Assembly: GCF_029490015.1 (NCBI RefSeq)
Contig: NZ_CP120469.1
Span: 186,001-250,000, forward strand
Direction: 5' to 3'
Source: Halobaculum limi
GTDB taxonomy: Archaea; Halobacteriota; Halobacteria; Halobacteriales; Haloferacaceae
Length of the DNA: 64,000 nucleotides
Part shown: one piece after another, positions 1 through 64,000 of the stretch
Layout of the letters: each line of letters opens with the position of its first letter
How positions within the stretch are numbered: position 1 is the first letter of the stretch
Made by a program: the position numbers and the translations under genes
The notes under the pieces: model-generated
What the model saw: only the letters and a program-made list of their open reading frames with translations
The model's database searches: none
Told to the model about the DNA's origin: nothing

Positions 1-1
1 C

Positions 2-301
2 ATCACGCTGCGGTGGCTTGACCCAGCGGAGTATGGTATTTCACACGTCGACGGGGCTCTCTGTGTTGCGGGATACAAAATCAACGGTGCGACGAGTGAG
101 GATCATACTAGAGTAAAACAATACACAGAAGAGTCAGATACTGAGATCCAGTTTTGTCGGGATGCATACAACAACGCACCAGGACTGATCTACGTGCCCG
201 TAGAGACTGCCGAAGATATCAGAGAAGGATTCGAACTCCTGAAGAAGCACTTCTGGGACTACGGAGCAGAGTATGGTGTTGATCCAGATTCGGTAGAATA
301 A
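2..301 (+). CDS. 3' end of an unrecognised gene (start lies left of window)
   Basis: Frame 2 is open from the first base for 99 codons and ends in TAA, with no start codon at its left edge, so only the tail of a gene is present. The encoded tail contains IYVPVETAEDIREGFELL and ends in YGVDPDSVE, an acidic composition normal for this genome. I do not recognise a domain. The next gene begins about 220 bases later, so the two are probably not tightly coupled. That it is coding rests on the open frame and haloarchaeal-looking amino-acid use. Confidence 0.5.
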   Translation: MTLRWLDPAEYGISHVDGALCVAGYKINGATSEDHTRVKQYTEESDTEIQFCRDAYNNAPGLIYVPVETAEDIREGFELLKKHFWDYGAEYGVDPDSVE

Positions 302-523
302 GCCTCTGGGTGGGTGACATCGAGACCAATGTCAATCCGAAAACCTCAGTTCCAATCTGAGCGAGGTTACATTGCTGGCCCTCTTGGAATCCTCATACAG
401 AGAGTGGTTTCGTAGTTATAGTGCAGCCAGGGTGCAATATTGCACTAGTTGTCAAAGACTATCGAGGCTGTTTCAGGAGTCATTACAAAGATATCAAGTG
501 CTAGTGCTTTCGTTATGTTGTAA

Positions 524-832
524 ATGGACGCTGCAGACTATATTCGTTCTATCCGGGAACAACTCAAAGCGTATGATTTTGAGGAAGTTGACATTATTGA
601 GCAATCTGGATACCTCTGTTTCCGTCGAAAGCGGAGTCGAGTACGGGCGGTTGCGTCAAAGCACGGACTCGACGAAGGCGAACTGTCGAAGCGGGAGCTC
701 CATGATGCGGAGTTGAGCGTGCTTCAATCGATGGACGACTGGGATATCGCCGTCGCGCTGGAGGTGCTGGAGCGACGTGGGGTCGACGTTGACGAAGAAA
801 CTGTGCGCTCAGTGTACGAAATACTCCGGTGA
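524..832 (+). CDS. small conserved-looking hypothetical protein (102 aa)
   Basis: The protein starts at ATG (MDAADYIRSIREQLKAYDF) and is charged, largely helical in appearance, with no signal peptide or membrane segment. A basic stretch FRRKRSRVRAVASKHGL sits near residues 33-49; the last third (DIAVALEVLERRGVDVDEET) looks like a small helical bundle. The stop codon TGA overlaps the GTG start of the next gene (GTGA), so the two are probably translated together. No family is recognised. A nucleic-acid-binding role is possible from the basic patch but is only a guess. Confidence 0.6.
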   Translation: MDAADYIRSIREQLKAYDFEEVDIIEQSGYLCFRRKRSRVRAVASKHGLDEGELSKRELHDAELSVLQSMDDWDIAVALEVLERRGVDVDEETVRSVYEILR

Positions 833-1068
833 CCAAACAAGGCCCGCTGTCGTGGTATCGTCCACTGAATTCCGATATGGGGACCCGGCTTTCGGTGACG
901 GTCCTCGACGAGGAGCCGGGTGCGCGGATCGTCGTCGTGATCAGCGCCGAGTCGTTTGAGGGAGAACTCGCGGGCGCACATCCCAGTGTGCGCGAGCGTA
1001 TTGTCTCTTCCCAGAGCTTCCGAGCCCGCCGTTTTGTCAATATGATACTTTCTCCATCAGATAATTAA
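829..1068 (+). CDS. small hypothetical protein (79 aa), coupled to the preceding gene
   Basis: It starts with GTG overlapping the upstream stop by four bases, the usual sign of translational coupling. The sequence has a beta-like core (TRLSVTVLDEEPGARIVVVI) followed by a helical tail with SFRARRFVNMIL. No signal peptide, transmembrane segment or metal motif is seen. Function unknown; size and coupling suggest a partner of the 102-aa protein, as for a small two-component complex or a toxin-antitoxin pair, but nothing in the sequence proves this. Confidence 0.5.
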   Translation: MTKQGPLSWYRPLNSDMGTRLSVTVLDEEPGARIVVVISAESFEGELAGAHPSVRERIVSSQSFRARRFVNMILSPSDN

Positions 1069-1243
1069 TTATTCTACTGACCAACAGTGGAACTCGGTGC
1101 CCCAGCGCGAATACGTCCGGAATATAATCGGTGTGCCAGTTCCAGCCAAAACCTACCAGAATGCATACATTAAGAGATGATCTGAAGCCTAACCTAACAG
1201 AGTTGCAAGGATCTTCTTTTACTAGTGTCATTTGAAGGGTAAT

Positions 1244-2410
1244 ATGGTCAGACTGTCAGTACTTGTGACGATACTCCTACTCGTGGTGAGTGTCGGAATA
1301 TCGTCTCAACCTGTCATCGCAGACGATCAGTGGAGTGATCGATGTAGTGAGGCCCAGGTAATTACGGAAGGGAATTACTCAGGGATGTTATCTCCGAATG
1401 ACTATGATGTGTTTAAAATTAAATTAGATGAGGGTGACTATATCCAGGGAAAATTATCATATGATATCGAAAGGTCAGATGGAATAAATTTCCGAGAAAG
1501 AGGTGCAAACGATGATGGCGGTCTATCTGAATTCTCGATGACGAGCGAGAACGAATGGACAAGGGTTGCTCAACCATATGATGTGTATGATCTGGTAATT
1601 GATGAAGAGAGACCGGAAGGTGAAGTTGGAGAATTCCGCTTGTTCAACGAGGGCCCCGGCGATGTTGTCTGTGTTGCATTGGAGTCGGACAATGACGGCT
1701 CGACTCCGTGGGAACTGTCTTTCTCAATGAATGATGCCGACCCTCCTGAGCTGGTGGCTCGCTCTGAAGTGTCAGAGCTGGAGTCACAAATTGAGGAGAA
1801 GGATCAACGGATTTCAGAGCTTCAATCACAGTTAGAGCAACAGAACCAGACGATTGCTGAGCTTAAGCAGGACTCTGGAGAGGTAGTTATCAATGTAAAT
1901 GTGGCTCCCGAGGACAGTCAGGAAAACTTCGTTGTCGGGAGTGAGGCGCGTATTACAGCGAACAGCGATACTGCTGAGTGGAATAAGTTTAGCATTGAGT
2001 ATCAGGGCGAAAGCTATTCTGTCGATAGTTCAGGAACGGCTACGATCCCACTCTCCGAGGCAGGTGAACAGGATATGACATTTCGATACGAGAATATGGC
2101 ACAGGAAGTCTCCATTAATGTGGAGTCTCAACAAGGTGGTGAAGGCTCGGTAGGAGATAGTGGTGAGGGTGGGAGTGGTGATGGTGCAGATCAACCGACC
2201 AGCCAAAATGCTGATATCACAGATACAGACGGAGACGGTGTTCCTGATTCGAAAGATTATGCCCCACGTGATCCTGATGTGCAGAATGAAGACGACATCC
2301 GTCAACAATCCCAAGACGATGGTGAGACCGAGGTGTTTGGTCCTGGGTTTGGAATCGTCGTAGCCGTGATATCATTATTTGGGGCAGTTGTATTGCTGCT
2401 CCGGAGTTGA
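1244..2410 (+). CDS. exported PGF-CTERM surface protein with coiled coil
   Basis: The ATG at 1244 is preferred over an in-frame TTG at 1232 because it directly begins a Sec signal peptide (MVRLSVLVTILLLVVSVGIS...). The mature protein has a beta-rich N-terminal half resembling pre-peptidase-type domains, a coiled coil around residues 180-210 (SELQSQLEQQNQTIAELKQ), a second beta domain, an acidic calcium-binding-like repeat (DTDGDGVPDSKDYAPRDPD), then PGF followed by a hydrophobic helix and a short basic end (LLLRS). PGF plus helix is the PGF-CTERM signal processed by archaeosortase A, so the protein should be anchored in the S-layer through a lipid. Its ligand is unknown. Codon use is AT-richer than the right half of the window. 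Confidence 0.85.
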   Translation: MVRLSVLVTILLLVVSVGISSQPVIADDQWSDRCSEAQVITEGNYSGMLSPNDYDVFKIKLDEGDYIQGKLSYDIERSDGINFRERGANDDGGLSEFSMTSENEWTRVAQPYDVYDLVIDEERPEGEVGEFRLFNEGPGDVVCVALESDNDGSTPWELSFSMNDADPPELVARSEVSELESQIEEKDQRISELQSQLEQQNQTIAELKQDSGEVVINVNVAPEDSQENFVVGSEARITANSDTAEWNKFSIEYQGESYSVDSSGTATIPLSEAGEQDMTFRYENMAQEVSINVESQQGGEGSVGDSGEGGSGDGADQPTSQNADITDTDGDGVPDSKDYAPRDPDVQNEDDIRQQSQDDGETEVFGPGFGIVVAVISLFGAVVLLLRS

Positions 2411-2452
2411 TATTTTCCGATCTTAGTGAACACAATCGAGCCGAGAACCCTG

Positions 2453-2896
2453 CTATTCGGCGGTTTCGAATAAGAGATTCAGCGTCCCCTGCTCGGTCAC
2501 ATTCCTCGGGATACATCCGTACAGCACGAGGCTGTTCAGATACCGGCGGTGGTCGCGACCGTGTGCATCCGGGTACTCCAGTTCAAAGAGGGCCACGAGG
2601 CCGCCCGCCTGGCTCTCGCCCGCGTCGTCGATCATATGCTTCAGCAGACAGTGCGGTGTGTCCAGCCGCTCTACATTGTACCGGGGAATCGATTTCGTTG
2701 CCGAGTAGTGGACGTTGGCGGACAGCGTCGGAGTGACCCGTCTGTCACGAACCTTCCCCTCAACGTGAGCCTCACGGAAGATTGAGATTGCCTTCCGCGC
2801 GTTCCCAGCGGCGGTGTCGGCGATCAGCTCTAACGCCCCCTCCGTGATCCCCAAGAGATTGCCCGCGGCGACGTATCGGTACAAGACGGCGAACAC
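2453..2896 (-). pseudogene. truncated Orc1/Cdc6-type replication initiator (C-terminal part)
   Basis: The reading frame contains ITEGALELIADTAAGNARKA and later ERLDTPHCLLKHMIDDAGE, which match the lid (sensor-2) region and the start of the winged-helix domain of archaeal Orc1/Cdc6 AAA+ proteins, where AAGDARKAI and LTPHQ are typical. The Walker A and B part (about the first 200 residues) is absent; the frame runs a little further upstream (to about 2944) without regaining similarity. Haloarchaea carry many orc/cdc6 copies, often linked to replicons or integrated elements, so this is best read as a decayed copy. No functional ATPase can be made from it. Convergent with the PGF-CTERM gene. Confidence 0.55.
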
Positions 2897-3657
2897 GTCC
2901 GAACTCTTGGAGGTACAGAGAAAACTCCCAGCGTTGCGGCCGGAGATTGAGAGCCGACGGCCTCCGGCGGGGAAATTGGTGATGGTTGACCTTTAGACAA
3001 CCTCGGCTAACCGCCGATAATCGCACTCGTGGCGATCGCGGCAGTGCCGGTGCTACGGTCGCGGACCTGACGAGCGGCTAGGTCTCAAATGCAATACGCG
3101 CTGGACCTGGGCGAGAGTCGGCCCTGCGAGCGGATCTGGAGCCCCCTGTTCGATCGCAAGTCGTGGGACGACTCTGAGGGTATGAGTCAGAAGGATGCGG
3201 CCGCGAAGGCCGGCTACGGAACCTCGTGGGCAACGAACCGAAAGCAGGAGTGGCAACGTGGTGAGCGGAATAATCTCGAGGGTGTACCGAACCACCCGAA
3301 AAAGAAATTGTATGAGGGCGTAGCATCCCTCCCGCTCCTTTCTCTCTCTTCGCCGGCCGAGACATATCTACTTGCCACCTGTGAGAGCTATGGAGGTTGC
3401 AAGTGGAAGACCCGTTCAGTAGGTTCCGGAATCTAGGCCCTGAGGATGGCTTGCTCCTGGGCGGGAAGTCTGACTGCATATGTCCCCGTGTGAAGTATCC
3501 TTCTCTGCAACTCAGAGTCTACATGTAGTGTTGGTGTATATCTCGGCTGTCCCTCAGAATTATTTGCTACTATTAGAAATACCAACTTACTATCACAAAT
3601 TATGTGAAAGATTCCGCTGATTCATAATGATGTACCGAGTATGCTTGTCCCCGAGCT
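2897..3657. other. 760-bp stretch of decayed DNA between the cdc6 remnant and the next gene
   Basis: No complete gene is convincing here. The only readable piece is a plus-strand frame at 3089-3436 with an HTH-like segment. The last 200 bases before 3658 are AT-rich and probably hold the promoter of the exported protein that follows. The stretch looks like eroded element DNA. Confidence 0.4.
3089..3436 (+). CDS. doubtful ORF with a helix-turn-helix-like segment
   Basis: The frame encodes 115 aa. Only the middle part looks protein-like: SQKDAAAKAGYGTSWATNRK, which has the spacing of a helix-turn-helix (QKDAAAKAGYGTSWATN). The C-terminal part is serine/leucine-rich and looks like chance translation. 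It may be the remnant of a phage, plasmid or transposon DNA-binding protein whose 3' end was replaced. Low confidence that it is expressed. Confidence 0.2.
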   Translation: MQYALDLGESRPCERIWSPLFDRKSWDDSEGMSQKDAAAKAGYGTSWATNRKQEWQRGERNNLEGVPNHPKKKLYEGVASLPLLSLSSPAETYLLATCESYGGCKWKTRSVGSGI

Positions 3658-5727
3658 ATGGCAAATGATATCAACAAACACGAGCGTGCGCGCCAGAATC
3701 GAAAGTGTAAGTTGACATCTGAATCCACATCAGTACTCCGTCGTGCAGCGTTGAAAGGAATCGGTGCAACCGTTTTTATTGGTGCGTCTGGCCTCTCGGG
3801 GTCCGCCCAACCACAGTTACTTCAAAATCCAAGCTTTGACTCCAGCTTATCCAACTGGGAGGTCACATACAACGACCCCGATAACCAAGCACGCGGTAGC
3901 GCTGAGTGGACGAGTGAATACGGCGGGTCTGCTGAAATGTCAGTTTCCGGTGCACCGTCGAATATCATTATATACCAGGACACGGCCACGCAAATACCAG
4001 AGGGGACCGAGTTTACAGTTGATGTCGTTTCGGCAGGTTCTCTCAGCTGTTGTGGTGGAGTCTCGTTGCAAATCGCTGGTGAAAGGGTAGCACATCTGAG
4101 GCACCCCTCGAACGGGGATCATCAACTCAGCTTCACGACAAAGGAGGAACGGTCCGCTGGGACCCGGTTTGCACTCCGAACTGCGATCTGGCCCGGATCT
4201 GGGACTGCGTATGTACGCGAGATCGGTTGGCAACTGGACAATTCCGACTCAGGGGGGACAACAGAGACCGGGCCAGACGGTGAGCCGGATATCGATGCAA
4301 GAATTGAATCATTCACAGTGAATGGTGGCTCCTTCTCGCCTGGTAGTGAGGTCGAGGCGACGACTACTGTTGAGAATACGGGCGGCGATGAGCACACGTT
4401 CTTTGTTGGGTATTCAGCAACCCCAGATGGTAGTAATTCAGTGTACGACGACGATGGATCGACCGGACAATCAGTAACAATCAGTCCCGGTGAAACTGTT
4501 TCTGTAGACCTTTCACTTACTTTGCCGGCTGATGCGCCTACTGGAGACTACACGCTAATAACAAGTGTTTGGCAAGAGAGTGACCCGGACAACCTTTCGA
4601 CTCGTCTTGATACATCGGACCAACCGATCACGGTGAGCGAGCCGAATAGTTACTTTTCGGTGGCAGTTCGGGGCCCGTTCTCCAGTAATGCTGTGGCAGA
4701 CGCTACTGTAGGCTTGTACCATATCTCAGTAGGTACAAAAACTGTGAGTAGCGTTGTAGATGATGTAAATCAAGACAATGTGGAAAAGATATCTGAATCA
4801 TCTACATCTTCCGGCGGAGTTGCAACCTTTGACGAGTCCGCTACTGAACCAATTCCCGATTCAGAGTTGAGCGAACTCCGCAGCCGGTATTCTAATCAGA
4901 TACTAGCAATAGCGTCAAAAAACAGCGAATCTGACTCTGGACCATGGTTTGATTCGATTCTCCGCGATTCCGATCAGTTTTGGGATCAAGACAGCCAATC
5001 AACAATGACGCTTGCACACCAGGTACTGTATCCACCGACCACTGTCTCGGATATGCAAGGTGAGGTGTCCGTCTGGCGCACATTCAGCAAAGGAAATCGA
5101 ACCTCGCAAATAGTCCAGGTCGGGATCTCTCGAGCAGACAGCCCAAAATTTGGACAAGATGTAGATGATCTCGGGGATGGTGGCTGTTCACTACGAGTTC
5201 CTGAAGATGTTGAAGTCCTGTACGAAAATACTCAGACATATCACTCAAAAAGGAGTAACGACGTCAGGCACTATGACATGGCTTCGTTCGCCGCCGCTGG
5301 ATTTGCCTCTGATATTCCTGTGCAGAATCTATTCGCTGACAAGTTTGTACCAATATCGATAGACGAAGTGGAAGCAAATGCTCGTAGTGAAGATGTTGTG
5401 TATGATGTTCTGGGGGTGACTCCGTTGACAAGCGTGTTTGTTGGAGCATACGAGCATATTGTTCAACCGCTGATGGGTGATGGTAGAATAATCGCGTCGT
5501 TGGGTGAAGATGTAGAGACTAGTAGAAATGAATATGATACAATCACTAGTGTGAGTTGGAATTCTGCTCCGTTCGCGGTTGTGTTTTCTGTGCCGTTGCA
5601 GTTTGAGGACACAGAGAGCAGTCCTTATGAGTTCGTTGCATCAGGTGTGTGGGGTGATGGAAACGACAAGTTCACATTTGAACTACCATTAGAAATCAGT
5701 TCATCGGAAATATCTATACCTAATTAA
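3658..5727 (+). CDS. large Tat-exported protein with CARDB-like domain (689 aa)
   Basis: Starts at ATG. After a polar N-terminal region comes a Tat-type signal (LRRAALKGIGATVFIGASG), so the protein is exported folded. The mature N-terminus (about 52-195) resembles a carbohydrate-binding-module-like beta sandwich (LLQNPSFDSSLSNWEV is the usual opening of CBM4/9-type and related domains). Residues about 210-328 look like a CARDB/DUF11-type beta-sandwich adhesion domain (VENTGGDEHTFFVGYSA, ISPGETVSVDLSLTLPADAP). The C-terminal 350 residues are unrecognised and contain a Cys pair (SCCGG) near 130 and polar beta-rich sequence. No C-terminal anchor is seen. Probably an extracellular or surface-bound protein. 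Function unknown. Confidence 0.8.
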   Translation: MANDINKHERARQNRKCKLTSESTSVLRRAALKGIGATVFIGASGLSGSAQPQLLQNPSFDSSLSNWEVTYNDPDNQARGSAEWTSEYGGSAEMSVSGAPSNIIIYQDTATQIPEGTEFTVDVVSAGSLSCCGGVSLQIAGERVAHLRHPSNGDHQLSFTTKEERSAGTRFALRTAIWPGSGTAYVREIGWQLDNSDSGGTTETGPDGEPDIDARIESFTVNGGSFSPGSEVEATTTVENTGGDEHTFFVGYSATPDGSNSVYDDDGSTGQSVTISPGETVSVDLSLTLPADAPTGDYTLITSVWQESDPDNLSTRLDTSDQPITVSEPNSYFSVAVRGPFSSNAVADATVGLYHISVGTKTVSSVVDDVNQDNVEKISESSTSSGGVATFDESATEPIPDSELSELRSRYSNQILAIASKNSESDSGPWFDSILRDSDQFWDQDSQSTMTLAHQVLYPPTTVSDMQGEVSVWRTFSKGNRTSQIVQVGISRADSPKFGQDVDDLGDGGCSLRVPEDVEVLYENTQTYHSKRSNDVRHYDMASFAAAGFASDIPVQNLFADKFVPISIDEVEANARSEDVVYDVLGVTPLTSVFVGAYEHIVQPLMGDGRIIASLGEDVETSRNEYDTITSVSWNSAPFAVVFSVPLQFEDTESSPYEFVASGVWGDGNDKFTFELPLEISSSEISIPN

Positions 5728-5851
5728 TATATGCAATTGACCACGGAGGGACTATGGGGGGAGGCGGTGGTCTGTTGTGGGGGTGGCCTCAGCCACAAAT
5801 CTAAGCGGGAACAGAACTCCCCCCGGGGTTCGGTTCGAGTGTGAAGAGTAG

Positions 5852-6085
5852 TCCTCGGGTCCAGCAGTCAGCGTACGAGAACTCCAAACGAAACGGGGGG
5901 TCGGTGAGAAGCGGCCGGAAATCGGCCGAATTCAGGGGCTCAGGTCTGTGTTGTCACTCGCGTACAAGAAGATCGAAGTGTTCGCCGCGTGGACGACGAA
6001 TAAGAAGTTCGAGGTGATATTGTTCAACTTCGGGTTTGCCGTACTCCTCTACAATATGTGGCTACTGGTGAACTTCCTCGTCTAG
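5852..6085 (+). pseudogene. transposase C-terminal remnant (IS4/ISH-type)
   Basis: The frame has no start and is open from 5852 to TAG at 6083-6085. It ends FGFAVLLYNMWLLVNFLV, preceded by AYKKIEVFAAWTTNKKFEV. This hydrophobic tail after a (Y)KKIE..TT.K segment is the end of many haloarchaeal DDE transposases of the IS4-like ISH groups, where the E of YKKIE is the catalytic glutamate. The DDE part upstream is missing; a TAG at 5849 closes the frame. So this is the relic of an insertion sequence, not an active one. Confidence 0.65.
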
Positions 6086-6307
6086 GTCTCGCTGGATGTC
6101 GAGTTGCGGTCGAAGCCTCGCGTAACCGCCAGTTGCTTCCTCGACAAACTGGTAATCACACTCTCGAAGAATAATTTTGCTGCGTGCATTAATTCCATTT
6201 CTATATGTAAATTTAACAAGTCTTTAACCACAATGGAAAAAGTTCCCGTATTCCCCGTTTCTTTTTGAAATACGGGAGTTTCCCGATTACTCAGGGTATC
6301 TGTGATA
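6086..6307. other. AT-rich intergenic spacer
   Basis: The stretch contains runs such as AATTTAACAAGTCTTTAACC and no convincing frame. It probably holds the old promoter of the broken lipoprotein gene that follows and the edge of the transposase relic. Confidence 0.35.
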
Positions 6308-6591
6308 ATGGAACGAGATGACCGTCGATCGTTTTTGCTCAAAGCCGCCGTTTGACTCACAGGCTCTCTGGCTGGTTGTTCGTCGTTGAATCCGTCTGCC
6401 GAAGAGGGAGAACCGACCTTGACGGGGCCTACTTCGGGGAAAAGCAAACCGAGTCACTAAGAGTTATTTCGGATTTGGAGCGGATTGATGAGCTTCAGAA
6501 ACTTCGCGAAGCTCCAGTGGCCACGATAAAACTATCTGGGTGGCATCCTACCGACAAGTTGCCTCCTTATGAAAGTGAGACGGAGGCTTGA
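6308..6591 (+). pseudogene. Tat lipoprotein gene with a stop codon inside its signal peptide
   Basis: ATG at 6308 begins MERDDRRSFLLKAAV, a textbook twin-arginine motif (RRSFLLK), then meets TGA at 6353-6355, and continues in the same frame as LTGSLAGCSSLNPSAEEGE, which includes a perfect lipobox (LAGC). That frame ends at 6462; similar coding sense resumes in another frame (EKQTESLRVISDLERIDELQ to ESETEA, TGA 6589-6591). So one nonsense mutation and one frameshift have inactivated a small secreted lipoprotein. The product would have been anchored outside the membrane; its function is not known. The following gene starts six bases after this relic, suggesting an old operon. Confidence 0.7.
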
Positions 6592-6596
6592 GAACT

Positions 6597-7067
6597 ATGG
6601 TTTGGCAAATCGCTGCAGCTGGCGTCGGCCTCGCCATCGCCAACAAGATCCGGGGAGAATCGGTCGCGGACCACCACGACGTCGTCGAGCAGACGCACGA
6701 CGCACTTGTCGACGAGGTCCCTGAATCAGCAAATTTGTACGCGGATCACCTCTCACATCGCGACGAGATCCCGAACCCAGAGGGTGAGGTTGACGGCCTC
6801 ACCCACATCCCTGACGTGGTCGTGAAGTCCGGCTTCGCGAACAGCCTCATTATCGAGGTCGAGACGGCTGACTCGCTCCAGAACGAGCCGGCAGCTGCGG
6901 TCTTACAGATGCAAAACTTCAGCGTCAGCGGGTACAGGCGCGTTCTCGTCGTCCCCGACGGCAAGGGCGACGCGGAAGAACTGGAGACGTTCGTCGAGGA
7001 ATACGACAACCAGATCCCGGGGAAGTATTACGTGGCAACCCCCGATGAGGTGAGCGAATTCCTGTAA
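6597..7067 (+). CDS. small protein with PD-(D/E)xK nuclease-like core (156 aa)
   Basis: ATG at 6597 is chosen because it gives a short hydrophobic start (MVWQIAAAGVGLAIANKIRG); an upstream in-frame TTG overlaps the relic. The centre reads IPDVVVKSGFANSLIIEVET, followed by LQMQNFSVSGYRRVLVVPDG. PD...(beta hairpin)...IEVE resembles the PD-(D/E)xK nuclease core with E-x-E in place of E-x-K, as in holdase-like or inactive relatives. The N-terminal hydrophobic segment might be a membrane anchor or a buried helix. I infer a nuclease-fold protein; activity is uncertain because the lysine is not seen. It may be a partner of the lost lipoprotein or part of the mobile region. Confidence 0.65.
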   Translation: MVWQIAAAGVGLAIANKIRGESVADHHDVVEQTHDALVDEVPESANLYADHLSHRDEIPNPEGEVDGLTHIPDVVVKSGFANSLIIEVETADSLQNEPAAAVLQMQNFSVSGYRRVLVVPDGKGDAEELETFVEEYDNQIPGKYYVATPDEVSEFL

Positions 7068-7244
7068 CTCGGGACTCTAGTTATTTTTGTGGTAGATTGA
7101 ATCCGCTGACAACGCCACCGGGAGTAGAATTGTTTGTTACTCTGAACAAAACTCGAACCGCTTGAATAATCGCGTCGGCGACACCCGACGGACGACAAGG
7201 TGATTCGATACTCGTGCTGTTCAACTGAAGCGTTAGCGCGGAGT

Positions 7245-7297
7245 CCCCTTCCTCAAGGAGCGACTGAAGCGTAGCGAAGGGAGCGAGTAGGGAGGGG
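7245..7297 (+). ncRNA. right-end (omegaRNA-like) hairpin of a lost IS200/IS605-type element
   Basis: CCCCTTCCT at 7245-7253 pairs with AGGGAGGGG at 7289-7297 (one G-U pair), with CGAAGGGAGCGAGTAGGG in the 3' arm. This pattern is that of the right end and overlapping 3' RNA of haloarchaeal IS1341-type tnpB elements, and it matches the hairpin found after tnpB at 8586-8634. Upstream bases 7080-7244 may be the end of another tnpB copy. It lies just before the intact tnpB, so either an older element stood here or the region is a stack of two ends. Confidence 0.5.
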
Positions 7298-7361
7298 AGG
7301 AGCGCGTTTGTATTGGCCACAAACACCGGTCTATAAATTGCCATACTTCCACATTGAATAC

Positions 7362-8618
7362 GTGCCAGGCGACTACGTGCGTCGGACGGCAATCACCCGC
7401 CTCTCGGTAGATGATGAGCAACGCAAGTTGCTCGAAGAAACCATTTCCGAGTGGAAGCGTGGTTGCCAACTCGCCACGGATATGGCGTGGGGCAAGTGTA
7501 ACGCCAAGAGCGACGTACAGCCCCTCGCCTACGACGACGTGCGCGAACACACCGACCTCGGGAGTCAGCACGCGATTCTCGCCACCCACCAAGCAGCCCA
7601 AGCCATCACCGGCTGTATCGAACGGAAGGCGAAAGGCAAGAAAGTCAGCAAGCCCACCTTCACCGCACCCACGGTGAAGTACGACACCCGGACAATGACG
7701 CTATTCGATGACGATACCGTGTCGCTCTCCACCACGGAGAGTCGCGTCCGGTGCGATCTTGCCCTCCCCGACGCCGACGATGGCTACCAGAGACAGTACC
7801 TCGACTCCAACGAGTGGAGTGTCACAGAAAGCACGCTCACCGCCCGTGACGGCGACTACCTCTTGCACATCGGCTTCCGCAGACCCAAGAACGACACCGA
7901 GCGGAACACCGCCGAGGACGGAACGGTTCTCGGGGTTGACCTCGGTATCGAAAACCTCGCAGTCACCAGCACTGCCTACTTCTTCAGCGGGCGGGAGTTG
8001 ACCCACAATCTCCGTGAGTTCGAGAAGGTACGCGCTGGACTCCAGCAGACCGGCACGCGAAGTGCCCACCGTACACTCGAACAGTCGAGTGGCCGGGAAC
8101 TTCGCTACGTCCGTGACGTACTCCACCGAGCGTCGAACGCCATCGTGGACGAAGCACTCCGGGACGAGTGCGACGTGATAGCCTTCGAGGACTTGACCGA
8201 CATCCGCGACCGCACAGGTGCGTCGTGGGGTCACAAGTGGGCGTTCGGAACGCTGTACGAACAAGTGGAGTACAAAGCCGAAGCGGAAGGTATCGCGGTG
8301 AAGCAGGTCGGGTCAGCGTACACGTCGCAGCGGTGCGCCGAGTGTGGGTTCACGGCGGACGAGAATCGCTCGACTCGAAACGACTTCCGGTGCGTGAAGT
8401 GCGAGTCGGAAGCGAACGCGGACTACAACGCGGCGAAGAACATCGGGATGCGGTACGTCCGTCGAGGCCAACAGTCGTCTCGGCGGACGGGCAACAGCCA
8501 ACTTGCCCTGAAGTCTGGAACTGTGACACCGAGTGGCGGATTCACCGGCCACCCGGAAGGGTTTGAGGCCGAGTTCACGGACAAGCCCCACCCTCAACGA
8601 GCGAACCCGTCAGGGTGA
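7362..8618 (+). CDS. tnpB: TnpB RNA-guided nuclease (IS1341-type, no tnpA)
   Basis: The protein has the full TnpB layout: N-terminal REC/WED-like part beginning VRRTAITRLSV, RuvC I in GVDLGIENLAV (Asp about 193 from the GTG at 7362), RuvC II in VIAFEDLTDIRD (Glu about 276), a zinc ribbon (CAECG...CVKCE) and RuvC III in ANADYNAAKNIG (Asp about 354). All three catalytic acids and four cysteines are present, so it may be active. The frame opens earlier, but sequence before GTG 7362 or 7377 is unlike the family. No tnpA is nearby, as usual for IS1341-type elements; movement would need TnpA in trans. TnpB family members cut DNA guided by an RNA from the element's right end and help keep the element in place. 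Confidence 0.95.
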   Translation: MPGDYVRRTAITRLSVDDEQRKLLEETISEWKRGCQLATDMAWGKCNAKSDVQPLAYDDVREHTDLGSQHAILATHQAAQAITGCIERKAKGKKVSKPTFTAPTVKYDTRTMTLFDDDTVSLSTTESRVRCDLALPDADDGYQRQYLDSNEWSVTESTLTARDGDYLLHIGFRRPKNDTERNTAEDGTVLGVDLGIENLAVTSTAYFFSGRELTHNLREFEKVRAGLQQTGTRSAHRTLEQSSGRELRYVRDVLHRASNAIVDEALRDECDVIAFEDLTDIRDRTGASWGHKWAFGTLYEQVEYKAEAEGIAVKQVGSAYTSQRCAECGFTADENRSTRNDFRCVKCESEANADYNAAKNIGMRYVRRGQQSSRRTGNSQLALKSGTVTPSGGFTGHPEGFEAEFTDKPHPQRANPSG

Positions 8619-8634
8619 GCGAAGTAGGGTGGGG
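8586..8634 (+). ncRNA. tnpB right-end hairpin / omegaRNA 3' scaffold
   Basis: CCCCACCCT (8586-8594) pairs perfectly with AGGGTGGGG (8626-8634). The hairpin overlaps the last codons of tnpB and its stop, the normal place for the omegaRNA (reRNA) scaffold of this family, which uses the bases right after the element's end as guide. The guide would therefore start near 8635-8640 (TAGTTGACACC...). The RNA itself is inferred; the stem is directly visible. Confidence 0.65.
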
Positions 8635-8702
8635 TAGTTGACACCCTCGCCCATCGGTGGCGGTACGCTGCTGCAGGCTTCAACAGAACAGTCGCTACAG
8701 CA

Positions 8703-9083
8703 CTACAACTCCCGCTCTCGAACGGTGTCGACATCTCCGAGTGTGATCTCATAGACCTCTTCAAGAGCCTCCTCTAAGAGCGCTGTGAGCTGCTCTGAGT
8801 CGGCTGTCGTGACACCCTCGACAGTCACGTAATTGTCTCCCTCGCTGGTGAGCTTCAGATCGTGCGCTTCGATGAAATCGACAGCTCCTGCCTTTTGCAC
8901 TGACGACAGTCCAGCCAAATTCATCATCCCCCACTGGTACTGCACCAGAGGTTCCGGTGCGCCTGCGTCTGCGAATACAACTTCGACGAAGTGATTCGAC
9001 TCGGGCCGATCATTGCCGTTCATCCGGCCGAGATGTGTTGTGGTTACTGTCTCCAGCGTCGCTCGAGTTGACTTGCTAGGCAC
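8703..9083 (-). CDS. hypothetical protein (126 aa)
   Basis: ATG start, acidic protein, no signal or membrane segment. It has a predicted beta-alpha make-up: HFVEVVFADAGAPEPLVQY, then WGMMNLAGLSSVQKAGAVDF, then DNYVTVEGVTTADSEQLTAL and a helical end. No family is recognised. It lies on the same strand as the PLD operon, downstream of it after about 180 bases, so it could be a third transcribed gene of that unit, but the gap makes this uncertain. Confidence 0.6.
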   Translation of the reverse strand: MPSKSTRATLETVTTTHLGRMNGNDRPESNHFVEVVFADAGAPEPLVQYQWGMMNLAGLSSVQKAGAVDFIEAHDLKLTSEGDNYVTVEGVTTADSEQLTALLEEALEEVYEITLGDVDTVREREL

Positions 9084-9264
9084 TATGCCGGTTCAAGTGA
9101 ATGCCACCGAAAAGGATGTCGACAGTGCTGAAAATATGCAGCACCTTCCTATCGGCCAAACTCAAAAGTGATGTATCGAAGAGCAGTGGGCTGCTGAATA
9201 CAGCCTCTCTATTCGGCACGAATTTTCTCATACCTTTCGATGCTTATAACAGAGACAAATTGAG

Positions 9265-11814
9265 TTAGAGTACAGACTCGACGAGTCGCCGTTTGTCACC
9301 TGGAAGGTATTCCAGCCGCTGCTCAAAGATGCGCTCGAGATTGCCATCCGAATGCCCGGCGTTTCGCAGTGCACGGATCGCCTCTGGACCAGCATACAAC
9401 ACTGAGCGCGTCAGCAACTCTATGGTCATATCTCGCAGCCGACTCTCTGAAAGGTATCGAGCGTCCGCGTGTCGTCGCAATCGTGAGCTATTTTCAAGTG
9501 TGTCTCTGAGCGACGCGGTATCCTCAGTAATCCGCGTTACAAGTTCGTTCATCCCCGATTTACTGAACCACTCCACAGGCGGGTGCTCAGCGGGACAACA
9601 TTCGTTGATCAGCTGCTCGAACGCCCAACCGTACTGTTTGTAGTACTGGTCGGTGTCATCAGCGAGGTGAGCGTCCATCACGATTGCGCCAAACACAAGA
9701 TGCGACACCAGCTCAGATTGGAGTGTCTCAAAAATCTCTTCTGGGACTTCTGAGGCAGGCTTTCCACGTTTCAGGTTGTACAAGTACTGCTCGAGTAGGC
9801 CACTGATACGGCCGTTAGCGCGTTCAGTGTAGACGTCGTGCAGGCAGTTCACAACCTCTTGTTTCGGAACCGTTGCATCCGGTACCGCTGCATCGAGAAT
9901 CAGTAACTGTAGCGACACAGAATTAATCGCCCGAAGCCGATGTCCGACAGCCGCTGCACACGGCTCCGATTGCGAAGTCTGTTTGACGTACGTACGCAAT
10001 TCTGTTTGCCAGTTCTGTAGACACGTAGCCAGCAGGTCTTGTCGGTCCTGTGTCGACCCTGTGTTCCAATCCGTCAGGCGGAGCCCGCCACGAGCCCCTG
10101 TATCTGATTCTTCTGAATCACGAGCTTCCGCAGCCTCTTGGGGGGCAGACCGCGACTTCAACGCCTGCAGCAGTGCTGAAAGCGAATTGTGGATCGTTTC
10201 TCGATCCTCACCCTCGCTGAGATATAACCCAAACACTTGCTCAGGGACTGCGGTTGTCCCTGAATCAGTCACTTCCTCTGAGGTTGGCGCGTCACTGTCA
10301 GGGGTGTACACTTGGACCCATCGTGGATTTGACGTCGTGTTTCCGACGCTCAGGCGAGCCACCCCACCTGATTTGAACGGGCTATGTCCTTTCTGCTCAA
10401 CATACCTACTTGTGTACTCGAACCGATGAAGATCGTCAGCTTCGGACCCCTCAGCGTCGTGTATCCATTCTAAATCCAGTGCGGAGAGCCCGTAGGTGTC
10501 AGTTGCTGTATCCTCACGAGCCTCGATATGGAGCGTTCCGTTACCGTCGTCAAGCACTGATTTGAGCTCAGCGGCCACCTGGCCATAGAGTTTGACCTTG
10601 CCACCATCGAATGAGCCGTAGCGATGATAGCTAGCGTTAGTGAGCCGCACAGTTGGGTCGGGGTCATCAACGGTGCTCGCTCCTTCTTTATCGAACCAAC
10701 TCCCGAGGTCGGCTGGTTCAAATACCTCCGCATTGGTTGACGTAGCAGTGTCAAACGGTGCTGCGTTGAGCAAATAGTCGAACCCATCGGGAGTTGGCTT
10801 CCGACGGAAGAGTGCTGTTTCAATGTTGCCTCCAGAGTCTGCGGCCGAGAGCAGAGCCGCTTGAGAGGCATTCGGGCTACCACTCAAACAGTAGGCGGCT
10901 GTCTCAGTGCGGAGCACCAACAGCTTGCCGTGGACATACCGATTGCCCTCGTACTCGCGGGCAGCCGTGCCACCCCCCTGTAACCACGTGGCGAGTGCGT
11001 TCGATTCGAGTTGTGTCTGCGCTGCCTGTAACCAGAGTGTCGTCTCGATGCCTTGCGTGCTGAAGTACTCAGGGACCCGCATCGAGGTACCGTAGAATGG
11101 AGCGATGATGTCCACAGTCTGGAGCTGTTCTCCGCGGTCGTCGATCGTCGTGATTGCCTGCTCCAGAATCGGCTGGGTGAGTGAATGGAACAGCTGCGTC
11201 GGCTCTGCAGAATCTGCCGCCTGGGCCGTATCAATGTCGTACACCCAGTCACCAGCATCGAGGGTATGGTCGATCGTCTGTTGAGTCGCTGAATCGACCG
11301 TCTGGCCGAACTCACTCGCCAGAAGTTCGTGCAGAAAGTCATCGAGGTCTTGGTAGAGACTTGCCTTCATCGCACGTGTTGTCGATTCCGCGCTCGTATC
11401 GTCATCCGGCTCAGCGGGCAGGGTGAACCGTGTCGCAATCTCCTGATTTGTCGTCAGCCCTGGGTGGGTCAAATTCCCACTTCCGAGCATCACCTGAACA
11501 CGATTCTCACCCGTGAGCAGGTGCACTTTCGGATGGAAGGTCCGGTTGATCGGAGGCTGAATCGGACTGAAGTGATACGCCTGCCCGACTGCGTTGCCAG
11601 TCGCCTGTCCAAGCGTCTCTGTTGGTGTATCAGAGGTGATTGACTCCTCATACTGACCTTCGTCGACCAACACAGCTGTTCGGATACTGCGTCGCTTCGA
11701 GCGGAGTGCTGGGAGGACTGATCGCTCAAAGAAGCCGGGCGAGAAGGGGAATGTCGTCAGTATTGCCCCCTCCATCACGCGGTCATCGCTCGCCAACCAT
11801 TCAAGCAGACTCAT
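9265..11814 (-). CDS. large phospholipase-D-like (double HKD) nuclease-type protein, 849 aa
   Basis: Two HKD-type motifs are visible. The first is FHPKVHLL...LGSGNLT (His94, Lys96, Asn114). The second is YVHGKLLVL...LSGSPNAS (His295, Lys297, Asn315). This is the PLD superfamily arrangement used by phospholipases, by endonucleases such as BfiI-type enzymes and by effectors of defence systems. The N-terminus (TTFPFSPGFFERSVLPALRS) is typical of the stand-alone nuclease-like PLD group in prokaryotic genomes. The 500-residue C-terminal region is helical and unrecognised. No signal peptide is seen, so it acts in the cytoplasm. Its ATG overlaps the stop of the 646-aa gene by four bases (11811-11814), so the two proteins are made together. 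A role in DNA cleavage or phage defence is inferred, not shown. Confidence 0.8.
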   Translation of the reverse strand: MSLLEWLASDDRVMEGAILTTFPFSPGFFERSVLPALRSKRRSIRTAVLVDEGQYEESITSDTPTETLGQATGNAVGQAYHFSPIQPPINRTFHPKVHLLTGENRVQVMLGSGNLTHPGLTTNQEIATRFTLPAEPDDDTSAESTTRAMKASLYQDLDDFLHELLASEFGQTVDSATQQTIDHTLDAGDWVYDIDTAQAADSAEPTQLFHSLTQPILEQAITTIDDRGEQLQTVDIIAPFYGTSMRVPEYFSTQGIETTLWLQAAQTQLESNALATWLQGGGTAAREYEGNRYVHGKLLVLRTETAAYCLSGSPNASQAALLSAADSGGNIETALFRRKPTPDGFDYLLNAAPFDTATSTNAEVFEPADLGSWFDKEGASTVDDPDPTVRLTNASYHRYGSFDGGKVKLYGQVAAELKSVLDDGNGTLHIEAREDTATDTYGLSALDLEWIHDAEGSEADDLHRFEYTSRYVEQKGHSPFKSGGVARLSVGNTTSNPRWVQVYTPDSDAPTSEEVTDSGTTAVPEQVFGLYLSEGEDRETIHNSLSALLQALKSRSAPQEAAEARDSEESDTGARGGLRLTDWNTGSTQDRQDLLATCLQNWQTELRTYVKQTSQSEPCAAAVGHRLRAINSVSLQLLILDAAVPDATVPKQEVVNCLHDVYTERANGRISGLLEQYLYNLKRGKPASEVPEEIFETLQSELVSHLVFGAIVMDAHLADDTDQYYKQYGWAFEQLINECCPAEHPPVEWFSKSGMNELVTRITEDTASLRDTLENSSRLRRHADARYLSESRLRDMTIELLTRSVLYAGPEAIRALRNAGHSDGNLERIFEQRLEYLPGDKRRLVESVL

Positions 11815-13751
11815 ACGGATCCCTCCAGCAAGTCGTCGACGAACGCACGTCCATCGTCAGTCAATGAGAGTGAACTGAGGCTGTTTGTCTCGAATAGTCC
11901 GAGCTCAAACCCAATGTCGCCGAGTCGATCCCACTTGATCGTTGGCGCATTTGGTGACCCATAGCTGTACAGATTACCGTCGTTGACGGCGTAATCAAAG
12001 GAGAGTGTCCCGTCAGTATCGAGATGAAGCAGTTGTGGGCTTCGACCATTCGAGGCGCCGATTTTTCGGAAGAGTCGGTCAAAATATTCCGCCATCGTCC
12101 ACCGTCGGGTGAACGCAGCTGCCGTGTACCCAAAGTGTGAGCCGTCCCACTCCGTTCGGTCCGTTGCAAGCGGTGCGATCATCGTTCCATCATCGCTCAC
12201 CTCCCAACACGTCTGGGCTCCAGGATGGCTATGGGCTGTCGAGAACCACGCAAGGAATGGTGCAAGCGGCTCTGTGTTGAAATATTGATTTTGTCTTGTG
12301 GCGACCCGTGCCAGCAACACAGCGGCGAGTGCGGCAACCTCTCGGTAGTCAGCGATTGTAGACGCGTCCGACAACACGGATTGTAATCGGTGTTTGTAGG
12401 CACGCTCGCTGTGGCCAGTGAGACTGAACGGCGAGGTGGGATTTGCCTGGTCGTCTGCATCGGTGAGTGTGGTTTTGACATCGTCCCACGACCGATCTGT
12501 GGATCCTGGTTGCTCCGACAATGTCGTCGTAAGCGCACCGGCTGGTGCCTCACCGAAATACACGGCGTCACGAATTCCTTCCAATATTGACCGGTCAGCA
12601 TCCGCGTCGACAGTTACGTCGAGTCCGTTGAGCGCACGACCAGCGACGGCGTCGAATGAATCGTGCTCGAAGAGAGTCGAGAGTACCCGTGACGGCACAA
12701 CAGGTTCTAGTTCTCGGACGACTGCTTGAACCGCAAGAAACAGCGCCTGAATGCCATACGACGCATATTCAGCGTGCACCAACAGTCGCCAGACCTCACG
12801 TGCATCAGCAAGCTGGTCGAATGGGGGCGTTTCAGTATGACGCCGATCCACCCAATCACCGGTGGCCAACAACAGTGTCAGTGAACTCCGGACGAATCGG
12901 TGTCGACCTTCTTCGAAGAACTGTTCGAGATCTTCACTCCCTGTCTCGATATCTGCAGCGCTGACGCCGAGGAGTTCGGCCTCGATACTTGCAGTTTCGA
13001 GCTGTTTGGAATCCGTACGAAGGAACTCCTGCAGCTCGAACCCACTCTGCCCGGGTGCGTCGATAAATTGGAGCTCATCGTACTCGACTGTCGGTGACAC
13101 AAGATACCAGTACGCTTTCCGCAGGACAGCTTGCTCCTGCTCGGAGATTTGGCAGAAGCAACCGGAGGTTCGAATCTCGTCGATCAGTGACCTGGAGAGT
13201 GATTCAGTTTCGGCTGCCTCCTGTACCTGCTCGAAGTCGAAGGTTACTGCCTCGTCATAGGCGTCAGCGAGCGCTTGCCCGAGTGGAGTGACTGTTCGGT
13301 CATTTTCGAGCAGCAAGAGATTGTAGAAGACACCCGAATAATATGAGTTGAATCGAGCGGTGTCCTCACTGCCAATGGAAATTGTTTCGGCGTCTATCGG
13401 GACTGCCGAGACATCATCATCAGCGAGTGCTGCTGCCAGTTCATCTGATGGATTCAATGTCCCATTTGTTCCCGGGCCCGCCTCTGAGCAATCGTGTGGG
13501 TCACTACCGAGAAGGACTACCTTCTCGTAGAGTGCTCGGTCAGTCGGTGGCTCACCATCGAGGTTGGCCGTCACCCAACACCAAAACGAAAGATACCGGA
13601 GTCGCTGGGTTACTGCCATACTAAGTACTGGATGGAACATCCGCGATTGGAGGGTAGATTCAGTTGATTCTGCACCCAGTGGGTCCAGGACCCGCATTGT
13701 ATCGGACCGGTCCGTCCACTGCGGATCCAGAGTGGTTGGCATTCTATCCAT
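11811..13751 (-). CDS. unknown 646-aa protein, first gene of the PLD operon
   Basis: ATG start (MDRMPTTLDPQW). Residues 20-60 read DPLGAESTESTLQSRMFHPV then QRLRYLSFWCWVTANL, a motif-like aromatic helix; residues about 195-230 have a short Cys pair (GCFCQI). The rest is mainly helical. I do not recognise the family. It has no signal peptide or membrane helix. An AT-rich box (TTTTAG) lies about 25 bases before the start, consistent with a leaderless transcript. The four-base overlap with the PLD gene suggests a complex in which this protein senses or recruits and the PLD protein cuts; that is inference. Confidence 0.75.
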   Translation of the reverse strand: MDRMPTTLDPQWTDRSDTMRVLDPLGAESTESTLQSRMFHPVLSMAVTQRLRYLSFWCWVTANLDGEPPTDRALYEKVVLLGSDPHDCSEAGPGTNGTLNPSDELAAALADDDVSAVPIDAETISIGSEDTARFNSYYSGVFYNLLLLENDRTVTPLGQALADAYDEAVTFDFEQVQEAAETESLSRSLIDEIRTSGCFCQISEQEQAVLRKAYWYLVSPTVEYDELQFIDAPGQSGFELQEFLRTDSKQLETASIEAELLGVSAADIETGSEDLEQFFEEGRHRFVRSSLTLLLATGDWVDRRHTETPPFDQLADAREVWRLLVHAEYASYGIQALFLAVQAVVRELEPVVPSRVLSTLFEHDSFDAVAGRALNGLDVTVDADADRSILEGIRDAVYFGEAPAGALTTTLSEQPGSTDRSWDDVKTTLTDADDQANPTSPFSLTGHSERAYKHRLQSVLSDASTIADYREVAALAAVLLARVATRQNQYFNTEPLAPFLAWFSTAHSHPGAQTCWEVSDDGTMIAPLATDRTEWDGSHFGYTAAAFTRRWTMAEYFDRLFRKIGASNGRSPQLLHLDTDGTLSFDYAVNDGNLYSYGSPNAPTIKWDRLGDIGFELGLFETNSLSSLSLTDDGRAFVDDLLEGSV

Positions 13752-13815
13752 TAAGTAGGATAACTGACTAAAAGTGCTTTGATGGAAGGGGCCGCTTCGA
13801 GTGATTGAAATCTAC

Positions 13816-13940
13816 GGCTTTGTTGAATCCCTCTTCACGTCTTGCGATTTGCTGAGAGGCTAGTTCCTAACAGGATCGACCAAAACTGGTGGGAAGAGGA
13901 GCTCTTCTCAATGTCAACGCAGAAGTACTTCAACAGAGCC
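13816..13940. mobile_element. MITE-like element (125 bp) with cassette-type ends
   Basis: GGCTTTGTTGAA at 13816-13827 is matched by TTCAACAGAGCC at 13929-13940, that is, inverted ends GGCTYTGTTGAA. The same end sequence bounds the 2.44-kb cassette at 17283-19726. The inside has no gene. I see no clear target duplication, so the insertion may be old or rearranged. It sits in the 300-bp gap between the PLD operon promoter and the next gene. Confidence 0.5.
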
Positions 13941-14051
13941 TCAAGAATCAGTTCTTCTTCTTCCACAACCCCCCCGTTTTGGGTTTGGAAATCGGGATGG
14001 AAGTTAGCAGTCGACGACACCCACGCTTACGCACCTGAGCAAGAACGCCGC

Positions 14052-14693
14052 CTACAGTGTAGCGTCAGCAGGCCCACCAACTTCAGACAGGTCGAGGACA
14101 ACCTCGCGGCCACTCGTACTGACCTCGATGTGCGCACCGAAGGAAGTGCTCATTCCCTTCACGATAGAGGAGCTTGCCGTGCCAAGGTCCGCACTCGTAT
14201 CGAGGGCGCAGACGCCGACGCCGTCACCGCGACGAAGGTCGGGAAGGAAATTTGAGTTCAGCATCCGGTACACTGAGCGAATGTCATCAGCGGCCGAACA
14301 AATAGACGAGCACAGCAGGATGCCCGAGCGAAAGCGACCACTCCCTAGCTGCGCTTCTGTGACCAGCGATGAGAACGTCATCCCGAGACCACTGAGTTCG
14401 CCCAAGTCATCAATGGACTGCACGCCATCAGATTCGCGACCGGTTCCAGCCAACACCGAGGTACGATCGCCAGCACCACGTTCAACGCGATCCAGTTTGC
14501 GCTTGACTGTCCGGCCCTGTGTGTCGGTCGCGAGAACAGCAGCCTGCTCGTCGTCACCAGGTGCCACCAACTGATAGAACGCTTTCTCAAGCGCTCGTGA
14601 GTCATCGCCCGTGAGCAGGATACTCGAGCCAGAGTCAAGTCCGTCTACCGGCAGGTCGCCGACGACGAATTGGTCGCTTGCAGAGAGACTCAT
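14052..14693 (-). CDS. RecA/KaiC-like (DUF7504-type) signalling protein
   Basis: The first 60 residues contain GSSILLTGDDSRALEKAFYQ and DEQAAVLATDTQGRTVKRKL, the shape of a RecA/KaiC-type strand-loop-helix start in which the Walker A lysine is not conserved (GDDSRA). Later come LCSSICSAADDIRSVYRMLN and the end TSGREVVLDLSEVG. Such short KaiC-like proteins are common in haloarchaea next to receiver or HTH proteins. Its ATG overlaps the stop of the receiver-GAF gene by four bases, so the two likely work in one sensing pathway. Family assignment is from memory of the general pattern and is moderate. Confidence 0.65.
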   Translation of the reverse strand: MSLSASDQFVVGDLPVDGLDSGSSILLTGDDSRALEKAFYQLVAPGDDEQAAVLATDTQGRTVKRKLDRVERGAGDRTSVLAGTGRESDGVQSIDDLGELSGLGMTFSSLVTEAQLGSGRFRSGILLCSSICSAADDIRSVYRMLNSNFLPDLRRGDGVGVCALDTSADLGTASSSIVKGMSTSFGAHIEVSTSGREVVLDLSEVGGPADATL

Positions 14694-15604
14694 GCGGCCA
14701 CCTCACTGCTCTCTTCTACAGGTTCATCTGATTCACTATCACGAACCTGCCTCCGGAGTTCTAAGATTTCCATTGCCGTCTCGGCGAAGTCTTGCAGCTC
14801 TGCTCGCTCACCTGCATCGTAATCACGCACCTCGAAATCGATCAGACAGACCTGTCCGATAACGTGGCCGTCGGGCGTGGTCATATTCGCTCCAGCATAC
14901 GAGCGAATCCCCATCGCCTCGAGCGCGCCGTTCTCAGAGAAGCGCTTGTCCTCGCGGACGTCTTGGACAACCATCACGTCCTCCTGCAACATCGAGTGAG
15001 TACACATCGTCTCCTCGCGAGTCATCGTATCGAGGTCAGCCCCGTGGCACGCGAGGAAGTTCTCCTCTTCTTGTTCGATCAGTCCGATAAACGCGATAGC
15101 CGCGTCGAAGTGACTTGCAATGAGGTCGGTAAGACGGTCGAAGCTGCTTTCGATTGGGAGCGTCTCCACGTCGTACTCATCAAGCGCCGTGAGGCGCTCG
15201 TGCTCGTCTTCGGGGGTGAGGAACCCCACCTGGACTGCGTGATTGAGGACGTCCTCTACGACGAGGCCAAGCCGGTCGTGAGCATTCGGCAGGTCACGGC
15301 TGAGGTACTCGACAATAACCTCGTTGAACCTTGCAGTATCAATCTCAGTTGGCGGGACATCTGTAAACAGGATACTGGGGGTCTGCGGTGCTTCCTGGCG
15401 GAGTGTTTCGATGATTTCCATCCCCGAACCGTCTGGCAGGTCATATCCCGTCACGACGCCAGCGACATCTCCATCAGCAATTCGTTCTGCTGCTTCCTCG
15501 ACTGTGGTCACTCCTTCAGGTGTGAGAGTGTCCTCGGCAGCGATCGCGTCTGTGACAGCGTCCAGCCGCGAACGCTCGTCAACGCATAATATCGTACGCT
15601 CCAT
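14690..15604 (-). CDS. receiver-like plus GAF domain sensor protein
   Basis: ATG at 15604 (MERTILCVDERSRLDAVTDA) is preferred; a longer frame adds a non-matching N-terminus. Residues 1-110 are a response-regulator-type receiver, but the phospho-acceptor position reads VVTGYDLPDGSG, with Gly where Asp is normal, so phosphorylation there is unlikely. Residues 150-285 form a GAF domain (FLACHGADLDTMTREETMCT, GQVCLIDFEVRDY), of the redox/light-sensing type seen in haloarchaeal bacterio-opsin-activator-like proteins. Translationally coupled to the KaiC-like gene. Its output partner, such as a histidine kinase, is not in the window. Confidence 0.8.
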   Translation of the reverse strand: MERTILCVDERSRLDAVTDAIAAEDTLTPEGVTTVEEAAERIADGDVAGVVTGYDLPDGSGMEIIETLRQEAPQTPSILFTDVPPTEIDTARFNEVIVEYLSRDLPNAHDRLGLVVEDVLNHAVQVGFLTPEDEHERLTALDEYDVETLPIESSFDRLTDLIASHFDAAIAFIGLIEQEEENFLACHGADLDTMTREETMCTHSMLQEDVMVVQDVREDKRFSENGALEAMGIRSYAGANMTTPDGHVIGQVCLIDFEVRDYDAGERAELQDFAETAMEILELRRQVRDSESDEPVEESSEVAA

Positions 15605-15821
15605 ACTCTCACAGCGCCACAATCGAATGTAAATGGACGCCTCCAAATATCACTGAGTGAAACGCGATGCTGCTGGAAGAGCCAGCTACTACAGGATATC
15701 CACTAAGGTGGACCTCATAAGAATGAGTTCCTCCCCAAGCGTCAATTTCTCTCTCACAACCACCACGTATCCGGTTTTCCGAAAGAATAATAATGACATA
15801 GGTATATACCGAAACAATTCA

Positions 15822-16259
15822 ATGAAGATTTTTGATGAACTTCTCACAGTGTACTCGGGAGAAATCGAAACGCGCGGGGACAAGTATGTAGTAGAGGTTC
15901 CGAAGCGAGAAATCGAACACGGGGGTGTGAGGGAAGGAGCTGTTCACCGAATAGCAGTACTCTCACAAATCGAGCAAGAGGACTCAGAACATACTGAAAC
16001 ACCCGAGAGTTCTCCACAACGCCCTGCAGCCAACAGGGAACAAGCAAGAGAGATATACAACGGCCCACCTGTCGAAGCAGGTGATCAACGAGTAGTAGTT
16101 ATCGAATCGACCGGTGAGGAAGGTGATGGGATTGCAAAGGTTGACCGTGGCTACGTTGTGATCGTGCCGGAGGCGTCGCAAGGCGACAAGGTCCGAATCG
16201 AGTTGAATACGGTGCGAGAGAATGTCGGGTTCGCGGACGTCGTTGAATTCGTAGACTGA
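15822..16259 (+). CDS. TRAM-domain protein
   Basis: The ATG at 15822 (MKIFDELLTVYSGEIETRGD) fits better than upstream starts, which add low-complexity sequence. The N-terminal 50 residues form a small beta domain (KYVVEVPKREIEHGGV). Residues about 82-145 are a TRAM domain: GDQRVVVIESTGEEGDGIAK then GYVVIVPEASQGDKVRIEL and FADVVEF. TRAM domains bind RNA; in haloarchaea stand-alone TRAM proteins are abundant and act as RNA-binding or chaperone proteins. An acidic linker joins the two parts. The gene lies alone between the signalling pair and a beta-propeller gene. Confidence 0.9.
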   Translation: MKIFDELLTVYSGEIETRGDKYVVEVPKREIEHGGVREGAVHRIAVLSQIEQEDSEHTETPESSPQRPAANREQAREIYNGPPVEAGDQRVVVIESTGEEGDGIAKVDRGYVVIVPEASQGDKVRIELNTVRENVGFADVVEFVD

Positions 16260-16262
16260 ATC

Positions 16263-16280
16263 GGTTCTGCTGAAATCCTC
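16263..16280 (+). repeat. solitary degenerate transposon end
   Basis: GGTTCTGCTGAAATCCTC differs at two positions from the cassette-type end GGCTCTGTTGAAATCCTC found at 17370. It begins four bases after the TRAM stop codon. It marks an older insertion or deletion of the same element family. Confidence 0.45.
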
Positions 16281-16484
16281 TCGTTCACATAGCGTTGTTT
16301 AGCAGTTTTGATAAATGTCAGTGAATAAAATCGGATAGGCGGTGGTCACAACATACCAGTTCAGAGCGACTCTGCAGGGATCTCTGCTGAGTAAGGGTGC
16401 CAGCTTTGATTAGCGCGAAGCTTCAGCGCCCCAGCCGAGCGATATGACGAACGCTATTTCAACCGACGGACAGCTACGGTGGGT

Positions 16485-17282
16485 ATGGTCTCTCGGCGTA
16501 GCGTCCTCGGGTCTGTGAGCACGCTCCTCGCTGGGGCCGGTACGGGCTGTGTTGGCCAGCTCGGCCCGTCGTCGGAACGGGTTCGCTGGCGACGACGGAT
16601 TGGTGGTCGGCCCTATCTTGCCGGCGGGATGCTGTACGCGATGGATCGGCTGCGATTACACGCGCTCTCGCCGGCGGATGGGGAGACGCAGTGGACGGTT
16701 GGGTGGGACGCCGAGGAGTTCGCTGCGGACGCCGAGCGCGACGGTAGCTTGTGTCTCTCGACGGAACTCGCCGCCGACGGCGAACGCGTGTACGTGGCGG
16801 GGTGTGACGGAGTGCGGGCACTGCGCCGGTCGGACGGCGACCGGGAGTGGTTCGTCGAGGCGTCACTCCGGGGCGGCGTCGCCGTCGGCCCCGACCGGGT
16901 GTACGCGAACGGTGACGACCTGCTCGCCGTCGACGCCGCCTCCGGTGCGGTCGACTGGCGTGTCCCCACCGGTGGGGAGCGGCTGACTCGACCGGCGGTC
17001 GCGGGGGGAACGGTCGTCCTCACCAATCGGGTTGACGGCATTGTCACCGCATTCAGCACCGACGGCGAGCAGCGCTGGCAGCATCGCACAGGGGTGGAGA
17101 CGCGCAGTCCAACCATCGATGGTGACACAGTTTACGTGGCGACGGCTCCAGACCCTGGACGGATGGGAGAGCTGCTCGCGCGGAATCGTGTCGACGGTAC
17201 CGTCCGGTGGCGTGTCGAGACGCCAGCCACCGTGAAACGTGGGACGCGACCGGTCGTCGGCGACGAACGTGTATTCTTAGGC
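16485..17282 (+). pseudogene. PQQ-type beta-propeller lipoprotein, 5' part (interrupted)
   Basis: ATG at 16485 begins a Tat lipoprotein signal (MVSRRSVLGSVSTLLAGAG followed by TGC), giving an exported, lipid-anchored protein. The mature part consists of PQQ-like propeller repeats (RVYVAGCDGVRALRRSDGDR, RVYANGDDLLAVDAASGAV, TVVLTNRVDGIVTAFSTDGE). The gene breaks at 17282: the cassette end starts at 17283 and the frame then runs into noncoding sequence. The rest of the gene lies at 19735-20019. Joining the parts restores a 360-aa frame. Such propeller lipoproteins are often redox-linked or scaffold proteins; the substrate is unknown. Confidence 0.9.
17275..17282 (+). repeat. 8-bp target-site duplication, left copy
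   Basis: TCTTAGGC directly abuts the left end of the cassette and is repeated exactly at 19727-19734 after its right end. Confidence 0.9.
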
Positions 17283-17369
17283 GGCTCTGTTGAAATACTC
17301 AATTATTGACAGGATCTCCGTGCAAGATACAGGGCGCAAGTCGGTCACGAGTGAGTGGTATCGAAGAGT

Positions 17370-17422
17370 GGCTCTGTTGAAATCCTCTGGAACTGATAGA
17401 ACCAACGTGCAAGATACAGAGG
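17370..17422 (+). repeat. second, internal copy of the cassette's left end
   Basis: GGCTCTGTTGAAATCCTC at 17370 repeats the outer end at 17283, and both are followed 36 bases later by CGTGCAAGATACAG (17319 and 17406). The offset is 87 bases throughout, so the first ~50 bases of the end are present twice in tandem. Confidence 0.75.
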
Positions 17423-17552
17423 GTGTATGCAGCAGAAATTCTGTTGTGAGTAGTCACGACAGTGGTCGGTATGTCCTCTCGACGCACTGGTAACCGAGGT
17501 TTCTGCGTTGAAGAGCAACGGCTCAACTGGTCGAATCCTTTGCAGTCTGTTC

Positions 17553-18602
17553 CTATTCCCAGGAGAACCCTCGAGGGGCAGTCGGTGGTGTGAGTGGACT
17601 CGACGGGAGATCAGTGCTCGGCTCTGGGTCGTTATACGCCTTCGGAGCCACGTCGTTCGGTGCGTTCGGATAGAACAGCGACGCGATCGCGTGGATGTGT
17701 TGGCGACCGACGTCTAGTTCGAACTGGCCACCACCGAACATCTGTATCTCGCGTTCGCAACAGTAGTCAACCGTGTCGAAGAGCGACTGCACTGACCCGA
17801 ACCGCGACGGTTTGATGTTGAGCCACTCAGGTTCCCACGGTAGGTCCTTCACCGTCTCAACCCCACGAATCGGGTAATCCCATGTCACACGGGCCTCCTC
17901 TCCTTCGAACAGTGGTTGTGTCTGTTCGTTCAGTTCTGGATCCTCGATGAGCGCCTCAGGGAAGCCTTCAATGACCTGTTTGTACAGCTTCGGATCAGCT
18001 GGTTGGTCGACCGTCGTCCCATGGTACTGGCCCTTCAGGTCGAGCGTCTGAACTGCATCGGTCGCCGCAAGGCGTTCGATGACCGCTTGGCTCCACTCAG
18101 ACGTTGGATCGAGTTTGAACTCCAACTCAGGGTTCCGGTTGAGCCAATCGATGATTCGATCCCCAGTTGGTGGCTCTTCCAAACGCGTGCTCACAACGAA
18201 CCGGACCGGCTCGTACGTACGCCCTAGTTGCTCGGCGAGGTTCGTATCGGCCTGTTTGAGTGCAAGATCCAACGCAGCGCTCTCGAATGCCCACTGCCGA
18301 TAATTGTGGAAAATTGACTGTCCCGGTTCGTCACCAAAGAAGAACTCAATCTCAGAGAGTTGGTCCGAGAACTCGCCGAGAGTGTATTCGCCCGTGATGG
18401 GAAATTCCGTTTCGGCGTCGTGAAGTATGTCGTGTGCCTCGTTGTCGTATGTGACGTCCTCGCCACGTCCAGTACTCCCATCGCCGTGTAACGAGACGAT
18501 AGTCGTTGCTCGGGTGAAACCACTAGACGTGTCTCGTTCGAGTTGTTCGAGACTATAGTCCTCAATCTGGAGGTCGAGAGTAGCGACGTGGTCGTACAGC
18601 AT
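17553..18602 (-). CDS. enolase-superfamily-like protein (349 aa), cassette cargo
   Basis: The protein has an N-terminal capping-like part (AFESAALDLALKQADTNLAE is the usual 'AAxDLA' helix of mandelate-racemase/enolase proteins) and a barrel part with strand-like segments FKLDPTSEWS, VQTLDLKGQYHGTTVD, ALIEDPELNE, EWLNIKPSRFGSVQSLFD and MFGGGQFELDVGRQHIHAIA. These follow the order of metal-ligand Asp, Glu and later residues of o-succinylbenzoate-synthase-type enzymes (LDLKG, IEDP, NIKPSR, GGGQFE). The second catalytic Lys may be K in NIKPSR. Likely a lyase, racemase or epimerase on a carboxylate; substrate unknown. It is the largest gene of the cassette and runs against the host gene. Confidence 0.8.
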   Translation of the reverse strand: MLYDHVATLDLQIEDYSLEQLERDTSSGFTRATTIVSLHGDGSTGRGEDVTYDNEAHDILHDAETEFPITGEYTLGEFSDQLSEIEFFFGDEPGQSIFHNYRQWAFESAALDLALKQADTNLAEQLGRTYEPVRFVVSTRLEEPPTGDRIIDWLNRNPELEFKLDPTSEWSQAVIERLAATDAVQTLDLKGQYHGTTVDQPADPKLYKQVIEGFPEALIEDPELNEQTQPLFEGEEARVTWDYPIRGVETVKDLPWEPEWLNIKPSRFGSVQSLFDTVDYCCEREIQMFGGGQFELDVGRQHIHAIASLFYPNAPNDVAPKAYNDPEPSTDLPSSPLTPPTAPRGFSWE

Positions 18603-18702
18603 TGTCTATTTTTTACAAGAGAGGGAAGTAAAGGTAGTGGAGACACCGGTCGAACTAGGTAACATCCGTGTCACTGCGTTGCGATTCTCTGGAGCCAGTC
18701 AC

Positions 18703-19044
18703 TCACGGGACCTTGATGTAGCGATACCCCTCGTCTTGTAGTCTGGTCAGCACACCGACTGACGTTGGGGCAGTCTCAGCTGCGTCGTGAATATCGTCGA
18801 TTGTTAATCCTGCTGCCTGCATCGATTTTTCGCACGCGATGAACTGAACGTCGCCTTTGGACAGCTCGGCGATATCCTCGGCGTACGTGGAGTTCGCTCG
18901 AACGAGGTCGATACCAGCGGCGTTTGCCACGACTGCAACGGCATCGATCTCCACGGAGTCGTCGTCGAAGATTCCTCCAGCATACCGAATCGTTGCGTCC
19001 TGAATGTCGTCGTCTCCATCTGCGAGGTGAAAGACAGTCTTCAT
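18703..19044 (-). CDS. DsrE/DsrF-like small sulfur-relay-type protein
   Basis: ATG at 19044 (MKTVFHLADGDDDIQDATIR) is chosen because only from here does the sequence fit the family; the frame stays open far upstream by chance. The fold signs are VFHLADGD (strand), VAVVANAAGIDLV, VQFIACEKSMQAAG with a Cys near residue 71, and GVLTRLQDEGYRYIKVP at the end. DsrE/F-like proteins pass sulfur via a cysteine or act as small NAD-like-fold partners; here the Cys sits in IACEKSM, the usual place. About 113 aa is the normal length. It shares the cassette with the enolase-like and CoA-binding genes. Confidence 0.85.
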   Translation of the reverse strand: MKTVFHLADGDDDIQDATIRYAGGIFDDDSVEIDAVAVVANAAGIDLVRANSTYAEDIAELSKGDVQFIACEKSMQAAGLTIDDIHDAAETAPTSVGVLTRLQDEGYRYIKVP

Positions 19045-19224
19045 ACCGCATTCATCAGTGGGGTGTCGGTAAGTGTTTTCGACGCCGCACAATTGGAAGA
19101 TGGAGGCTAGAATATCAGAGCCGCCAATGTGGAGTGAGGATAGGCCGGTCGTAGCGCAGTTAGTTGAACAACGGGGCAGGGTTTCCGGCGGAACACTGAT
19201 TTTCTGTCTCTTGCTAACGGGTGC

Positions 19225-19647
19225 ATTCCCATCGAAGACGCCGACGGGCTCCGTCGGATTCTTGGATACAATCGCGTCGCCGTAGTCGGGGCGTCGACAT
19301 CCTACGAGAAACCAGCGCACATCGTGCCAGCATATCTTCAGCGCCACGGATATGAACTTCGTCCGGTCAACCCAACCGCCGACGAGATATTCGGCATCCA
19401 AGCGTACGACTCCCTGGCCGACGTTATTGAACCGATTGACATTGTCGAGATTTTTCGACCGAGCGATGAGGTTCCTAGAATTGTTGAACAGGCACTCGAC
19501 CGAGACGACGTGAAGGCAATCTGGATACAACCCGGAATCCGAAACGACGAGGCGGTTCAAAAAGCAGAAGCAAGCGGAATTGAAGTCGTCCAAGACCGGT
19601 GTATGAAGGTCGAACACGGACAACTGATTCGTCATCCTATGGACTGA
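19225..19647 (+). CDS. CoA-binding (Rossmann) domain protein, start codon lost or non-standard (ATT)
   Basis: The sequence IPIEDADGLRRILGYNRVAV followed by VGASTSYEKPAHIVPAYLQR, PVNPTADEIFG, YDSLADVIEPIDIVEIFRPS and VVQDRCMKVEHGQL is a CoA_binding_2 (YccU-type) protein over its whole usual length of about 140 aa. Relatives begin MPIED; here the equivalent codon is ATT (19225). No ATG, GTG or TTG lies between it and the upstream in-frame TGA; the first standard start is GTG 19324, which would delete the GxGAS-like nucleotide loop. So the gene is either started at ATT or is a fresh pseudogene. Last gene of the cassette. Confidence 0.8.
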   Translation: MPIEDADGLRRILGYNRVAVVGASTSYEKPAHIVPAYLQRHGYELRPVNPTADEIFGIQAYDSLADVIEPIDIVEIFRPSDEVPRIVEQALDRDDVKAIWIQPGIRNDEAVQKAEASGIEVVQDRCMKVEHGQLIRHPMD

Positions 19648-19726
19648 GTCGTGGAGTGACTGACTTGCGCACTGTATTCAGCACGGCCTCAACAAACTAT
19701 CAGCAATTGAGGATTTCAACAAAGCC

Positions 19727-19734
19727 TCTTAGGC
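19727..19734 (+). repeat. 8-bp target-site duplication, right copy
   Basis: TCTTAGGC follows the right end of the cassette and is identical to 17275-17282. Confidence 0.9.
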
Positions 19735-20019
19735 TGTAACGGCACCGACGGTGGTCGGTTGATTGCCCTCGCGACGGACGACGGCGCAGAACGGTGGACG
19801 TTCACCGACGAGAACAGCACGGTGTACGAACCGAGCTTGGCCGATGGAGGTGTCTACGCGGGGTCGAACGACAACCACGTATACGCATTCAGTCGCGATG
19901 GTCAGCTCCAGTGGAGTCTCGAGACCGACCGAACTGTCGGATCTGTGGTCGCCGACGCCGAGCTGGTGTATGCGTGGAGCGGGGCACTACTCGCTCTTTC
20001 ACGTCAACAGAGCCAGTGA
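19735..20019 (+). pseudogene. PQQ-type beta-propeller lipoprotein, 3' part (interrupted)
   Basis: This frame continues the sentence broken at 17282: RVFLG joins CNGTDGGRLIALATDDGAE, then VYAGSNDNHVYAFSRDGQLQ and VYAWSGALLALSRQQSQ, all propeller repeats. The frame of the two halves matches exactly after removal of the cassette and one duplication copy. The protein end is abrupt, and the bases at 20003-20013 (GTCAACAGAGC) look like another element end, so the true C-terminus may already have been lost before the cassette arrived. Confidence 0.9.
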
Positions 20020-20146
20020 ATCCACTATCTTCTCTGCGATTTTCATCGTTGCTGCGGGCGATCTTGATTTGCTCATTCACTGGTTCGGTCTCAATTCCGT
20101 TCATCGAAGTCTCAAAGCTAAGACCGTCCCCCAGACGGCAAAGATG

Positions 20147-20341
20147 TCAACGACTGTTGTTAGACCCTGTCCGAACCTGGAAAATTCGTGACCGGGGAAT
20201 CCAGTTCGAGCCGTCGCCACCAGTAATTTTCACCCACCCCGCATAGACCTCCACCGCCACCCCGGTGAGGTCGTATTCGTTCCCACGGGCACCTTCGTAC
20301 GTCACTGAGGCGTTTGCAATCCGCTCGATTGGGTCATCCAT
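20147..20341 (-). CDS. small hypothetical protein (64 aa)
   Basis: ATG at 20341 (MDDPIERIANASVTYEGARG) starts a compact beta-rich protein with GVAVEVYAGWVKITGGDGSN and IPRSRIFQVRTGS. This looks like a small SH3-like or OB-like barrel, but I do not recognise it. A longer frame begins upstream, yet its first 17 residues look random. It lies between the propeller relic and the hairpin region. Confidence 0.5.
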   Translation of the reverse strand: MDDPIERIANASVTYEGARGNEYDLTGVAVEVYAGWVKITGGDGSNWIPRSRIFQVRTGSNNSR

Positions 20342-20610
20342 ACGAGTGGGCTCAATCCCACCCCAGAAATACCTATGTGAGGGCCTCAACATCGTGAGCC
20401 AGCACGGCCGTGCCGTCGACGGATGAGTCGCCTATCAATGGAGGCTGAAGGGCGGCAAAGGTACTGCATATGTGCATCGAACCCCCTGCAGGTGGTGCTT
20501 TTGCAGTGGTTAGCGATTTCGCTCTTGATCAGAGGGAGAATTCAACCCAACTGGGGCGGCTCGCGTTTCACTACTCTTTTGCATATGATCTCTCAACGTA
20601 GTCCACGGAT

Positions 20611-20651
20611 CCACGCCCGGTGCCTCTGACAAGACTCCTGTTCGGCCGTGG
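20611..20651. ncRNA. hairpin 1 of a three-copy family with conserved loop
   Basis: CCACGCCCG pairs with CGGCCGTGG around the loop TGCCTCTGACAAGACTCC (20621-20638). The loop differs at one base from those of the other two copies, while the stem is a different sequence from that of copy 2. Strand of transcription is unknown. Confidence 0.55.
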
Positions 20652-20827
20652 ACCCGAGTGAATGCCGTCCCGTAGTGACCACAACCTCCCGAACTTATTC
20701 GATTAGCATAATGGTATGGCTTGACACTACATATTGCACTGTGATGCTAAGATCAGTGATGACGAAAATTAATATGTAATCGCTGTCAGGACGGATGCAC
20801 TACTCCTGACAAATGAACCAACTTATT

Positions 20828-21475
20828 TTATGATTCGAAGATATGACACAAAATGGGGCAGGCATCGAGTGCCTCTGACAGGACTCCCTCTCTGATGCCT
20901 GTCCCCTCTTCGGTGTGTGAATAGAGCTGGTATATCGACATACGCTCCACTAACCACACTGCTGGGCTCTGGCAACCTGTCGAGGTCTTCACGAACGGGT
21001 GTTTCTGAGAATTTGGTGTACGCCCGGTGCCTCTGACAGGACTCCCATTCCGGGCGTGTGTGCTGTCATTATCTCCCCATTCACTTGACAGCAATTCATA
21101 TTTCGGCTCGAAGTAATTAAACAACTCGACTAGTAGATTTAATGACAATTGTATCTCGTTGGACACATCGCTCTGTGGTGGTTGACATCGAGCGATTACA
21201 TATCGGTGTCCGATTGGTAGTTTTGATTGGGAGGCTACTTGTCCGCCAGCAAGGCTCGAGACGATGCCGAGGGCGTCAACCAAGAGTTCTATCTTTTTGA
21301 GGAGAAAATGCCCTCGCGCAAAGATGTCCGAACACCTGGCAGACTCGGCGTGTGAGATACAGAAAAACGTGTTCAGCAGTACATTGCCTTTCGTTTCATC
21401 AGTGAGCGGGTGGTTTGTCCGGTAGGTCTGTGCTGCGTGCGTACTCTCAGGAAGTGTTTTTGAGTATACTCTCAC
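20828..21475 (-). CDS. doubtful 215-codon ORF over hairpins 2 and 3
   Basis: Starts MRVYSKTLPESTHAAQTYRT and ends LDACPILCHIFES. It has a somewhat amphipathic centre (LNLLVELFNYFEPKYELLSS) but no recognised domain and an uncharacteristic lack of acidic residues. The two hairpin copies inside it are read in different frames, so their conservation is not explained by this protein. Listed because it is the only long frame here. Confidence 0.2.
   Translation of the reverse strand: MRVYSKTLPESTHAAQTYRTNHPLTDETKGNVLLNTFFCISHAESARCSDIFARGHFLLKKIELLVDALGIVSSLAGGQVASQSKLPIGHRYVIARCQPPQSDVSNEIQLSLNLLVELFNYFEPKYELLSSEWGDNDSTHARNGSPVRGTGRTPNSQKHPFVKTSTGCQSPAVWLVERMSIYQLYSHTEEGTGIREGVLSEALDACPILCHIFES
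20855..20905. ncRNA. hairpin 2 of a three-copy family with conserved loop
   Basis: GGGGCAGGCATC pairs with GATGCCTGTCCCC (one bulged T), a twelve-pair stem, around the loop TGCCTCTGACAGGACTCC (20870-20887). The loop is identical to that of copy 3, but every stem base pair is different, as expected if the stem is kept by pairing and the loop by sequence. Confidence 0.6.
21020..21057. ncRNA. hairpin 3 of a three-copy family with conserved loop
   Basis: ACGCCCGG (21020-21027) pairs perfectly with CCGGGCGT (21050-21057) around TGCCTCTGACAGGACTCC (21028-21045) and CATT. Spacing to copy 2 is about 160 bases, and from copy 1 to copy 2 about 250. Confidence 0.6.
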
Positions 21476-21494
21476 AAGATGTGTAACGCCTCGA

Positions 21495-21698
21495 ATGAGT
21501 CAATTATATGATCGCCTCGACGAGTGGGCACGCGATCTCTCTCGCGCCAGATATGCTGGTATCGCTGGTGTCCTATCTGCTGTTACTATGCTCCTCGTCG
21601 GTATGATCCTTCGTGAATCGCTACTTGTTGAAACAATCGCTATGGGAGTTTCAATGGCGGTTTTCTATTACTGGTTCAACCCCGACAACAAGAATTGA
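21495..21698 (+). CDS. small two-helix membrane protein (67 aa)
   Basis: ATG start; an amphipathic, charged N-terminus (MSQLYDRLDEWARDLSRARY) is followed by two hydrophobic segments (AGIAGVLSAVTMLLVGMIL and ETIAMGVSMAVFYYWF). The end is polar (NPDNKN). It looks like a typical small haloarchaeal membrane protein of unknown role. It is the first clear gene after the hairpin region and could be regulated by it if that region is transcribed on the plus strand. Confidence 0.75.
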   Translation: MSQLYDRLDEWARDLSRARYAGIAGVLSAVTMLLVGMILRESLLVETIAMGVSMAVFYYWFNPDNKN

Positions 21699-21908
21699 GT
21701 AGCAACTAATACGCGCTCTGTATCTACCAATTTGTACAATTGAGTCGACCGACTACAACACTAGACCTACGACTCTGAGTCGCGGTGAAGCAATCACAAA
21801 CGTGCACCAGCTCCTGCGAACGCACCGACTGCAGTCCCAACTCCAAGCCTTGGACCAGTGGCTGACGGTGGCTCGACGAGAGATTTCCACTAATGGATCG
21901 ACCAAGAA

Positions 21909-21918
21909 ATTATATACC
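21909..21918 (+). promoter_or_regulatory. TATA box of a leaderless gene
   Basis: TTATATAC lies about 24-27 bases before the ATG at 21938, exactly the archaeal TATA position for transcription starting at the start codon. It supports choosing 21938 over the in-frame ATG at 21893, which lies upstream of the box. Confidence 0.5.
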
Positions 21919-21937
21919 ATCCTTATCGATATGGTTT

Positions 21938-22240
21938 ATGTCACAAAATAAGAGCACAACCAGTGACCGCGACGCATTCTCATTGTATCGAGGTGTACGC
22001 TCGCTCACTCCGGGACAAACCTGCTGGTACAGTTCAAAGAGCCACGAATGGACTGAAAAGCCAGTCACAGTTAGTGGGCCGGTCTCGGTTCGCGAAGAGA
22101 AGACACTAGTTCCAATTCAAGGTCCGCAACAATCTGAGCCAGGTTACGAGTTCAAAGCAGACCACACGGAACAGGTCGCATATCAGCGCTATGGGTCTGG
22201 AGCGTGGAACGAGCTCACTGCACTACGGATTGAGTTCTAG
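21938..22240 (+). CDS. hypothetical protein (100 aa)
   Basis: The start MSQNKSTTSDRDAFSLYRGV is fixed by the TATA box 24 bases upstream. The protein is soluble, beta-rich (EKPVTVSGPVSVREEKTLVP) with one Cys (QTCWYSSKSHEW). No family is recognised. It lies 40 bases before the pentapeptide-like gene on the same strand and may be co-transcribed. Confidence 0.65.
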   Translation: MSQNKSTTSDRDAFSLYRGVRSLTPGQTCWYSSKSHEWTEKPVTVSGPVSVREEKTLVPIQGPQQSEPGYEFKADHTEQVAYQRYGSGAWNELTALRIEF

Positions 22241-22281
22241 AAGCCGTCTCCACTCTGAATACATCCACCTGCTTTCAGATA

Positions 22282-24345
22282 ATGGCTCCCACCAAGACTT
22301 GCTCATACACGTACGAGACGCTCAGTCACACAGCTCCTGCAGATGCTGTCCCACTGCCAGAGCCTACAGAGACGTCGTGCCCGCACCCAGCCAGCAGTAG
22401 TACAGACGGTCGATGCATATTCCACAGCAGTGACCGCGATTTTCCTCCGACTGCAATTAGTTCGGCGTTCCAGGCGGGCGTTCGCGCTGACGACCGTGAT
22501 GGCGTGTTTGCTGGCGGTCGGATTACCGATCTGACGTTGGCAGATGAGGAATTGACAACACCCGACGGGTCACCGATCGATCTTCGGGGGGTCACAATTG
22601 ATGGGTCACTGTCGCTTGAACAAGCAACTGTAACAGTTCCACTGTTGTTGGGGAACGCTGCTATCACAGGTGATCTGAATCTCGCGGGAGCAACCTTCAC
22701 CGAGCCAGTCAGTCTAGCCGGTGCAGATATTGGCGGACAACTCACGTTTCACGACACAGACATTGATGGCGGCATCGCAGCCAATGGACTCAATGCAGGC
22801 TTTGTTGATGCACGTGGACTGACTGTCAATGGGCCTGCAATTTTTCGGGAGGCATCATTCAATGCGAACACTCGGTTTGCACGATCGACATTCAATGGAG
22901 ATCTCTCATTCGCCGATGCAGAATGGCGACTTCTTGCAGACTTCGCAGCGACCTCCATCGCAGGCACAGCAGAGTTCACTCGAGTGTCTGTTGGTGGCGA
23001 CTTGCGAATGAATGCTGCAACTGTTCGCTCAGCGGTTATCTTGACTGGCGCGTCAGTTGACGGTGAAACGCGGTTTTCTCACAGCGTATTGCACGGCGAT
23101 CTCATCGCGAAAGACGCATCATTTGAAGGGGAGTGTGACTTCGAGGACCTCCGCAGTACAGGGACACTCGTCGACTTCGAAAATGCAGAATTCGGAGGAT
23201 ACACCACCTTTTCGCTCTCTGAAATAGACGGCGCGGTCAGGTTCGCTGAAGCGAGATTCAGTGATGAATTTTGGTTCACTCACGTCACCTGCGCCAGCGA
23301 CGTCACATTCCGTGGTTCGCGGGGTGAAGCGTTCGTCCATCTCCGTGATTCAACATTCAATAGCGATCTAACGCTCTCAGATGCGGAATTCGCCCACCAA
23401 TCATTCCTTGCCGGTTCAACGATTGCGGGAGATCTCAACGCAAGGCAGGCTCGATTTGAGCACTTCCAGTTTTCTGCGACCGTCAACGGTACTGCAGACT
23501 TCCGCAAGACGTTGTTTGACGCCCGGAGTATCTTTACAAATAGTGTTTTTAACCAACAGGTTTGGTTTGACAATGCCTCATTCGCTGGGGGTCCAGACTT
23601 CTCAGATAGCACCTTCAAGCGGGCAGTCTCATTCACTGACACCGAGTTCTTAGTCGAGCCAACATTCTCCGATGCACGATTCGGTATTGAGCCAGATTTA
23701 GACGCTGCAGAGTATCCCCAATCCAGTTCCGCTGAGTTGGCTAGCGATCGCCGGAATCTGATTGTTGCCAGACCAGAGGACCTCCTCCATTATGGCCACA
23801 CACTGCCGGTCAGTGCCGTTGAAGATGACATAGTTGTCCCAGCAGCAGGGGTAGAGATATTCGAAGTCCCTGTGAGCCGTGCAAAAATGGTTACCGCGGC
23901 TTTGAACGAGCTGGACCAATCCGCCTGGTACCAGCGGTTTGATCGGAGTGTCGAACTTGCACGGACTGCGATCTCACAGTTAGAATTATCGAGCGACCAG
24001 CGTGCCGAACTCGTGTTTGGAGTAACGGTAGACCCGGACGCAGAGAACGCAGAATCGTACCTTCAAGAAGCACGCCTTGTCGCAGCTTACACGAAGTCAG
24101 ATGGATCTGATACGTTCACATTCAGTTATCTCGATGAAGATCTCGCTCCGATCGACCATATGATAACGATCTCATCCGCCGATGATGCCTTTGAGTATGG
24201 GCCGTCTGTCGGGACCCACCTTGAGTACCGGACGGCGATTTTCCGGCGGCAACTGTTTGAACAAACCCTGCTGGAACAAGGAAATTCGGATTCTCAGTAC
24301 AGTTTAGATGCAGTTCCCGCGCTCGTTGCGATTTCACGTCTGTAA
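22282..24345 (+). CDS. large pentapeptide-repeat-like protein (687 aa)
   Basis: The N-terminal 60 residues are cysteine/proline-rich (TCSYTYET, TSCPHPAS, GRCIFHSS), with a C-x-Y...C-x-H...C-x-F-H pattern that could bind zinc. Residues about 70-470 are made of ~20-residue units such as DLNLAGATFTEPVSLAGADI, FREASFNANTRFARSTFNGD and DSTFNSDLTLSDAEFAHQSF, the A(D/S)xF spacing of pentapeptide-repeat right-handed helices. The last 200 residues form a separate acidic domain (FEVPVSRAKMVTAALNELDQ). No signal peptide or membrane segment is seen. Such proteins can mimic DNA or act as binding scaffolds; the role here is unknown. Large single-copy genes of this kind are typical of accessory regions. Confidence 0.85.
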   Translation: MAPTKTCSYTYETLSHTAPADAVPLPEPTETSCPHPASSSTDGRCIFHSSDRDFPPTAISSAFQAGVRADDRDGVFAGGRITDLTLADEELTTPDGSPIDLRGVTIDGSLSLEQATVTVPLLLGNAAITGDLNLAGATFTEPVSLAGADIGGQLTFHDTDIDGGIAANGLNAGFVDARGLTVNGPAIFREASFNANTRFARSTFNGDLSFADAEWRLLADFAATSIAGTAEFTRVSVGGDLRMNAATVRSAVILTGASVDGETRFSHSVLHGDLIAKDASFEGECDFEDLRSTGTLVDFENAEFGGYTTFSLSEIDGAVRFAEARFSDEFWFTHVTCASDVTFRGSRGEAFVHLRDSTFNSDLTLSDAEFAHQSFLAGSTIAGDLNARQARFEHFQFSATVNGTADFRKTLFDARSIFTNSVFNQQVWFDNASFAGGPDFSDSTFKRAVSFTDTEFLVEPTFSDARFGIEPDLDAAEYPQSSSAELASDRRNLIVARPEDLLHYGHTLPVSAVEDDIVVPAAGVEIFEVPVSRAKMVTAALNELDQSAWYQRFDRSVELARTAISQLELSSDQRAELVFGVTVDPDAENAESYLQEARLVAAYTKSDGSDTFTFSYLDEDLAPIDHMITISSADDAFEYGPSVGTHLEYRTAIFRRQLFEQTLLEQGNSDSQYSLDAVPALVAISRL

Positions 24346-24711
24346 GTCTCGAGCAACCACTTTTCGCCAACGGCATTGGCAATCGACGCGCGTGGGTACG
24401 GTTCACGCGCATTTCGGCGTATATGAATAGCTGGGCGGTCAGTCCGATCTATTCGCGAGATAGCGGGTAGGCGCTCGGCTATCGTTGACGGAAATGTGTG
24501 TTTCACGATGGCTGGTGGTGAAGTCTACAAAAAATAGACCGCTGACTACGAACCTAACAAGTGAGGTTGGGAAGCGAGCGTGACGCTGAGGATTACAGAT
24601 CCACTTTAGGGAATATGCTCTCAGCCTCTGATTGCAATTGGTTCTCGAACCCAATGAGAAGCGGAAGCACACTACGACAGGACTTTTCCAGCCAGCAATT
24701 CGACACTAGAT
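24346..24711. other. 366-bp gap without a recognisable gene
   Basis: Both strands hold only short frames with basic, arginine-rich translations typical of chance. No repeat or hairpin stands out. The end of the stretch must carry the promoter for the hydrolase gene. Confidence 0.4.
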
Positions 24712-25482
24712 ATGCTGGATTATGTGAAGACGTGGGGCGACGCCGAGTCTCCGACGATCTTGCTGTTACATCCGGCTGGAGGGTCCCGGCATAGTTGGAC
24801 ACCACACGCCGAGAGATTATGCGAGGAGTATCACGTTGTCACAGTCGATCTCCCCGCTCACGGAATCCACCCGCTTGAGGAGTTCAGCTATGAGCGTGCA
24901 GTCGAAGACGTCGGCAACATACTGGAAGATAGCGGGCCGGCAGTCGTTGCCGGACACTCGCAAGGAGGGTACGTCGCCGTACGCGTCGCGGCAACGTACC
25001 CTGATCTGGTGGACGGGATGCTGCTCGCCGGAGCGGACTACAACTGGCGAAAGCCGAAGATGCTGGCCGTGACTGCAGCCTATCTCCCGTTTATATCCGT
25101 TCTGAAGGCGGTTTCACACTCGGATCGGTTGAGCGGGTGGGTTGCTGACCGCTTGGGTGAGAGTGACGACCCGCGACAGAAGCCGCCTGAATCCGAGGAC
25201 ACATATGGAGTGTTGCACGGAAACGCGACGGCATTCCGTGCGAACGTCCTCCAGCGGACGTGGCCGCACGCCGAGGCGTACGACGGCCCGGTTATGATCG
25301 CTCACGGGAAGGAAGAGTCACTCGAGAATCACGCCGAGACGCTGGCAGCACGGGCTGATGCACAACTGGCGTGGTATGCCGGCGGACACAGAGCCCCGAT
25401 GAACAATACCGATGAGTTCGCAGGTCTTCTGTGGGACTTTCTTGAAGAGGTATACTCAGAGCAGCGGACTACTTTCAGCTAA
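24712..25482 (+). CDS. alpha/beta-fold hydrolase
   Basis: The protein has the family's strand-turn order: TILLLHPAGGSRHSW (oxyanion loop), HVVTVDLPAHG, the nucleophile elbow VVAGHSQGGYVAV (Ser83), a lid (PKMLAVTAAYLPFISVLK) and the catalytic histidine in AGGHRAPMN (His about 226). The acid is probably the Glu/Asp around VMIAHGKEES. At 256 aa it is the normal length. No signal peptide, so cytoplasmic. Substrate cannot be told. It stands alone between two spacer regions. Confidence 0.95.
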   Translation: MLDYVKTWGDAESPTILLLHPAGGSRHSWTPHAERLCEEYHVVTVDLPAHGIHPLEEFSYERAVEDVGNILEDSGPAVVAGHSQGGYVAVRVAATYPDLVDGMLLAGADYNWRKPKMLAVTAAYLPFISVLKAVSHSDRLSGWVADRLGESDDPRQKPPESEDTYGVLHGNATAFRANVLQRTWPHAEAYDGPVMIAHGKEESLENHAETLAARADAQLAWYAGGHRAPMNNTDEFAGLLWDFLEEVYSEQRTTFS

Positions 25483-25713
25483 TTAAAACCATTTGCCAGA
25501 AGCTGCGCTCGGTTTCACCCCGTTCGATAGTCGGAAAGACAGGCTCAATTTGTTTCGTCAACCAACAACTCAGTTTAGCGTGGGGTCACAGACGATAGAC
25601 CCCAGCGATTCGACCACACTGACAGGGTATAAACACAGATTCGCTCGAATCGACACCCGAAGATCTGAACGGAATGAGGCGGCAGGTCCTCCAGAACGCT
25701 AGAGGTGGGTCGA

Positions 25714-26196
25714 TCACATCACCTGATCTGTGACCTCCTCATCGTCGAATACAACCTTCGCTTCGGTGCCTTCGATCTCGATGGATCTGATCGTGCCAGT
25801 GATCTCGAAGGCATTACCGGAGTTGACCCCAGTCGTCCCCGTGATGACTGTCAACTCACCATCGGTCTCGACCTCATCGCTCGAGTCGGCCGCTACAGAG
25901 TTCGTCTCGCTCTTCGAGGCACTGCCCTCAACGACGATCTCGTAGGCTATTTGCGACTCGGACGTCGCCAATATCTCCAGCACGGAGTCATCGCCGACGA
26001 GACCGGTCGTCGAATCAGACGTCTCCGACTCGCCGTCGCTTGAATCGTCCCCAGTCGGCGTCTCGACATCGACCGGATTACCGTCAACTGCGATCTCGAA
26101 GCCGGAACTCACGCCGCTCACGCGAGCCTCCTCAACTGTACCGGTGATCTCGTACGCGTCTCCGGAGTTGTCGCCGGTGGAACCAGAGATGAGCAC
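25714..26196 (-). pseudogene. repeat-containing exported-type protein, 5' end lost
   Basis: The protein contains two copies of one unit: SGSTGDNSGDAYEITGTVEE and TGTTGVNSGNAFEITGTIRS, each followed by a short beta strand (EARVSG, IEIEG), separated by a Ser/Asp-rich linker. This looks like a small OB-like repeat. The frame continues upstream as DEIEATGDDTV and then meets a stop (TAA, about 26242), beyond which sequence belongs to a methyltransferase relic on the other strand. So the gene lacks its signal peptide and start. Whether the ATG at 26196 is used is doubtful. Confidence 0.5.
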
Positions 26197-26230
26197 TGTG
26201 TCGTCGCCCGTCGCTTCGATTTCGTCGCTC

Positions 26231-26542
26231 GAATCGTTCGATTAGGTTGTCTCCTCGCTCTCGACCTGCACGTTTCCGGCTCCGATTGCAGCACTGGACG
26301 AGATGGGTCGAGTGTGTAAGCCCGGCGGAGAGATCTGACTTCTCGAGCATCACAAGTGGCAGGTCGAGCCGTTCGGTACGTTGCAAGAGCAAAGTGTCAA
26401 AGAAGAGTACGAGCGGGTCGGCTGTCGGCTCTATGACGACCCAACGGACGTCGTTGAAGAATCAGCTTTGGAAGTTGTGGACAGCTACCGCTGGCGATTT
26501 CCCCCATTCACAGGTGTGGTCGTACGTCCACCAGACGCCTGA
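26231..26542 (+). pseudogene. SAM-dependent methyltransferase, C-terminal relic with two stops
   Basis: The frame reads ESFD, TAG (26243), VVSSLSTCTFPAPIAALDEM, GRVCKPGGEI, TGA (26336), LLEHHKWQVEPFG... to RWRFPPFTGVVVRPPDA and a stop at 26540. FDTVVSTLxTCT, LxEMGRVCKPGGxILLLEH is the motif III-post-III region of UbiE-like class I methyltransferases, and the stops fall inside it. The SAM-binding first half is absent, replaced by the opposite-strand relic. It cannot be functional. Confidence 0.75.
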
Positions 26543-26800
26543 ATGACAGTCACGAGCTGACGGGCGAGAGAGTCTCTCGTATTAGTGAAAGTCATCGGAG
26601 TCTCTGTGACGCGTAATCCAACAGGCCCACTATCGGTGTCGGTCATCTTCCGACGATTCTGAGTGTTCGAACCGTGGTGAGACGCCTCGCAGACTCACTC
26701 TTCGACCCACCCGAGGACGGAGACCGATTTTTATGTGACCGGACAGACGAGTCCGTATGGATTTCTCACACCTGAACGATCCCCACCACTATCGAAGCCG

Positions 26801-28138
26801 ATGGTAGACATCGGCCTCTCGATCGCACGGCTCCTCGTCGCGTTGTTCCTCGTAGTTCTAAACGGATTTTTTGTCGCCGCCGAGTTCGCGTTCGTCCGAG
26901 TCAGGGCGACGTCAGTCGAACAGCTCGCTGCCGACGGACGAGCCGGCTCGACGGCGTTACAGGATGTGATGGCTGACCTCGACAACTACCTCGCGGTGAC
27001 GCAGCTAGGTATCACGATTGCCTCGCTCGGCCTCGGGTGGGCGGGCGAACCCGCCATCGCGTCGCTGCTTGAGCCGGTATTAGCGTCGGTGCTTCCCGAA
27101 GCTCTGATCCATCTTGTCGCTGTCGCCATCGGGTTCTCGGTCATCACGTTCCTCCACGTGGTCTTCGGCGAGCTCGCACCGAAGACCTTCGCAATCGCTC
27201 AGACGGAGCGGCTCTCGCTGTACCTCGCTCCTCCGATGAAGATCTTCTATCTCCTCTTCTACCCCGGCATAATCATCTTTAACGGGGCGGCGAACGCGTT
27301 CACGCAACTGCTCGGCGTGCCGCCGGCTTCCGAGTCGGACGAGACGCTCGGTGAGCGGGAGATCCGCCGGGTCCTCGCCCGCTCTAGTGAGGAAGGAGAC
27401 GTCGACGTCGCGGAGGTGGCGATGATCGAGCGCGTGTTCGAGCTCGACGACACAACCGTCCGCGAGGTGATGGTCCCGCTCCCCGACGTCGTGAGCGTCT
27501 CGGCCGACGCAAGCATTCCCGCCGTCCGCGATGTCATCTTCGAGGCGGGCCACACCCGCTATCCAGTCGTCGAAACCGACGACCCGACGCAGGTCGCCGG
27601 GTTCATCGACGTAAAGGACGTACTTCGTGCCAGTGAAGACCCGAACGCGGCGATGACGGCCGGCGACATCGCCCGCGAAATCCTCGTTGTTCCCGAGACG
27701 ATCGCGAGTAACGACCTCCTGATCCAGTTCAGGGACGAGCGCCAGCAGATCGCCGCGGTCATTGACGAGTGGGGGTCACTCGAAGGCATCGCGACGGTGG
27801 AGGACGTCGTAGAAGCGCTCGTCGGGGACCTCCGCGACGAGTTCGACATCGACGAGCGCGAACCCTCGATTGGTCGGCGTGACGACGGCGGGTTCGATCT
27901 CGACGGCGGCGTCTCGCTCTCGGCAGTCAACGACGCGCTTGACGTCACTTTCGAGCACGAGGTGGTCGATACAATCGGTGGGCTCGTTCTCAGCCGCCTT
28001 GACCGCGCCCCTGAGGTCGGCGACCGAGTCGAACTGGCCGGGCGAGTCGTCGAGGTGACCGACGTCGACGGCACCAGGATCGCGACGGTTCGGATCCATC
28101 CACCCGAAGACGATTCCGAAGAAAACGCGGAGGAGTGA
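26801..28138 (+). CDS. CNNM/CorC-type (HlyC) membrane protein with CBS domains
   Basis: From ATG 26801 the protein opens with a membrane helix (MVDIGLSIARLLVALFLVVL), then the DUF21/CNNM region of about four helices (NGFFVAAEFAFVRVRATSVE, GITIASLGLGWAGEP, HVVFGELAPKTFAI), a pair of CBS domains (about 205-330: REVMVPLPDVVSVSADASIP, AVIDEWGSLEGIATVEDVVE) and a CorC/HlyC domain at the end (GGFDLDGGVSLSAVNDAL, TIGGLVLSRL, VTDVDGTRIATVRI). These are integral membrane proteins linked to magnesium or other divalent-cation efflux, with CBS domains binding ATP. A GTG start at 26735 is possible but would put an unrelated polar tail before the first helix. Confidence 0.95.
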   Translation: MVDIGLSIARLLVALFLVVLNGFFVAAEFAFVRVRATSVEQLAADGRAGSTALQDVMADLDNYLAVTQLGITIASLGLGWAGEPAIASLLEPVLASVLPEALIHLVAVAIGFSVITFLHVVFGELAPKTFAIAQTERLSLYLAPPMKIFYLLFYPGIIIFNGAANAFTQLLGVPPASESDETLGEREIRRVLARSSEEGDVDVAEVAMIERVFELDDTTVREVMVPLPDVVSVSADASIPAVRDVIFEAGHTRYPVVETDDPTQVAGFIDVKDVLRASEDPNAAMTAGDIAREILVVPETIASNDLLIQFRDERQQIAAVIDEWGSLEGIATVEDVVEALVGDLRDEFDIDEREPSIGRRDDGGFDLDGGVSLSAVNDALDVTFEHEVVDTIGGLVLSRLDRAPEVGDRVELAGRVVEVTDVDGTRIATVRIHPPEDDSEENAEE

Positions 28139-28270
28139 CCCTGTAGGCGTGCTCGAGTCCTGTCAGGATATCAGGTAACCGGCTCAGCCTCCCGCGCGCC
28201 CTTGACGCGGGAAAGGTCGACCTCGTGGCCGGTCTGTAGTGTCTGCGGCATTGCCAGTACGTCGACGTCG

Positions 28271-29083
28271 TCAGGTGTCATCGCTTCCGGCGGTCTCATA
28301 GCGGTCGGGGTCGAACGGCACCGCCGTTCGCCAGTAGTGATCGTGCGTTTCGACGGCCCACTCGAGGACGCGCTCGTCGGTGCTCGCGAGAGACGCCTGC
28401 ACGAGACCCCGACCGTCACGGAGAAGAAAAACGACCGTCCCATCAGCGATCGTCGCCGCCAACGGGACCCCATCAGTCCGAACGCGAACGCTGGCATCCG
28501 GCGAGGCGGCCAGCGACTTGAACCGTTTCCACAGCGCTTCCGTCTTGGCGATCGCAGCGATCGCGGACTCAGCAAAGACGCCTTCGAACGTCTGTTCGCC
28601 AGCCTGTACACGCCGCTCGACGATATCGATACTCTGGTCGTTGAACGCGTGCGAAAACACACGTAGGTGTGCAGCATCCTCCATCACTGCAAGCACCTCC
28701 TTGAGCGGGGCGCTTGGCCGCATCTCGGTCGGGACCGTGATCGTCGCGTCGGCGAGATGCTCAAGATCGAAGTCCATCGCGTGCGTCGGCAGGTAGTCGA
28801 TGATCTCCCGGAGCTTCGCCTCCGTTTCGAGGCTGCTGAGGAGGTCGGTCATACTGTCGGCGACCAACCGGCCCGTCGCCGTCGCGATATACTCGCCGTC
28901 GTCGTGTCGGATCCACGACCGATCGAGGAAGTCGTCGAGGATCCGACCGAGCGTCGCCTGGGAGGCGTTGGTTATGTCACCGAGTTCTCCACGGGTGTGT
29001 CGGCCGCGTGCCAGTTGCTGCAACACAGTCACGCGGTTTGCCGAGCGAGCGAGGAACTCGACTTCCGACAGCGCGTCGTCCAT
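28271..29083 (-). CDS. helix-turn-helix transcriptional regulator (two-domain haloarchaeal type)
   Basis: ATG 29083 (MDDALSEVEFLARSANRVTV) is chosen over the ATG 27 bases upstream because EVEFLARSANR is where the family begins. A winged helix covers about residues 5-75 (LQQLARGRHTRGELGDITNA, SQATLGRILDDFLDR). The C-terminal 180 residues are a ligand-binding-like domain (APLKEVLAVMEDAAHLRVFS, GTVVFLLRDGRGLVQASL) of the DUF1724-like kind. It faces away from the EamA transporter gene, so the 190-base space between them probably holds both promoters and its own operator. Confidence 0.85.
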   Translation of the reverse strand: MDDALSEVEFLARSANRVTVLQQLARGRHTRGELGDITNASQATLGRILDDFLDRSWIRHDDGEYIATATGRLVADSMTDLLSSLETEAKLREIIDYLPTHAMDFDLEHLADATITVPTEMRPSAPLKEVLAVMEDAAHLRVFSHAFNDQSIDIVERRVQAGEQTFEGVFAESAIAAIAKTEALWKRFKSLAASPDASVRVRTDGVPLAATIADGTVVFLLRDGRGLVQASLASTDERVLEWAVETHDHYWRTAVPFDPDRYETAGSDDT

Positions 29084-29272
29084 ACCGTACCGAACTCGGT
29101 GTCGTGACATACGCTCTTCGTCACGGTCTGCAATCGTTGCACGATGTGTCGACCCGACACGGTAGGGTATCTGAGGGAGCCGTGCAATTTTTTATCAGAT
29201 TCTTTAGGTGTGTCCGTCCACGAATACACGTGTGGACGAAGCTGAAACGCAACGAGACGGCGGTGGTACGCG

Positions 29273-30274
29273 ATGAGTGCCCGGCGAACCATCGGGCTGT
29301 TCCTCGTCTCAGCGGTGCTGTTCGGCGGCACGTTCGTCGCCGCGAAGTTCGGGCTTGCACACCTCCCACCGTTGATCTTCGTCGCCCTACGGTTCGACAT
29401 CGGTGCGCTCGTGCTGGTTGGGTACGCTGCGCATCGACTGTCGTTTGCCGACCTCCGGCCACGATCTCTCGGCGACGTGGTCGCCATCTTGTCGACCGGC
29501 GTCCTCGTGATTGGCCTGACGAACGCGTCGATCTTCGTTGGGCAACAGTACACAACGAGCGGCGTCGCCGCGATCGTGATGAGCCTCAACCCCATCTTGA
29601 CGATGGTCTTCGCCGCCCTCGCCCTGTCGGACGAACGGCTCACCCGACGCGGAGTCGTCGGTATGTTCGCCGGACTTGTCGGGGTCGCGCTGGTCGCAAA
29701 CCCGGACCCCAGCACGCTCGCCGGGAGCGCCGGCCTGTCGATCATCTTCGCCGCCGCGGTCCTGAGTGCACTCGGCGCCGTCACGATCCGGTGGGCTGAC
29801 CCCACGATGTCGAGCACCGCGCGAACAGTGTGGGGAGTACCGATAGCCGCGGTCGTCACCCATTTCCTCAGCTTCGTGGCCGGCGAACCGTCGGCTGTGG
29901 GGCCGATCCCGCCCGCGGCACTACTCGCGCTTGCGTTCCTCGGGATCGGATCCGGGGCGGTCGCGTATCTCACGTACTTCGCGCTGATCGACGCCGCTGG
30001 CGCGACGCGAGCCAATCTGTTATTCTACTTCACGCCAGTCGTCTCGGCGCTTGGCGGGTGGTTCCTACTCAACGAGACCATCTCGCCTCTCACCGTGCTC
30101 GGGTTTGCCGTGATCTTCGCCGGATTCCTCTTGGTCGGGAGCGCGTCGATCGCGTCGACCCTCGCGAGCCGGCGCCCACGGACGTGGGCACGATGGGTCA
30201 CGGTGCGCAGTCGAGTGCGCTCGACGCTCCATATTTCGACGAACAATGGGGCACGGGCCGACACGGACCGGTAG
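29273..30274 (+). CDS. EamA/DMT-family transporter
   Basis: About ten hydrophobic segments in two EamA repeats: LFGGTFVAAKFGLAHLPPLI with ALRFDIGALV opens the first, AYLTYFALIDAAGATRANLL with FTPVVSALGGWFLLNET the second. These are the marker segments of drug/metabolite transporters, which export amino acids, nucleosides or other small molecules. The C-terminal tail of about 40 residues is basic and probably cytoplasmic. Neighbouring divergent HTH gene may control it. Substrate unknown. Confidence 0.95.
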   Translation: MSARRTIGLFLVSAVLFGGTFVAAKFGLAHLPPLIFVALRFDIGALVLVGYAAHRLSFADLRPRSLGDVVAILSTGVLVIGLTNASIFVGQQYTTSGVAAIVMSLNPILTMVFAALALSDERLTRRGVVGMFAGLVGVALVANPDPSTLAGSAGLSIIFAAAVLSALGAVTIRWADPTMSSTARTVWGVPIAAVVTHFLSFVAGEPSAVGPIPPAALLALAFLGIGSGAVAYLTYFALIDAAGATRANLLFYFTPVVSALGGWFLLNETISPLTVLGFAVIFAGFLLVGSASIASTLASRRPRTWARWVTVRSRVRSTLHISTNNGARADTDR

Positions 30275-30305
30275 GCGGCGAAAACGCGCTGGCAGCGCTG
30301 GTTCT

Positions 30306-30884
30306 CTAGGCGATCCGCTCACGGAAGAACATTCCAACGAACAGCACCCCCAGCACGAGTCCACCGACCGACTCCAGCCACGTGTGTGCGCCGGCGAGTG
30401 GCCGAGCAGCAACCATTCCGAGAGCGATAACGACCAGCGGGAAGAATCGCCGGTCGACAAGCCCGAGATACCCGGCAGGAACGACCGCGTACAGGACGTG
30501 ACTCGAGATGTCCCAAAACGGCGTGATTAACAGATGTGGGATGGTCACAGCGACGAGCACTCCCGCGAATTCGGGGACGTACGTCCCCCACGACGCGGTT
30601 CGCCAAAACCCCCAGATCGCAAGTAGCCCGATACCAAGGCCGAGGCTTCCAGTCGCATCCAGTATCCAGCTGGGTGTGCTCGCAAAGAGCTGAGGAAGTC
30701 CCTGATAGACAACGAACGCGAGTGCCCAACCGATCCCGAGGGCCCCGATACGCTTTCCGAGCCCGACCAGCAGCCGCCGAGTAGAGAGACGCCACTCGTA
30801 CACGACAATGAGTAGCCCACAGACGAGGACAAACAACTCAGGGGCGAACACCGCCGAGTAGGTTACAGCAATGGACGAGAGCAT
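30306..30884 (-). CDS. PAP2-like membrane phosphatase
   Basis: Six or so membrane helices. The ATG 30884 begins MLSSIAVTYSAVFAPELFVL; an upstream in-frame start adds a non-hydrophobic lead. The segments ISSHVLYAVVPAGYL and ARPLAGAHTWLESVGGLVLG correspond to the PSGH and SRxxxxxHxxxD motifs of PAP2 phosphatases, with the catalytic histidine in GAHTW. The Asp of motif 3 is Glu here. Such enzymes remove phosphate from isoprenoid or lipid phosphates. It converges with the EamA gene. Confidence 0.8.
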   Translation of the reverse strand: MLSSIAVTYSAVFAPELFVLVCGLLIVVYEWRLSTRRLLVGLGKRIGALGIGWALAFVVYQGLPQLFASTPSWILDATGSLGLGIGLLAIWGFWRTASWGTYVPEFAGVLVAVTIPHLLITPFWDISSHVLYAVVPAGYLGLVDRRFFPLVVIALGMVAARPLAGAHTWLESVGGLVLGVLFVGMFFRERIA

Positions 30885-31039
30885 ACGATCAACTCGGGCG
30901 AAGGCTGGGAAGTGTTCCTTTCGGTTCGTGAGCATGTTCTCAAACGAGGAACGAGAAAACCGGCAGACAGCTGGGGTAGACGAATGTCACATCCGAGCGA
31001 ACCGACATACTTGTCACCGACCACGTGTCGATTTGATAC

Positions 31040-32350
31040 GTGTCAGGGACGAATCCGCACCCTCCGACGCCGTCAGGGCTGCCGGTGCTCGGCAACACCG
31101 CCGGTTTCGTTCGCGATCCCTTTGGGTTCGTCCGCGAATCCGTCAAGACCACCGGCGATGCATTTCGGATGCGGCTACTCGGCAAGGATGTGTACGTGCT
31201 CGGTCATCCGGATCTCGTCGAGTCTGCGCTCTTAGATCGCGATTCGTTCGCGAAACTCGACGACTTTACCCTCGCCTTCGGTGACGCCCTCCTCGCTGTC
31301 CACGGCGATCAGTGGCGTCGACAGCGCCACGCGATGGAGGAGTTCTTCAGCCCCACACGGATCGCTGACCACGCGGACGCGATGACAGCGATTGCGGAGT
31401 CGCGAATTGATAGGTGGGGTGCTACCGAGACCGTTCGCGTCGACGAGGAGATGCGTGCGATCGCGCTTGAGAACCTGTTCGAAGTGGTACTCGGCCACTC
31501 ACTCCCAGACGAGGAGCTAACCGAACTTGCTGAAGTTGCCAACACACTCAATCTCTGGTTCAAGCCGTCCTCCTGGGTGCTCCCCGAGTGGATGCCAACC
31601 CCAGCGCGTCGGAAGTTCCGACGTGGTTCAGCCGAACTCCGAGCCCGGTCACAGGAGCTGTTGTCTGACGGACGCAAAGCGCCGACGGAGGACAGTTTGC
31701 TCGCGAGGCTTGCGGCGTTGCGCGACGATCCCGACTCAGGATTCGACGAGTCAGAAATACTTGATCAAGTTGTGGGGATGGTGTTCGCTGGCCACGAGAC
31801 GACGGCGCTCTCGATGACGTACGCGCTTCACCAGATCGGTTCTCACCCCAAAGTCGCCGAGCGTGTGTACACAGAACTTGATGACGTCATCGACGGGTCG
31901 CCCTCGGTGTCTGACTTGCAGGACCTGGAGTATCTCGATCGGGTGCTCAACGAGACGTTCCGGCTGTACCCACCTGTCCACGCGATCCCTCGTGTCACGA
32001 CCGAGCAGACCACTGTGGGCGGATACACGATTCCGGCCGATGCACCGGTGTTGCTCAGTGTCTGGAGCCTCCACCGTGACCCGCGATTTTGGGACGACCC
32101 GCTTGAGTTCGACCCGAGTCGGTGGGAGGATGCAGGCCCCCGCGAACGGGGATACACGTTCGTCCCGTTCGGAGCCGGGCCGCGGATCTGTATCGGTCGT
32201 CACTTCGCGCGCCTCGAGGCGAAAGCGACGCTCGCGACAGTGGGTCGGAAGTATCGAATAGAGGCGCTTGGAGATCTTGCGGTGTCACCGAAAATGACGA
32301 CACAACCAACCGAGCCCGTGTGTATCCGATTTTCGCGCCATCCGGACTAG
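31040..32350 (+). CDS. cytochrome P450
   Basis: GTG start (MSGTNPHPPTPSGLPVLGNT). All P450 signatures are present: the I-helix AGHETT (250-255), the K-helix ETFR (305-308), the PERF-like FDPSRW, and the heme loop FGAGPRICIG (377-386) with Cys384 as the iron ligand. At 436 aa it is the CYP174-like haloarchaeal size, soluble and without a membrane anchor. It would hydroxylate a hydrophobic substrate with electrons from a ferredoxin. Substrate unknown. Its 3' end overlaps the read-through tail of a broken regulator on the other strand. Confidence 0.98.
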   Translation: MSGTNPHPPTPSGLPVLGNTAGFVRDPFGFVRESVKTTGDAFRMRLLGKDVYVLGHPDLVESALLDRDSFAKLDDFTLAFGDALLAVHGDQWRRQRHAMEEFFSPTRIADHADAMTAIAESRIDRWGATETVRVDEEMRAIALENLFEVVLGHSLPDEELTELAEVANTLNLWFKPSSWVLPEWMPTPARRKFRRGSAELRARSQELLSDGRKAPTEDSLLARLAALRDDPDSGFDESEILDQVVGMVFAGHETTALSMTYALHQIGSHPKVAERVYTELDDVIDGSPSVSDLQDLEYLDRVLNETFRLYPPVHAIPRVTTEQTTVGGYTIPADAPVLLSVWSLHRDPRFWDDPLEFDPSRWEDAGPRERGYTFVPFGAGPRICIGRHFARLEAKATLATVGRKYRIEALGDLAVSPKMTTQPTEPVCIRFSRHPD

Positions 32351-32728
32351 AGGCGTTCTCGTACTTGACCATCTTCTCGGGCTTGTCAGCCATAGTGTCG
32401 TAGATTTGCTGGAGCGTTTCTTCTGCGGCGATCAGGTTGTGCTCGTCGAGGAAGGTTCGTCCCTCTTCTGTGAGGCCGTAGAACTTCCAGCGGTAGCCCT
32501 GCCGGCGCTGATCGTCATCGAGGGCGACCTCTTTGACGATTCCTGCGTCAATCGGCTTCTGGATGTGTTTGTAGACAGTAGCGTCGCTCACGCTGGGGTT
32601 GAGTTCCTCGAGTTCGTACATCGCGGAGAGTTGCTCGGGATGCTGGAGGATATTGTTGATCAGCTCGAACCGCGTCTGCTGAGTAACGAAGTGGACGAGT
32701 TCGCGGGAGATCGTGTCGTCGCCGACAT
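32055..32728 (-). pseudogene. PadR-like winged-helix regulator with a one-base deletion after the start
   Basis: Coding sense on the minus strand runs DDTISRELVHFVTQQTRFEL, INNILQHPEQLSAMYELEEL, SDATVYKHIQKPIDAGIVKE, WKFYGLTEEGRTFLDEHNL to DKPEKMVKYENASSPD, a full haloarchaeal PadR-like regulator. But the first ATG (32728) is out of frame: ATGTCGGCGAC would read MSGDD if one G were added. No other start lies before ATG 32621, which would omit the first 36 residues. After SSPD the frame has no stop and runs on through the P450 gene to 32055. Either a shortened protein is made or the gene is dead. Confidence 0.7.
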
Positions 32729-32828
32729 TCTAACCAGGGTTCCTAACGATGTGTTCAACCGGGCGTAGTGAACTACCCAATCGACTCACTCTGGTGGGTG
32801 TGTCGCCGGGCGAGAAGGGTGGCCTCGT

Positions 32829-33629
32829 TCAACTTTCCCCACTTGATTCCCACTCCGGACGTGGTGTTGGGGACGGGAGGACGCCGACCACAGTGCGGAG
32901 TTCCTCCTCTGTCGTCCACGGGAAGCACCGATTGTGGAGTTCGAATTTGCGGAACTTGTTGAGATGGACCCAGCTGTACGTCGCTGGCTCTACTCCCGTA
33001 TTTAGCCGCTCGTCGATCACATCACGAACCTCCTGTTCGTCGATGTCAAATCCGCTCTCTCGTGCGCGATCAACAAGCGAATCAAGCTTTGATTGGGCCC
33101 GATCCTCCGACAAATCGTCAGCGAACGCAATCTCAAGAGCAGCCTGAATGACGTGCTGTTTCGAGTCAAGGTTCTCATCAGTCACCCACGCGTAATCACG
33201 CGGGAACACGTACGACTTGTCGAAATACGGCGGGTCATCGATCTCGCCCAATTCAGGAGCCTCCCCACCACTCTCCTTTTCGAATACCCCGACGATATAG
33301 TCGCTGTAGGTCGCGAGCAACGAAAACATAATATCGAACGTATTGAGCCGGTCAGTCGGGAGTTCGAGGAGATCACCCATAATGAACGGATAGGCACCGA
33401 GCTGCTTCGTGAGTTCGTTCTGGACGGCGCGGAGCCGGCGGAGATAGGGGTCGCGATAGCTCCCCAGGATGAAATACGATGTCCGCTGACTCCAGAGGTA
33501 GGGCAATTCGCGCTGTGTGAACCGCCAAATCTCTCGTTTCTCTGCAGGCTCAAGGTCGATGCCTCCGACTGCCTTGTGAACAACAGTCATGATGTCCCCA
33601 GCGTCCGGCGGAGGGCTTGGATCGGTCAT
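32829..33629 (-). CDS. unknown protein with a nucleotide-processing-like N-terminal fold
   Basis: ATG 33629 (MTDPSPPPDAGDIMTVVHKA). The centre reads SYFILGSYRDPYLRRLRAVQ, GAYPFIMGDL, FDIMFSLLATYSDYIVGVFE and SGGEAPELGEI, then YVFPRDY. A strand ending in GSY, an Arg-rich helix, and a strand followed by SGGEAPELGE resemble the nucleoside 2-deoxyribosyltransferase / TIR-like Rossmann group, where Ser-Gly..Glu builds the active site. The C-terminal 100 residues are helical. It stands next to two winged-helix regulator genes. Enzyme activity and substrate are inference only. Confidence 0.6.
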   Translation of the reverse strand: MTDPSPPPDAGDIMTVVHKAVGGIDLEPAEKREIWRFTQRELPYLWSQRTSYFILGSYRDPYLRRLRAVQNELTKQLGAYPFIMGDLLELPTDRLNTFDIMFSLLATYSDYIVGVFEKESGGEAPELGEIDDPPYFDKSYVFPRDYAWVTDENLDSKQHVIQAALEIAFADDLSEDRAQSKLDSLVDRARESGFDIDEQEVRDVIDERLNTGVEPATYSWVHLNKFRKFELHNRCFPWTTEEELRTVVGVLPSPTPRPEWESSGES

Positions 33630-33744
33630 TACCCGCCGATTCAAACCGCATCAGCTTATCGCTTCTGAACCACTTTGATTTTATCCGATTTAACCAACTT
33701 GGATGGGCCGAACTGTTATAGCGCCTTACCTCGTACCATCACGT

Positions 33745-34233
33745 ATGAGCGAAACCGACACTGGTACGGCCGATGGGGGGCCGTTCGCGGAACAACAGCG
33801 GCTGTTCAAGCTGCTGTCCCAGGATACGCGCCATCTCATCATCCAAGAGCTGCTGGGCCACCCCGCACATCTGATGTCGCTCGCCGAACTCGAGTATATG
33901 ACTGGGAAGAGCCAAGCAGCTATCAAAGATCAGCTGGAGACGTTGATCGACGCCGGGCTCCTCGCACGCTACATATACGAACCAAGTGAGGGAAAACGTG
34001 ATCTCCCTTCCCAGTTCTACGGGTTCACGGAGCGGGGCGTCGAGATTCTCCACGACTACAAATATCTCCGTGGCCTCCCGGTCGCACGCGCCCTCTACGA
34101 GAACACGCGGAAGACCGAGAAAATCGAACGCCACGAATCGGCCCCCCGACCGGAGATTCCGGATGCTGTCGCGCAAGCCCTCGAGTTTGACGAGCCCGAT
34201 CTCGGCACCGTTGATGGTGGGACAACCCGATAG
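33745..34233 (+). CDS. winged-helix (ArsR/PadR-like) transcriptional regulator
   Basis: ATG 33745 (MSETDTGTADGGPFAEQQRL). The helix-turn-helix lies at about residues 18-75: FKLLSQDTRHLIIQELLGHP, LAELEYMTGKSQAAIKDQLE, TLIDAGLLARYIYEPSE. The wing is followed by QFYGFTERGVEILHDYKYLR and an acidic tail. This is the same general family as the broken regulator at 32055-32728. It is divergent from the unknown gene at 32829-33629, and the 115 bases between them hold both promoters, so it may control that gene. Confidence 0.85.
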   Translation: MSETDTGTADGGPFAEQQRLFKLLSQDTRHLIIQELLGHPAHLMSLAELEYMTGKSQAAIKDQLETLIDAGLLARYIYEPSEGKRDLPSQFYGFTERGVEILHDYKYLRGLPVARALYENTRKTEKIERHESAPRPEIPDAVAQALEFDEPDLGTVDGGTTR

Positions 34234-34375
34234 TTCGTCGGAGAACCACCGCTTTCAACACTCAAACGTGAAGGAGCGTTGATTTCGAACCGTCCAGTGA
34301 AGAAGGCGAGAAGAAAGTCAGGGAGGATACCCCGGAGTAAGCGTCGAACGTGGCTTGTGCGGTAGAGTGTCGGAT

Positions 34376-34675
34376 TCACGCCCGACCTAAAGGGCGGGAC
34401 TCTCTCCTTGAATCAGGTAGCTCAATCGCGATGCTACCGACTTCGTACTGGTTTCCGGAGAAAAACTGGACTTCGTATCGGCCTCCCTCTGAAAGGAGCG
34501 AGATGTCCATCGATTCGTTGACGGCGCGCCTCGTGCGGGGCTCGAGGTCGTCCTGCAACTGTGCGTTCTTGTCGACGACCAGCCGATCGCGAACGTTGCC
34601 CGTGGCGGGGCCGACCGTCGCAGTGACATCGACCTCTGGGTGCTGGTGGACGACGACAGGGTGGTAATGAGGGAG
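34376..34675 (-). pseudogene. beta-rich gene fragment without start
   Basis: The minus-strand frame reads VVVHQHPEVDVTATVGPATG, VRDRLVVDKNAQLQDDLEPR and SEGGRYEVQFFSGNQYEVGS, then IAIEL and a basic tail. This looks like a real beta-sandwich fragment rather than chance. It has no start of its own: the frame continues into the end of the sugar-dehydrogenase gene, which is read in another frame. So it is probably the C-terminal remnant of a lost gene. I do not recognise the family. Confidence 0.4.
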
Positions 34676-34679
34676 GGCG

Positions 34680-35909
34680 TCACGCCTCAGGTGCGATCCG
34701 ATAGATCGGCGCATCATCAGCATCAACGGCTACGTAGAGGTGACCCGAGACAGGCGACACCGTCACATCTCGGAGGCGTTGACCACGGTCTGCAAGCAGT
34801 GACGCTACTTCCGTCACCTCCCGCCCGTCAACAGTGAAGTGTGCGAGATACTGCTTTGCCGTGCCCGCAACGAACAAATCGCCACGCCAATCGGGGAACG
34901 CGTCCCCGTCATAGAACGTGGCTCCACTCGGTGGGAACCCCCCAGTCCCACAAGGCCATCCGAAAACTGGCGCAATCACGTCTTCACGCTCGTCGTGTGG
35001 GACACCAACTGAGTCATCGCTGCCGTATTCACAGGAGTTGTCGGCGACGGGCCAGCCGTAGTTCCCGCCCGCTTCAAGAATATTGATCTCGTCACCGTCG
35101 CGCTCGCCGTACTCCGTCTCCCACACCGCACCCGTTTCAGGATGGAGCGCGAGCCCCTGCGGATTCCGATTACCGTAGGTAAACACTGCACCAGATGCCT
35201 CCGAATCATCAACAAAGGGATTCGAGTCGGGGATACTCCCATCGTCGTTCAGTCGCAGTACCGATCCGAGATCATTGCTCAGATCCTGTGCAACGTGATC
35301 CGGGCCGAAGTTCTTGAACTGCCGATCGCCGACACTGACATAGAGATACCCCTCAGTATCGAAGAGAGCTCGCGAACCATAGTGGCCAGTTGACTCAACG
35401 AATGGACGGGCCGTGTAGATTGGTTCGAACTCAGCAAGCCGGCCCGCATCACGCTCGAGTCGTCCGCGACCAACGCGCGTAGTCGAGCCACCGTCGCCTG
35501 CAACAGAATAAGTGAGATAGACGAACTGATTCGCGTCAAAATCGGGGTGTAGCGTCACGTCCAACAGCCCACCCTGCCCGCGGGCATAGACCTCAGGTAC
35601 CCCTGTCAGTTCTGTTTGGTCACCGCTTTCGACATCTGCTAGTAGGAGCTGTCCGTCCTGCTCAGTCACCAACAGCCCAGATTCATCAGGCAAGAACGCA
35701 AGCCCCCAGGGGCTCGAGATGCCGGTCAACGCCTCCGTGATCTCGACACTGGTGGCCGACTCGGGGGTGTCCGTCTGTTCGGCTGGTGTTGAGTCACTTT
35801 GGGAAGCCGCTCCAGGATTCCCTCCCAACACGCCAGTACAGCCGGCTAGTGAGCCCGAGAGGGCAACTGCTGCGAGCACGCGGCGTCGAGATACGCGTCC
35901 GTCATCCAT
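34680..35909 (-). CDS. PQQ-type (GDH-B-like) sugar dehydrogenase lipoprotein
   Basis: The N-terminus is a Tat lipoprotein signal (MDDGRVSRRRVLAAVALSGS then LAGC), followed by a Ser/Thr-rich tether. The rest is a six-bladed soluble glucose-dehydrogenase-type propeller: PWGLAFLPDESGLLVTEQDG, GQGGLLDVTLHPDFDANQFV, YLYVSVGDRQ, GNRNPQGLALHPETGAVWET, EINILEAGGNYGWPVADN. The histidine and GNRNPQG segments form the PQQ and calcium site in this family. It would oxidise aldoses at the outer face of the membrane. Haloarchaea generally do not make PQQ, so the cofactor question is open. A second member lies at 59858-61261. Confidence 0.92.
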   Translation of the reverse strand: MDDGRVSRRRVLAAVALSGSLAGCTGVLGGNPGAASQSDSTPAEQTDTPESATSVEITEALTGISSPWGLAFLPDESGLLVTEQDGQLLLADVESGDQTELTGVPEVYARGQGGLLDVTLHPDFDANQFVYLTYSVAGDGGSTTRVGRGRLERDAGRLAEFEPIYTARPFVESTGHYGSRALFDTEGYLYVSVGDRQFKNFGPDHVAQDLSNDLGSVLRLNDDGSIPDSNPFVDDSEASGAVFTYGNRNPQGLALHPETGAVWETEYGERDGDEINILEAGGNYGWPVADNSCEYGSDDSVGVPHDEREDVIAPVFGWPCGTGGFPPSGATFYDGDAFPDWRGDLFVAGTAKQYLAHFTVDGREVTEVASLLADRGQRLRDVTVSPVSGHLYVAVDADDAPIYRIAPEA

Positions 35910-36016
35910 ACCCGTTGGTTAGTGCTCCGTCACTATGAGCGTGTGGCCGGAGCAACGCTAGCAGGAACCTGTATCGGGGCCTGTGAGAAGCGGTGTGTGA
36001 AATACAGAGGGTGAGT

Positions 36017-36958
36017 TCACTCTGGCGGGCTCACACTAATCCAGATATGAACACTGCGGAATGCCGATTCCGATCCGCGTTCGTAGAGCCGGTAGGTCAA
36101 TCGAAGTCGCTCACCGGTCATCTGTGGCTGGAACGTGTGGCGTCTGATCGTCGTTTCGCCCGACGAAACGGAGACGCCGAACGACTCTAGTCGTCGTGAC
36201 TCCGTGATGGTCACTGACTCACCGTCGACTGAGACGCGTTCAAGCGAGGCAACCACAGAGCCGTTGAACCCGGTCGGCCGAGTCGTGCTGACGCCAATCC
36301 CCACTGTCGCGCGTTCACCGACAGTCAGGTTCATTGGGTAGCTGCCGGCGACCAACTCACCGGACTCGTTCTCTCCAAGGATGTAGAACTCGGTCGCTGT
36401 TCCGGAGGATGTTGTATCCGCCACGACGACTGCGACTCCACCAATCGCCACGGCGACGACGAGCAGCGTCAGGAAGACGCCAACTGGGCCATCACCGGCG
36501 ACTGCATCGTAAGCCCGATCCCGGACTGCCGAGACGCTCGCGCCTGCGCGGGCCTCAAGCCTAACCTGGCGCCGCCGGTACCACGCAACCGCCGACGCAG
36601 CCAATGTCCATGCTGCCAACATCCCGACGACAGCTTCCCGTCGGAACCCCCAGACTGTGAACTCAAGAGCAACGCCAACGACGGCAATAGCCATAACGCT
36701 CCCAGCGATGCTCAATACCAAGCGTGACAGCCAGCCTTTCCCCTCACCCAGCCCTGTCTCGCCCGCTCGCGGGAACACGACGGAGACGAGTGCATACCCG
36801 GGAATCAACAAAACAAACGGCAATCCGATCACAAGCGCGAGCGGCCGCCACTCGCCCAACGGTGTGAACACGACGCTCAATGCCAATGCGACTCCAACGA
36901 CGACCGCGAGCAAGTCCGCATGTGGCACCGGCCTCTCATCGTCTTCGGCTACCGCCAT
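36017..36958 (-). CDS. DUF1616 membrane protein
   Basis: Four or more helices in the first half (LLAVVVGVALALSVVFTPLG, WRPLALVIGLPFVLLIPGYA then VFPRAGETGLGEGKGWLSRL), a fifth near 160, then a 130-residue extracellular beta domain (YILGENESGELVAGSYPMNL to LYERGSESAFRSVHIWISV). The pattern GLPFVLLIPGYALVSVVFP and the ILGENESGE extracellular part are those of DUF1616 proteins, common in haloarchaeal surface-glycan loci. Function not established; it may be an assembly or scaffold protein. Confidence 0.85.
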   Translation of the reverse strand: MAVAEDDERPVPHADLLAVVVGVALALSVVFTPLGEWRPLALVIGLPFVLLIPGYALVSVVFPRAGETGLGEGKGWLSRLVLSIAGSVMAIAVVGVALEFTVWGFRREAVVGMLAAWTLAASAVAWYRRRQVRLEARAGASVSAVRDRAYDAVAGDGPVGVFLTLLVVAVAIGGVAVVVADTTSSGTATEFYILGENESGELVAGSYPMNLTVGERATVGIGVSTTRPTGFNGSVVASLERVSVDGESVTITESRRLESFGVSVSSGETTIRRHTFQPQMTGERLRLTYRLYERGSESAFRSVHIWISVSPPE

Positions 36959-37126
36959 AGGAGCTACTCACGGGGTGGATCATTAAACCAAGCGGATACA
37001 ATCGTATATAGCAGGTAACATCACAGACGGGACCAACTGGAGAGACACCTAGCCATTCCTTTTACCCGTAGATCAGAAATTGAATTTGACCTGTCAGTAT
37101 CTCGGTATAATAGGGTCCTATTCAAT

Positions 37127-37138
37127 ATCTATTTATGT
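37127..37138 (+). promoter_or_regulatory. possible TATA-like box before the GT2 gene
   Basis: TCTATTTATGTC lies about 50 bases before the TTG start at 37186 in an AT-rich stretch. An archaeal TATA box here would start transcription about 25 bases before the codon. Weak evidence. Confidence 0.3.
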
Positions 37139-37185
37139 CGAATCGACGTATAACTGCTAGATATCTATCTGAAGGTGAATTGTAA

Positions 37186-38973
37186 TTGCCAATCTCAAAT
37201 ACCATCATACAACAGGGTCAGTCGACTCCTCCAGTCTCTCGGACTGTTGTCGATTACGACGACAGCCGACTGGTCACCGTCTCAGTCGGGGCATCGGAAT
37301 CCGAGCCGGTCCGAGTCGTGTTCGAACAGCCGGTCCCGTCGCCACACACCCTCCAAGTTGGAGCTGCCCATCAGTCAGAGGGATATACTGACGGGGCGGT
37401 GACGGTGGCGTACACCATTCAACCCCGAGCAGAAGCGAAGTTTAGCTACAGCGTCGATGGACCTGTTGATATAGCCCTCCCCGAGCCGACGGTCGAGGTC
37501 ACACCAATCGACGGCGACGACGCCACCGACGAAGCGGTCACGGTTGAGTGGAGGGCTACCGACGGGACGACGACGTCGCTCGCGATGTCTTCCGACACGG
37601 TGGCCACGGTGAATACGACCGCCCTGCCGACGATCACCACTCAGGTGTCGCCGATGACTGACACGCTCGCCGGCACGGCTATCGGTGTTGTTCTCACCCC
37701 AACCAATCAGAACGCCGTCATTCGGACCGTTCTCCGGGCGAGTCGCCGCGGTCACCCCGTGATTGTTACTACTCAGGGAACCCACAAGGTGGATGGAACC
37801 GATACACAGGAGATACTGCGGACGCTCGGGGTAATCCTCGTATCACCACCCTCGGGAGACGTCTCGATGGCACAACTCCACCGAGCGCTATCACAGGCCG
37901 CTAGGGAGCTTGGCCTCCCGGGGATTGTGTTGCAGACTCGGGAGTGTAATCGGATCGACTACGAACGGACGGCACTAGCATTCGAGCAAGCCGACTACGA
38001 GGTCGTGGCGGTTCCCGAACATTGGAGCCAATCCCCAGAGATACCGACCGTGGTAGTGGGCATCCCGGCGTACAACGCTGCTGATAGCATCAGCCAGGTC
38101 GTCAAGAGCGCGCGTCCGTACGCTGACGAGGTCATCGTCGTCGATGACGGAAGTCACGACGAGACAGCTGCCCGCGCGCAGGCGGCTGGCGCGACGGTGG
38201 TCGTCCACGAGCGAAATCGCGGCTACGGTGGTGCGCTCAAGACTATCTTCAAAGAAGGTGCCGAGCGCGACGCGGCTCATCTCGTCGTCATCGACGCCGA
38301 CGGGCAACACGACCCGGCGGATATCCCCCTTCTCGTCGAGACACAGCGGCGTGACGGGACGGATATCGTCATCGGAAGCCGATACGTCGGCGAGCGGAAG
38401 ACGCGAATCCCGTTCGTCCGTGCTATCGGACTGGGGGTTATCAACAGTCTAACTAACGCCAGTCTTGGAAAGCTCCGTCCGAGCGGGTTCATCCGAGACA
38501 CCCAGAGCGGCTACCGCGCCTATAGCCGGGTCGCGACCCGATCGCTCGCGTCAGACCGGGTACTTGGGAACAATATGGGCGCGAGTACGGATATCCTCCA
38601 TCACGCTCACCGGAACCGGTTCAGTATCGCCGAGGTAGAGACGACCATCTCGTATGACGTCGCCAACGCCAGTTCTCAAGGATCGTTCTCCCACGGGATG
38701 GACCTCCTACGGAACATCTTCTGGACCGTCCAGTACGGCCGACCGATGCTCGTTCTCGGGATGCCCGGAGTCCTGACGTGGCTGCTTGGGGTGACTTCCG
38801 TGACGTGGATCTTCTACCAGTACGTGGAGACAGGGGCCCTGTCTTTCTTCCCACTCGTAGGGGCCGTCGTGTGTACGATCGGTGGGCTATTGGTGTGTAT
38901 CACGGCGTTGATGATGCACGTGTTGAACGGTCACCCGACGATGAAACGATTGGCCACAGAGGATGCTCACTGA
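37186..38973 (+). CDS. GT2 family glycosyltransferase with large N-terminal extension
   Basis: TTG start, no ATG nearby. Residues 285-500 are a GT-A (DPM/DPG synthase-type) domain: TVVVGIPAYNAADSISQVVK, VIVVDDGSHDETAARAQAAG, NRGYGGALKTIFKEG, LVVIDADGQHDPADIPLLVE (DXD), DIVIGSRYVGERKTRIP, SGFIRDTQSGYRAYSR. Two membrane helices follow (about 520-580: MPGVLTWLLGVTSVTWIFYQ, LVGAVVCTIGGLLVCITALM), as in AglJ- or AglE-type enzymes using dolichyl phosphate. The first 280 residues contain a beta part and a Rossmann-like stretch (NAVIRTVLRASRRGHPVIVT) without a known domain. It likely transfers a sugar from a nucleotide sugar to a lipid carrier at the membrane. Confidence 0.9.
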   Translation: MPISNTIIQQGQSTPPVSRTVVDYDDSRLVTVSVGASESEPVRVVFEQPVPSPHTLQVGAAHQSEGYTDGAVTVAYTIQPRAEAKFSYSVDGPVDIALPEPTVEVTPIDGDDATDEAVTVEWRATDGTTTSLAMSSDTVATVNTTALPTITTQVSPMTDTLAGTAIGVVLTPTNQNAVIRTVLRASRRGHPVIVTTQGTHKVDGTDTQEILRTLGVILVSPPSGDVSMAQLHRALSQAARELGLPGIVLQTRECNRIDYERTALAFEQADYEVVAVPEHWSQSPEIPTVVVGIPAYNAADSISQVVKSARPYADEVIVVDDGSHDETAARAQAAGATVVVHERNRGYGGALKTIFKEGAERDAAHLVVIDADGQHDPADIPLLVETQRRDGTDIVIGSRYVGERKTRIPFVRAIGLGVINSLTNASLGKLRPSGFIRDTQSGYRAYSRVATRSLASDRVLGNNMGASTDILHHAHRNRFSIAEVETTISYDVANASSQGSFSHGMDLLRNIFWTVQYGRPMLVLGMPGVLTWLLGVTSVTWIFYQYVETGALSFFPLVGAVVCTIGGLLVCITALMMHVLNGHPTMKRLATEDAH

Positions 38974-39034
38974 AGCGCAGAACAACCAACAATACTATGA
39001 CCGCGATATCTCTCAGGTCAGTCGGTGAATGGAT

Positions 39035-39685
39035 ATGAGTGAGACTGAGGTCGCCGCTGGCGGCAGCCTTCGTGACCGAGTCAAGACCGGAAACCCGGAT
39101 GTGGTGTTTTCTGTGCTGGGTGTTCTCCTTGTAGCGGCCGGGCTCGCCGTTCCCGAGTTCCGCACGCTGTTGTTCGCGTGGGGCGGGACAGCCCTGTTCT
39201 TCGCCCTGCTGATACGGTTCGTGTTCACCGGGTGGACAGTGTCCGCAACAGTGGCGACGGATATCTACACAACGATGGCCAACAATACACGACGGCGGAC
39301 CCCAACAGGTGAACACCGGTACCTTCCAACAAACGATAACGGCGTCTCGTTGGTCGTGGACGGAGAGACGTTCAACCCCATTGGGGAACGACTGCTGGCC
39401 ACTGTCGATACGGATGCTGACGAGAGAACACTGACAGAGCGGCTCGCAGTGCTCGTCGACGTCGTGGTTAACGAGTACGAGCTCGCCGGTCGTGCGAGCG
39501 CGACAACTGGAGGTGAGAAAGTGACAGTCACCGCCACCGGAAGTCGCATTGGGACGACGGAACTGTTCGACCATCCGATCATCTCTCTCGTCGGTGTCGC
39601 GCTCGCACGGTATCTTGATACCCCAATCACCGCCGACGCGACCGTCAAAGATGGCGTCCTCGTGGTCACCTATCGGTGGTCATAG
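39035..39685 (+). CDS. membrane protein of the glycan locus (unknown family)
   Basis: ATG 39035 (MSETEVAAGGSLRDRVKTGN). Two close membrane helices (VVFSVLGVLLVAAGLAV and LLFAWGGTALFFALLIRFVF) are followed by a 145-residue soluble domain (VSATVATDIYTTMANNTRRR, ERLAVLVDVVVNEYELAGRA, FDHPIISLVGVALARYLDTP). It lies between glycosyltransferase genes in the same direction; the end overlaps the next, convergent gene by six bases. Similar proteins are seen in haloarchaeal polysaccharide regions, but I cannot give a function. Confidence 0.7.
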   Translation: MSETEVAAGGSLRDRVKTGNPDVVFSVLGVLLVAAGLAVPEFRTLLFAWGGTALFFALLIRFVFTGWTVSATVATDIYTTMANNTRRRTPTGEHRYLPTNDNGVSLVVDGETFNPIGERLLATVDTDADERTLTERLAVLVDVVVNEYELAGRASATTGGEKVTVTATGSRIGTTELFDHPIISLVGVALARYLDTPITADATVKDGVLVVTYRWS

Positions 39686-39952
39686 CGAGCCGAGGAACTT
39701 CTCAAGAGTACGGACGGCAACGAAGACGGCGAAGACGAGTGCTCCGACTACCAGCGGCCAGCGAAGGCCTCCACGCCAGTCGACTGTCGCGTGGATTGGT
39801 TCGGTTAACGCCGTCACGACGACGAGTCCGACGAAAGAAACGACAAACACCAGCTCACCAGTCAGTCTCTCGATAGTCACGAGTAGCGCGATGCCTGTGA
39901 GCATCCAGCCGGCCTGCCATAACAGAAACTGTCGCTGGTGTGGGGTAGTCAT
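39680..39952 (-). CDS. small membrane protein (90 aa)
   Basis: ATG 39952 (MTTPHQRQFLLWQAGWMLTG) is favoured over longer starts, which add basic random sequence. Three hydrophobic segments follow (GWMLTGIALLVTIE, LVFVVSFVGLVVVTALT, WPLVVGALVFAVFVAV). The family is not recognised. Antisense to the end of the preceding gene by six bases and divergent from the hydrolase-like gene. Confidence 0.6.
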   Translation of the reverse strand: MTTPHQRQFLLWQAGWMLTGIALLVTIERLTGELVFVVSFVGLVVVTALTEPIHATVDWRGGLRWPLVVGALVFAVFVAVRTLEKFLGSL

Positions 39953-40038
39953 TAATCGTTCTGACGGCACAGTGGAGTATAACGCCACCGGGAGCGATAG
40001 CGGGGAGTTTAAAATCGGTCGTGTTGTTAGGATGTTAG

Positions 40039-40566
40039 ATGCTTCCTTGGACACACGCCGCATTCGGCTATCTCCTCCTCCTTGCGGTCGTGGTCCTATT
40101 GGGTCGACGTGTTTCAAGAGTGGAACTGCTCGCGGTGCTCGTCGGGACCCAACTCCCCGACGTCATTGACAAGCCGTTGGCGTGGTGGTTCAATGCGGTC
40201 CCATCCGGGCGCTCGTTGGCCCACTCTCTGCTGTTCGTGATCCCACTAAGTGCCGTCATCGTCGCTATCGCGTGGTACCGCAGTCATCCTGAGGTCGGTT
40301 TCGCGTTCACGCTCGGGTATTTGGCACACCTCATCGGAGACACCTATGTCGCGATCTATTACTGGCGCACTGAGGAGTTCTCCTTCCTCCTATGGCCGAT
40401 TCTTCCCCCCTATCCGTACGACGACTTTGTCGGCTTCGGGAATTTCATCGTCGAGTTCGAGGTCACCACTACGGGTCTCGTTCTCTTCACGGCTGCTGGG
40501 GCCGTCGGTGTCGCCTTCCTCGTCCAGTTCTTCCGTGCGCCGTGGGTGTACACGTCTCGGCCGTAG
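40039..40566 (+). CDS. membrane-bound metal-dependent hydrolase (DUF457/YdjM-like)
   Basis: The N-terminus MLPWTHAAFGYLLLLAVVVL, then LVGTQLPDVIDKPLAWWF, RSLAHSLLF and LGYLAHLIGDTY contain the conserved H, D and HS/H..D residues of YdjM-type putative hydrolases, spread over four membrane helices. Family members are integral membrane proteins whose reaction is not well defined. Divergent from the 90-aa membrane protein; 43 bases before the epimerase gene on the same strand, so probably the first gene of that unit. Confidence 0.85.
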   Translation: MLPWTHAAFGYLLLLAVVVLLGRRVSRVELLAVLVGTQLPDVIDKPLAWWFNAVPSGRSLAHSLLFVIPLSAVIVAIAWYRSHPEVGFAFTLGYLAHLIGDTYVAIYYWRTEEFSFLLWPILPPYPYDDFVGFGNFIVEFEVTTTGLVLFTAAGAVGVAFLVQFFRAPWVYTSRP

Positions 40567-40609
40567 TGACCACCAGCGTCTATTTGTCGTCCCCAGCCGA
40601 CGGAGGCGT

Positions 40610-41524
40610 ATGAGTCAGCCTCCGACCGGACAAACAGTGCTTGTGACTGGCGGTGCCGGGTTTATTGGGAGCCACATCGCCGACGCACTTTGTCCGGACA
40701 ACGACGTACGGATCCTCGACAATGGTTCGGGTTCCGGGGGCGCGAACCATCCCGACGCTGCAACGTTCATCGAGGGGGACATCCGCGACGAAGAAGCGCT
40801 AGCTGACGCTGTGGCGGGTGTCGACATCGTGTTTCACGAGGCCGCACTCGTCAGCGTCGCCCGGTCCGTTGAGGACCCGACCGTCAGCCACTCGATCAAC
40901 ACTGAGGGAACGCTTGCGGTGCTGGAGGCCGCTCGTAGGGCGGATGCCCGCGTGGTTTTCGCCTCAAGCGCAGCGATCTATGGAGCGCCGGAGTCGATGC
41001 CGATCGCAGAGACAGCACCCAAACAGCCATCCTCGCCGTACGGACTCGAGAAGCTCTCGGGGGATCACTACTGTCGGCTCTACAACGAACTCTATGACCT
41101 CCCGACGGTCGCGTTGCGCTATTTCAACGTTTACGGTCCACGCCAATCTGGCGGTGAGTACGCAGGTGCGATCTCCGCGTTCGCCGAGCAGGCGCGGTCA
41201 GGCGGACCAGTGACCGTTCACGGCGACGGGGAGCAGACCCGCGACTTCGTCAATATCGCAGACGTTGTGCAGGCGAACCTGCTCGCGGCGACCACCGATG
41301 CCACCGGGGAGGCGTTCAACGTCGGCACCGGCTCGCGGGCGTCGATCAACCGGGTGGCCGAGTTGATCCGCGACGAGGTCGCACCGGACGCCGAGATCAT
41401 CCATGTCGATGCCCGCGAGGGAGACATCCGCCACAGCGTGGCCGATATCGACAAGATCATCGACCGATTGGGATACGAACCGAGCGTCACGCTGGCTGAC
41501 GGCCTGCAGGAGTATCTACGCTGA
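40610..41524 (+). CDS. NAD-dependent epimerase/dehydratase (UDP-sugar type)
   Basis: ATG 40610 gives MSQPPTGQTV and then the NAD loop TGGAGFIG (13-20). The SDR catalytic residues follow: ASSAAIYG (Ser119-120) and YGLEK (Tyr144, Lys148). YFNVYGPRQSGGEYAGAISA and GDGEQTRDFVNIADVVQANL are the substrate-binding segments of UDP-glucose-4-epimerase-like (AglB-locus type) enzymes. At 304 aa it is the usual length. It would change the sugar of a UDP- or dTDP-sugar for glycan assembly. Its last bases overlap the convergent halocyanin gene by nine. Confidence 0.95.
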   Translation: MSQPPTGQTVLVTGGAGFIGSHIADALCPDNDVRILDNGSGSGGANHPDAATFIEGDIRDEEALADAVAGVDIVFHEAALVSVARSVEDPTVSHSINTEGTLAVLEAARRADARVVFASSAAIYGAPESMPIAETAPKQPSSPYGLEKLSGDHYCRLYNELYDLPTVALRYFNVYGPRQSGGEYAGAISAFAEQARSGGPVTVHGDGEQTRDFVNIADVVQANLLAATTDATGEAFNVGTGSRASINRVAELIRDEVAPDAEIIHVDAREGDIRHSVADIDKIIDRLGYEPSVTLADGLQEYLR

Positions 41525-41971
41525 CTCGACGATTATCGTCCCAACCATCCCCGACTCGTGAGGTATACAAAAGTAGGGGAACTCGCCGGCGGTCTCGAAC
41601 GTGTGGCTGTACACCTCGTCACGCCCGACGCTTCCTTCTGGGTACGCTTGCCTGGCGGCAGCTTCGCTGTCGAAGTCACCCGACGCAAAATAGGCGGCAC
41701 CGTCAGGTAGATCCTCCTCGTAGGCTGTGACGCTATGAGCGACGGCGCCAGTCGTTACCCAGTCTACGGTGTCGCCGACGCTGACCGTCAGTGTCTGCGG
41801 TTCAAATTTGAGTTCGTCGGTCATATCGACCGTCGTGTTGGCCGATGTTTCAGTCGGCGTCTCTGTCGGTTCTGGTGTGTCCGTCGGCTCCGACTCTGCG
41901 CCGCCACAGCCGGCCAAACCACCAGCCAGTGCTACACCGCTCAACCGCAGTGCAGTCCGTCTAGTATACAC
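41516..41971 (-). CDS. halocyanin-like blue-copper lipoprotein
   Basis: The N-terminus MYTRRTALRLSGVALAGGLA with LAGC is a Tat lipoprotein signal, then a Thr/Glu/Pro-rich tether. The cupredoxin domain (about 55-150) opens LKFEPQTLTVSVGDTVDWVT. The copper ligands are His in GAVAHSVTA, Cys and His in FCIPHESGM, and the axial Met there. It acts as a mobile electron carrier at the outer membrane face. The inserted piece SGDFDSEAAARQAYPEGSVG is longer than in plastocyanin. It is unrelated in function to the glycan genes around it. Confidence 0.95.
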   Translation of the reverse strand: MYTRRTALRLSGVALAGGLAGCGGAESEPTDTPEPTETPTETSANTTVDMTDELKFEPQTLTVSVGDTVDWVTTGAVAHSVTAYEEDLPDGAAYFASGDFDSEAAARQAYPEGSVGRDEVYSHTFETAGEFPYFCIPHESGMVGTIIVESA

Positions 41972-42115
41972 GTACTATTTTCGGGTAGCAGATGCATAAA
42001 CTTACATACAGACCGCGACGTCTCGGATGAGCAAATACCGTACGTCGATCCGTTCCGCGTCTACGAGACTCAACGCTTTTGATACCTCCACCGGATGGAA
42101 GAGTAACGACTGGTT

Positions 42116-44077
42116 ATGACCGTTCTCACTCGCGAACACCGTTCGCTGGCGCTTCCGCTCGGCGTCTGTCTGGCGCTCGCTGTCGGTCTGGTGGCTGCGG
42201 ACGTGCTCGGCTTGCTCCCACGACCAACGTTGGTGCGAGCCGCGTTCACGCTTGTTGGAGCCGTCGTCGCCGCGCTCTTGTTCGTCGGGTCACTAGGTGA
42301 ACGCCAGGCAGTCTCACGGCGAGTCCCACCGAGCCTCGTCACTAAGGCCGTCCTTGTACTGGCTGGTGGCGGTGTTATCGCAACTGCGCTAGTAGGAGAT
42401 CGAGTGATTGTGTTCGCGGTCGTTCTCACACTCGGACTAGGGCTAGTCGCGCTGCAGCTCAGGGCCGAGCCGTCGGTTCCGGCGGTGCTGACCCAACTCA
42501 GTGCGCTCTTTTTCGCCGGTCGACTCGGGAAGTACCTCACGACCGATGTGTACTTCGGCGGGACCGACACCTTCGCTCACGTTGCTGCAGTCGACACGCT
42601 GCTTCGGGTACGTTACTGGGCAGCGATCCCCCACGGATACGACCTCTATCCCGTCTTTCACCTCGTCGTCGGGACTGTGCGGTACGCGACGGGGTTGGAG
42701 AGCTACGACGCGCTCGTGTTGACCGGTATCGGGTTGTTTACGCTCGTTGTCCCGATCGCGTACCTCCTCGGTCGGTCCGTGTTCGGCTCTCGGCGCCTCG
42801 GTCTCCTGGCGGCGCTGTCGGTTCCAATTCTTGAGTTCTTCTCCTATCACGCAGTGTACTTCTATCCGCAGGCACTGGCGAGCGTCCTCATCCTCGTTGC
42901 CTTATTCGTCAACAGTCAGCTACGCTATGCGGTCGATGAGCGTGCATTCCGGCGACTCTCCGTGTTCGTCGTCGGCCTCGTAGCCACGATGGTTATCACC
43001 CACCACCTGACGTATCTCCTCTTCACCGTGGTCGCAATCGTCGCCGTCCCGGTATCGCTCATCCGGCCGTATCTATTTGGCAGGCCACAGTCCCACAGTC
43101 GACGCTGGTTCCGGTTCCGCTGGCTGTTCCCCGGCGTGGTCGGCGGGGTGTTTTTGCTCGCGTACTGGTCGTACTCGCCCAGTCTCATCACCGTAGGGAT
43201 CGTCCAGCTAAGCCTCGGTGTGCTGTTCGACGTGGCTGAGATGCCCGCCGAACAGCTGTATACCTACGGGACGACACTGCCGGTCGACAGCGTCGGCCGA
43301 GCCGTCGAGTGGCTGTCGACCGCGACGGGCATCTACGCCATCGGACTCGCCTCGATCCTACTTCTGGCTGGGTATGAACTGTTCGACGCCCTCGGGACGT
43401 ACAGGCGCGGATTCACGTTGACCATCGCCGGACTTGGACTGTCTGCCCTCCTCCTACCGGTCCCGATCTCCATCCCACAGATAGAACGGCTGAAGTTCGT
43501 TGTGACGCTCGTGGCCATCTTCCCGGTCGCCGTGGGTCTGGGACGCGTGTTATCCGTCGACCGGCGCTACGCCGCCGTGGCCGTCCTCCTCGTCGCAGCT
43601 ATGGGCGGTGCAACAGGGTTCACAGTTCTTGTCGCTGACGACGCCGCTGGTGTATACCTTGAGGAACCGCGTGAACAGGTATCGATGAGCGACGACCAGT
43701 ACCGTTCCATAGGTCTGACAGCCGCGTTCATCCAGCGGTCCGCTGCGGGGCCCGTTGCCACCGACAAGATAACCAATCGGGCCTTCGAGACATCTCAATT
43801 CAACGCGACCGGACAGCTTCGAGCCGAGCCCGGAGGGGTGCGCACCGACGCACCGTTCCTCGTCGTTCGCAACAGCTGGACCGACCACATCGTCGCGCTG
43901 GGGGATGCAATCCGGAGCGGAGGGCTCGGACGGGTGGCCGTTGGCGACGACACCTTTGCGCGAACCGACGCCACGGTCAATAAGGTGTATTCCACCAGTC
44001 ACACCCACATCTACTACAGCGAGGATGGCCACACGGGTATCTACGGGGACACCACCTCTGCTGCGTCGCTTGAGTAG
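42116..44077 (+). CDS. polytopic membrane protein, GT-C glycosyltransferase-like
   Basis: About 13 hydrophobic segments over the first 480 residues, followed by a 150-residue outer domain (YLEEPREQVSMSDDQYRSIG to KVYSTSHTHIYYSED). Between the early helices lies a loop with DVYFGGTDTFAHVAAVDTLL, an acidic DxD-like motif (GGTDTF) expected in the first outer loop of GT-C enzymes. The plan fits a membrane glycosyltransferase using a lipid-linked sugar, or a polymerase. It precedes and converges on the flippase gene. The donor and acceptor are not known. Confidence 0.8.
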   Translation: MTVLTREHRSLALPLGVCLALAVGLVAADVLGLLPRPTLVRAAFTLVGAVVAALLFVGSLGERQAVSRRVPPSLVTKAVLVLAGGGVIATALVGDRVIVFAVVLTLGLGLVALQLRAEPSVPAVLTQLSALFFAGRLGKYLTTDVYFGGTDTFAHVAAVDTLLRVRYWAAIPHGYDLYPVFHLVVGTVRYATGLESYDALVLTGIGLFTLVVPIAYLLGRSVFGSRRLGLLAALSVPILEFFSYHAVYFYPQALASVLILVALFVNSQLRYAVDERAFRRLSVFVVGLVATMVITHHLTYLLFTVVAIVAVPVSLIRPYLFGRPQSHSRRWFRFRWLFPGVVGGVFLLAYWSYSPSLITVGIVQLSLGVLFDVAEMPAEQLYTYGTTLPVDSVGRAVEWLSTATGIYAIGLASILLLAGYELFDALGTYRRGFTLTIAGLGLSALLLPVPISIPQIERLKFVVTLVAIFPVAVGLGRVLSVDRRYAAVAVLLVAAMGGATGFTVLVADDAAGVYLEEPREQVSMSDDQYRSIGLTAAFIQRSAAGPVATDKITNRAFETSQFNATGQLRAEPGGVRTDAPFLVVRNSWTDHIVALGDAIRSGGLGRVAVGDDTFARTDATVNKVYSTSHTHIYYSEDGHTGIYGDTTSAASLE

Positions 44078-44170
44078 ATGTGAACGGGCTCAATGCGATA
44101 CTGTCCGTGCCCCAGTCCGGAAGTCGTGCGACGTTCTGCGCCTGGCGCGAGTTCGGCTCGTGTTCACGAC

Positions 44171-45643
44171 TCAACCGCTGAACTGACGAACAGCGGCGAA
44201 GAACTTCCCGCGGAGGGTCGGAACAGCGAACAGGACTGCTCCGTAGACGACACCGCCGAGGAGTATCCGAGCGATAAGTCCAACCAGCGTCGCCGGGAGT
44301 ACTGTCCCTGCTGCGATGACTGCACCACCCATCAATCCGGCCCCCACAACACACAACCCGACCTCTCGGACGGGGAACTCGATCGGGATGAGATGACGGA
44401 GGAATCCGCCGAGAACGACGGTGTTGATTGCCATCGAGACTCCCGTCGCGACTCCGGCACCGACGAGCCCGTATTGGGGGACCAACAGGACGTTTAACAC
44501 GATGTTCAATGCCAGTGACGCGACGGTCGCGTAGGCACCGATGTCCGGCCGGTCAACCGCCCGAACGGTCGCGTCGAAGACGTTGTTCACCGCAGCGACT
44601 AACTTCTCGCCCATCAGGACGACGAACGCGGCCGCGGCGATGACGAACTCCGGCCCGAAGACGAGCCCGAGGATCTGCTCGGAGAGCAGTGCGACTCCGA
44701 CGAACGAGGGAATGACGAGGACCAGCGACGCCAAGAGTCCGTCCCGGACCGTCGGCGAGATGCGATCACGCTGCCCAGCGGCGTCCCACGCGCTCATCTG
44801 CGCGAAGACGGTATTAGCGACAACACCGCCCACGATTCCGGTCATCAGCGTCACCCGCCAAGCCAGTTCGTACGCGGCAACGTCGGCACTCGTGAGGAAC
44901 AACCCGATAACCAGGATGTCAAGCGTGTTGTACGCGTGGCCGCCAAGGCCCCAGATCCCATTGAATTTCGCATAGTCGACGAGGGTTCGAACGTGTCGAA
45001 TCGACGGGCGGGTGGGAACTGTCGAGATCCGCCGCAAGCCGCCCGCGAGCATAACGAGGTAGCCGGCGATGAGCCCGTAGACTAGCGCCAGCGGGCCCGC
45101 ACCGAACCGGACCAGGGCGACCGACACGACGACGTATGTCACCAGACGCAAGAACTGGAGGATCGCCGTCTCGTCGGCTCGCAACTCCGCTCGCATAACG
45201 TGGACCGACAGCACCGCCAGTTGAGACAGTACTAACGCCACCAACAGCGGACCAACCACAACAGCACCGACGTAGGCGTTGATGCTGCCGCGGAACGGGA
45301 CAACGACTGACACCAGTGCGAGCACCAACACGCCCTTCAGGAGAAGCCCAGCGCCGAGGACGGAACCGGGCTCGTTCCCCTCGCTGATCCGTTTCTCGAT
45401 CGCGCCGTTGATCCCGAAGTCTCCGAACGTCCCGAGTGTTCCAAGCGCGGCTTCGAACAAGAAGAACACACCCAGCGCTGTGGCCCCCAGCGCCATCGCG
45501 AAATACACCGTCGACCCGAACCCGATGATGACGCCGACGATCTCAAGCGCCAAGAGGAGACCGCCCGCCCGCGCGAAGTTCAGCTGTCGAGGAATCACCG
45601 ACCCTGCGAGCGGTCGAACGGGAGCTGGTTTATCTTCGGTCAC
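44171..45643 (-). CDS. Wzx-like flippase (polysaccharide biosynthesis protein)
   Basis: GTG start. Fourteen or so helices spread over 490 aa, beginning IPRQLNFARAGGLLLALEIV. FFLFEAALGTLGTFGDFGIN and AIEKRISEGNEPG are typical of the Wzx/MATE-like family that turns lipid-linked oligosaccharides from the inside to the outside of the membrane (AglR-like in haloarchaea). It is the last gene of the minus-strand glycosyltransferase run, 178 bases downstream of GT2-b, and probably exports the glycan those enzymes build. Confidence 0.93.
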   Translation of the reverse strand: MTEDKPAPVRPLAGSVIPRQLNFARAGGLLLALEIVGVIIGFGSTVYFAMALGATALGVFFLFEAALGTLGTFGDFGINGAIEKRISEGNEPGSVLGAGLLLKGVLVLALVSVVVPFRGSINAYVGAVVVGPLLVALVLSQLAVLSVHVMRAELRADETAILQFLRLVTYVVVSVALVRFGAGPLALVYGLIAGYLVMLAGGLRRISTVPTRPSIRHVRTLVDYAKFNGIWGLGGHAYNTLDILVIGLFLTSADVAAYELAWRVTLMTGIVGGVVANTVFAQMSAWDAAGQRDRISPTVRDGLLASLVLVIPSFVGVALLSEQILGLVFGPEFVIAAAAFVVLMGEKLVAAVNNVFDATVRAVDRPDIGAYATVASLALNIVLNVLLVPQYGLVGAGVATGVSMAINTVVLGGFLRHLIPIEFPVREVGLCVVGAGLMGGAVIAAGTVLPATLVGLIARILLGGVVYGAVLFAVPTLRGKFFAAVRQFSG

Positions 45644-45821
45644 AGACGCCCCCGAACTCCAGCGAGATCATCGCGCTCGCTCTGACTGCTCGCGCAAACG
45701 GGGTCAGAAGAGATACACACCCAGTTGGCCAACACGATGTCCCAAACTCTGGTTCGGTACCCGGGGTCAGTCGCACTGCGACACGGCTTGTCGCCGTCGT
45801 TTGGGGATCTCTTGGGGTTGA

Positions 45822-46598
45822 TCACTGTTCTCGACTGATCGGGATAGTACGATACCAGAGCGTCCACAGCAGGTGCCAAAGCGTGTACGGATGCGGTGAA
45901 ATGCGAAGCGCTCGCAAGAGATACGACACTGCGCGGTCGTACTCTCTTTCTCGCCGGAGTGCGACCCCCACAGTCGTGAAAGCCTGCACGTAGTAGATGT
46001 TCAGGTACGGATGCGCCGCAGGAACTCGTTGATCGGCGAGGTAGGCGAACTCCGTACAGGCTTCTACGTACTCATCAACTGAAATACCGCTCGCCATCAT
46101 ACTCCGGTCGTGGTGACGGCGGACAAACAAGTCGGGACAGAAACATACGCCGCCTTGTGTCGCCGCCTCCAGCGCGTATAGTCGGTCCTCGTCCCGATTC
46201 AATCCCGACTCGAAGGTGGCTGACACACGTTCAGTGTCGACGAGCATCGAGGAAGTGAACGACGTCAACTCATTCACCATAATACCGTAGACGAACTCAT
46301 CGAGTGACATTGGCTTACCTTCCAGACAGAACCCGGAGTCGGTGTCGGCCATCCGGTCAAGTTGTCGCTCGAGCTTATCGGGTTTCCAGAGGTCGTCGGC
46401 GTCCAGAAAGGCGACGTATCGAGTGGTGGCCCGCTTTAACCCCGCGTTGCGGGCGTCGGCCGGACCGGTGTCGACGTCGTCGACGACGACTAGGTCCGTG
46501 TTAACCGTCTGTGCGGCCACTGTCTCTTTGGCCTCCCCAAGCATCTCCGGCGGGGTGAATCGCTCGCTGTAGGGGACGACGACCGTGACAGTCACCAT
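45822..46598 (-). CDS. GT2 glycosyltransferase (copy b)
   Basis: ATG 46598 (MVTVTVVVPYSERFTPPEML) overlaps the stop of the preceding GT4 gene by seven bases; longer starts add a Gly-rich chance sequence. The GT-A core shows VVVDDVDTGPADARNAGLKR and YVAFLDADDLWKPDKLERQL (DADD = DXD motif). It lacks a membrane helix, so it is peripheral. It likely adds one sugar to a lipid-linked glycan. The C-terminal 60 residues (YDRAVSYLLRALRISPHPYT) resemble a TPR-like helical pair. Confidence 0.9.
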   Translation of the reverse strand: MVTVTVVVPYSERFTPPEMLGEAKETVAAQTVNTDLVVVDDVDTGPADARNAGLKRATTRYVAFLDADDLWKPDKLERQLDRMADTDSGFCLEGKPMSLDEFVYGIMVNELTSFTSSMLVDTERVSATFESGLNRDEDRLYALEAATQGGVCFCPDLFVRRHHDRSMMASGISVDEYVEACTEFAYLADQRVPAAHPYLNIYYVQAFTTVGVALRREREYDRAVSYLLRALRISPHPYTLWHLLWTLWYRTIPISREQ

Positions 46599-47788
46599 TC
46601 GGCCATCACCGCCTCGTGGACGTCCGTCACCCGTTGTGCGTGTGCACTCCATGTCCAGTCTTGATCGAGAAGACGTTGGAGCCCCGCTGCACCCATTGCC
46701 CGCAGGCGTTCGGGATCGTCAAGCAATTCATCCAGTACGCGGGTCAGCGTTGTCGGGTCCCTCGGGGGGATCAACACACCCGTCTCGCCGTCGTCGACCA
46801 TCTCAGGGATCCCCCCAACCGCAGAGGCAACGACGGGGGTCTCTGCCGCCATCGCCTCGTAAATGACCGTTGGTCGCCCTTCCGTCCAGCTGGGGTGGAC
46901 CAAGAGGTCGGCTGCGACCTGCCAGCGACGCAGCGCCATTGGGTCGAGTCGCCACTGAGACCTGGCGGGATGTGCGAGCTCACCTAGTTGGTCCAGCAGC
47001 CACCACCGGAGGTCGCCCTCGTGGCCGACCGTGACGAGCATCACGTCTTCCCGATCAAGCGCGTCGACCGCCTCAACCAGTTCCTTCACGCCCTTCTGTT
47101 CGGTGTAGGCCCCGACGTACAATAGCAACTTCGTGTCTGGATCGATGCCCAACTCCGCTCGGATCTCCTTACGATGGTCGGTGGGGAACTTCGAGGGGTC
47201 TTCGCCGATGGGAACAGTCTCGACTTTCTCTTCAGGGGCGAACCGCCGGGCAACGGTGGCCAACTCGTCGCTGACTACGAGGATACGAGCGGCGTAATCG
47301 ATAGTCTCACGGATGCGCCGTTGTGCCTGCTCGTTGAATGAATCAAAGTTGTGCAGGTCGACGGCGTGGCTGGTTACCACAAGCGGCAGGTCGTGTTCCC
47401 GGCAGTACGGCAACAATCCGTATCCGTCGAGATAGATGTCGGAGGTATGGACCACGTCGTGCGGAGTCTCGAACGTCCGTTCGACGTAACGGGGGACGCG
47501 CTTTTGGAGAGAATCTCCGGAGACATGATAGAACCGCCGTTTCGGAATCATATACAGGAATCGGGGGTAGTGAGCCACGTAGCTCCCCCAGCGCTCGGTG
47601 TTGGGAACCCGTGAGTACTCTGAGAACGGGCCTATCGGTGGGGCGAAGGGTGTCGGCACGACCACGTCGAGATCTGCGTGTGTGCTGTTGATCGCATCGA
47701 ACGAGCGGTGATTGAACGGGGAGCGAACCTGAAGTGGATGGCTCTGGTGGTGGATACAACAGGCCAGTACATCGTAGGGGTCGCTCAT
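46592..47788 (-). CDS. GT4 glycosyltransferase (copy b)
   Basis: GT-B enzyme of 398 aa. The C-terminal donor domain shows LLLYVGAYTEQKGVKELVEA, DLLVHPSWTEGRPTVIYEAM (the E-x7-E signature) and VVASAVGGIPEMVDDGETGV. The N-terminal half contains TPFAPPIGPFSEYSRVPNTE and TERWGSYVAHYPRFLYMIPK, shared almost word for word with copy a at 48692-49915. ATG overlaps the GT2-a stop by four bases. Retaining transfer of a nucleotide-sugar to the growing glycan. Confidence 0.95.
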   Translation of the reverse strand: MSDPYDVLACCIHHQSHPLQVRSPFNHRSFDAINSTHADLDVVVPTPFAPPIGPFSEYSRVPNTERWGSYVAHYPRFLYMIPKRRFYHVSGDSLQKRVPRYVERTFETPHDVVHTSDIYLDGYGLLPYCREHDLPLVVTSHAVDLHNFDSFNEQAQRRIRETIDYAARILVVSDELATVARRFAPEEKVETVPIGEDPSKFPTDHRKEIRAELGIDPDTKLLLYVGAYTEQKGVKELVEAVDALDREDVMLVTVGHEGDLRWWLLDQLGELAHPARSQWRLDPMALRRWQVAADLLVHPSWTEGRPTVIYEAMAAETPVVASAVGGIPEMVDDGETGVLIPPRDPTTLTRVLDELLDDPERLRAMGAAGLQRLLDQDWTWSAHAQRVTDVHEAVMAEW

Positions 47789-48699
47789 CGGTCCCCCCTC
47801 AGGAGGGCTCGCACGCCAAGCACCGACCAGAAGGCCACCCGGGCGAGGTTCTTGGGTCGGACGAGCGTCGCCGCGTCGAGATACTTGACGCCCTCCTCGA
47901 ACTGACCCTCGGCAAGGAAGTGGCCGACAAGCCCCATCCGGTGGATGCGCTCAACTGGCACGCCGCGCGACTCAAGATCGGCGACAAGGTCGGCGTTCCG
48001 TTCCAGAAAGCGCCGGTCATTCACGACGCAGGCGCTTGCCGAGGCGTTGCCGGTGAAGTGGGTGACCGCCAGCGCCTCGTCGACGTACGCCAGCTTCCCG
48101 ACCGCGAGCACTCGTAGAACAAGATCCCAGTCCTCGAACAGGGACAGCCCTTCGTCGAATCCACCGGTCGCGTTCAACACGTCGCGCTCGACCAACAGTG
48201 TCGACCCCGGTCCCATAAACACCTGCATAGACAACAGTGCCTCCGCCAACTCTCGGCCACCCTCGCGTGGTGCTCCCGAGCGGAAAACCCGATCGGAGAC
48301 GACGGCCGCGAGCCGGTCGAGCGCTGAGAGCCCCCCTGTTGCCACATCGCAGTAGACCCCGACCCATCCCTCGCCGCGCTCGGCCAGCGTCGAGAGCTGG
48401 CGTTCGAGCTTGTTCGGGAGCCACTCGTCATCAGAATCGAGGAATGCGACATACTCCCCCGTCGCCGTCGCGAGACCTGTGTTTCGGGCGGCGCTCACGC
48501 CGCGGTTCGTCTCGTGGGCGAGATACCGAACTCGCTCATCGTCATAGGCTGTGACCACCGCCTCGGTGTCGTCCTCACTCCCGTCATCGACGACGACGAC
48601 CTCGATATCGTCGACCGTCTGGGCGAGTGCGCTGTCGATGGCCCGACCCACCATATCACCCCGTTCGTACGCTGGGATGACGACACTTACCTCAGGCAT
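47785..48699 (-). CDS. GT2 glycosyltransferase (copy a)
   Basis: GT-A core: MPEVSVVIPAYERGDMVGRA, VVVVDDGSEDDTEAVVTAYD, NRGVSAARNTGLATATGEYV and AFLDSDDEWLPNKLERQL. The DSDD motif binds the metal and nucleotide sugar. FDEGLSLFEDWDLVLRVLAV (ED motif) is the acceptor-side acid. C-terminal helices (GHFLAEGQFEEGVKYLDAAT) again look TPR-like, as in copy b. Starts eight bases inside the preceding gene's end. Confidence 0.93.
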   Translation of the reverse strand: MPEVSVVIPAYERGDMVGRAIDSALAQTVDDIEVVVVDDGSEDDTEAVVTAYDDERVRYLAHETNRGVSAARNTGLATATGEYVAFLDSDDEWLPNKLERQLSTLAERGEGWVGVYCDVATGGLSALDRLAAVVSDRVFRSGAPREGGRELAEALLSMQVFMGPGSTLLVERDVLNATGGFDEGLSLFEDWDLVLRVLAVGKLAYVDEALAVTHFTGNASASACVVNDRRFLERNADLVADLESRGVPVERIHRMGLVGHFLAEGQFEEGVKYLDAATLVRPKNLARVAFWSVLGVRALLRGDR

Positions 48700-49915
48700 C
48701 GATGACCTCTCGGTGGATTTCGTTCATACGCTGGCCGTGGCGGGCCCACGTCCACTCGTTGTCGAGCAGTCGTCGCAGTCCTGCCGCACCCATCGTTCGC
48801 AATCGCGCCGGGTCGTCGAGCAAGTAGTCCAGCGCTTCGGTCAACGCCTCGGGGTCGTAGGGAGGGACCAAAACACCAGTCTCACCGTCAACGATCATCT
48901 CTGGGATGCCGCCAACGTTCGACGCGAGTACGGGCGTCTTGGCAGCCATCGCTTCGTAGATGACTGTCGGGCGTGCCTCGAAGTGGCTTGGGAGAACGAG
49001 CAGGTCCGCCGCGACGTGGAGCCGTCGTACAGCGACAGGGTCCAACTCCCAGTACGCGTGAGCAGGGTGCGGCAACTTCCCCAGTTCGTCGAGCAGCCAC
49101 CAGCGTAACGCGCCGCCGTGGCCGACAGCGACAATACTCACATCGTCGCGATCTAAGTCATCGAGCGCATCAACGAGTTCCTCAACCCCTTTCTCTTTCT
49201 CGAAGCGCCCGATGTATAACAGCAGTTTCGTATCTGGGTCGATACCCAACTCCGCTCGGATAGCCTCCCGTCGGTCGGTCGGGTACTTTTCCGGGTCCTC
49301 GCCGATGGGAAGGGTCGTGACCTTGTCCGCGTTCGTGAACGTCCGAGCGAGCTCAGCCAGTTCGTCGCTCACGGTCAGGATTGCTGAAGCGTAGTCGATT
49401 GTCTCACGGATGTGCGACTGAACGGTGTCATTGAAGCGATCAAAGTTTTTCAGGTCCCCTGCGTGTGACAGTGCGACCAGCGGTACGTCGTGGCGTCGAC
49501 AGTACTCGAGCACCCCATAGCCGTCCAAGTAGAATCCACAGGTTTGGACCACGTCGTGCGGGATCTCGAACGTCCGTTCGACGTAGCGAGTGATGCGTTT
49601 CTGCGCCGAGTTTCCGGAGAGATGATAGAAATAGCGTTTCGGTAGGGCATAGAGGAACCGAGGGTAGTGGACCTCGTACGAACCCCACCGCTCCGTCCTC
49701 GGCACGTGTCGGTACTCCGAGAACGGACCGATTGGCGGAGCAAACGGAGTCGGTGAGACTACGTCCAGGTCAACACCGGTACTGTTGAGCGCATCGAAGG
49801 AGCGCTGGTTGAACGGTGTACGCACCGGGAAGAGGTGACTGGGGTGTTCGGTCGCACACCCAAGAACCCGGTATGTGGACTGCGACTCGGATCGGGAGGT
49901 AGCATCGTCTGACAT
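48692..49915 (-). CDS. GT4 glycosyltransferase (copy a), first gene of the overlapping run
   Basis: ATG 49915 (MSDDATSRSESQSTYRVLGC) matches the start of copy b better than an upstream GTG-type start. The donor domain has LLLYIGRFEKEKGVEELVDA, LLVLPSHFEARPTVIYEAMA and VLASNVGGIPEMIVDGETGV. It shares with copy b SPTPFAPPIGPFSEYRHVPR and TERWGSYEVHYPRFLYALPK. It begins a four-gene chain whose members all overlap (a-GT4, a-GT2, b-GT4, b-GT2), followed by the flippase. Divergent from the beta-helix gene at 50069. Confidence 0.95.
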   Translation of the reverse strand: MSDDATSRSESQSTYRVLGCATEHPSHLFPVRTPFNQRSFDALNSTGVDLDVVSPTPFAPPIGPFSEYRHVPRTERWGSYEVHYPRFLYALPKRYFYHLSGNSAQKRITRYVERTFEIPHDVVQTCGFYLDGYGVLEYCRRHDVPLVALSHAGDLKNFDRFNDTVQSHIRETIDYASAILTVSDELAELARTFTNADKVTTLPIGEDPEKYPTDRREAIRAELGIDPDTKLLLYIGRFEKEKGVEELVDALDDLDRDDVSIVAVGHGGALRWWLLDELGKLPHPAHAYWELDPVAVRRLHVAADLLVLPSHFEARPTVIYEAMAAKTPVLASNVGGIPEMIVDGETGVLVPPYDPEALTEALDYLLDDPARLRTMGAAGLRRLLDNEWTWARHGQRMNEIHREVIDA

Positions 49916-50068
49916 GAGGGAGAACGCCGCGACGCGACGAGAGAGTACGTTCACCCTACCTACACCGAGTCCAGTGTTATGTTTTCCGGGCCGTCGTGAG
50001 CGTCGACAACGCTTTGGGTTGAAAGCGAGACCGAACGGACGTGTGTTCTCCCAGGATACCTCTCGCAG

Positions 50069-51250
50069 GTGGCTCCGGTGACCCAGCGGGTCACCCGTCG
50101 CTCGTATCTCGCGCTGTTGCTTGCCTCAACGACTGCTGGCTGTTCGCTGTCAGGGAGTGACGCGATGCCCACCGAGACGACAGTCACGCCGCGAGCCCTG
50201 ACCGACCTCGTGGCCGGTCACGTTGTCGCCGTCGGGCACAACCTCGACACGACCAGAGTCGACATCGACGCCACCGATACGCCGGTTCAAGACGCACTAG
50301 ACGCCGTCGCCGACAGCGGCGGACGCGTCTATCTCCCACCGGGGCGGGTCACCGAACGTGAGTCTGTCCGTCCACACCCGAACACCGGCATTTACGGGTT
50401 TGGGATGAACGTCTCCGTCCTCCACATCACCGAACCGAACACCGATGGCATCGTCTTCGACCGTCAGCCGCGGGCTAATCGCGTCCAACTGGACGGCTTC
50501 GAGCTTCGCGGCCCGGGGCCCAGCCAGCCCTCAGGCGTCGCTATTCACTTCCTCGATACCGGCAGCTACCCGCCCGCGGACCCGGCTGACTTCTACATCG
50601 GTCGGCTGTACTGCTGGGCGTGGAACAACTCCGTGTATCGCGTCGACGAGGAGGTCGGCCCCTTCCAGTGCCGCCACGACTTCCTGCGGATGGACGACTG
50701 CGACGCTGGCGAGGAGGAGGCCCTCATCGAATGGCGAAGTTCCTACGGCCCGGCAAACCAGTTCGGCACCGTCGTCGCCTATCCGTCAGCTGACTGGAGC
50801 GGCAGCGACAGCGACCTGCTGTACCAGCGCGGTGGAGAGATCGCCGTCGGCGACATCACTACCGGCGGAGCGACCGGGCGGGTCGTCGACTCACGGGGTG
50901 GTTGCTTGCAGGTCCGTCGCCTCCATTACGAACCGGAAAATCAACGGTCCGTGCCGAGTTCGCTCGTCCGCGTCGGCCCAGTCGGTGGGGCGCGATTCGA
51001 CGACGTGGTGGTTGACTCGGGAGCTGTAGAGTACGTGTACGAACTCGCTCGAGGGGCCGGCGGTGTCGTTCTCGGGGGGCCGCCGAGTGGTCGGGGAGCG
51101 GTTCGGAACAACGTCGTTGCCGTCAGCGGCCGCCTCGACGGGTCCCGTCCCTCGTTCTACTTCGGCCGGCCGGCCGATGTCGACGTGACAGGCAGATCGA
51201 ACACCGGGGGGCTGCGCGTCCTCGGTACTGCTGGCCGTGGGATGGGTTGA
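50069..51250 (+). CDS. Tat-exported beta-helix-like protein (paralog 1)
   Basis: GTG start (MAPVTQRVTRRSYLALLLAS, TAGC lipobox). The mature protein opens like a pectate-lyase-type right-handed beta helix: DTPVQDALDAVADSGGRVYL followed by PPGRVTERESV and IYGFGMNVSVLHI. Later come CWAWNNSVYRVDEEVGPFQC, GPANQFGTVVAYPSADWSG and TGGLRVLGTAG. The same segments occur in the protein at 53502-54830. It may bind or cleave polysaccharide on the cell surface. No clear catalytic acid trio can be assigned. Lies 43 bases before the next GT2 gene. Confidence 0.85.
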   Translation: MAPVTQRVTRRSYLALLLASTTAGCSLSGSDAMPTETTVTPRALTDLVAGHVVAVGHNLDTTRVDIDATDTPVQDALDAVADSGGRVYLPPGRVTERESVRPHPNTGIYGFGMNVSVLHITEPNTDGIVFDRQPRANRVQLDGFELRGPGPSQPSGVAIHFLDTGSYPPADPADFYIGRLYCWAWNNSVYRVDEEVGPFQCRHDFLRMDDCDAGEEEALIEWRSSYGPANQFGTVVAYPSADWSGSDSDLLYQRGGEIAVGDITTGGATGRVVDSRGGCLQVRRLHYEPENQRSVPSSLVRVGPVGGARFDDVVVDSGAVEYVYELARGAGGVVLGGPPSGRGAVRNNVVAVSGRLDGSRPSFYFGRPADVDVTGRSNTGGLRVLGTAGRGMG

Positions 51251-51292
51251 GCTATCGACGGGATTATTCGCAGACGCCACGAGCGGGCGACC

Positions 51293-52312
51293 GTGACCGA
51301 AGAGCAAGGCGGCGGCGCTCCCGATCCGCTGGTGTCGATCGTCGTCGTCACCTACAACTCGGCGCGGACCGTCGGCGAGACGCTGTCGTCGCTGAGCAAG
51401 CAGACTTACCCCGAGGACCGGTACGAGGTCGTCGTTGTCGACGGCGGGAGTAGCGATGACACCGAAGAGATCGTGACCGAGTACGGCGCAGCGTTTCACC
51501 TCGTCGACAACGGGACAATCGGTGTATGTCGGAACCACGGCATCGATGCGGCCGAGGGGGAGTACATCGCGTTTACCGACTCTGACTGTGCGGTTCCCGC
51601 GACGTGGCTCCGTTCGCTCGTCGACCGGATCGTCGATGCTGATGACCATATCGCTGGAATCGGTGGTCCAAACCGCCCGTTCCCCGACGATCCGGCGTTC
51701 GCAAAGCTGGTCGGAAGTCTCCAAGGGACGGTGTTCGGTTCTGGCGGGTCACCACAGTCACACACTATCGACCGTGTCCGGGAGGTCAGGTCCGTAGCGT
51801 GTTGTAACGTTATCTACGACGCCACGATACTCGAGGAATACCGCTTCGCGGACGACATCAATGTCGGCGAGGACGCTGAGTTCCACTTCCGACTGAGCGA
51901 GGACGGCTACCGGTTCCTCTTCGATCCGGCAATTGCAGTTTCACATCACCTTTCGGCCGACTTCGCGGCGTTTACGAGGAAGTCCCGCTCGTATGGCTAC
52001 TCGATGGCTCGCATCCAGCGTCGCCACAGGAAGCTGATCCGCTGGTACTCCCCACTCCCGTCAGCGGCGTTGTTTGGCGGCATAGGTGCGCTTATTGCGG
52101 ATCTAACGAGCCGGAGAGCGCGCTACGCACCGCTGTTGGCGCTCACGTATCTCTTCGTCAGCGCATACGCGACGGTGCAGGTCTACCGCGACCGGCGGAG
52201 CCCGCTAGCCGCATTCGTACCGTTGCTGCTCGCCGCACAGTACAGCTTCTACGGGATCGGCTTCCTTGAGGGCCTGACCGCGATCGACCCGGTTCCACAG
52301 GAACTCCCGTGA
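51293..52312 (+). CDS. GT2 glycosyltransferase with C-terminal membrane helices
   Basis: GTG start. GT-A core: VSIVVVTYNSARTVGETLSS, VVVVDGGSSDDTEEIVTEYG, AEGEYIAFTDSDCAVPATWL (DSD) and FADDINVGEDAEFHFRLSED. The end has two or three hydrophobic segments (LPSAALFGGIGALIADL, ALTYLFVSAYATVQV, AAFVPLLLAAQYSFYGIGFL), the layout of membrane-bound cellulose-synthase-like or AglG-type enzymes. It ends two bases before the convergent GH43-like gene. Confidence 0.95.
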   Translation: MTEEQGGGAPDPLVSIVVVTYNSARTVGETLSSLSKQTYPEDRYEVVVVDGGSSDDTEEIVTEYGAAFHLVDNGTIGVCRNHGIDAAEGEYIAFTDSDCAVPATWLRSLVDRIVDADDHIAGIGGPNRPFPDDPAFAKLVGSLQGTVFGSGGSPQSHTIDRVREVRSVACCNVIYDATILEEYRFADDINVGEDAEFHFRLSEDGYRFLFDPAIAVSHHLSADFAAFTRKSRSYGYSMARIQRRHRKLIRWYSPLPSAALFGGIGALIADLTSRRARYAPLLALTYLFVSAYATVQVYRDRRSPLAAFVPLLLAAQYSFYGIGFLEGLTAIDPVPQELP

Positions 52313-52313
52313 A

Positions 52314-53447
52314 CTAAGCGCGGTAGATCCCGATCGCCCAGTGGTGGATCCCCACCAACTGGTAGCCGATGCCAACATTTCCGTCGACCGCACACAGGTA
52401 GCCGTTGCCATCGAACCATGGATCGACTTGGTGGATCGCGCCGCTGTTCCATCCGAGCCCCCCGGTCGGATCGAGCACCGGCGAATCGGCGCGTCGGCTG
52501 TCGGTGTACATCTCCGGCGTGAGTTCAGTGATCTCGTAGACGTGGACGCGCTCACCGTAGCGATTCGAGGAATCCTGATAGAATGCGAGGACGTGGTCGG
52601 AGAATACGAGCGGCCGACCCCCCGGGCGAGCCGCTGTCGGCCGATCACGCACGACGGGATTCGCCTCGTGTGGCGTCCAATTGGGTGCCTCGACGTCGTC
52701 GCTGTAGTACGCGTACAGATCCGTCCCGTCCCCAGCTAGCGCCCACCAGCGACCCTCCCAGCGGAACGGGCTGAAGTCGTGTATCGGAGTCGCCGGCCGG
52801 ACAAGCTCTGAGACCGGCTCCCACTCGTAGGGGAACGCTCCGGCCTTGTAGAGGGTGATCGCTGCAGGCCCCCGTTCTTTCGCCCACGTGTCGGGAACCA
52901 TATAGTGGTCTCCCTCCCACTTGAACACGTACGGATACGAGAGGTGTTCGTCCGCCTCCAGCACCACCTGGTCATAGTGCCAGTCGTACCCGTCGGTGCT
53001 CTCGGCGTGACCGATGACCGCCGACGGCTGGCGGTTCTGCGTGTACACCTCGAAGAACATGTGCCAGTCGCCGTCGGCGGTGACGAACAGGAACGGGTCG
53101 GCCACGCAGTCCGTCCGGCCGAAGTCGGTCACGTCGGCGGCGGTCAGAACGGGGTTGATGTCGCCCGCCGGGACGAACCGCTCCGGGGCGCGGTCGGCAC
53201 CGGTCGGGTACTCCGGGACCGCCTCGCCGTCGTATCGCCCACGCATTTCGACCGGATCCGGGTGGCTCCGACCGGTCGACGGCCGGTTGTGGATCGCCTC
53301 GCCGGTGTGCCACGCCACGCGTTCGACGTGCGTGGACGACGCGAGCCGGCGTCTGATCGCGTCGACGACCGGGTCGACCCGGTGACGGGCGTGTGGCAGC
53401 GGCCTGTCTCGCGACGTGTCGCGACCCTGAGAAGCATCGTCTGTCAT
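52314..53447 (-). CDS. GH43/GH32-like five-bladed propeller protein
   Basis: After a polar N-terminus, residues 90-370 carry propeller blades: CVADPFLFVTADGDWHMFFE, VYTQNRQPSAVIGHAESTDG, SYPYVFKWEGDHYMVPDTWA, IHDFSPFRWEGRWWALAGDG, HVLAFYQDSSNRYGERVHVY. The order ADPFLF...Y..PYVF...DFSPF fits the glucosamine-inositolphosphorylceramide-transferase N-terminal-like / GH43 superfamily. No signal peptide is present, so it may act inside the cell or be a domain partner of a glycosyltransferase. Catalytic residues are not certain. Confidence 0.85.
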   Translation of the reverse strand: MTDDASQGRDTSRDRPLPHARHRVDPVVDAIRRRLASSTHVERVAWHTGEAIHNRPSTGRSHPDPVEMRGRYDGEAVPEYPTGADRAPERFVPAGDINPVLTAADVTDFGRTDCVADPFLFVTADGDWHMFFEVYTQNRQPSAVIGHAESTDGYDWHYDQVVLEADEHLSYPYVFKWEGDHYMVPDTWAKERGPAAITLYKAGAFPYEWEPVSELVRPATPIHDFSPFRWEGRWWALAGDGTDLYAYYSDDVEAPNWTPHEANPVVRDRPTAARPGGRPLVFSDHVLAFYQDSSNRYGERVHVYEITELTPEMYTDSRRADSPVLDPTGGLGWNSGAIHQVDPWFDGNGYLCAVDGNVGIGYQLVGIHHWAIGIYRA

Positions 53448-53501
53448 CGAGTACTGGTCACTGCAGTGCGGTCGAAGATAAATACCACCGGGGGAGGGGA
53501 C

Positions 53502-54830
53502 TCAGAACCCGGTCCCCGCAGTTCCGAGCGCTCGAAGCCCGCCGGTCCCCGCCTCGGAATGGGTCACGGTCACGTCATCCGGGGACCCGTGATACAACGA
53601 CGGTTGCGCGGGGTCGGCCGGGTACGAGAGATTGACAACTGTGTTCGTGATGTCTGCCTCCGCACCCAGTTCGATGTACGGGCCGAGGATCTTCCGGCCA
53701 GGCCCCCGAGCGTTGTAGCTGTCGTAGCCAAGTTCGTAGGCGTAGTCTGCCACACCGGTGACGTGTTTGACCGAGTCAATAACGGCCGTGCCGTGCCCGA
53801 GCAGGCGGACGATGGCGGGCGGGTTCGTCGGGTTCGTGGTCGGCTCCCAGTGGACGTTCCCGAACTCGATGACGCTGTCCCACGTCTGGTCGATAGCGAC
53901 GCCAGTAGATCCACCCATGGTGAGGTAGTCGACCGTCTGAGTTCCGCCACGCGAGAAGAACACCGTTGTGTTCTTGCCGCTGATCGTCGCGCTTGGGTAC
54001 GCCGCGATGGTCCCGAACCAGTTCGCCGGGCCATACCACGACCGGAACTCGAAGAGGCCGTCCTGGTCGCCGGCGTCACACTCGTAGATGGTGAGCTGGT
54101 CGTGGCGGCACTGGAACGGGCCGACTCCTTCGTCGACGCGATACACGGAGTTGTTCCACCCCCACAGGACGAGCCGGCCGACGTAGAGGTCCTGCGTGTC
54201 CTTGTTCGTGTGGTGGATTGCGACGCCGGTCGGCTGGCCGCCGGCGGGCCCGTTCAGTGCGAACCCGTCCAACTTGACCCGACTCACGCCGGATTCGCGG
54301 TCGAATCGGATGCCGTCGGCGTTCCGGTCGGTGATCGCGACCTTCGACAGTTCGACCCCGAGCCCGATAATCTGCGTCTCCTCGTACGGACGGATCGGGC
54401 CCGTCTCCTCGGTGACCCCGGCCGGAAGCCGTACCTCGCCGCCGCCGGCGGCGTGGACGATGTCGAGCGCGTCCTGGATCGGCGTCGACGTCGTCGAGGG
54501 GTCGACCGTTTGTGGTGCGGAGTTGTTCCGTCCGAGCGCGACGACGAAGCCTTGCAGGATGAGCGAGGCGACGCTGGGTCCGTCGCCGGAGGAGCCGCCT
54601 CCCGAGCCGATAGTTCCCAGTTGGACCCAGGAACTACCGTCCCCGAGATACACGTTCCCAGTGTCTGTGGCAAGGAACTTCCCGCCCACCTTGGGCACGT
54701 AGTTCGTCCGGTTCGCGTCCGTGTCGCGGACCTCGACGTCCGTGTCGATGCGTTCGAAGTTGCGGTTCAGCGGTTGGTCCCAGTCCAGTGTCCCGGACGG
54801 GGGGGTCTCGTATTGGTGGTTGTCTGTCAT
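53502..54830 (-). CDS. beta-helix-like protein with a tail-fibre-like N-terminus (paralog 2)
   Basis: ATG 54830 (MTDNHQYETPPSGTLDWDQP) overlaps the LamG gene's stop by four bases. The first 80 residues (LNRNFERIDTDVEVRDTDAN, GNVYLGDGSSWVQLGTIGSG) resemble the adaptor region of viral tail fibres. The following beta helix shares WGWNNSVYRVDEGVGPFQCR, YGPANWFGTIAAYPSAT and TGGLRALGTAGTG with paralog 1. It lacks a signal peptide, unlike paralog 1, so its place in the cell is unclear unless it travels with the LamG protein. About 442 aa. Confidence 0.85.
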   Translation of the reverse strand: MTDNHQYETPPSGTLDWDQPLNRNFERIDTDVEVRDTDANRTNYVPKVGGKFLATDTGNVYLGDGSSWVQLGTIGSGGGSSGDGPSVASLILQGFVVALGRNNSAPQTVDPSTTSTPIQDALDIVHAAGGGEVRLPAGVTEETGPIRPYEETQIIGLGVELSKVAITDRNADGIRFDRESGVSRVKLDGFALNGPAGGQPTGVAIHHTNKDTQDLYVGRLVLWGWNNSVYRVDEGVGPFQCRHDQLTIYECDAGDQDGLFEFRSWYGPANWFGTIAAYPSATISGKNTTVFFSRGGTQTVDYLTMGGSTGVAIDQTWDSVIEFGNVHWEPTTNPTNPPAIVRLLGHGTAVIDSVKHVTGVADYAYELGYDSYNARGPGRKILGPYIELGAEADITNTVVNLSYPADPAQPSLYHGSPDDVTVTHSEAGTGGLRALGTAGTGF

Positions 54831-56605
54831 TGTTCGCTCCCGTTCACCACGCCGCCGTAGCCGTGACTCCCGTAGCCACTCTCGCCGAACTCGTCGTTCG
54901 GGACCGGCGTCGCGGTCGGTGTTGCAGTCGGTGTGGGGGTCGCCGTCGGCGTCGGCGTGGGTTCGGTCGTGGGTCTGGCGACGATGGCGCCGACTTCGTC
55001 GCTCGTGAGGGCCGCCGCGTACACGCGCACGTCGTCGACGTCCCCGTTCATGTCGTAGTAGGCGGTGTAGCCGTTGTCGCCGAAGCCAATGTACAGCGAC
55101 CGGCTGCTCGGAACGACGTCGCCCGACTGGGAGGTGTCGCGACCGACTTCCTCGCCGTCGAGGTACATGACGAGCGTCTGCCCGTCCCACGTGCAGAACA
55201 CGTGGTGCCACTCCCCGTCGTGTGTGTCGGCGCTGGGATTGACCGACGCCCGGCCGCTCTCAACGCCGACGTGGGCCCGGAGCCTACCCGGCGTCTGAAC
55301 CTCGACGGCGTACCCCTCGGTGCCGAAGCGGGAGTCGGCCTTCTGTACGACGGTCTGTTCGTTCTCGCCGCTCGACGTTCGGAACCAGCCGCCGAACGAG
55401 AGGGCGGTCGTCGGTGTCAGCGTCCCCGAACTGGGCACCTCGACGTAGTCGTCCGCGCTCGCCCCGAAGCCGATGCCGGACGTGTCGAACACCCCGTCCG
55501 TATCGAGTGTCGGCGAACCACGGACGAAGCCGTCGTTCCCTCCGGCGCTGTCCGCCACCGTTGCCCCGCTCGTCTCCGTGAACTGCCACCGGGCCACCGG
55601 AGTCGGCTGTGTCGACGGGTCCGTCGGCGTGGGCGTCGGTGTCGGTGTTGCGGTCGGCGTGGGCGTCGGTGTCGGTGTTGCGGTCGGCGTGGGCGTCGGT
55701 GTCGGTGTTGCGGTCGGCGTGGGCGTCGGTGTCGGTGTCGGCTCCGCGACACCGCCGTACAGGGCTGCGACCTCGTCGCCGCCGATCGCACGATCGTACA
55801 CGCGCACGTCGTCGACGGCCCCGTTCATATCGTAGTAGGCGGTGTAGCCGTTGTCGCCGTAGCCGATGTACAACGGCCGGTCGCTGTGGACGACTGCGCC
55901 CGACTGGGAGGTGTCGCGACCGACTTCCTCGCCGTCGAGGTACATGACGAGCGTCTGCCCGTCCCACGTGCAGAACACGTGGTGCCACTCCCCGTCGTGT
56001 GTGTCGGCGCTGGGGTTGACCGACGCCCGGCCGCTCTCGACGCCGACGTGCGCCCGGAGCCTGCCCGGTGTCTGGACGTCGACGGCGTACCCCTCGGTGC
56101 CGAAGCGGGAGTCGGCCTTCTGTACGACGGTCTGTTCGTTCTCGCCGCTCGACGTTCGGAACCAGCCGCCGAACCCCAGTTCGTCGGGCGTGAGGACGCT
56201 CGCGTTCGCGACCTCGATGTAGTCGTCGGCCGTCGCGCCAAACTCGACGGCCGTCGAGTCGTAGACCCCCGACACACCCAACTGAGGGTTCCCCCGGACG
56301 ACGCCGTCGTTGCCGCCCGCCACGTCTGCCATCGTGTCGTTTGTGCCGTCGAGTGGCCAGTGACCCACCAGCCCGTCGCTGGGACCGACGAGCGAGAGGG
56401 GGTTCGCGGCGAGTAGCTCCGGCGGGATGCCGCCGGGGAGTCGCCAGACATCGCCGCCGTAGCCGAGCCCGAACCGACCGGGTGGAGTGGCGTCCAAGCA
56501 GCCAGCCGTCGAGACGGACCCGACGGTGGCGAGCCCGGTCAGCTTGAGCAACACACGGCGTGTAATCGAATTATTTCTCGTATTCGGTGGTGGGTCTGGC
56601 GCCAT
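54827..56605 (-). CDS. Tat lipoprotein with two near-identical LamG domains
   Basis: N-terminal Tat motif TRRVLLKLTGLATVGS then AGC; then DGLVGHWPLDGTNDTMADVA opens a LamG (concanavalin A-like) domain. It ends DDVRVYDRAIGGDEVAALYG. A (PT)n linker coded by 30-bp repeats follows, then a second LamG domain, a second PT-rich linker and a Gly-rich end. The two domains share long identical stretches such as SSGENEQTVVQKADSRFGTE and EWHHVFCTWDGQTLVMYLDG. LamG domains bind glycans. It is upstream of and overlaps paralog 2, so the two are co-expressed and probably act together outside the cell. Confidence 0.93.
   Translation of the reverse strand: MAPDPPPNTRNNSITRRVLLKLTGLATVGSVSTAGCLDATPPGRFGLGYGGDVWRLPGGIPPELLAANPLSLVGPSDGLVGHWPLDGTNDTMADVAGGNDGVVRGNPQLGVSGVYDSTAVEFGATADDYIEVANASVLTPDELGFGGWFRTSSGENEQTVVQKADSRFGTEGYAVDVQTPGRLRAHVGVESGRASVNPSADTHDGEWHHVFCTWDGQTLVMYLDGEEVGRDTSQSGAVVHSDRPLYIGYGDNGYTAYYDMNGAVDDVRVYDRAIGGDEVAALYGGVAEPTPTPTPTPTATPTPTPTPTATPTPTPTPTATPTPTPTPTDPSTQPTPVARWQFTETSGATVADSAGGNDGFVRGSPTLDTDGVFDTSGIGFGASADDYVEVPSSGTLTPTTALSFGGWFRTSSGENEQTVVQKADSRFGTEGYAVEVQTPGRLRAHVGVESGRASVNPSADTHDGEWHHVFCTWDGQTLVMYLDGEEVGRDTSQSGDVVPSSRSLYIGFGDNGYTAYYDMNGDVDDVRVYAAALTSDEVGAIVARPTTEPTPTPTATPTPTATPTATPVPNDEFGESGYGSHGYGGVVNGSEQ
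55121..55397. repeat. 277-bp near-identical repeat (copy 1; copy 2 at 55898-56174)
   Basis: The same DNA, offset by 777 bases, encodes most of each LamG domain. Only a few bases differ, fewer than expected if the two domains had been evolving independently. Confidence 0.8.
55621..55740. repeat. four tandem 30-bp units coding the Pro-Thr linker
   Basis: Four units of 30 bases (CGGTCGGCGTGGGCGTCGGT...) follow one another at 55621, 55651, 55681 and 55711; the last three are almost identical. On the coding strand they read (PT)nA. Number of units can change by slippage. Confidence 0.85.
55898..56174. repeat. 277-bp near-identical repeat (copy 2)
   Basis: Second copy of the LamG-coding repeat at 55121-55397. 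The sequence outside the repeat (for example the linker) is clearly different. Confidence 0.8.
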
Positions 56606-56765
56606 AGCGACAGAGATGGGTCGCCAGCTTAGATATCAGTTGCTCACAGAATTTTCTATATTATATGTTGAAATAAACACGATGTGATCGGATACAAACG
56701 CGACCGTCGATGCGGTTCCAGCCGGAAACCACGGGGAGTCGTTCGCGACGTGGCCCCACGGCGGT

Positions 56766-58565
56766 CTACTCGACGGTGACGCTCTTCGCCAAGTTCCGCG
56801 GTCGGTCGATCTCTCGCCCCTTGTCGTCGGCCACGTGGTAGGCGAACAGCTGCAGATAGACGTTCGCCACGAGCGGCTCGATCAGTCCGAGTTCAGGAAC
56901 GTCGAAGTTCACCTCGTAGTCCCCGTCGTCGTCGGGTGAGGTGAAGGCGATGACCGGCGCGCCGCGCGACTGGACTTCCTTGATGTTGTTCCGGGTTTCC
57001 TCCGGCCGCGTTCCGTCGGTCAACAGCGCGAGCACCGGCGTCCCCTCGGTGACCAGCGCCAGCGGGCCGTGTTTCAGTTCCCCGGCGGGGAACCCCTCGG
57101 CGTGGTCGTAGGAGATCTCCTTGAGCTTCAGGGCGCCCTCCAGGGCGACAGGGTTGCCGAATCGGCGACCGATGAAGAAGAACGACTCGCCGGCTGCGTA
57201 GGCGTTGGCAACCTCCTCGATGGAGTCGTTACGGTCGAGAGCACCTTGAACGGCTCCTGGAAGGTTCTGGAGATGTTCGAGCAGTTCCCGACCAACAGTC
57301 GGATCCAACTCGTCGCGCCTCTCCGCGACGGTCACGGCGAACAGCGCGAGGATCACGACCTGTGACGCGAACGTCTTGGTGGCCGCGACGCCGATCTCGG
57401 GGCCGGCTCGGATGTACAGGACGTCGTCACACTCCCGTGCCACCGTGCTGCCGACGGTGTTGGTCACGCCGAGCGTCCGGATGCCCGACCGCCGGGCGAT
57501 CCGAAGTGCGCGCAACGTGTCCGCGGTCTCCCCGCTCTGGCTGACCCCGACGACGAGCGTCCGCTCGGGGTCGCGCCCGCTGCCGACGCTGTACTCGCTC
57601 GCGAACTCGACGGTCGCCCGCACGTCCGCCAAGTGCTCCACCAGCTGTTTCCCGTACATGCAGGCGTGATACGAGGTACCACACGCGACGAACTGGATCT
57701 CGTCGATGTCGGAGAGGAACTCCGTCGACAGGGAGAGGTCATCCAGGTCGACCTGCCCCTCGATCGGGTCGACGCGGCCGGCGATGGCCTGCCTGAGGGC
57801 GGTCGGCTGTTCGTGTATCTCCTTCAGCATGTAGTGTTCGTAGCCTGCTTTCTCGGCCGCGTCGGCGTCCCACTCGATCGTGGTGACTTCCCGGTCGACG
57901 AGCGCGCCGTCGTGTCGGACGGTCACTCCGCTCCGGGTCAGGTGCGCGACGTCGCCGTCCTCGAGGTACGACACCGACCGGGTGTGCTCGAGCAGCGGCG
58001 TCACGTCGCTCGCGATGAAGTTCCCGTCCGTGCCGTGGCCGACGACCAGCGGGCTGTTCCGGCGGGCGGCGACGATGCCGTCGTAGCCGGCCGCCACGAC
58101 ACCGAGCGCGTAACTCCCCTCGATGCGTTCGACGACGGCCTCGACCGCCGCCAGAAGGTCGTCGGTCCCCTCGAGTTCGACCTCGATGAGGTGAGCGACG
58201 ACCTCGGTGTCGGTCTCGCTTTTGAACTCGTGGTCTGGAAGCTCCGCACGCAGGTCGTCGTAGTTGGCGATGATGCCGTTGTGGACGACGGCGACCCGCC
58301 CCGAACAGTCCGTGTGCGGATGGGCGTTCGCGTCGGTCGGCTTCCCGTGCGTGCTCCATCGGGTGTGACCGACGCCACAGGTCTGTGTCGTCGTCTCCGG
58401 GAGCTCGAGGTCGCTGATGAGACCGGTTTGCTTGTACACCGACAGCTCGTCGTCGGCGAGGGCGATGCCCGCCGAATCGTAGCCGCGGTACTCCAGCTGC
58501 TGCAAGCCCGCAACGAGTCGCGGCCGAGCTTGTTCCTCACCGACGTATCCGATTATTCCACACAT
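56766..58565 (-). CDS. glmS: glutamine-fructose-6-phosphate aminotransferase
   Basis: ATG 58565 gives MCGIIGYVGEEQARPRLVAG: Cys2 is the nucleophile of the class II glutaminase domain. RGYDSAGIAL, CGVGHTRWSTHGKPTDANAH and HNGIIANYDDLR continue it. The isomerase half has two SIS domains: CGTSYHACMYGKQLVEHLAD, GVSQSGETADTLRALR, and later FIGRRFGNPVALEGALKLKE. The end PRNLAKSVTVE is the family's tail. It makes glucosamine-6-phosphate from fructose-6-phosphate and glutamine, the first step to UDP-GlcNAc. One base separates it from the glmU-like gene, so the two form an operon. Length 599 aa is normal. Confidence 0.98.
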   Translation of the reverse strand: MCGIIGYVGEEQARPRLVAGLQQLEYRGYDSAGIALADDELSVYKQTGLISDLELPETTTQTCGVGHTRWSTHGKPTDANAHPHTDCSGRVAVVHNGIIANYDDLRAELPDHEFKSETDTEVVAHLIEVELEGTDDLLAAVEAVVERIEGSYALGVVAAGYDGIVAARRNSPLVVGHGTDGNFIASDVTPLLEHTRSVSYLEDGDVAHLTRSGVTVRHDGALVDREVTTIEWDADAAEKAGYEHYMLKEIHEQPTALRQAIAGRVDPIEGQVDLDDLSLSTEFLSDIDEIQFVACGTSYHACMYGKQLVEHLADVRATVEFASEYSVGSGRDPERTLVVGVSQSGETADTLRALRIARRSGIRTLGVTNTVGSTVARECDDVLYIRAGPEIGVAATKTFASQVVILALFAVTVAERRDELDPTVGRELLEHLQNLPGAVQGALDRNDSIEEVANAYAAGESFFFIGRRFGNPVALEGALKLKEISYDHAEGFPAGELKHGPLALVTEGTPVLALLTDGTRPEETRNNIKEVQSRGAPVIAFTSPDDDGDYEVNFDVPELGLIEPLVANVYLQLFAYHVADDKGREIDRPRNLAKSVTVE

Positions 58566-58566
58566 A

Positions 58567-59733
58567 TCAGGCTCTCCGTACCGTCTCTCCGGACTCGATC
58601 CGTCCCTGCAGCACTGTGCCGCCGTCCGCCACGACGTCACAGCCGACGACGGCTCCCGGAGACACCGTCGCGTTCCCGCCGAGCGTTGCATGGTCGGCGA
58701 CGACACCGCCGAGTCCGACGCCGCGATGGACCGTGTCATCGATGACGACGTCTGCCGGGCCGCCCTCAGCGGTGACGTTCGATCCGATTTCGGCCGCTTC
58801 CCCGACGATAGTGTCGTGGAGGACCGCTCCGTCGCCGATCCGTGCGCCGGGCATCACGATGCAGTTCGAGACGACCGCGTTCGCGCCAACACGGACATTT
58901 CTACCGAGTGAGGTGCCAGGCAACAGCGTCGCGTTCGGCCCGACCGACACCCCCTCATCGAGTGCGACCGATCCCGATACCGCGGCGGTGTCGTGTACAC
59001 CAGGCCGTTCGCTCTCCTCGGCCCGTTCGTGTTCGTGGACCAGCGTGGCGTTCGTCATCAACAGGTCCCACGGATAGGTGAGATCCTGCCACGGGCCGCG
59101 GTGGAACACCGCCGAGAGGTCGCCGCCGTCGGCCAAGCGTTGGAGCGCCGTCGCCATTCCGAAGTCGCCGTCGTCCGTCTCCTCCATCCCGTGGATCACG
59201 TCGAAGACGCGTTCGTCGAAGACGTAGGCACCGCCGTTGACGAGGAACGGCGGGTCGTCGGTCGGTGTCCGGGAGACAGCGCGGACAACCCCGTCTTCGG
59301 TCTCGACGGCGCCGTACTCCGTCGGTCGGTCAGACCGAACAGCTGTGATCGTCGGAACCTCGATCTCCTCCCACCGATCGAGAAGCCGCCCGAGCAGCTC
59401 CGCGTCGACGAGTTGGTCGCCGTGAACCACGAAGAAGTGCCCGTCGACGACCGACTCGACCTGCGAGAGCGCGTGCGCCGCACCCAGTTGGTGCTCCTGA
59501 ACCACGTACTCGATCTCAACGTCCCACTCGTCGCCGTCGCCGAAGTGCGTCTGAATGCGCTCGCTGCCTCGACCGACGACGAGCACGATCTCGTCGACAC
59601 CGACACCAATCGTTGCCTCCAGAACAGTCTCTAATATGGGCTGATTACCGAGCGGTATCATCGGCTTTGGTCGTCTTTCAGTCAAGGGGCCGAGCCGGCG
59701 GCCACCACCGGCTGCTAGTAGCACTGCTTTCAT
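58567..59733 (-). CDS. glmU-like sugar-1-phosphate nucleotidyltransferase
   Basis: The N-terminal half has MKAVLLAAGGGRRLGPLTER (the AAGxGxR nucleotide loop), RPKPMIPLGNQPILETVLEA, GHFFVVHGDQLVD and VNGGAYVFDERVF. The C-terminal half is a left-handed beta helix with hexapeptides (GSVALDEGVSVGPNATLLPG, NVRVGANAVVSNCIVMPG). This is the archaeal bifunctional acetyl- and uridyl-transferase layout, one step after glucosamine-1-phosphate. Its start lies upstream of glmS with a one-base gap. Whether it makes UDP-GlcNAc, or another sugar nucleotide, needs testing. About 388 aa, the usual length. Confidence 0.92.
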   Translation of the reverse strand: MKAVLLAAGGGRRLGPLTERRPKPMIPLGNQPILETVLEATIGVGVDEIVLVVGRGSERIQTHFGDGDEWDVEIEYVVQEHQLGAAHALSQVESVVDGHFFVVHGDQLVDAELLGRLLDRWEEIEVPTITAVRSDRPTEYGAVETEDGVVRAVSRTPTDDPPFLVNGGAYVFDERVFDVIHGMEETDDGDFGMATALQRLADGGDLSAVFHRGPWQDLTYPWDLLMTNATLVHEHERAEESERPGVHDTAAVSGSVALDEGVSVGPNATLLPGTSLGRNVRVGANAVVSNCIVMPGARIGDGAVLHDTIVGEAAEIGSNVTAEGGPADVVIDDTVHRGVGLGGVVADHATLGGNATVSPGAVVGCDVVADGGTVLQGRIESGETVRRA

Positions 59734-59857
59734 AAACTCACCAACAAGTAAATCATACCCTACTATTCACACGTGCCCGTGATATACGTTTCTGACGTTC
59801 GTTTCCAATTACAGACCTACTACAAAGTATTATGACCGTCAGTGACGTTATTAGGAT

Positions 59858-61261
59858 ATGATCAGATCGCCAAAGCAGGACGACTCAATCTCTCGTCGAC
59901 AACTCCTCCGAACAGCCGGCGCCGTTGGAGTGGCCGGTGCCCTCGCAGGGTGCTCGTTCGGTGGACGTCAACAGACAGAAGAGCCGGAACCGACCGCAAC
60001 CGATACGGCGACCGCTACGTCTTCCCCCGATACCGAGAGCAAAGGACCCTCGGAACCGTACTTCGAGCAGGGAGCGACGGTTGGGCTCGAAGAGGTCGCT
60101 ACCGGCCTCTCCTCGCCGAACGCGCTCGTCACCGCCGACGAGGACGTCGACCGGCGATTCATCATCGACCAGACCGGCGGGATCTACGTTCACGACGCCG
60201 ACGGGCTCCGGTCGACGCCGTTTCTGGACCTCAGCGACCGGATAGTCGCACTCGGCGAGGGGCTCCCCAACTGGATCCCGTACGACGAGCGCGGTCTGCT
60301 CGGACTGGCGTTCCATCCCGATTTCTCGGAGAACGGACTGTTCTACGTCCGCTACAGCGCACCCTCGGATATCGAGGATATCGACCACAACGAGATCCTC
60401 TCGGAGTTCAGCGTCGCGGAGGACGGCGAGACGGCCGACCCCGACAGCGAGCGGATCCTCCTCGACATGCCGTGGCACCGACCGATCCACCAGTCGGGAA
60501 CCATCGAGTTCGGGCCGGACGGATACCTCTACGGATCGCTGGGTGACGGACTGAACCCGTACAACGCCCAGGACCTCACCAACCTGATGGGGAGCGTCAT
60601 CCGGATCGACGTCGACGAACGAAAGGAGGACCGCCCGTACGGGATCCCGACGAGCAACCCGCTGGTCGGCGAGGAGGGGCTGGATGAACTGTACGCGTGG
60701 GGACTGCGGAACCCGTGGAAGATGGCCTTCAGCGGTGACCGACTCATCGCCGGTGACGTGGGGCAAGCGACGTGGGAAGAAGTCGACGTCATCGAGAGCG
60801 GCGCCAACTACGGATGGCCGCTCAAGGAGGGGACCCACTGCCACGACCCCCAACTGGGAACCAGTTCCGAGGAGCAGTGTGTCGTCGAATCCGACCGTGG
60901 CGAGACGCTCGTCGACCCGGTCTTGGAGTTCCCGCACTTCGACGAGGAAGGCTTCCCGGTCGGGTTCGCCGTCATCGGCGGGCACATCCACACCGGAGAC
61001 GTCAGCGCGGTCGAGGGCGACTACCTGTTCGGCGCGTTCACCAGTTCGTTCACGACGGCTTCCGGTCGCTTGCTCGCCGCGACGCCGCAGGACTCGGGGA
61101 CGTGGCCGATCGAGGAGTTGCAGGTCGAGGGCGGCCTCGACATCCAAGTGCTCTCGTTCGGGCAGGACGGCGACGACTCGTACGTGCTCGGGACGCGGGC
61201 CGCGCTCGCCGACGACCCGCTCACCAAGAACGAGGGCGTCGTCTACCGGCTGACGGAATAA
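59858..61261 (+). CDS. PQQ-type sugar dehydrogenase lipoprotein (second copy)
   Basis: Tat lipoprotein signal (SISRRQLLRTAGAVGVAGAL with LAGC), then a Glu/Thr/Pro tether. The propeller shows GLLGLAFHPDFSENGLFYVR, HQSGTIEFGPDGYLYGSLGD, WGLRNPWKMAFSGDRLIAGD and EVDVIESGANYGWPLKEG. This is the same family as the gene at 34680-35909 but only distantly related. It would oxidise a sugar at the outer membrane face. Transcribed away from the glmU-like gene; the 125 bases between them are AT-rich and hold both promoters. Confidence 0.92.
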   Translation: MIRSPKQDDSISRRQLLRTAGAVGVAGALAGCSFGGRQQTEEPEPTATDTATATSSPDTESKGPSEPYFEQGATVGLEEVATGLSSPNALVTADEDVDRRFIIDQTGGIYVHDADGLRSTPFLDLSDRIVALGEGLPNWIPYDERGLLGLAFHPDFSENGLFYVRYSAPSDIEDIDHNEILSEFSVAEDGETADPDSERILLDMPWHRPIHQSGTIEFGPDGYLYGSLGDGLNPYNAQDLTNLMGSVIRIDVDERKEDRPYGIPTSNPLVGEEGLDELYAWGLRNPWKMAFSGDRLIAGDVGQATWEEVDVIESGANYGWPLKEGTHCHDPQLGTSSEEQCVVESDRGETLVDPVLEFPHFDEEGFPVGFAVIGGHIHTGDVSAVEGDYLFGAFTSSFTTASGRLLAATPQDSGTWPIEELQVEGGLDIQVLSFGQDGDDSYVLGTRAALADDPLTKNEGVVYRLTE

Positions 61262-61369
61262 CTCCGAGACAGTTCTTTCCGGGGACCCCACGGACCCCGT
61301 TGCGGTACCCCGGCGCCGTCGCGGCGGCGGTCGCCCTCTCGTCCCGTCACGACGCGCCGCCGTCTCCCG

Positions 61370-62281
61370 CTACAGCAGCCCCACCGAATCGTACCACTCG
61401 ACCGTGTCCCGTATCGCGGATTGCCACGACCGCTGGCGGACCGGTGCCCGCTCGGTCAGATCCTGGCGAACGGTGCCGTAATCGCCCCGCTGGAGGAATC
61501 CCTCACCCGGGACGGGGGAGATACCGACCCGATAGAGCAGGTCCATCGCAGGCTTGACACCCCACCGAATCGCGCTGTATGGGACGTTCACGACAGTACA
61601 TTTTCCGGGCGTGTGCCGCGCGATCGCTCCCAACACCTGCTTGTTCGTGAGGTTCGGCCCGGTGACGAGTTGGCGTCCGGTCGCGCCGTCCAGGCAGTGG
61701 TCGATCGTGGCGACGACGTCGTCGACGTGGACGATGTTGTACGTGGCGGCTGTGTACAGCGGTGGGACCAGCACACGGTTGGTTGCGATCGGCTGGACGT
61801 GTTCGTACCGCGTCAGCCGGTAGTCCCGCTGGCCGAAGATGTACGTCGGGTAGATCGCCGACACCGCGAACGGGTGGTCGCGCCCGAACAGCAGCTCCTC
61901 GGAGGCAACTTTCGACTGCTGATAAGCGGACCCCGTGTCGGCGGGGACGTCGGGATGCGCGCCGATGGTGCTGGTGAAGACGAACCGCTCGACGTCGGCG
62001 GCGGCGGCCGCCTCGACGAGCCGCTCGGTTCCGGTCGTGTTCGTGCCCGCCATGCGGGCCGTGTCGTACACCGCCGCCGCGAGGTGGACGACGCTGTCGA
62101 CGCCCTCCAGCGCGCTCACCAGCGAATCGGGGTTCGTGAGGTCGGCCTCGACGGTGTCGACGTCGTCGGGGAGTCGGCTCGTCGACGAGGACGGACGCAC
62201 CATCGCCACCGCTTCCCGGTCGAGCGCGTGGAGCAGGTTCAGTCCGATGAACCCCGTCGACCCGGTCACGAGCACCGTCAT
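61370..62281 (-). CDS. NAD-dependent epimerase/reductase (extended SDR)
   Basis: MTVLVTGSTGFIGLNLLHAL gives the NAD loop; VVHLAAAVYDTARMAGTNTT and FVFTSTIGAHPDVPADTGSA carry the Ser/Thr, and YQQSK (Tyr and Lys) the catalytic pair. The remaining part YNIVHVDDVVATIDHCLDGA is the substrate half. It overlaps the upstream oxidoreductase gene by four bases, so both belong to one operon. Probably a sugar-nucleotide or isoprenoid-like reductase; substrate unknown. Confidence 0.93.
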   Translation of the reverse strand: MTVLVTGSTGFIGLNLLHALDREAVAMVRPSSSTSRLPDDVDTVEADLTNPDSLVSALEGVDSVVHLAAAVYDTARMAGTNTTGTERLVEAAAAADVERFVFTSTIGAHPDVPADTGSAYQQSKVASEELLFGRDHPFAVSAIYPTYIFGQRDYRLTRYEHVQPIATNRVLVPPLYTAATYNIVHVDDVVATIDHCLDGATGRQLVTGPNLTNKQVLGAIARHTPGKCTVVNVPYSAIRWGVKPAMDLLYRVGISPVPGEGFLQRGDYGTVRQDLTERAPVRQRSWQSAIRDTVEWYDSVGLL

Positions 62282-63288
62282 CGCGCTTCCTCCCGGGTCA
62301 CGTCACACCGGTCGTACACCGCGTCGATGACCCTCGCGACGTCGACACCGCGTTCGGCGGGGGCCGCCGTCTCCCGGTCGCCGGCCGCCGCGTGGTCGGC
62401 GAAGTCATGGATGCGTGCCGTGTGGGCGTCGTCGTCGCTCGCCGGGAACAGCGTCGCGACGCCGATGTCGACCAGCGGCAACTCGCCGTGCTGGAACTCG
62501 ATCGTTCGGCCGTGGATCTCTCCCCGAAGCATCTCCGGGTCCAGCTCCACCCATCCCTCGGTGCCGACGACGAGGAAGCGGCTCACGCCGTCCGTCTGTG
62601 TCCACGTCGTCGACAGCTTCACCGGCGTCCCGTCGAAGTCCAGCGACACGCTGGCGGCGTCCTCGACCGACCGGTCCCGGAGGTAGCGGACGGTCGCGTC
62701 GGTCACCTCGGGTGTGGCGTCGAACACCTCGAAGAGGACGTCCAGCGTGTGGGGGAGCAGGTCGCGGGCGACGCCCCCGCCGGAGAGGCGCGGATCGTAG
62801 TACCACCCGACGGACGGCGGGGCCGAGTGGTGAGCGACGCTCACCTCGACCACGTCGCCGATGAGGTCCTTCGAGAGGATCTGTATGGCCCGCTGGTAGT
62901 TCCGATAGTAGCGGTGGAGATAGCCAACCTGCGTGACGACACCCGCCGCATCGGCGGCGTCGGCCATCCGACGTGCGCTCTCGGCCGTCAGCGCCAGCGG
63001 TTTCTCACAGAGGACGTGACAGCCGGCGTCGACGGCGGCGAGGAATATCTCCTCGTGGGTGCTCGGCGGGGTACAGATACTGACGACGTCGAGGTCGTGC
63101 GCCGACAGCATCGACGCGACGTCCTCGTATCCCGGGAGGGAACGGTCGCTCTGGACGGTCAGTCGGCGCGGTTCGTCGCGTTCGGCGAAGGCGACCATCC
63201 GTGTGTCCGGGTGGCTGGTGAACGCCGGGATGTGGTAGTCGGTGGCCATCCAGCCGGCCCCGACCACACCGACGGCCAGTTTGCTCAT
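62278..63288 (-). CDS. Gfo/Idh/MocA-family oxidoreductase
   Basis: ATG 63288 (MSKLAVGVVGAGWMATDYHI) begins the NAD-binding fold; an ATG nine bases upstream is equally possible. VVSICTPPSTHEEIFLAAVD and CHVLCEKPLALTAESARRMA contain the EKP motif (Lys is catalytic). GGVARDLLPHTLDVLFEVF has the G...D..xH motif (Asp and His at the active site). About 336 aa, the normal size. Such enzymes oxidise or reduce sugars, often nucleotide-sugars, in surface-glycan loci. First gene of a two-gene operon with the epimerase. Confidence 0.95.
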   Translation of the reverse strand: MSKLAVGVVGAGWMATDYHIPAFTSHPDTRMVAFAERDEPRRLTVQSDRSLPGYEDVASMLSAHDLDVVSICTPPSTHEEIFLAAVDAGCHVLCEKPLALTAESARRMADAADAAGVVTQVGYLHRYYRNYQRAIQILSKDLIGDVVEVSVAHHSAPPSVGWYYDPRLSGGGVARDLLPHTLDVLFEVFDATPEVTDATVRYLRDRSVEDAASVSLDFDGTPVKLSTTWTQTDGVSRFLVVGTEGWVELDPEMLRGEIHGRTIEFQHGELPLVDIGVATLFPASDDDAHTARIHDFADHAAAGDRETAAPAERGVDVARVIDAVYDRCDVTREEAR

Positions 63289-63363
63289 ACGACCCATCTT
63301 GACAGTCGCGAGGATAAACCCACCTAGGCAGCGACGATCACGGACCCGGACCCGTGCAGTTAG

Positions 63364-64000
63364 CACCCGGCGGTCGAAGGTCGATCAGATGCCAACGTAC
63401 ACGACTCTGTCCACGAGTCCATCACCGAGGTCAATCGACGGGAGTGGAACGCCGTCGTCGCCCACCAGTCCGACACCGAGTGTGTCTTCGAGCGCTACGA
63501 GTGGATCGAGGCGTACGAGGACGCAACCGGCGCCGCGGCCCGTCACGTGGAGGTCCGGGCCGACACCGTGGCGGCGTTCGCGAGGAGCCACGCCGAGCAC
63601 GTGCAATGACTCGACGAGGAGGGCGCGTCGCCGGTATTGCTTCGCGCGCTACACGCTGCCGTCGGCGACCGGCTGAAACTGTTCCGAGCGACGGCCGACG
63701 GCGACGCGATCGGCGAACTGCTGGCGGTCCGTGATGACGAGCGCGACAGACTCATCCTGCTTGTTTCCGGCGTACGACCCGACGAACTTCGACCACTACC
63801 CGTCGGAGATACTCTATCGGGAGGCGATCCAGTGGGGTATCGAGAACGGCTACACGACCTGCGACTACGGCGAGACGACGCCCGACTTCGAGGACGGCAC
63901 GTTCGGGTTCAAGACGGCCTTCGGCGGGGAGGCGCGCCCGACGGTCCGGTGGGAGCGGATCGGCTCCCGGCTGGGCCGTGTGCTCTTCTCGGTGGCGGGC
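63364..64000 (+). pseudogene. broken FemAB/GNAT-type acyltransferase gene (runs off the window)
   Basis: The frame after TAG 63361 reads DSVHESITEVNRREWNAVVA and ECVFERYEWIEAYEDATGAA, the usual opening of haloarchaeal FemAB-like GNAT proteins, but with no start codon. It then hits TGA (63607-63609). After about 63760 the coding sense continues in a different frame: FPAYDPTNFDHYPSEILYRE, AIQWGIENGYTTCDYGETTP, DFEDGTFGFKTAFGGEARP. The protein's middle, about 130 residues, is largely missing. So it carries a lost start, a nonsense mutation, a frameshift and a deletion. The family usually modifies peptidoglycan-like or glycan substrates. Confidence 0.75.

Follow-up and report, generated by a model that had tools for sequence, protein, structure and literature searches.

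The three-gene insertion in a lipoprotein gene of Halobaculum limi described here belongs, with a probability that we put at about 0.78, to an integron-like cassette system of haloarchaea that is distinct from IntI/attC and whose cassettes and arrays would also travel on IS5-type transposon ends. The anatomy, distribution and breakpoints of this system were observed, and we infer the enzymes that act in it. Bacteria are known to stockpile and shuffle single genes mainly by means of integrons. Were our reading true, integron-like capture would have evolved more than once, much of the gene turnover on haloarchaeal plasmids and genomic islands would be explained, and archaeal genetics would gain a directly testable enzyme-site pair. 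The element in the window, the 64,000-nucleotide stretch of DNA that we analysed, would then be an example of cassettes reaching new replicons on transposon ends. There is a fair chance that the system as a whole has not been described before.

An IS5-type insertion in a propeller lipoprotein gene

The insert occupies positions 17283–19726 of the window and splits a gene for a PQQ/BamB-type beta-propeller lipoprotein (PF13360, 5e-26), the 5' part of which lies at 16479–17274 and the 3' part at 19735–20019, both on the + strand. As the initial annotation had reported, a perfect 8-bp duplication, TCTTAGGC, stands on both sides (17275–17282 and 19727–19734), and the two tips, at 17283 and 19726, are inverted repeats of each other with 25 matches in 30 positions. 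A simple binomial null gives an expectation of about 3e-6 such combinations of 8-mer and inverted repeat for the window. The sole other pair to pass, at 50641/54131 (26/30 inverted match and an 8-bp repeat), consists of two convergent paralogous genes and was rejected as an element. Removal of 17283–19726 together with one copy of the duplication yields a single reading frame, open over 362 codons and closed by a stop (...ERVFLGCNGTDGG...), bearing out the proposed restoration of the propeller frame, and the lipoprotein is rejoined across the insertion point (...GDERVFLGCNGTDGG...). An intact propeller gene lacking the cassette in a sister strain had been named as proof of insertion, and uninterrupted orthologs were found in four genomes of other species (57–67% identical), one of them of the same genus, all continuous through the insertion point. 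Since these orthologs are uninterrupted, an empty ancestral allele exists and the insertion is established: the window insert is a real insertion of a three-gene block into the propeller lipoprotein gene.

The insert has three ends, and similarity between them extends ~70 bp inward. The outer left end (17283–17352, + strand), which begins with the IS5-type tip GGCTCTGTTGAAAT, is of the right-end type and encloses an inverted copy of a short motif, core A (17321–17347, − strand; PWM score 24.0). A second, left-type end (LE) with its own IS5-type tip follows at 17370–17405 (+ strand) and shares 78% identity with the end at 17283 over 50 nt; it leads into core B, CGTGCAAGATACAGAGGGTGTATGCAGCA, at 17406–17434 (+ strand; PWM score 45.4), which forms the left border of the cassette. 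The right border is a further core A, TGACTGACTTGCGCACTGTATTCAGCA, at 19657–19683 (+ strand; PWM score 36.1), and the right transposon end (RE) spans 19656–19726 on the − strand with its tip, GGCTTTGTTGAAATCCTC, at 19726. The best core score in a shuffled 64-kb sequence was 9.2.

Between these borders lie three genes, of which two were identified firmly and much as first proposed: a DsrE-like protein of 113 aa (18703–19044, − strand; PF02635, 7.7e-9) and a CoA-binding protein of about 140 aa (19225–19647, + strand; CoA_binding_2, PF13380, 1.6e-41), in which the conserved ATG start reads ATT in the window. The third encodes a 349-aa protein (17553–18602, − strand) of a haloarchaeal/actinobacterial family that is weakly enolase-superfamily-like; its initial designation as enolase-like has weak support, the protein having no Pfam match and scoring 24 bits against a cut-off of 200 for TIGR01928. 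Sulfur/CoA-type metabolism did not hold as a defining feature, the cargo elsewhere being unrelated.

No transposase was found inside the insert, in line with the initial annotation. Ends of the insert's type are common in haloarchaea, with occurrences in 71 plasmid records and 62 of 146 order-level genomes. In almost all cases they lie away from transposase genes. A search for the same ends, suggested together with the original description, found them around other cargo and around full transposases, namely those of IS5-family elements (NF033579) bounded by the same tips, GGCTCTGTTGAAATCCTC. The window's own genome holds exactly one intact IS5-type copy (C1:1866500–1868016, 1517 bp), which is flanked by the perfect duplication AGCGTGCT and contains an open transposase gene (C1:1867146–1867964; 214 bits against an NF033579 cut-off of 140) and a 141-aa passenger gene. 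Most of the autonomous copies that we inspected measure 1.2–2.0 kb around a transposase gene of 0.82 kb, so passengers are usual; one of 1535 bp (L138), with duplication AGGGCCAA, has at one of its sides the type of right end seen in the window element. A perfect 8-bp target-site duplication (TSD) accompanies 36 of the 155 inward-facing tip pairs at the loci examined, one or two entries being the same locus counted twice, where 0.002 were expected.

As the insert shares its ends with IS5-family elements that make 8-bp duplications, it moved as a non-autonomous transposon. The region 17283–19726 is a non-autonomous IS5-family transposon, or MIC: its terminal inverted repeats have tips identical to those of autonomous IS5-family elements, its TSD is 8 bp as in its autonomous relatives, and it lacks a transposase while one of the family is encoded in the same genome. 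An IS5-type transposase, for instance that of the own-genome copy, very likely mobilised it in trans. Two other sources of the ends were considered and rejected. The tip and the 8-bp TSD had suggested IS6, but its PF13610 domain is absent from the own genome, and these tips do not bound any of 30 haloarchaeal IS6 loci; PF12762, for IS1595, is not in the genome. The initial reading of the insert as an MIC thus stands as far as it describes an insertion with IS-type ends and without a transposase in a haloarchaeon, and is incomplete in that the inner parts of the ends resemble recombination sites, the cores of an integron-like system.

Double-core sites and cassette arrays

The inner parts of the transposon ends are conserved at places far from tips. 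The cores within them are 27 bp long and dif-like, with imperfect inverted arms of 10–11 bp around 5–7 bp, and are of two types, A (consensus TGnnngAttCGCGCtCTGTATTCAGCA) and B (consensus TGcnagATAcAGAGGgTGtATtCAGCA). An A core and a B core in the same orientation make up a junction, an 84-bp double site that links neighbouring cassettes and is equivalent to the inner part of RE joined to the inner part of LE without the tips. One 59-kb stretch, from a Haloprofundus-type genome (G177), has 23 collinear cassettes, of median length 711 bp, each between a core B and the next core A; 20 of its 23 A-to-B offsets measure exactly 64 bp. Of this run, 22.7 kb (C1:56442–79099) stands between a left tip and a right tip; a matching TSD at these bounding tips was not found. 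Long tandem runs of junctions that all point the same way also emerged from a profile search, among others in Haloprofundus salinisoli (L233) and Haloarcula marina (L231). Of 293 order-level genomes, 173 had matches to the site under a sequence-only covariance model (E up to 1e-5), and 61 of 87 genera were represented; the counts per genome, capped at 15, are lower bounds. The cassettes are mostly single-gene and range from a few hundred bp to 1 kb. In a trio of Haladaptatus strains, compared in search of a strain polymorphism beyond the Haloarcula marina one described below, too few cores lay near the sites to be informative.

Folding of the sites was no better than that of shuffles (z-scores −0.02 to −0.76), and arm complementarity barely exceeded that of partner shuffles (p 0.05). 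Clear covariation of the arms was found in none, and single-stranded folded sites were rejected on this ground. The sites had no Rfam match, and the strict symmetric 28-mer of the core had 0 matches in viral contigs.

Arrays and transposon ends occur together in several forms. Multi-cassette elements with a perfect TSD were found at L107 (3654–6095), L142 (4683–7707) and L030 (6624–10896), and nested and adjacent elements at L030, L033 and L142. In the window element and that of Halobaculum marinum (L030), the outermost two ends are both of the right-end type. A 108-bp LE-core-RE stretch without cargo, at L142 4683–4790, looks like an empty form of the carrier.

Cassette breakpoints and a linked tyrosine recombinase

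The three genes of the window recur in Salinigranum salinum (L144) as a member of an array without tips, at 89.7% identity over 2273 bp, and the homology runs from +7 of core B to the last base of core A. A ~84-bp junction stands on either side of the cassette there; an EamA-type gene precedes it and a small gene comes after it, and both of these genes again have such a junction at their border. In Halobaculum marinum, a junction and a DUF4242 gene come after the same three genes, within a 4273-bp unit flanked by the perfect duplication CGTCGGCT. Homologous cassettes could be compared across different surroundings in seven pairs (83–99% identical, the window-Salinigranum pair included), and in these the homology begins between +7 and +12 in core B. 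As BLAST alignments can run into the conserved arm of core B, the crossover may sit a few bases further right.

Two strains of Haloarcula marina, YSSS71 and DT1, have a common transposon end beside the same duplication copy, GTCAAAAC. In YSSS71, the core B of that end, an LE, is interrupted by two cassettes, the insertion point lying exactly after its AGAG (...GAATATAGAG); in DT1, the next cassette follows directly after the core B of LE, and both of the extra YSSS71 cassettes are present elsewhere in the genome. The 84-bp body that follows one of these extra cassettes differs between YSSS71 and DT1, which points to exchange at core A in addition to core B. Both cores seem to be exchangeable. 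Short-homology recombination at every junction may also be compatible with the seven pairs and the one strain comparison.

Haloarcula marina DT1 also carries a gene for a 234-aa tyrosine recombinase (PF00589) between core A and core B. Recombinase genes flanked by A and B were found at L231 (3005–3709), L238, L241 and L243. Among close homologs (66–86% identical), 10 of 13 had a core within ~100 bp of the gene, a count that includes gene fragments and inverted cores, while none of 17 distant homologs (36–55% identical) had a core within 1.5 kb (Fisher p ~1e-5). Several of the close homologs have one flanking core only, and none was found beside those at L242, L244 and L262. All the catalytic residues, namely R, K, HxxR, W and Y, are conserved without exception. 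The recombinase scored 20–23 bits against TIGR02249 (IntI; cut-off 265) and 48–53 bits against NF040815 (XerA; cut-off 220). Its fold, predicted from an alignment of genome loci only, had a pLDDT of 81; the best solved match in Foldseek was XerA (5hxy, E 3e-6), and the integron integrase 2a3v was also among the structural matches. From the linkage of its gene to the cores, we propose that recombinases of the L231 family act on A and B. No close homolog was found in the window's own genome, so the window cassette can probably no longer move between arrays, being stranded there, if it has no other recombinase to rely on.

These data are consistent with a mechanism in two layers. In one, the IS5-family non-autonomous transposon 17283–19726 hit the propeller gene, very likely moving in trans. 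In the other, the cargo of the insert is one cassette, with B on its left and A on its right, and a small tyrosine recombinase of the L231:3005–3709 family would excise, insert and reshuffle cassettes through crossovers that fall inside the cores. The gene of this enzyme itself sits between A and B, and the enzyme would act in cis or in trans on cassettes bounded by B and A. With B and A carried by the left and right transposon ends, an LE-B-cassette(s)-A-RE assembly could jump as a unit, and any two inward tips could define such a unit. The proposed enzymatic, integron-like excision and insertion of cassettes is read from the breakpoints and one strain polymorphism.

Alternative explanations and relation to known systems

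Could the transposon layer alone account for these observations? The insert would then be a passenger derivative of the IS5 family, the 84-bp sites would be tip-less scars of tandem elements whose tip-to-tip palindromes had been trimmed, and arrays would have arisen by repeated adjacent insertion. The composition of the double site, RE-inner plus LE-inner minus the tips, fits this explanation, as do the nested and adjacent elements at L030, L033 and L142, and palindromic tip-to-tip junctions are unstable. However, the spacing of A and B is fixed at 64 bp and the junction length conserved across tens of genera, the breakpoints fall inside core B and not at the tips, and a tyrosine recombinase gene is flanked by cores. 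We therefore regard this explanation as unlikely. Homologous recombination between the ~84-bp repeats, with no dedicated recombinase, might instead have made the arrays and the strain differences, and some neighbouring repeats, as in Haloarcula marina, are >90% similar, which is enough for homology. Most sites differ by 20–30%, however, LE and the next site at the polymorphic Haloarcula marina junction share only ~8 bp (ATATAGAG), and the association with the integrase would be left unexplained; we consider this route very improbable.

We give slightly less credence still to a canonical integron or CALIN of bacterial origin with attC sites used by IntI. Integrons are known from other archaeal phyla (PMC9668308), and the layout of the arrays, with cassettes that mostly hold one gene and measure a few hundred bp to 1 kb, insertion into the first position by a fixed site and a tyrosine recombinase close to the sites, is what such an origin would give. 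Against this, the recombinase scored 22.5 bits where TIGR02249 demands 265, the site consensus lacks GTTRRRY at the crossover, the arms do not clearly covary, the sites fold no better than shuffles, and haloarchaea are not mentioned in PMC9668308; integrase score, site consensus and folding led us to reject this origin. We think it probable that haloarchaea have a gene-capture system of their own, evolved apart from IntI/attC, that combines a compact tyrosine recombinase with dif-like double-core sites and with arrays of at least 20 cassettes, which occur in most genera on both chromosomes and plasmids and themselves jump as IS5-type transposons. The open-access papers searched (preprints and subscription journals lay outside this scope) give no description of such a system and report no integrons from haloarchaea, and those that combine integrons with haloarchaea do not describe cassette arrays of this kind.

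Like MICs and insertion sequences of the IS5 family (NF033579), the window element has the tips of autonomous IS5-type copies, an 8-bp TSD, passengers and no transposase; the haloarchaeal ends differ in also carrying cores A and B, and many of the autonomous copies have passengers themselves. With integrons, including archaeal (PMC9668308) and transposon-borne ones, the haloarchaeal system has in common collinear cassette arrays with conserved sites, at least two of them <4 kb apart in the same orientation, a tyrosine recombinase gene at the sites that adjoins the primary site (L231, L238, L241, L243), new cassettes beside a fixed first site, and arrays borne by a transposon. It differs in its recombinase, which at 234 aa is not an IntI-type integrase and falls far below the TIGR02249 cut-off, and in its sites, which are two dif-like cores 64 bp apart and not attC hairpins with a GTTRRRY crossover and a conserved fold. 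Archaeal integrons have been reported in nine phyla, with haloarchaea not mentioned (PMC9668308, Ghaly et al. 2022). In the pdif modules of Acinetobacter (PMC5790767, PMC10132070), short dif-like cores likewise bound gene modules on plasmids, with insertion sequences at the sites, but those modules use XerC/D at inversely oriented XerC/XerD sites, whereas the haloarchaeal cores are direct, of two types in a fixed order, and linked to a recombinase gene, with no XerCD. Archaeal XerA/dif (PMC2958812) resembles the haloarchaeal system in its short inverted arms and small spacer, and XerA is the best Foldseek match of the recombinase. The haloarchaeal enzyme nevertheless lies well below the NF040815 equivalog cut-off, and its sites are multi-copy cassette borders where XerA has one chromosomal site.

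Elements sharing the terminal inverted repeats

The terminal inverted repeats (tips) of the transposase-less element at 17283-19726 recur elsewhere in the Halobaculum limi genome. A further element with these tips and without a transposase lies at C1:732833-733873 (L036:1034-2074); its cargo consists of small ORFs that are membrane-protein-like, and its flanking duplication is a 6/8 match. At C2:147582-147653 (L038:6083-6154), two tips form a 72-bp near-palindrome with a truncated core between them. Its flanks carry no matching duplication, and this locus is possibly a collapsed empty carrier. Within the window, a 125-bp MITE-like element (13816-13940) has the same IS5-type tips around a different interior. 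A relative is found on a Halobacterium sp. DL1 plasmid (L131:4231-4355), and no target duplication is visible around the window copy.

Other repeats and cassette remnants in the window

An inverted repeat matching at 26/30 positions, with an 8-bp repeat on both flanks, was found at 50641-54138. A transposon reading was rejected, as this region comprises a pair of pectate-lyase-like paralogs in convergent orientation. The haloarchaeal cassette system is also represented by half-sites or decayed cores at 9192-9228 (minus strand), 35964-36019 (plus) and 21703-21729 (plus), which suggests old or degraded insertions.

Cargo and passenger genes

The 349-aa cargo protein encoded at 17553-18602 had no Pfam match; it is conserved across many haloarchaea as well as actinobacterial MAGs (41-48% identity), and a DsrE gene adjoins its homologs in some cases. 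Among haloarchaeal IS5-family elements (L177 855-2371 and L178-L210), which are 1.2-2.0 kb in length, passenger genes or extra DNA beside the transposase are near-universal.
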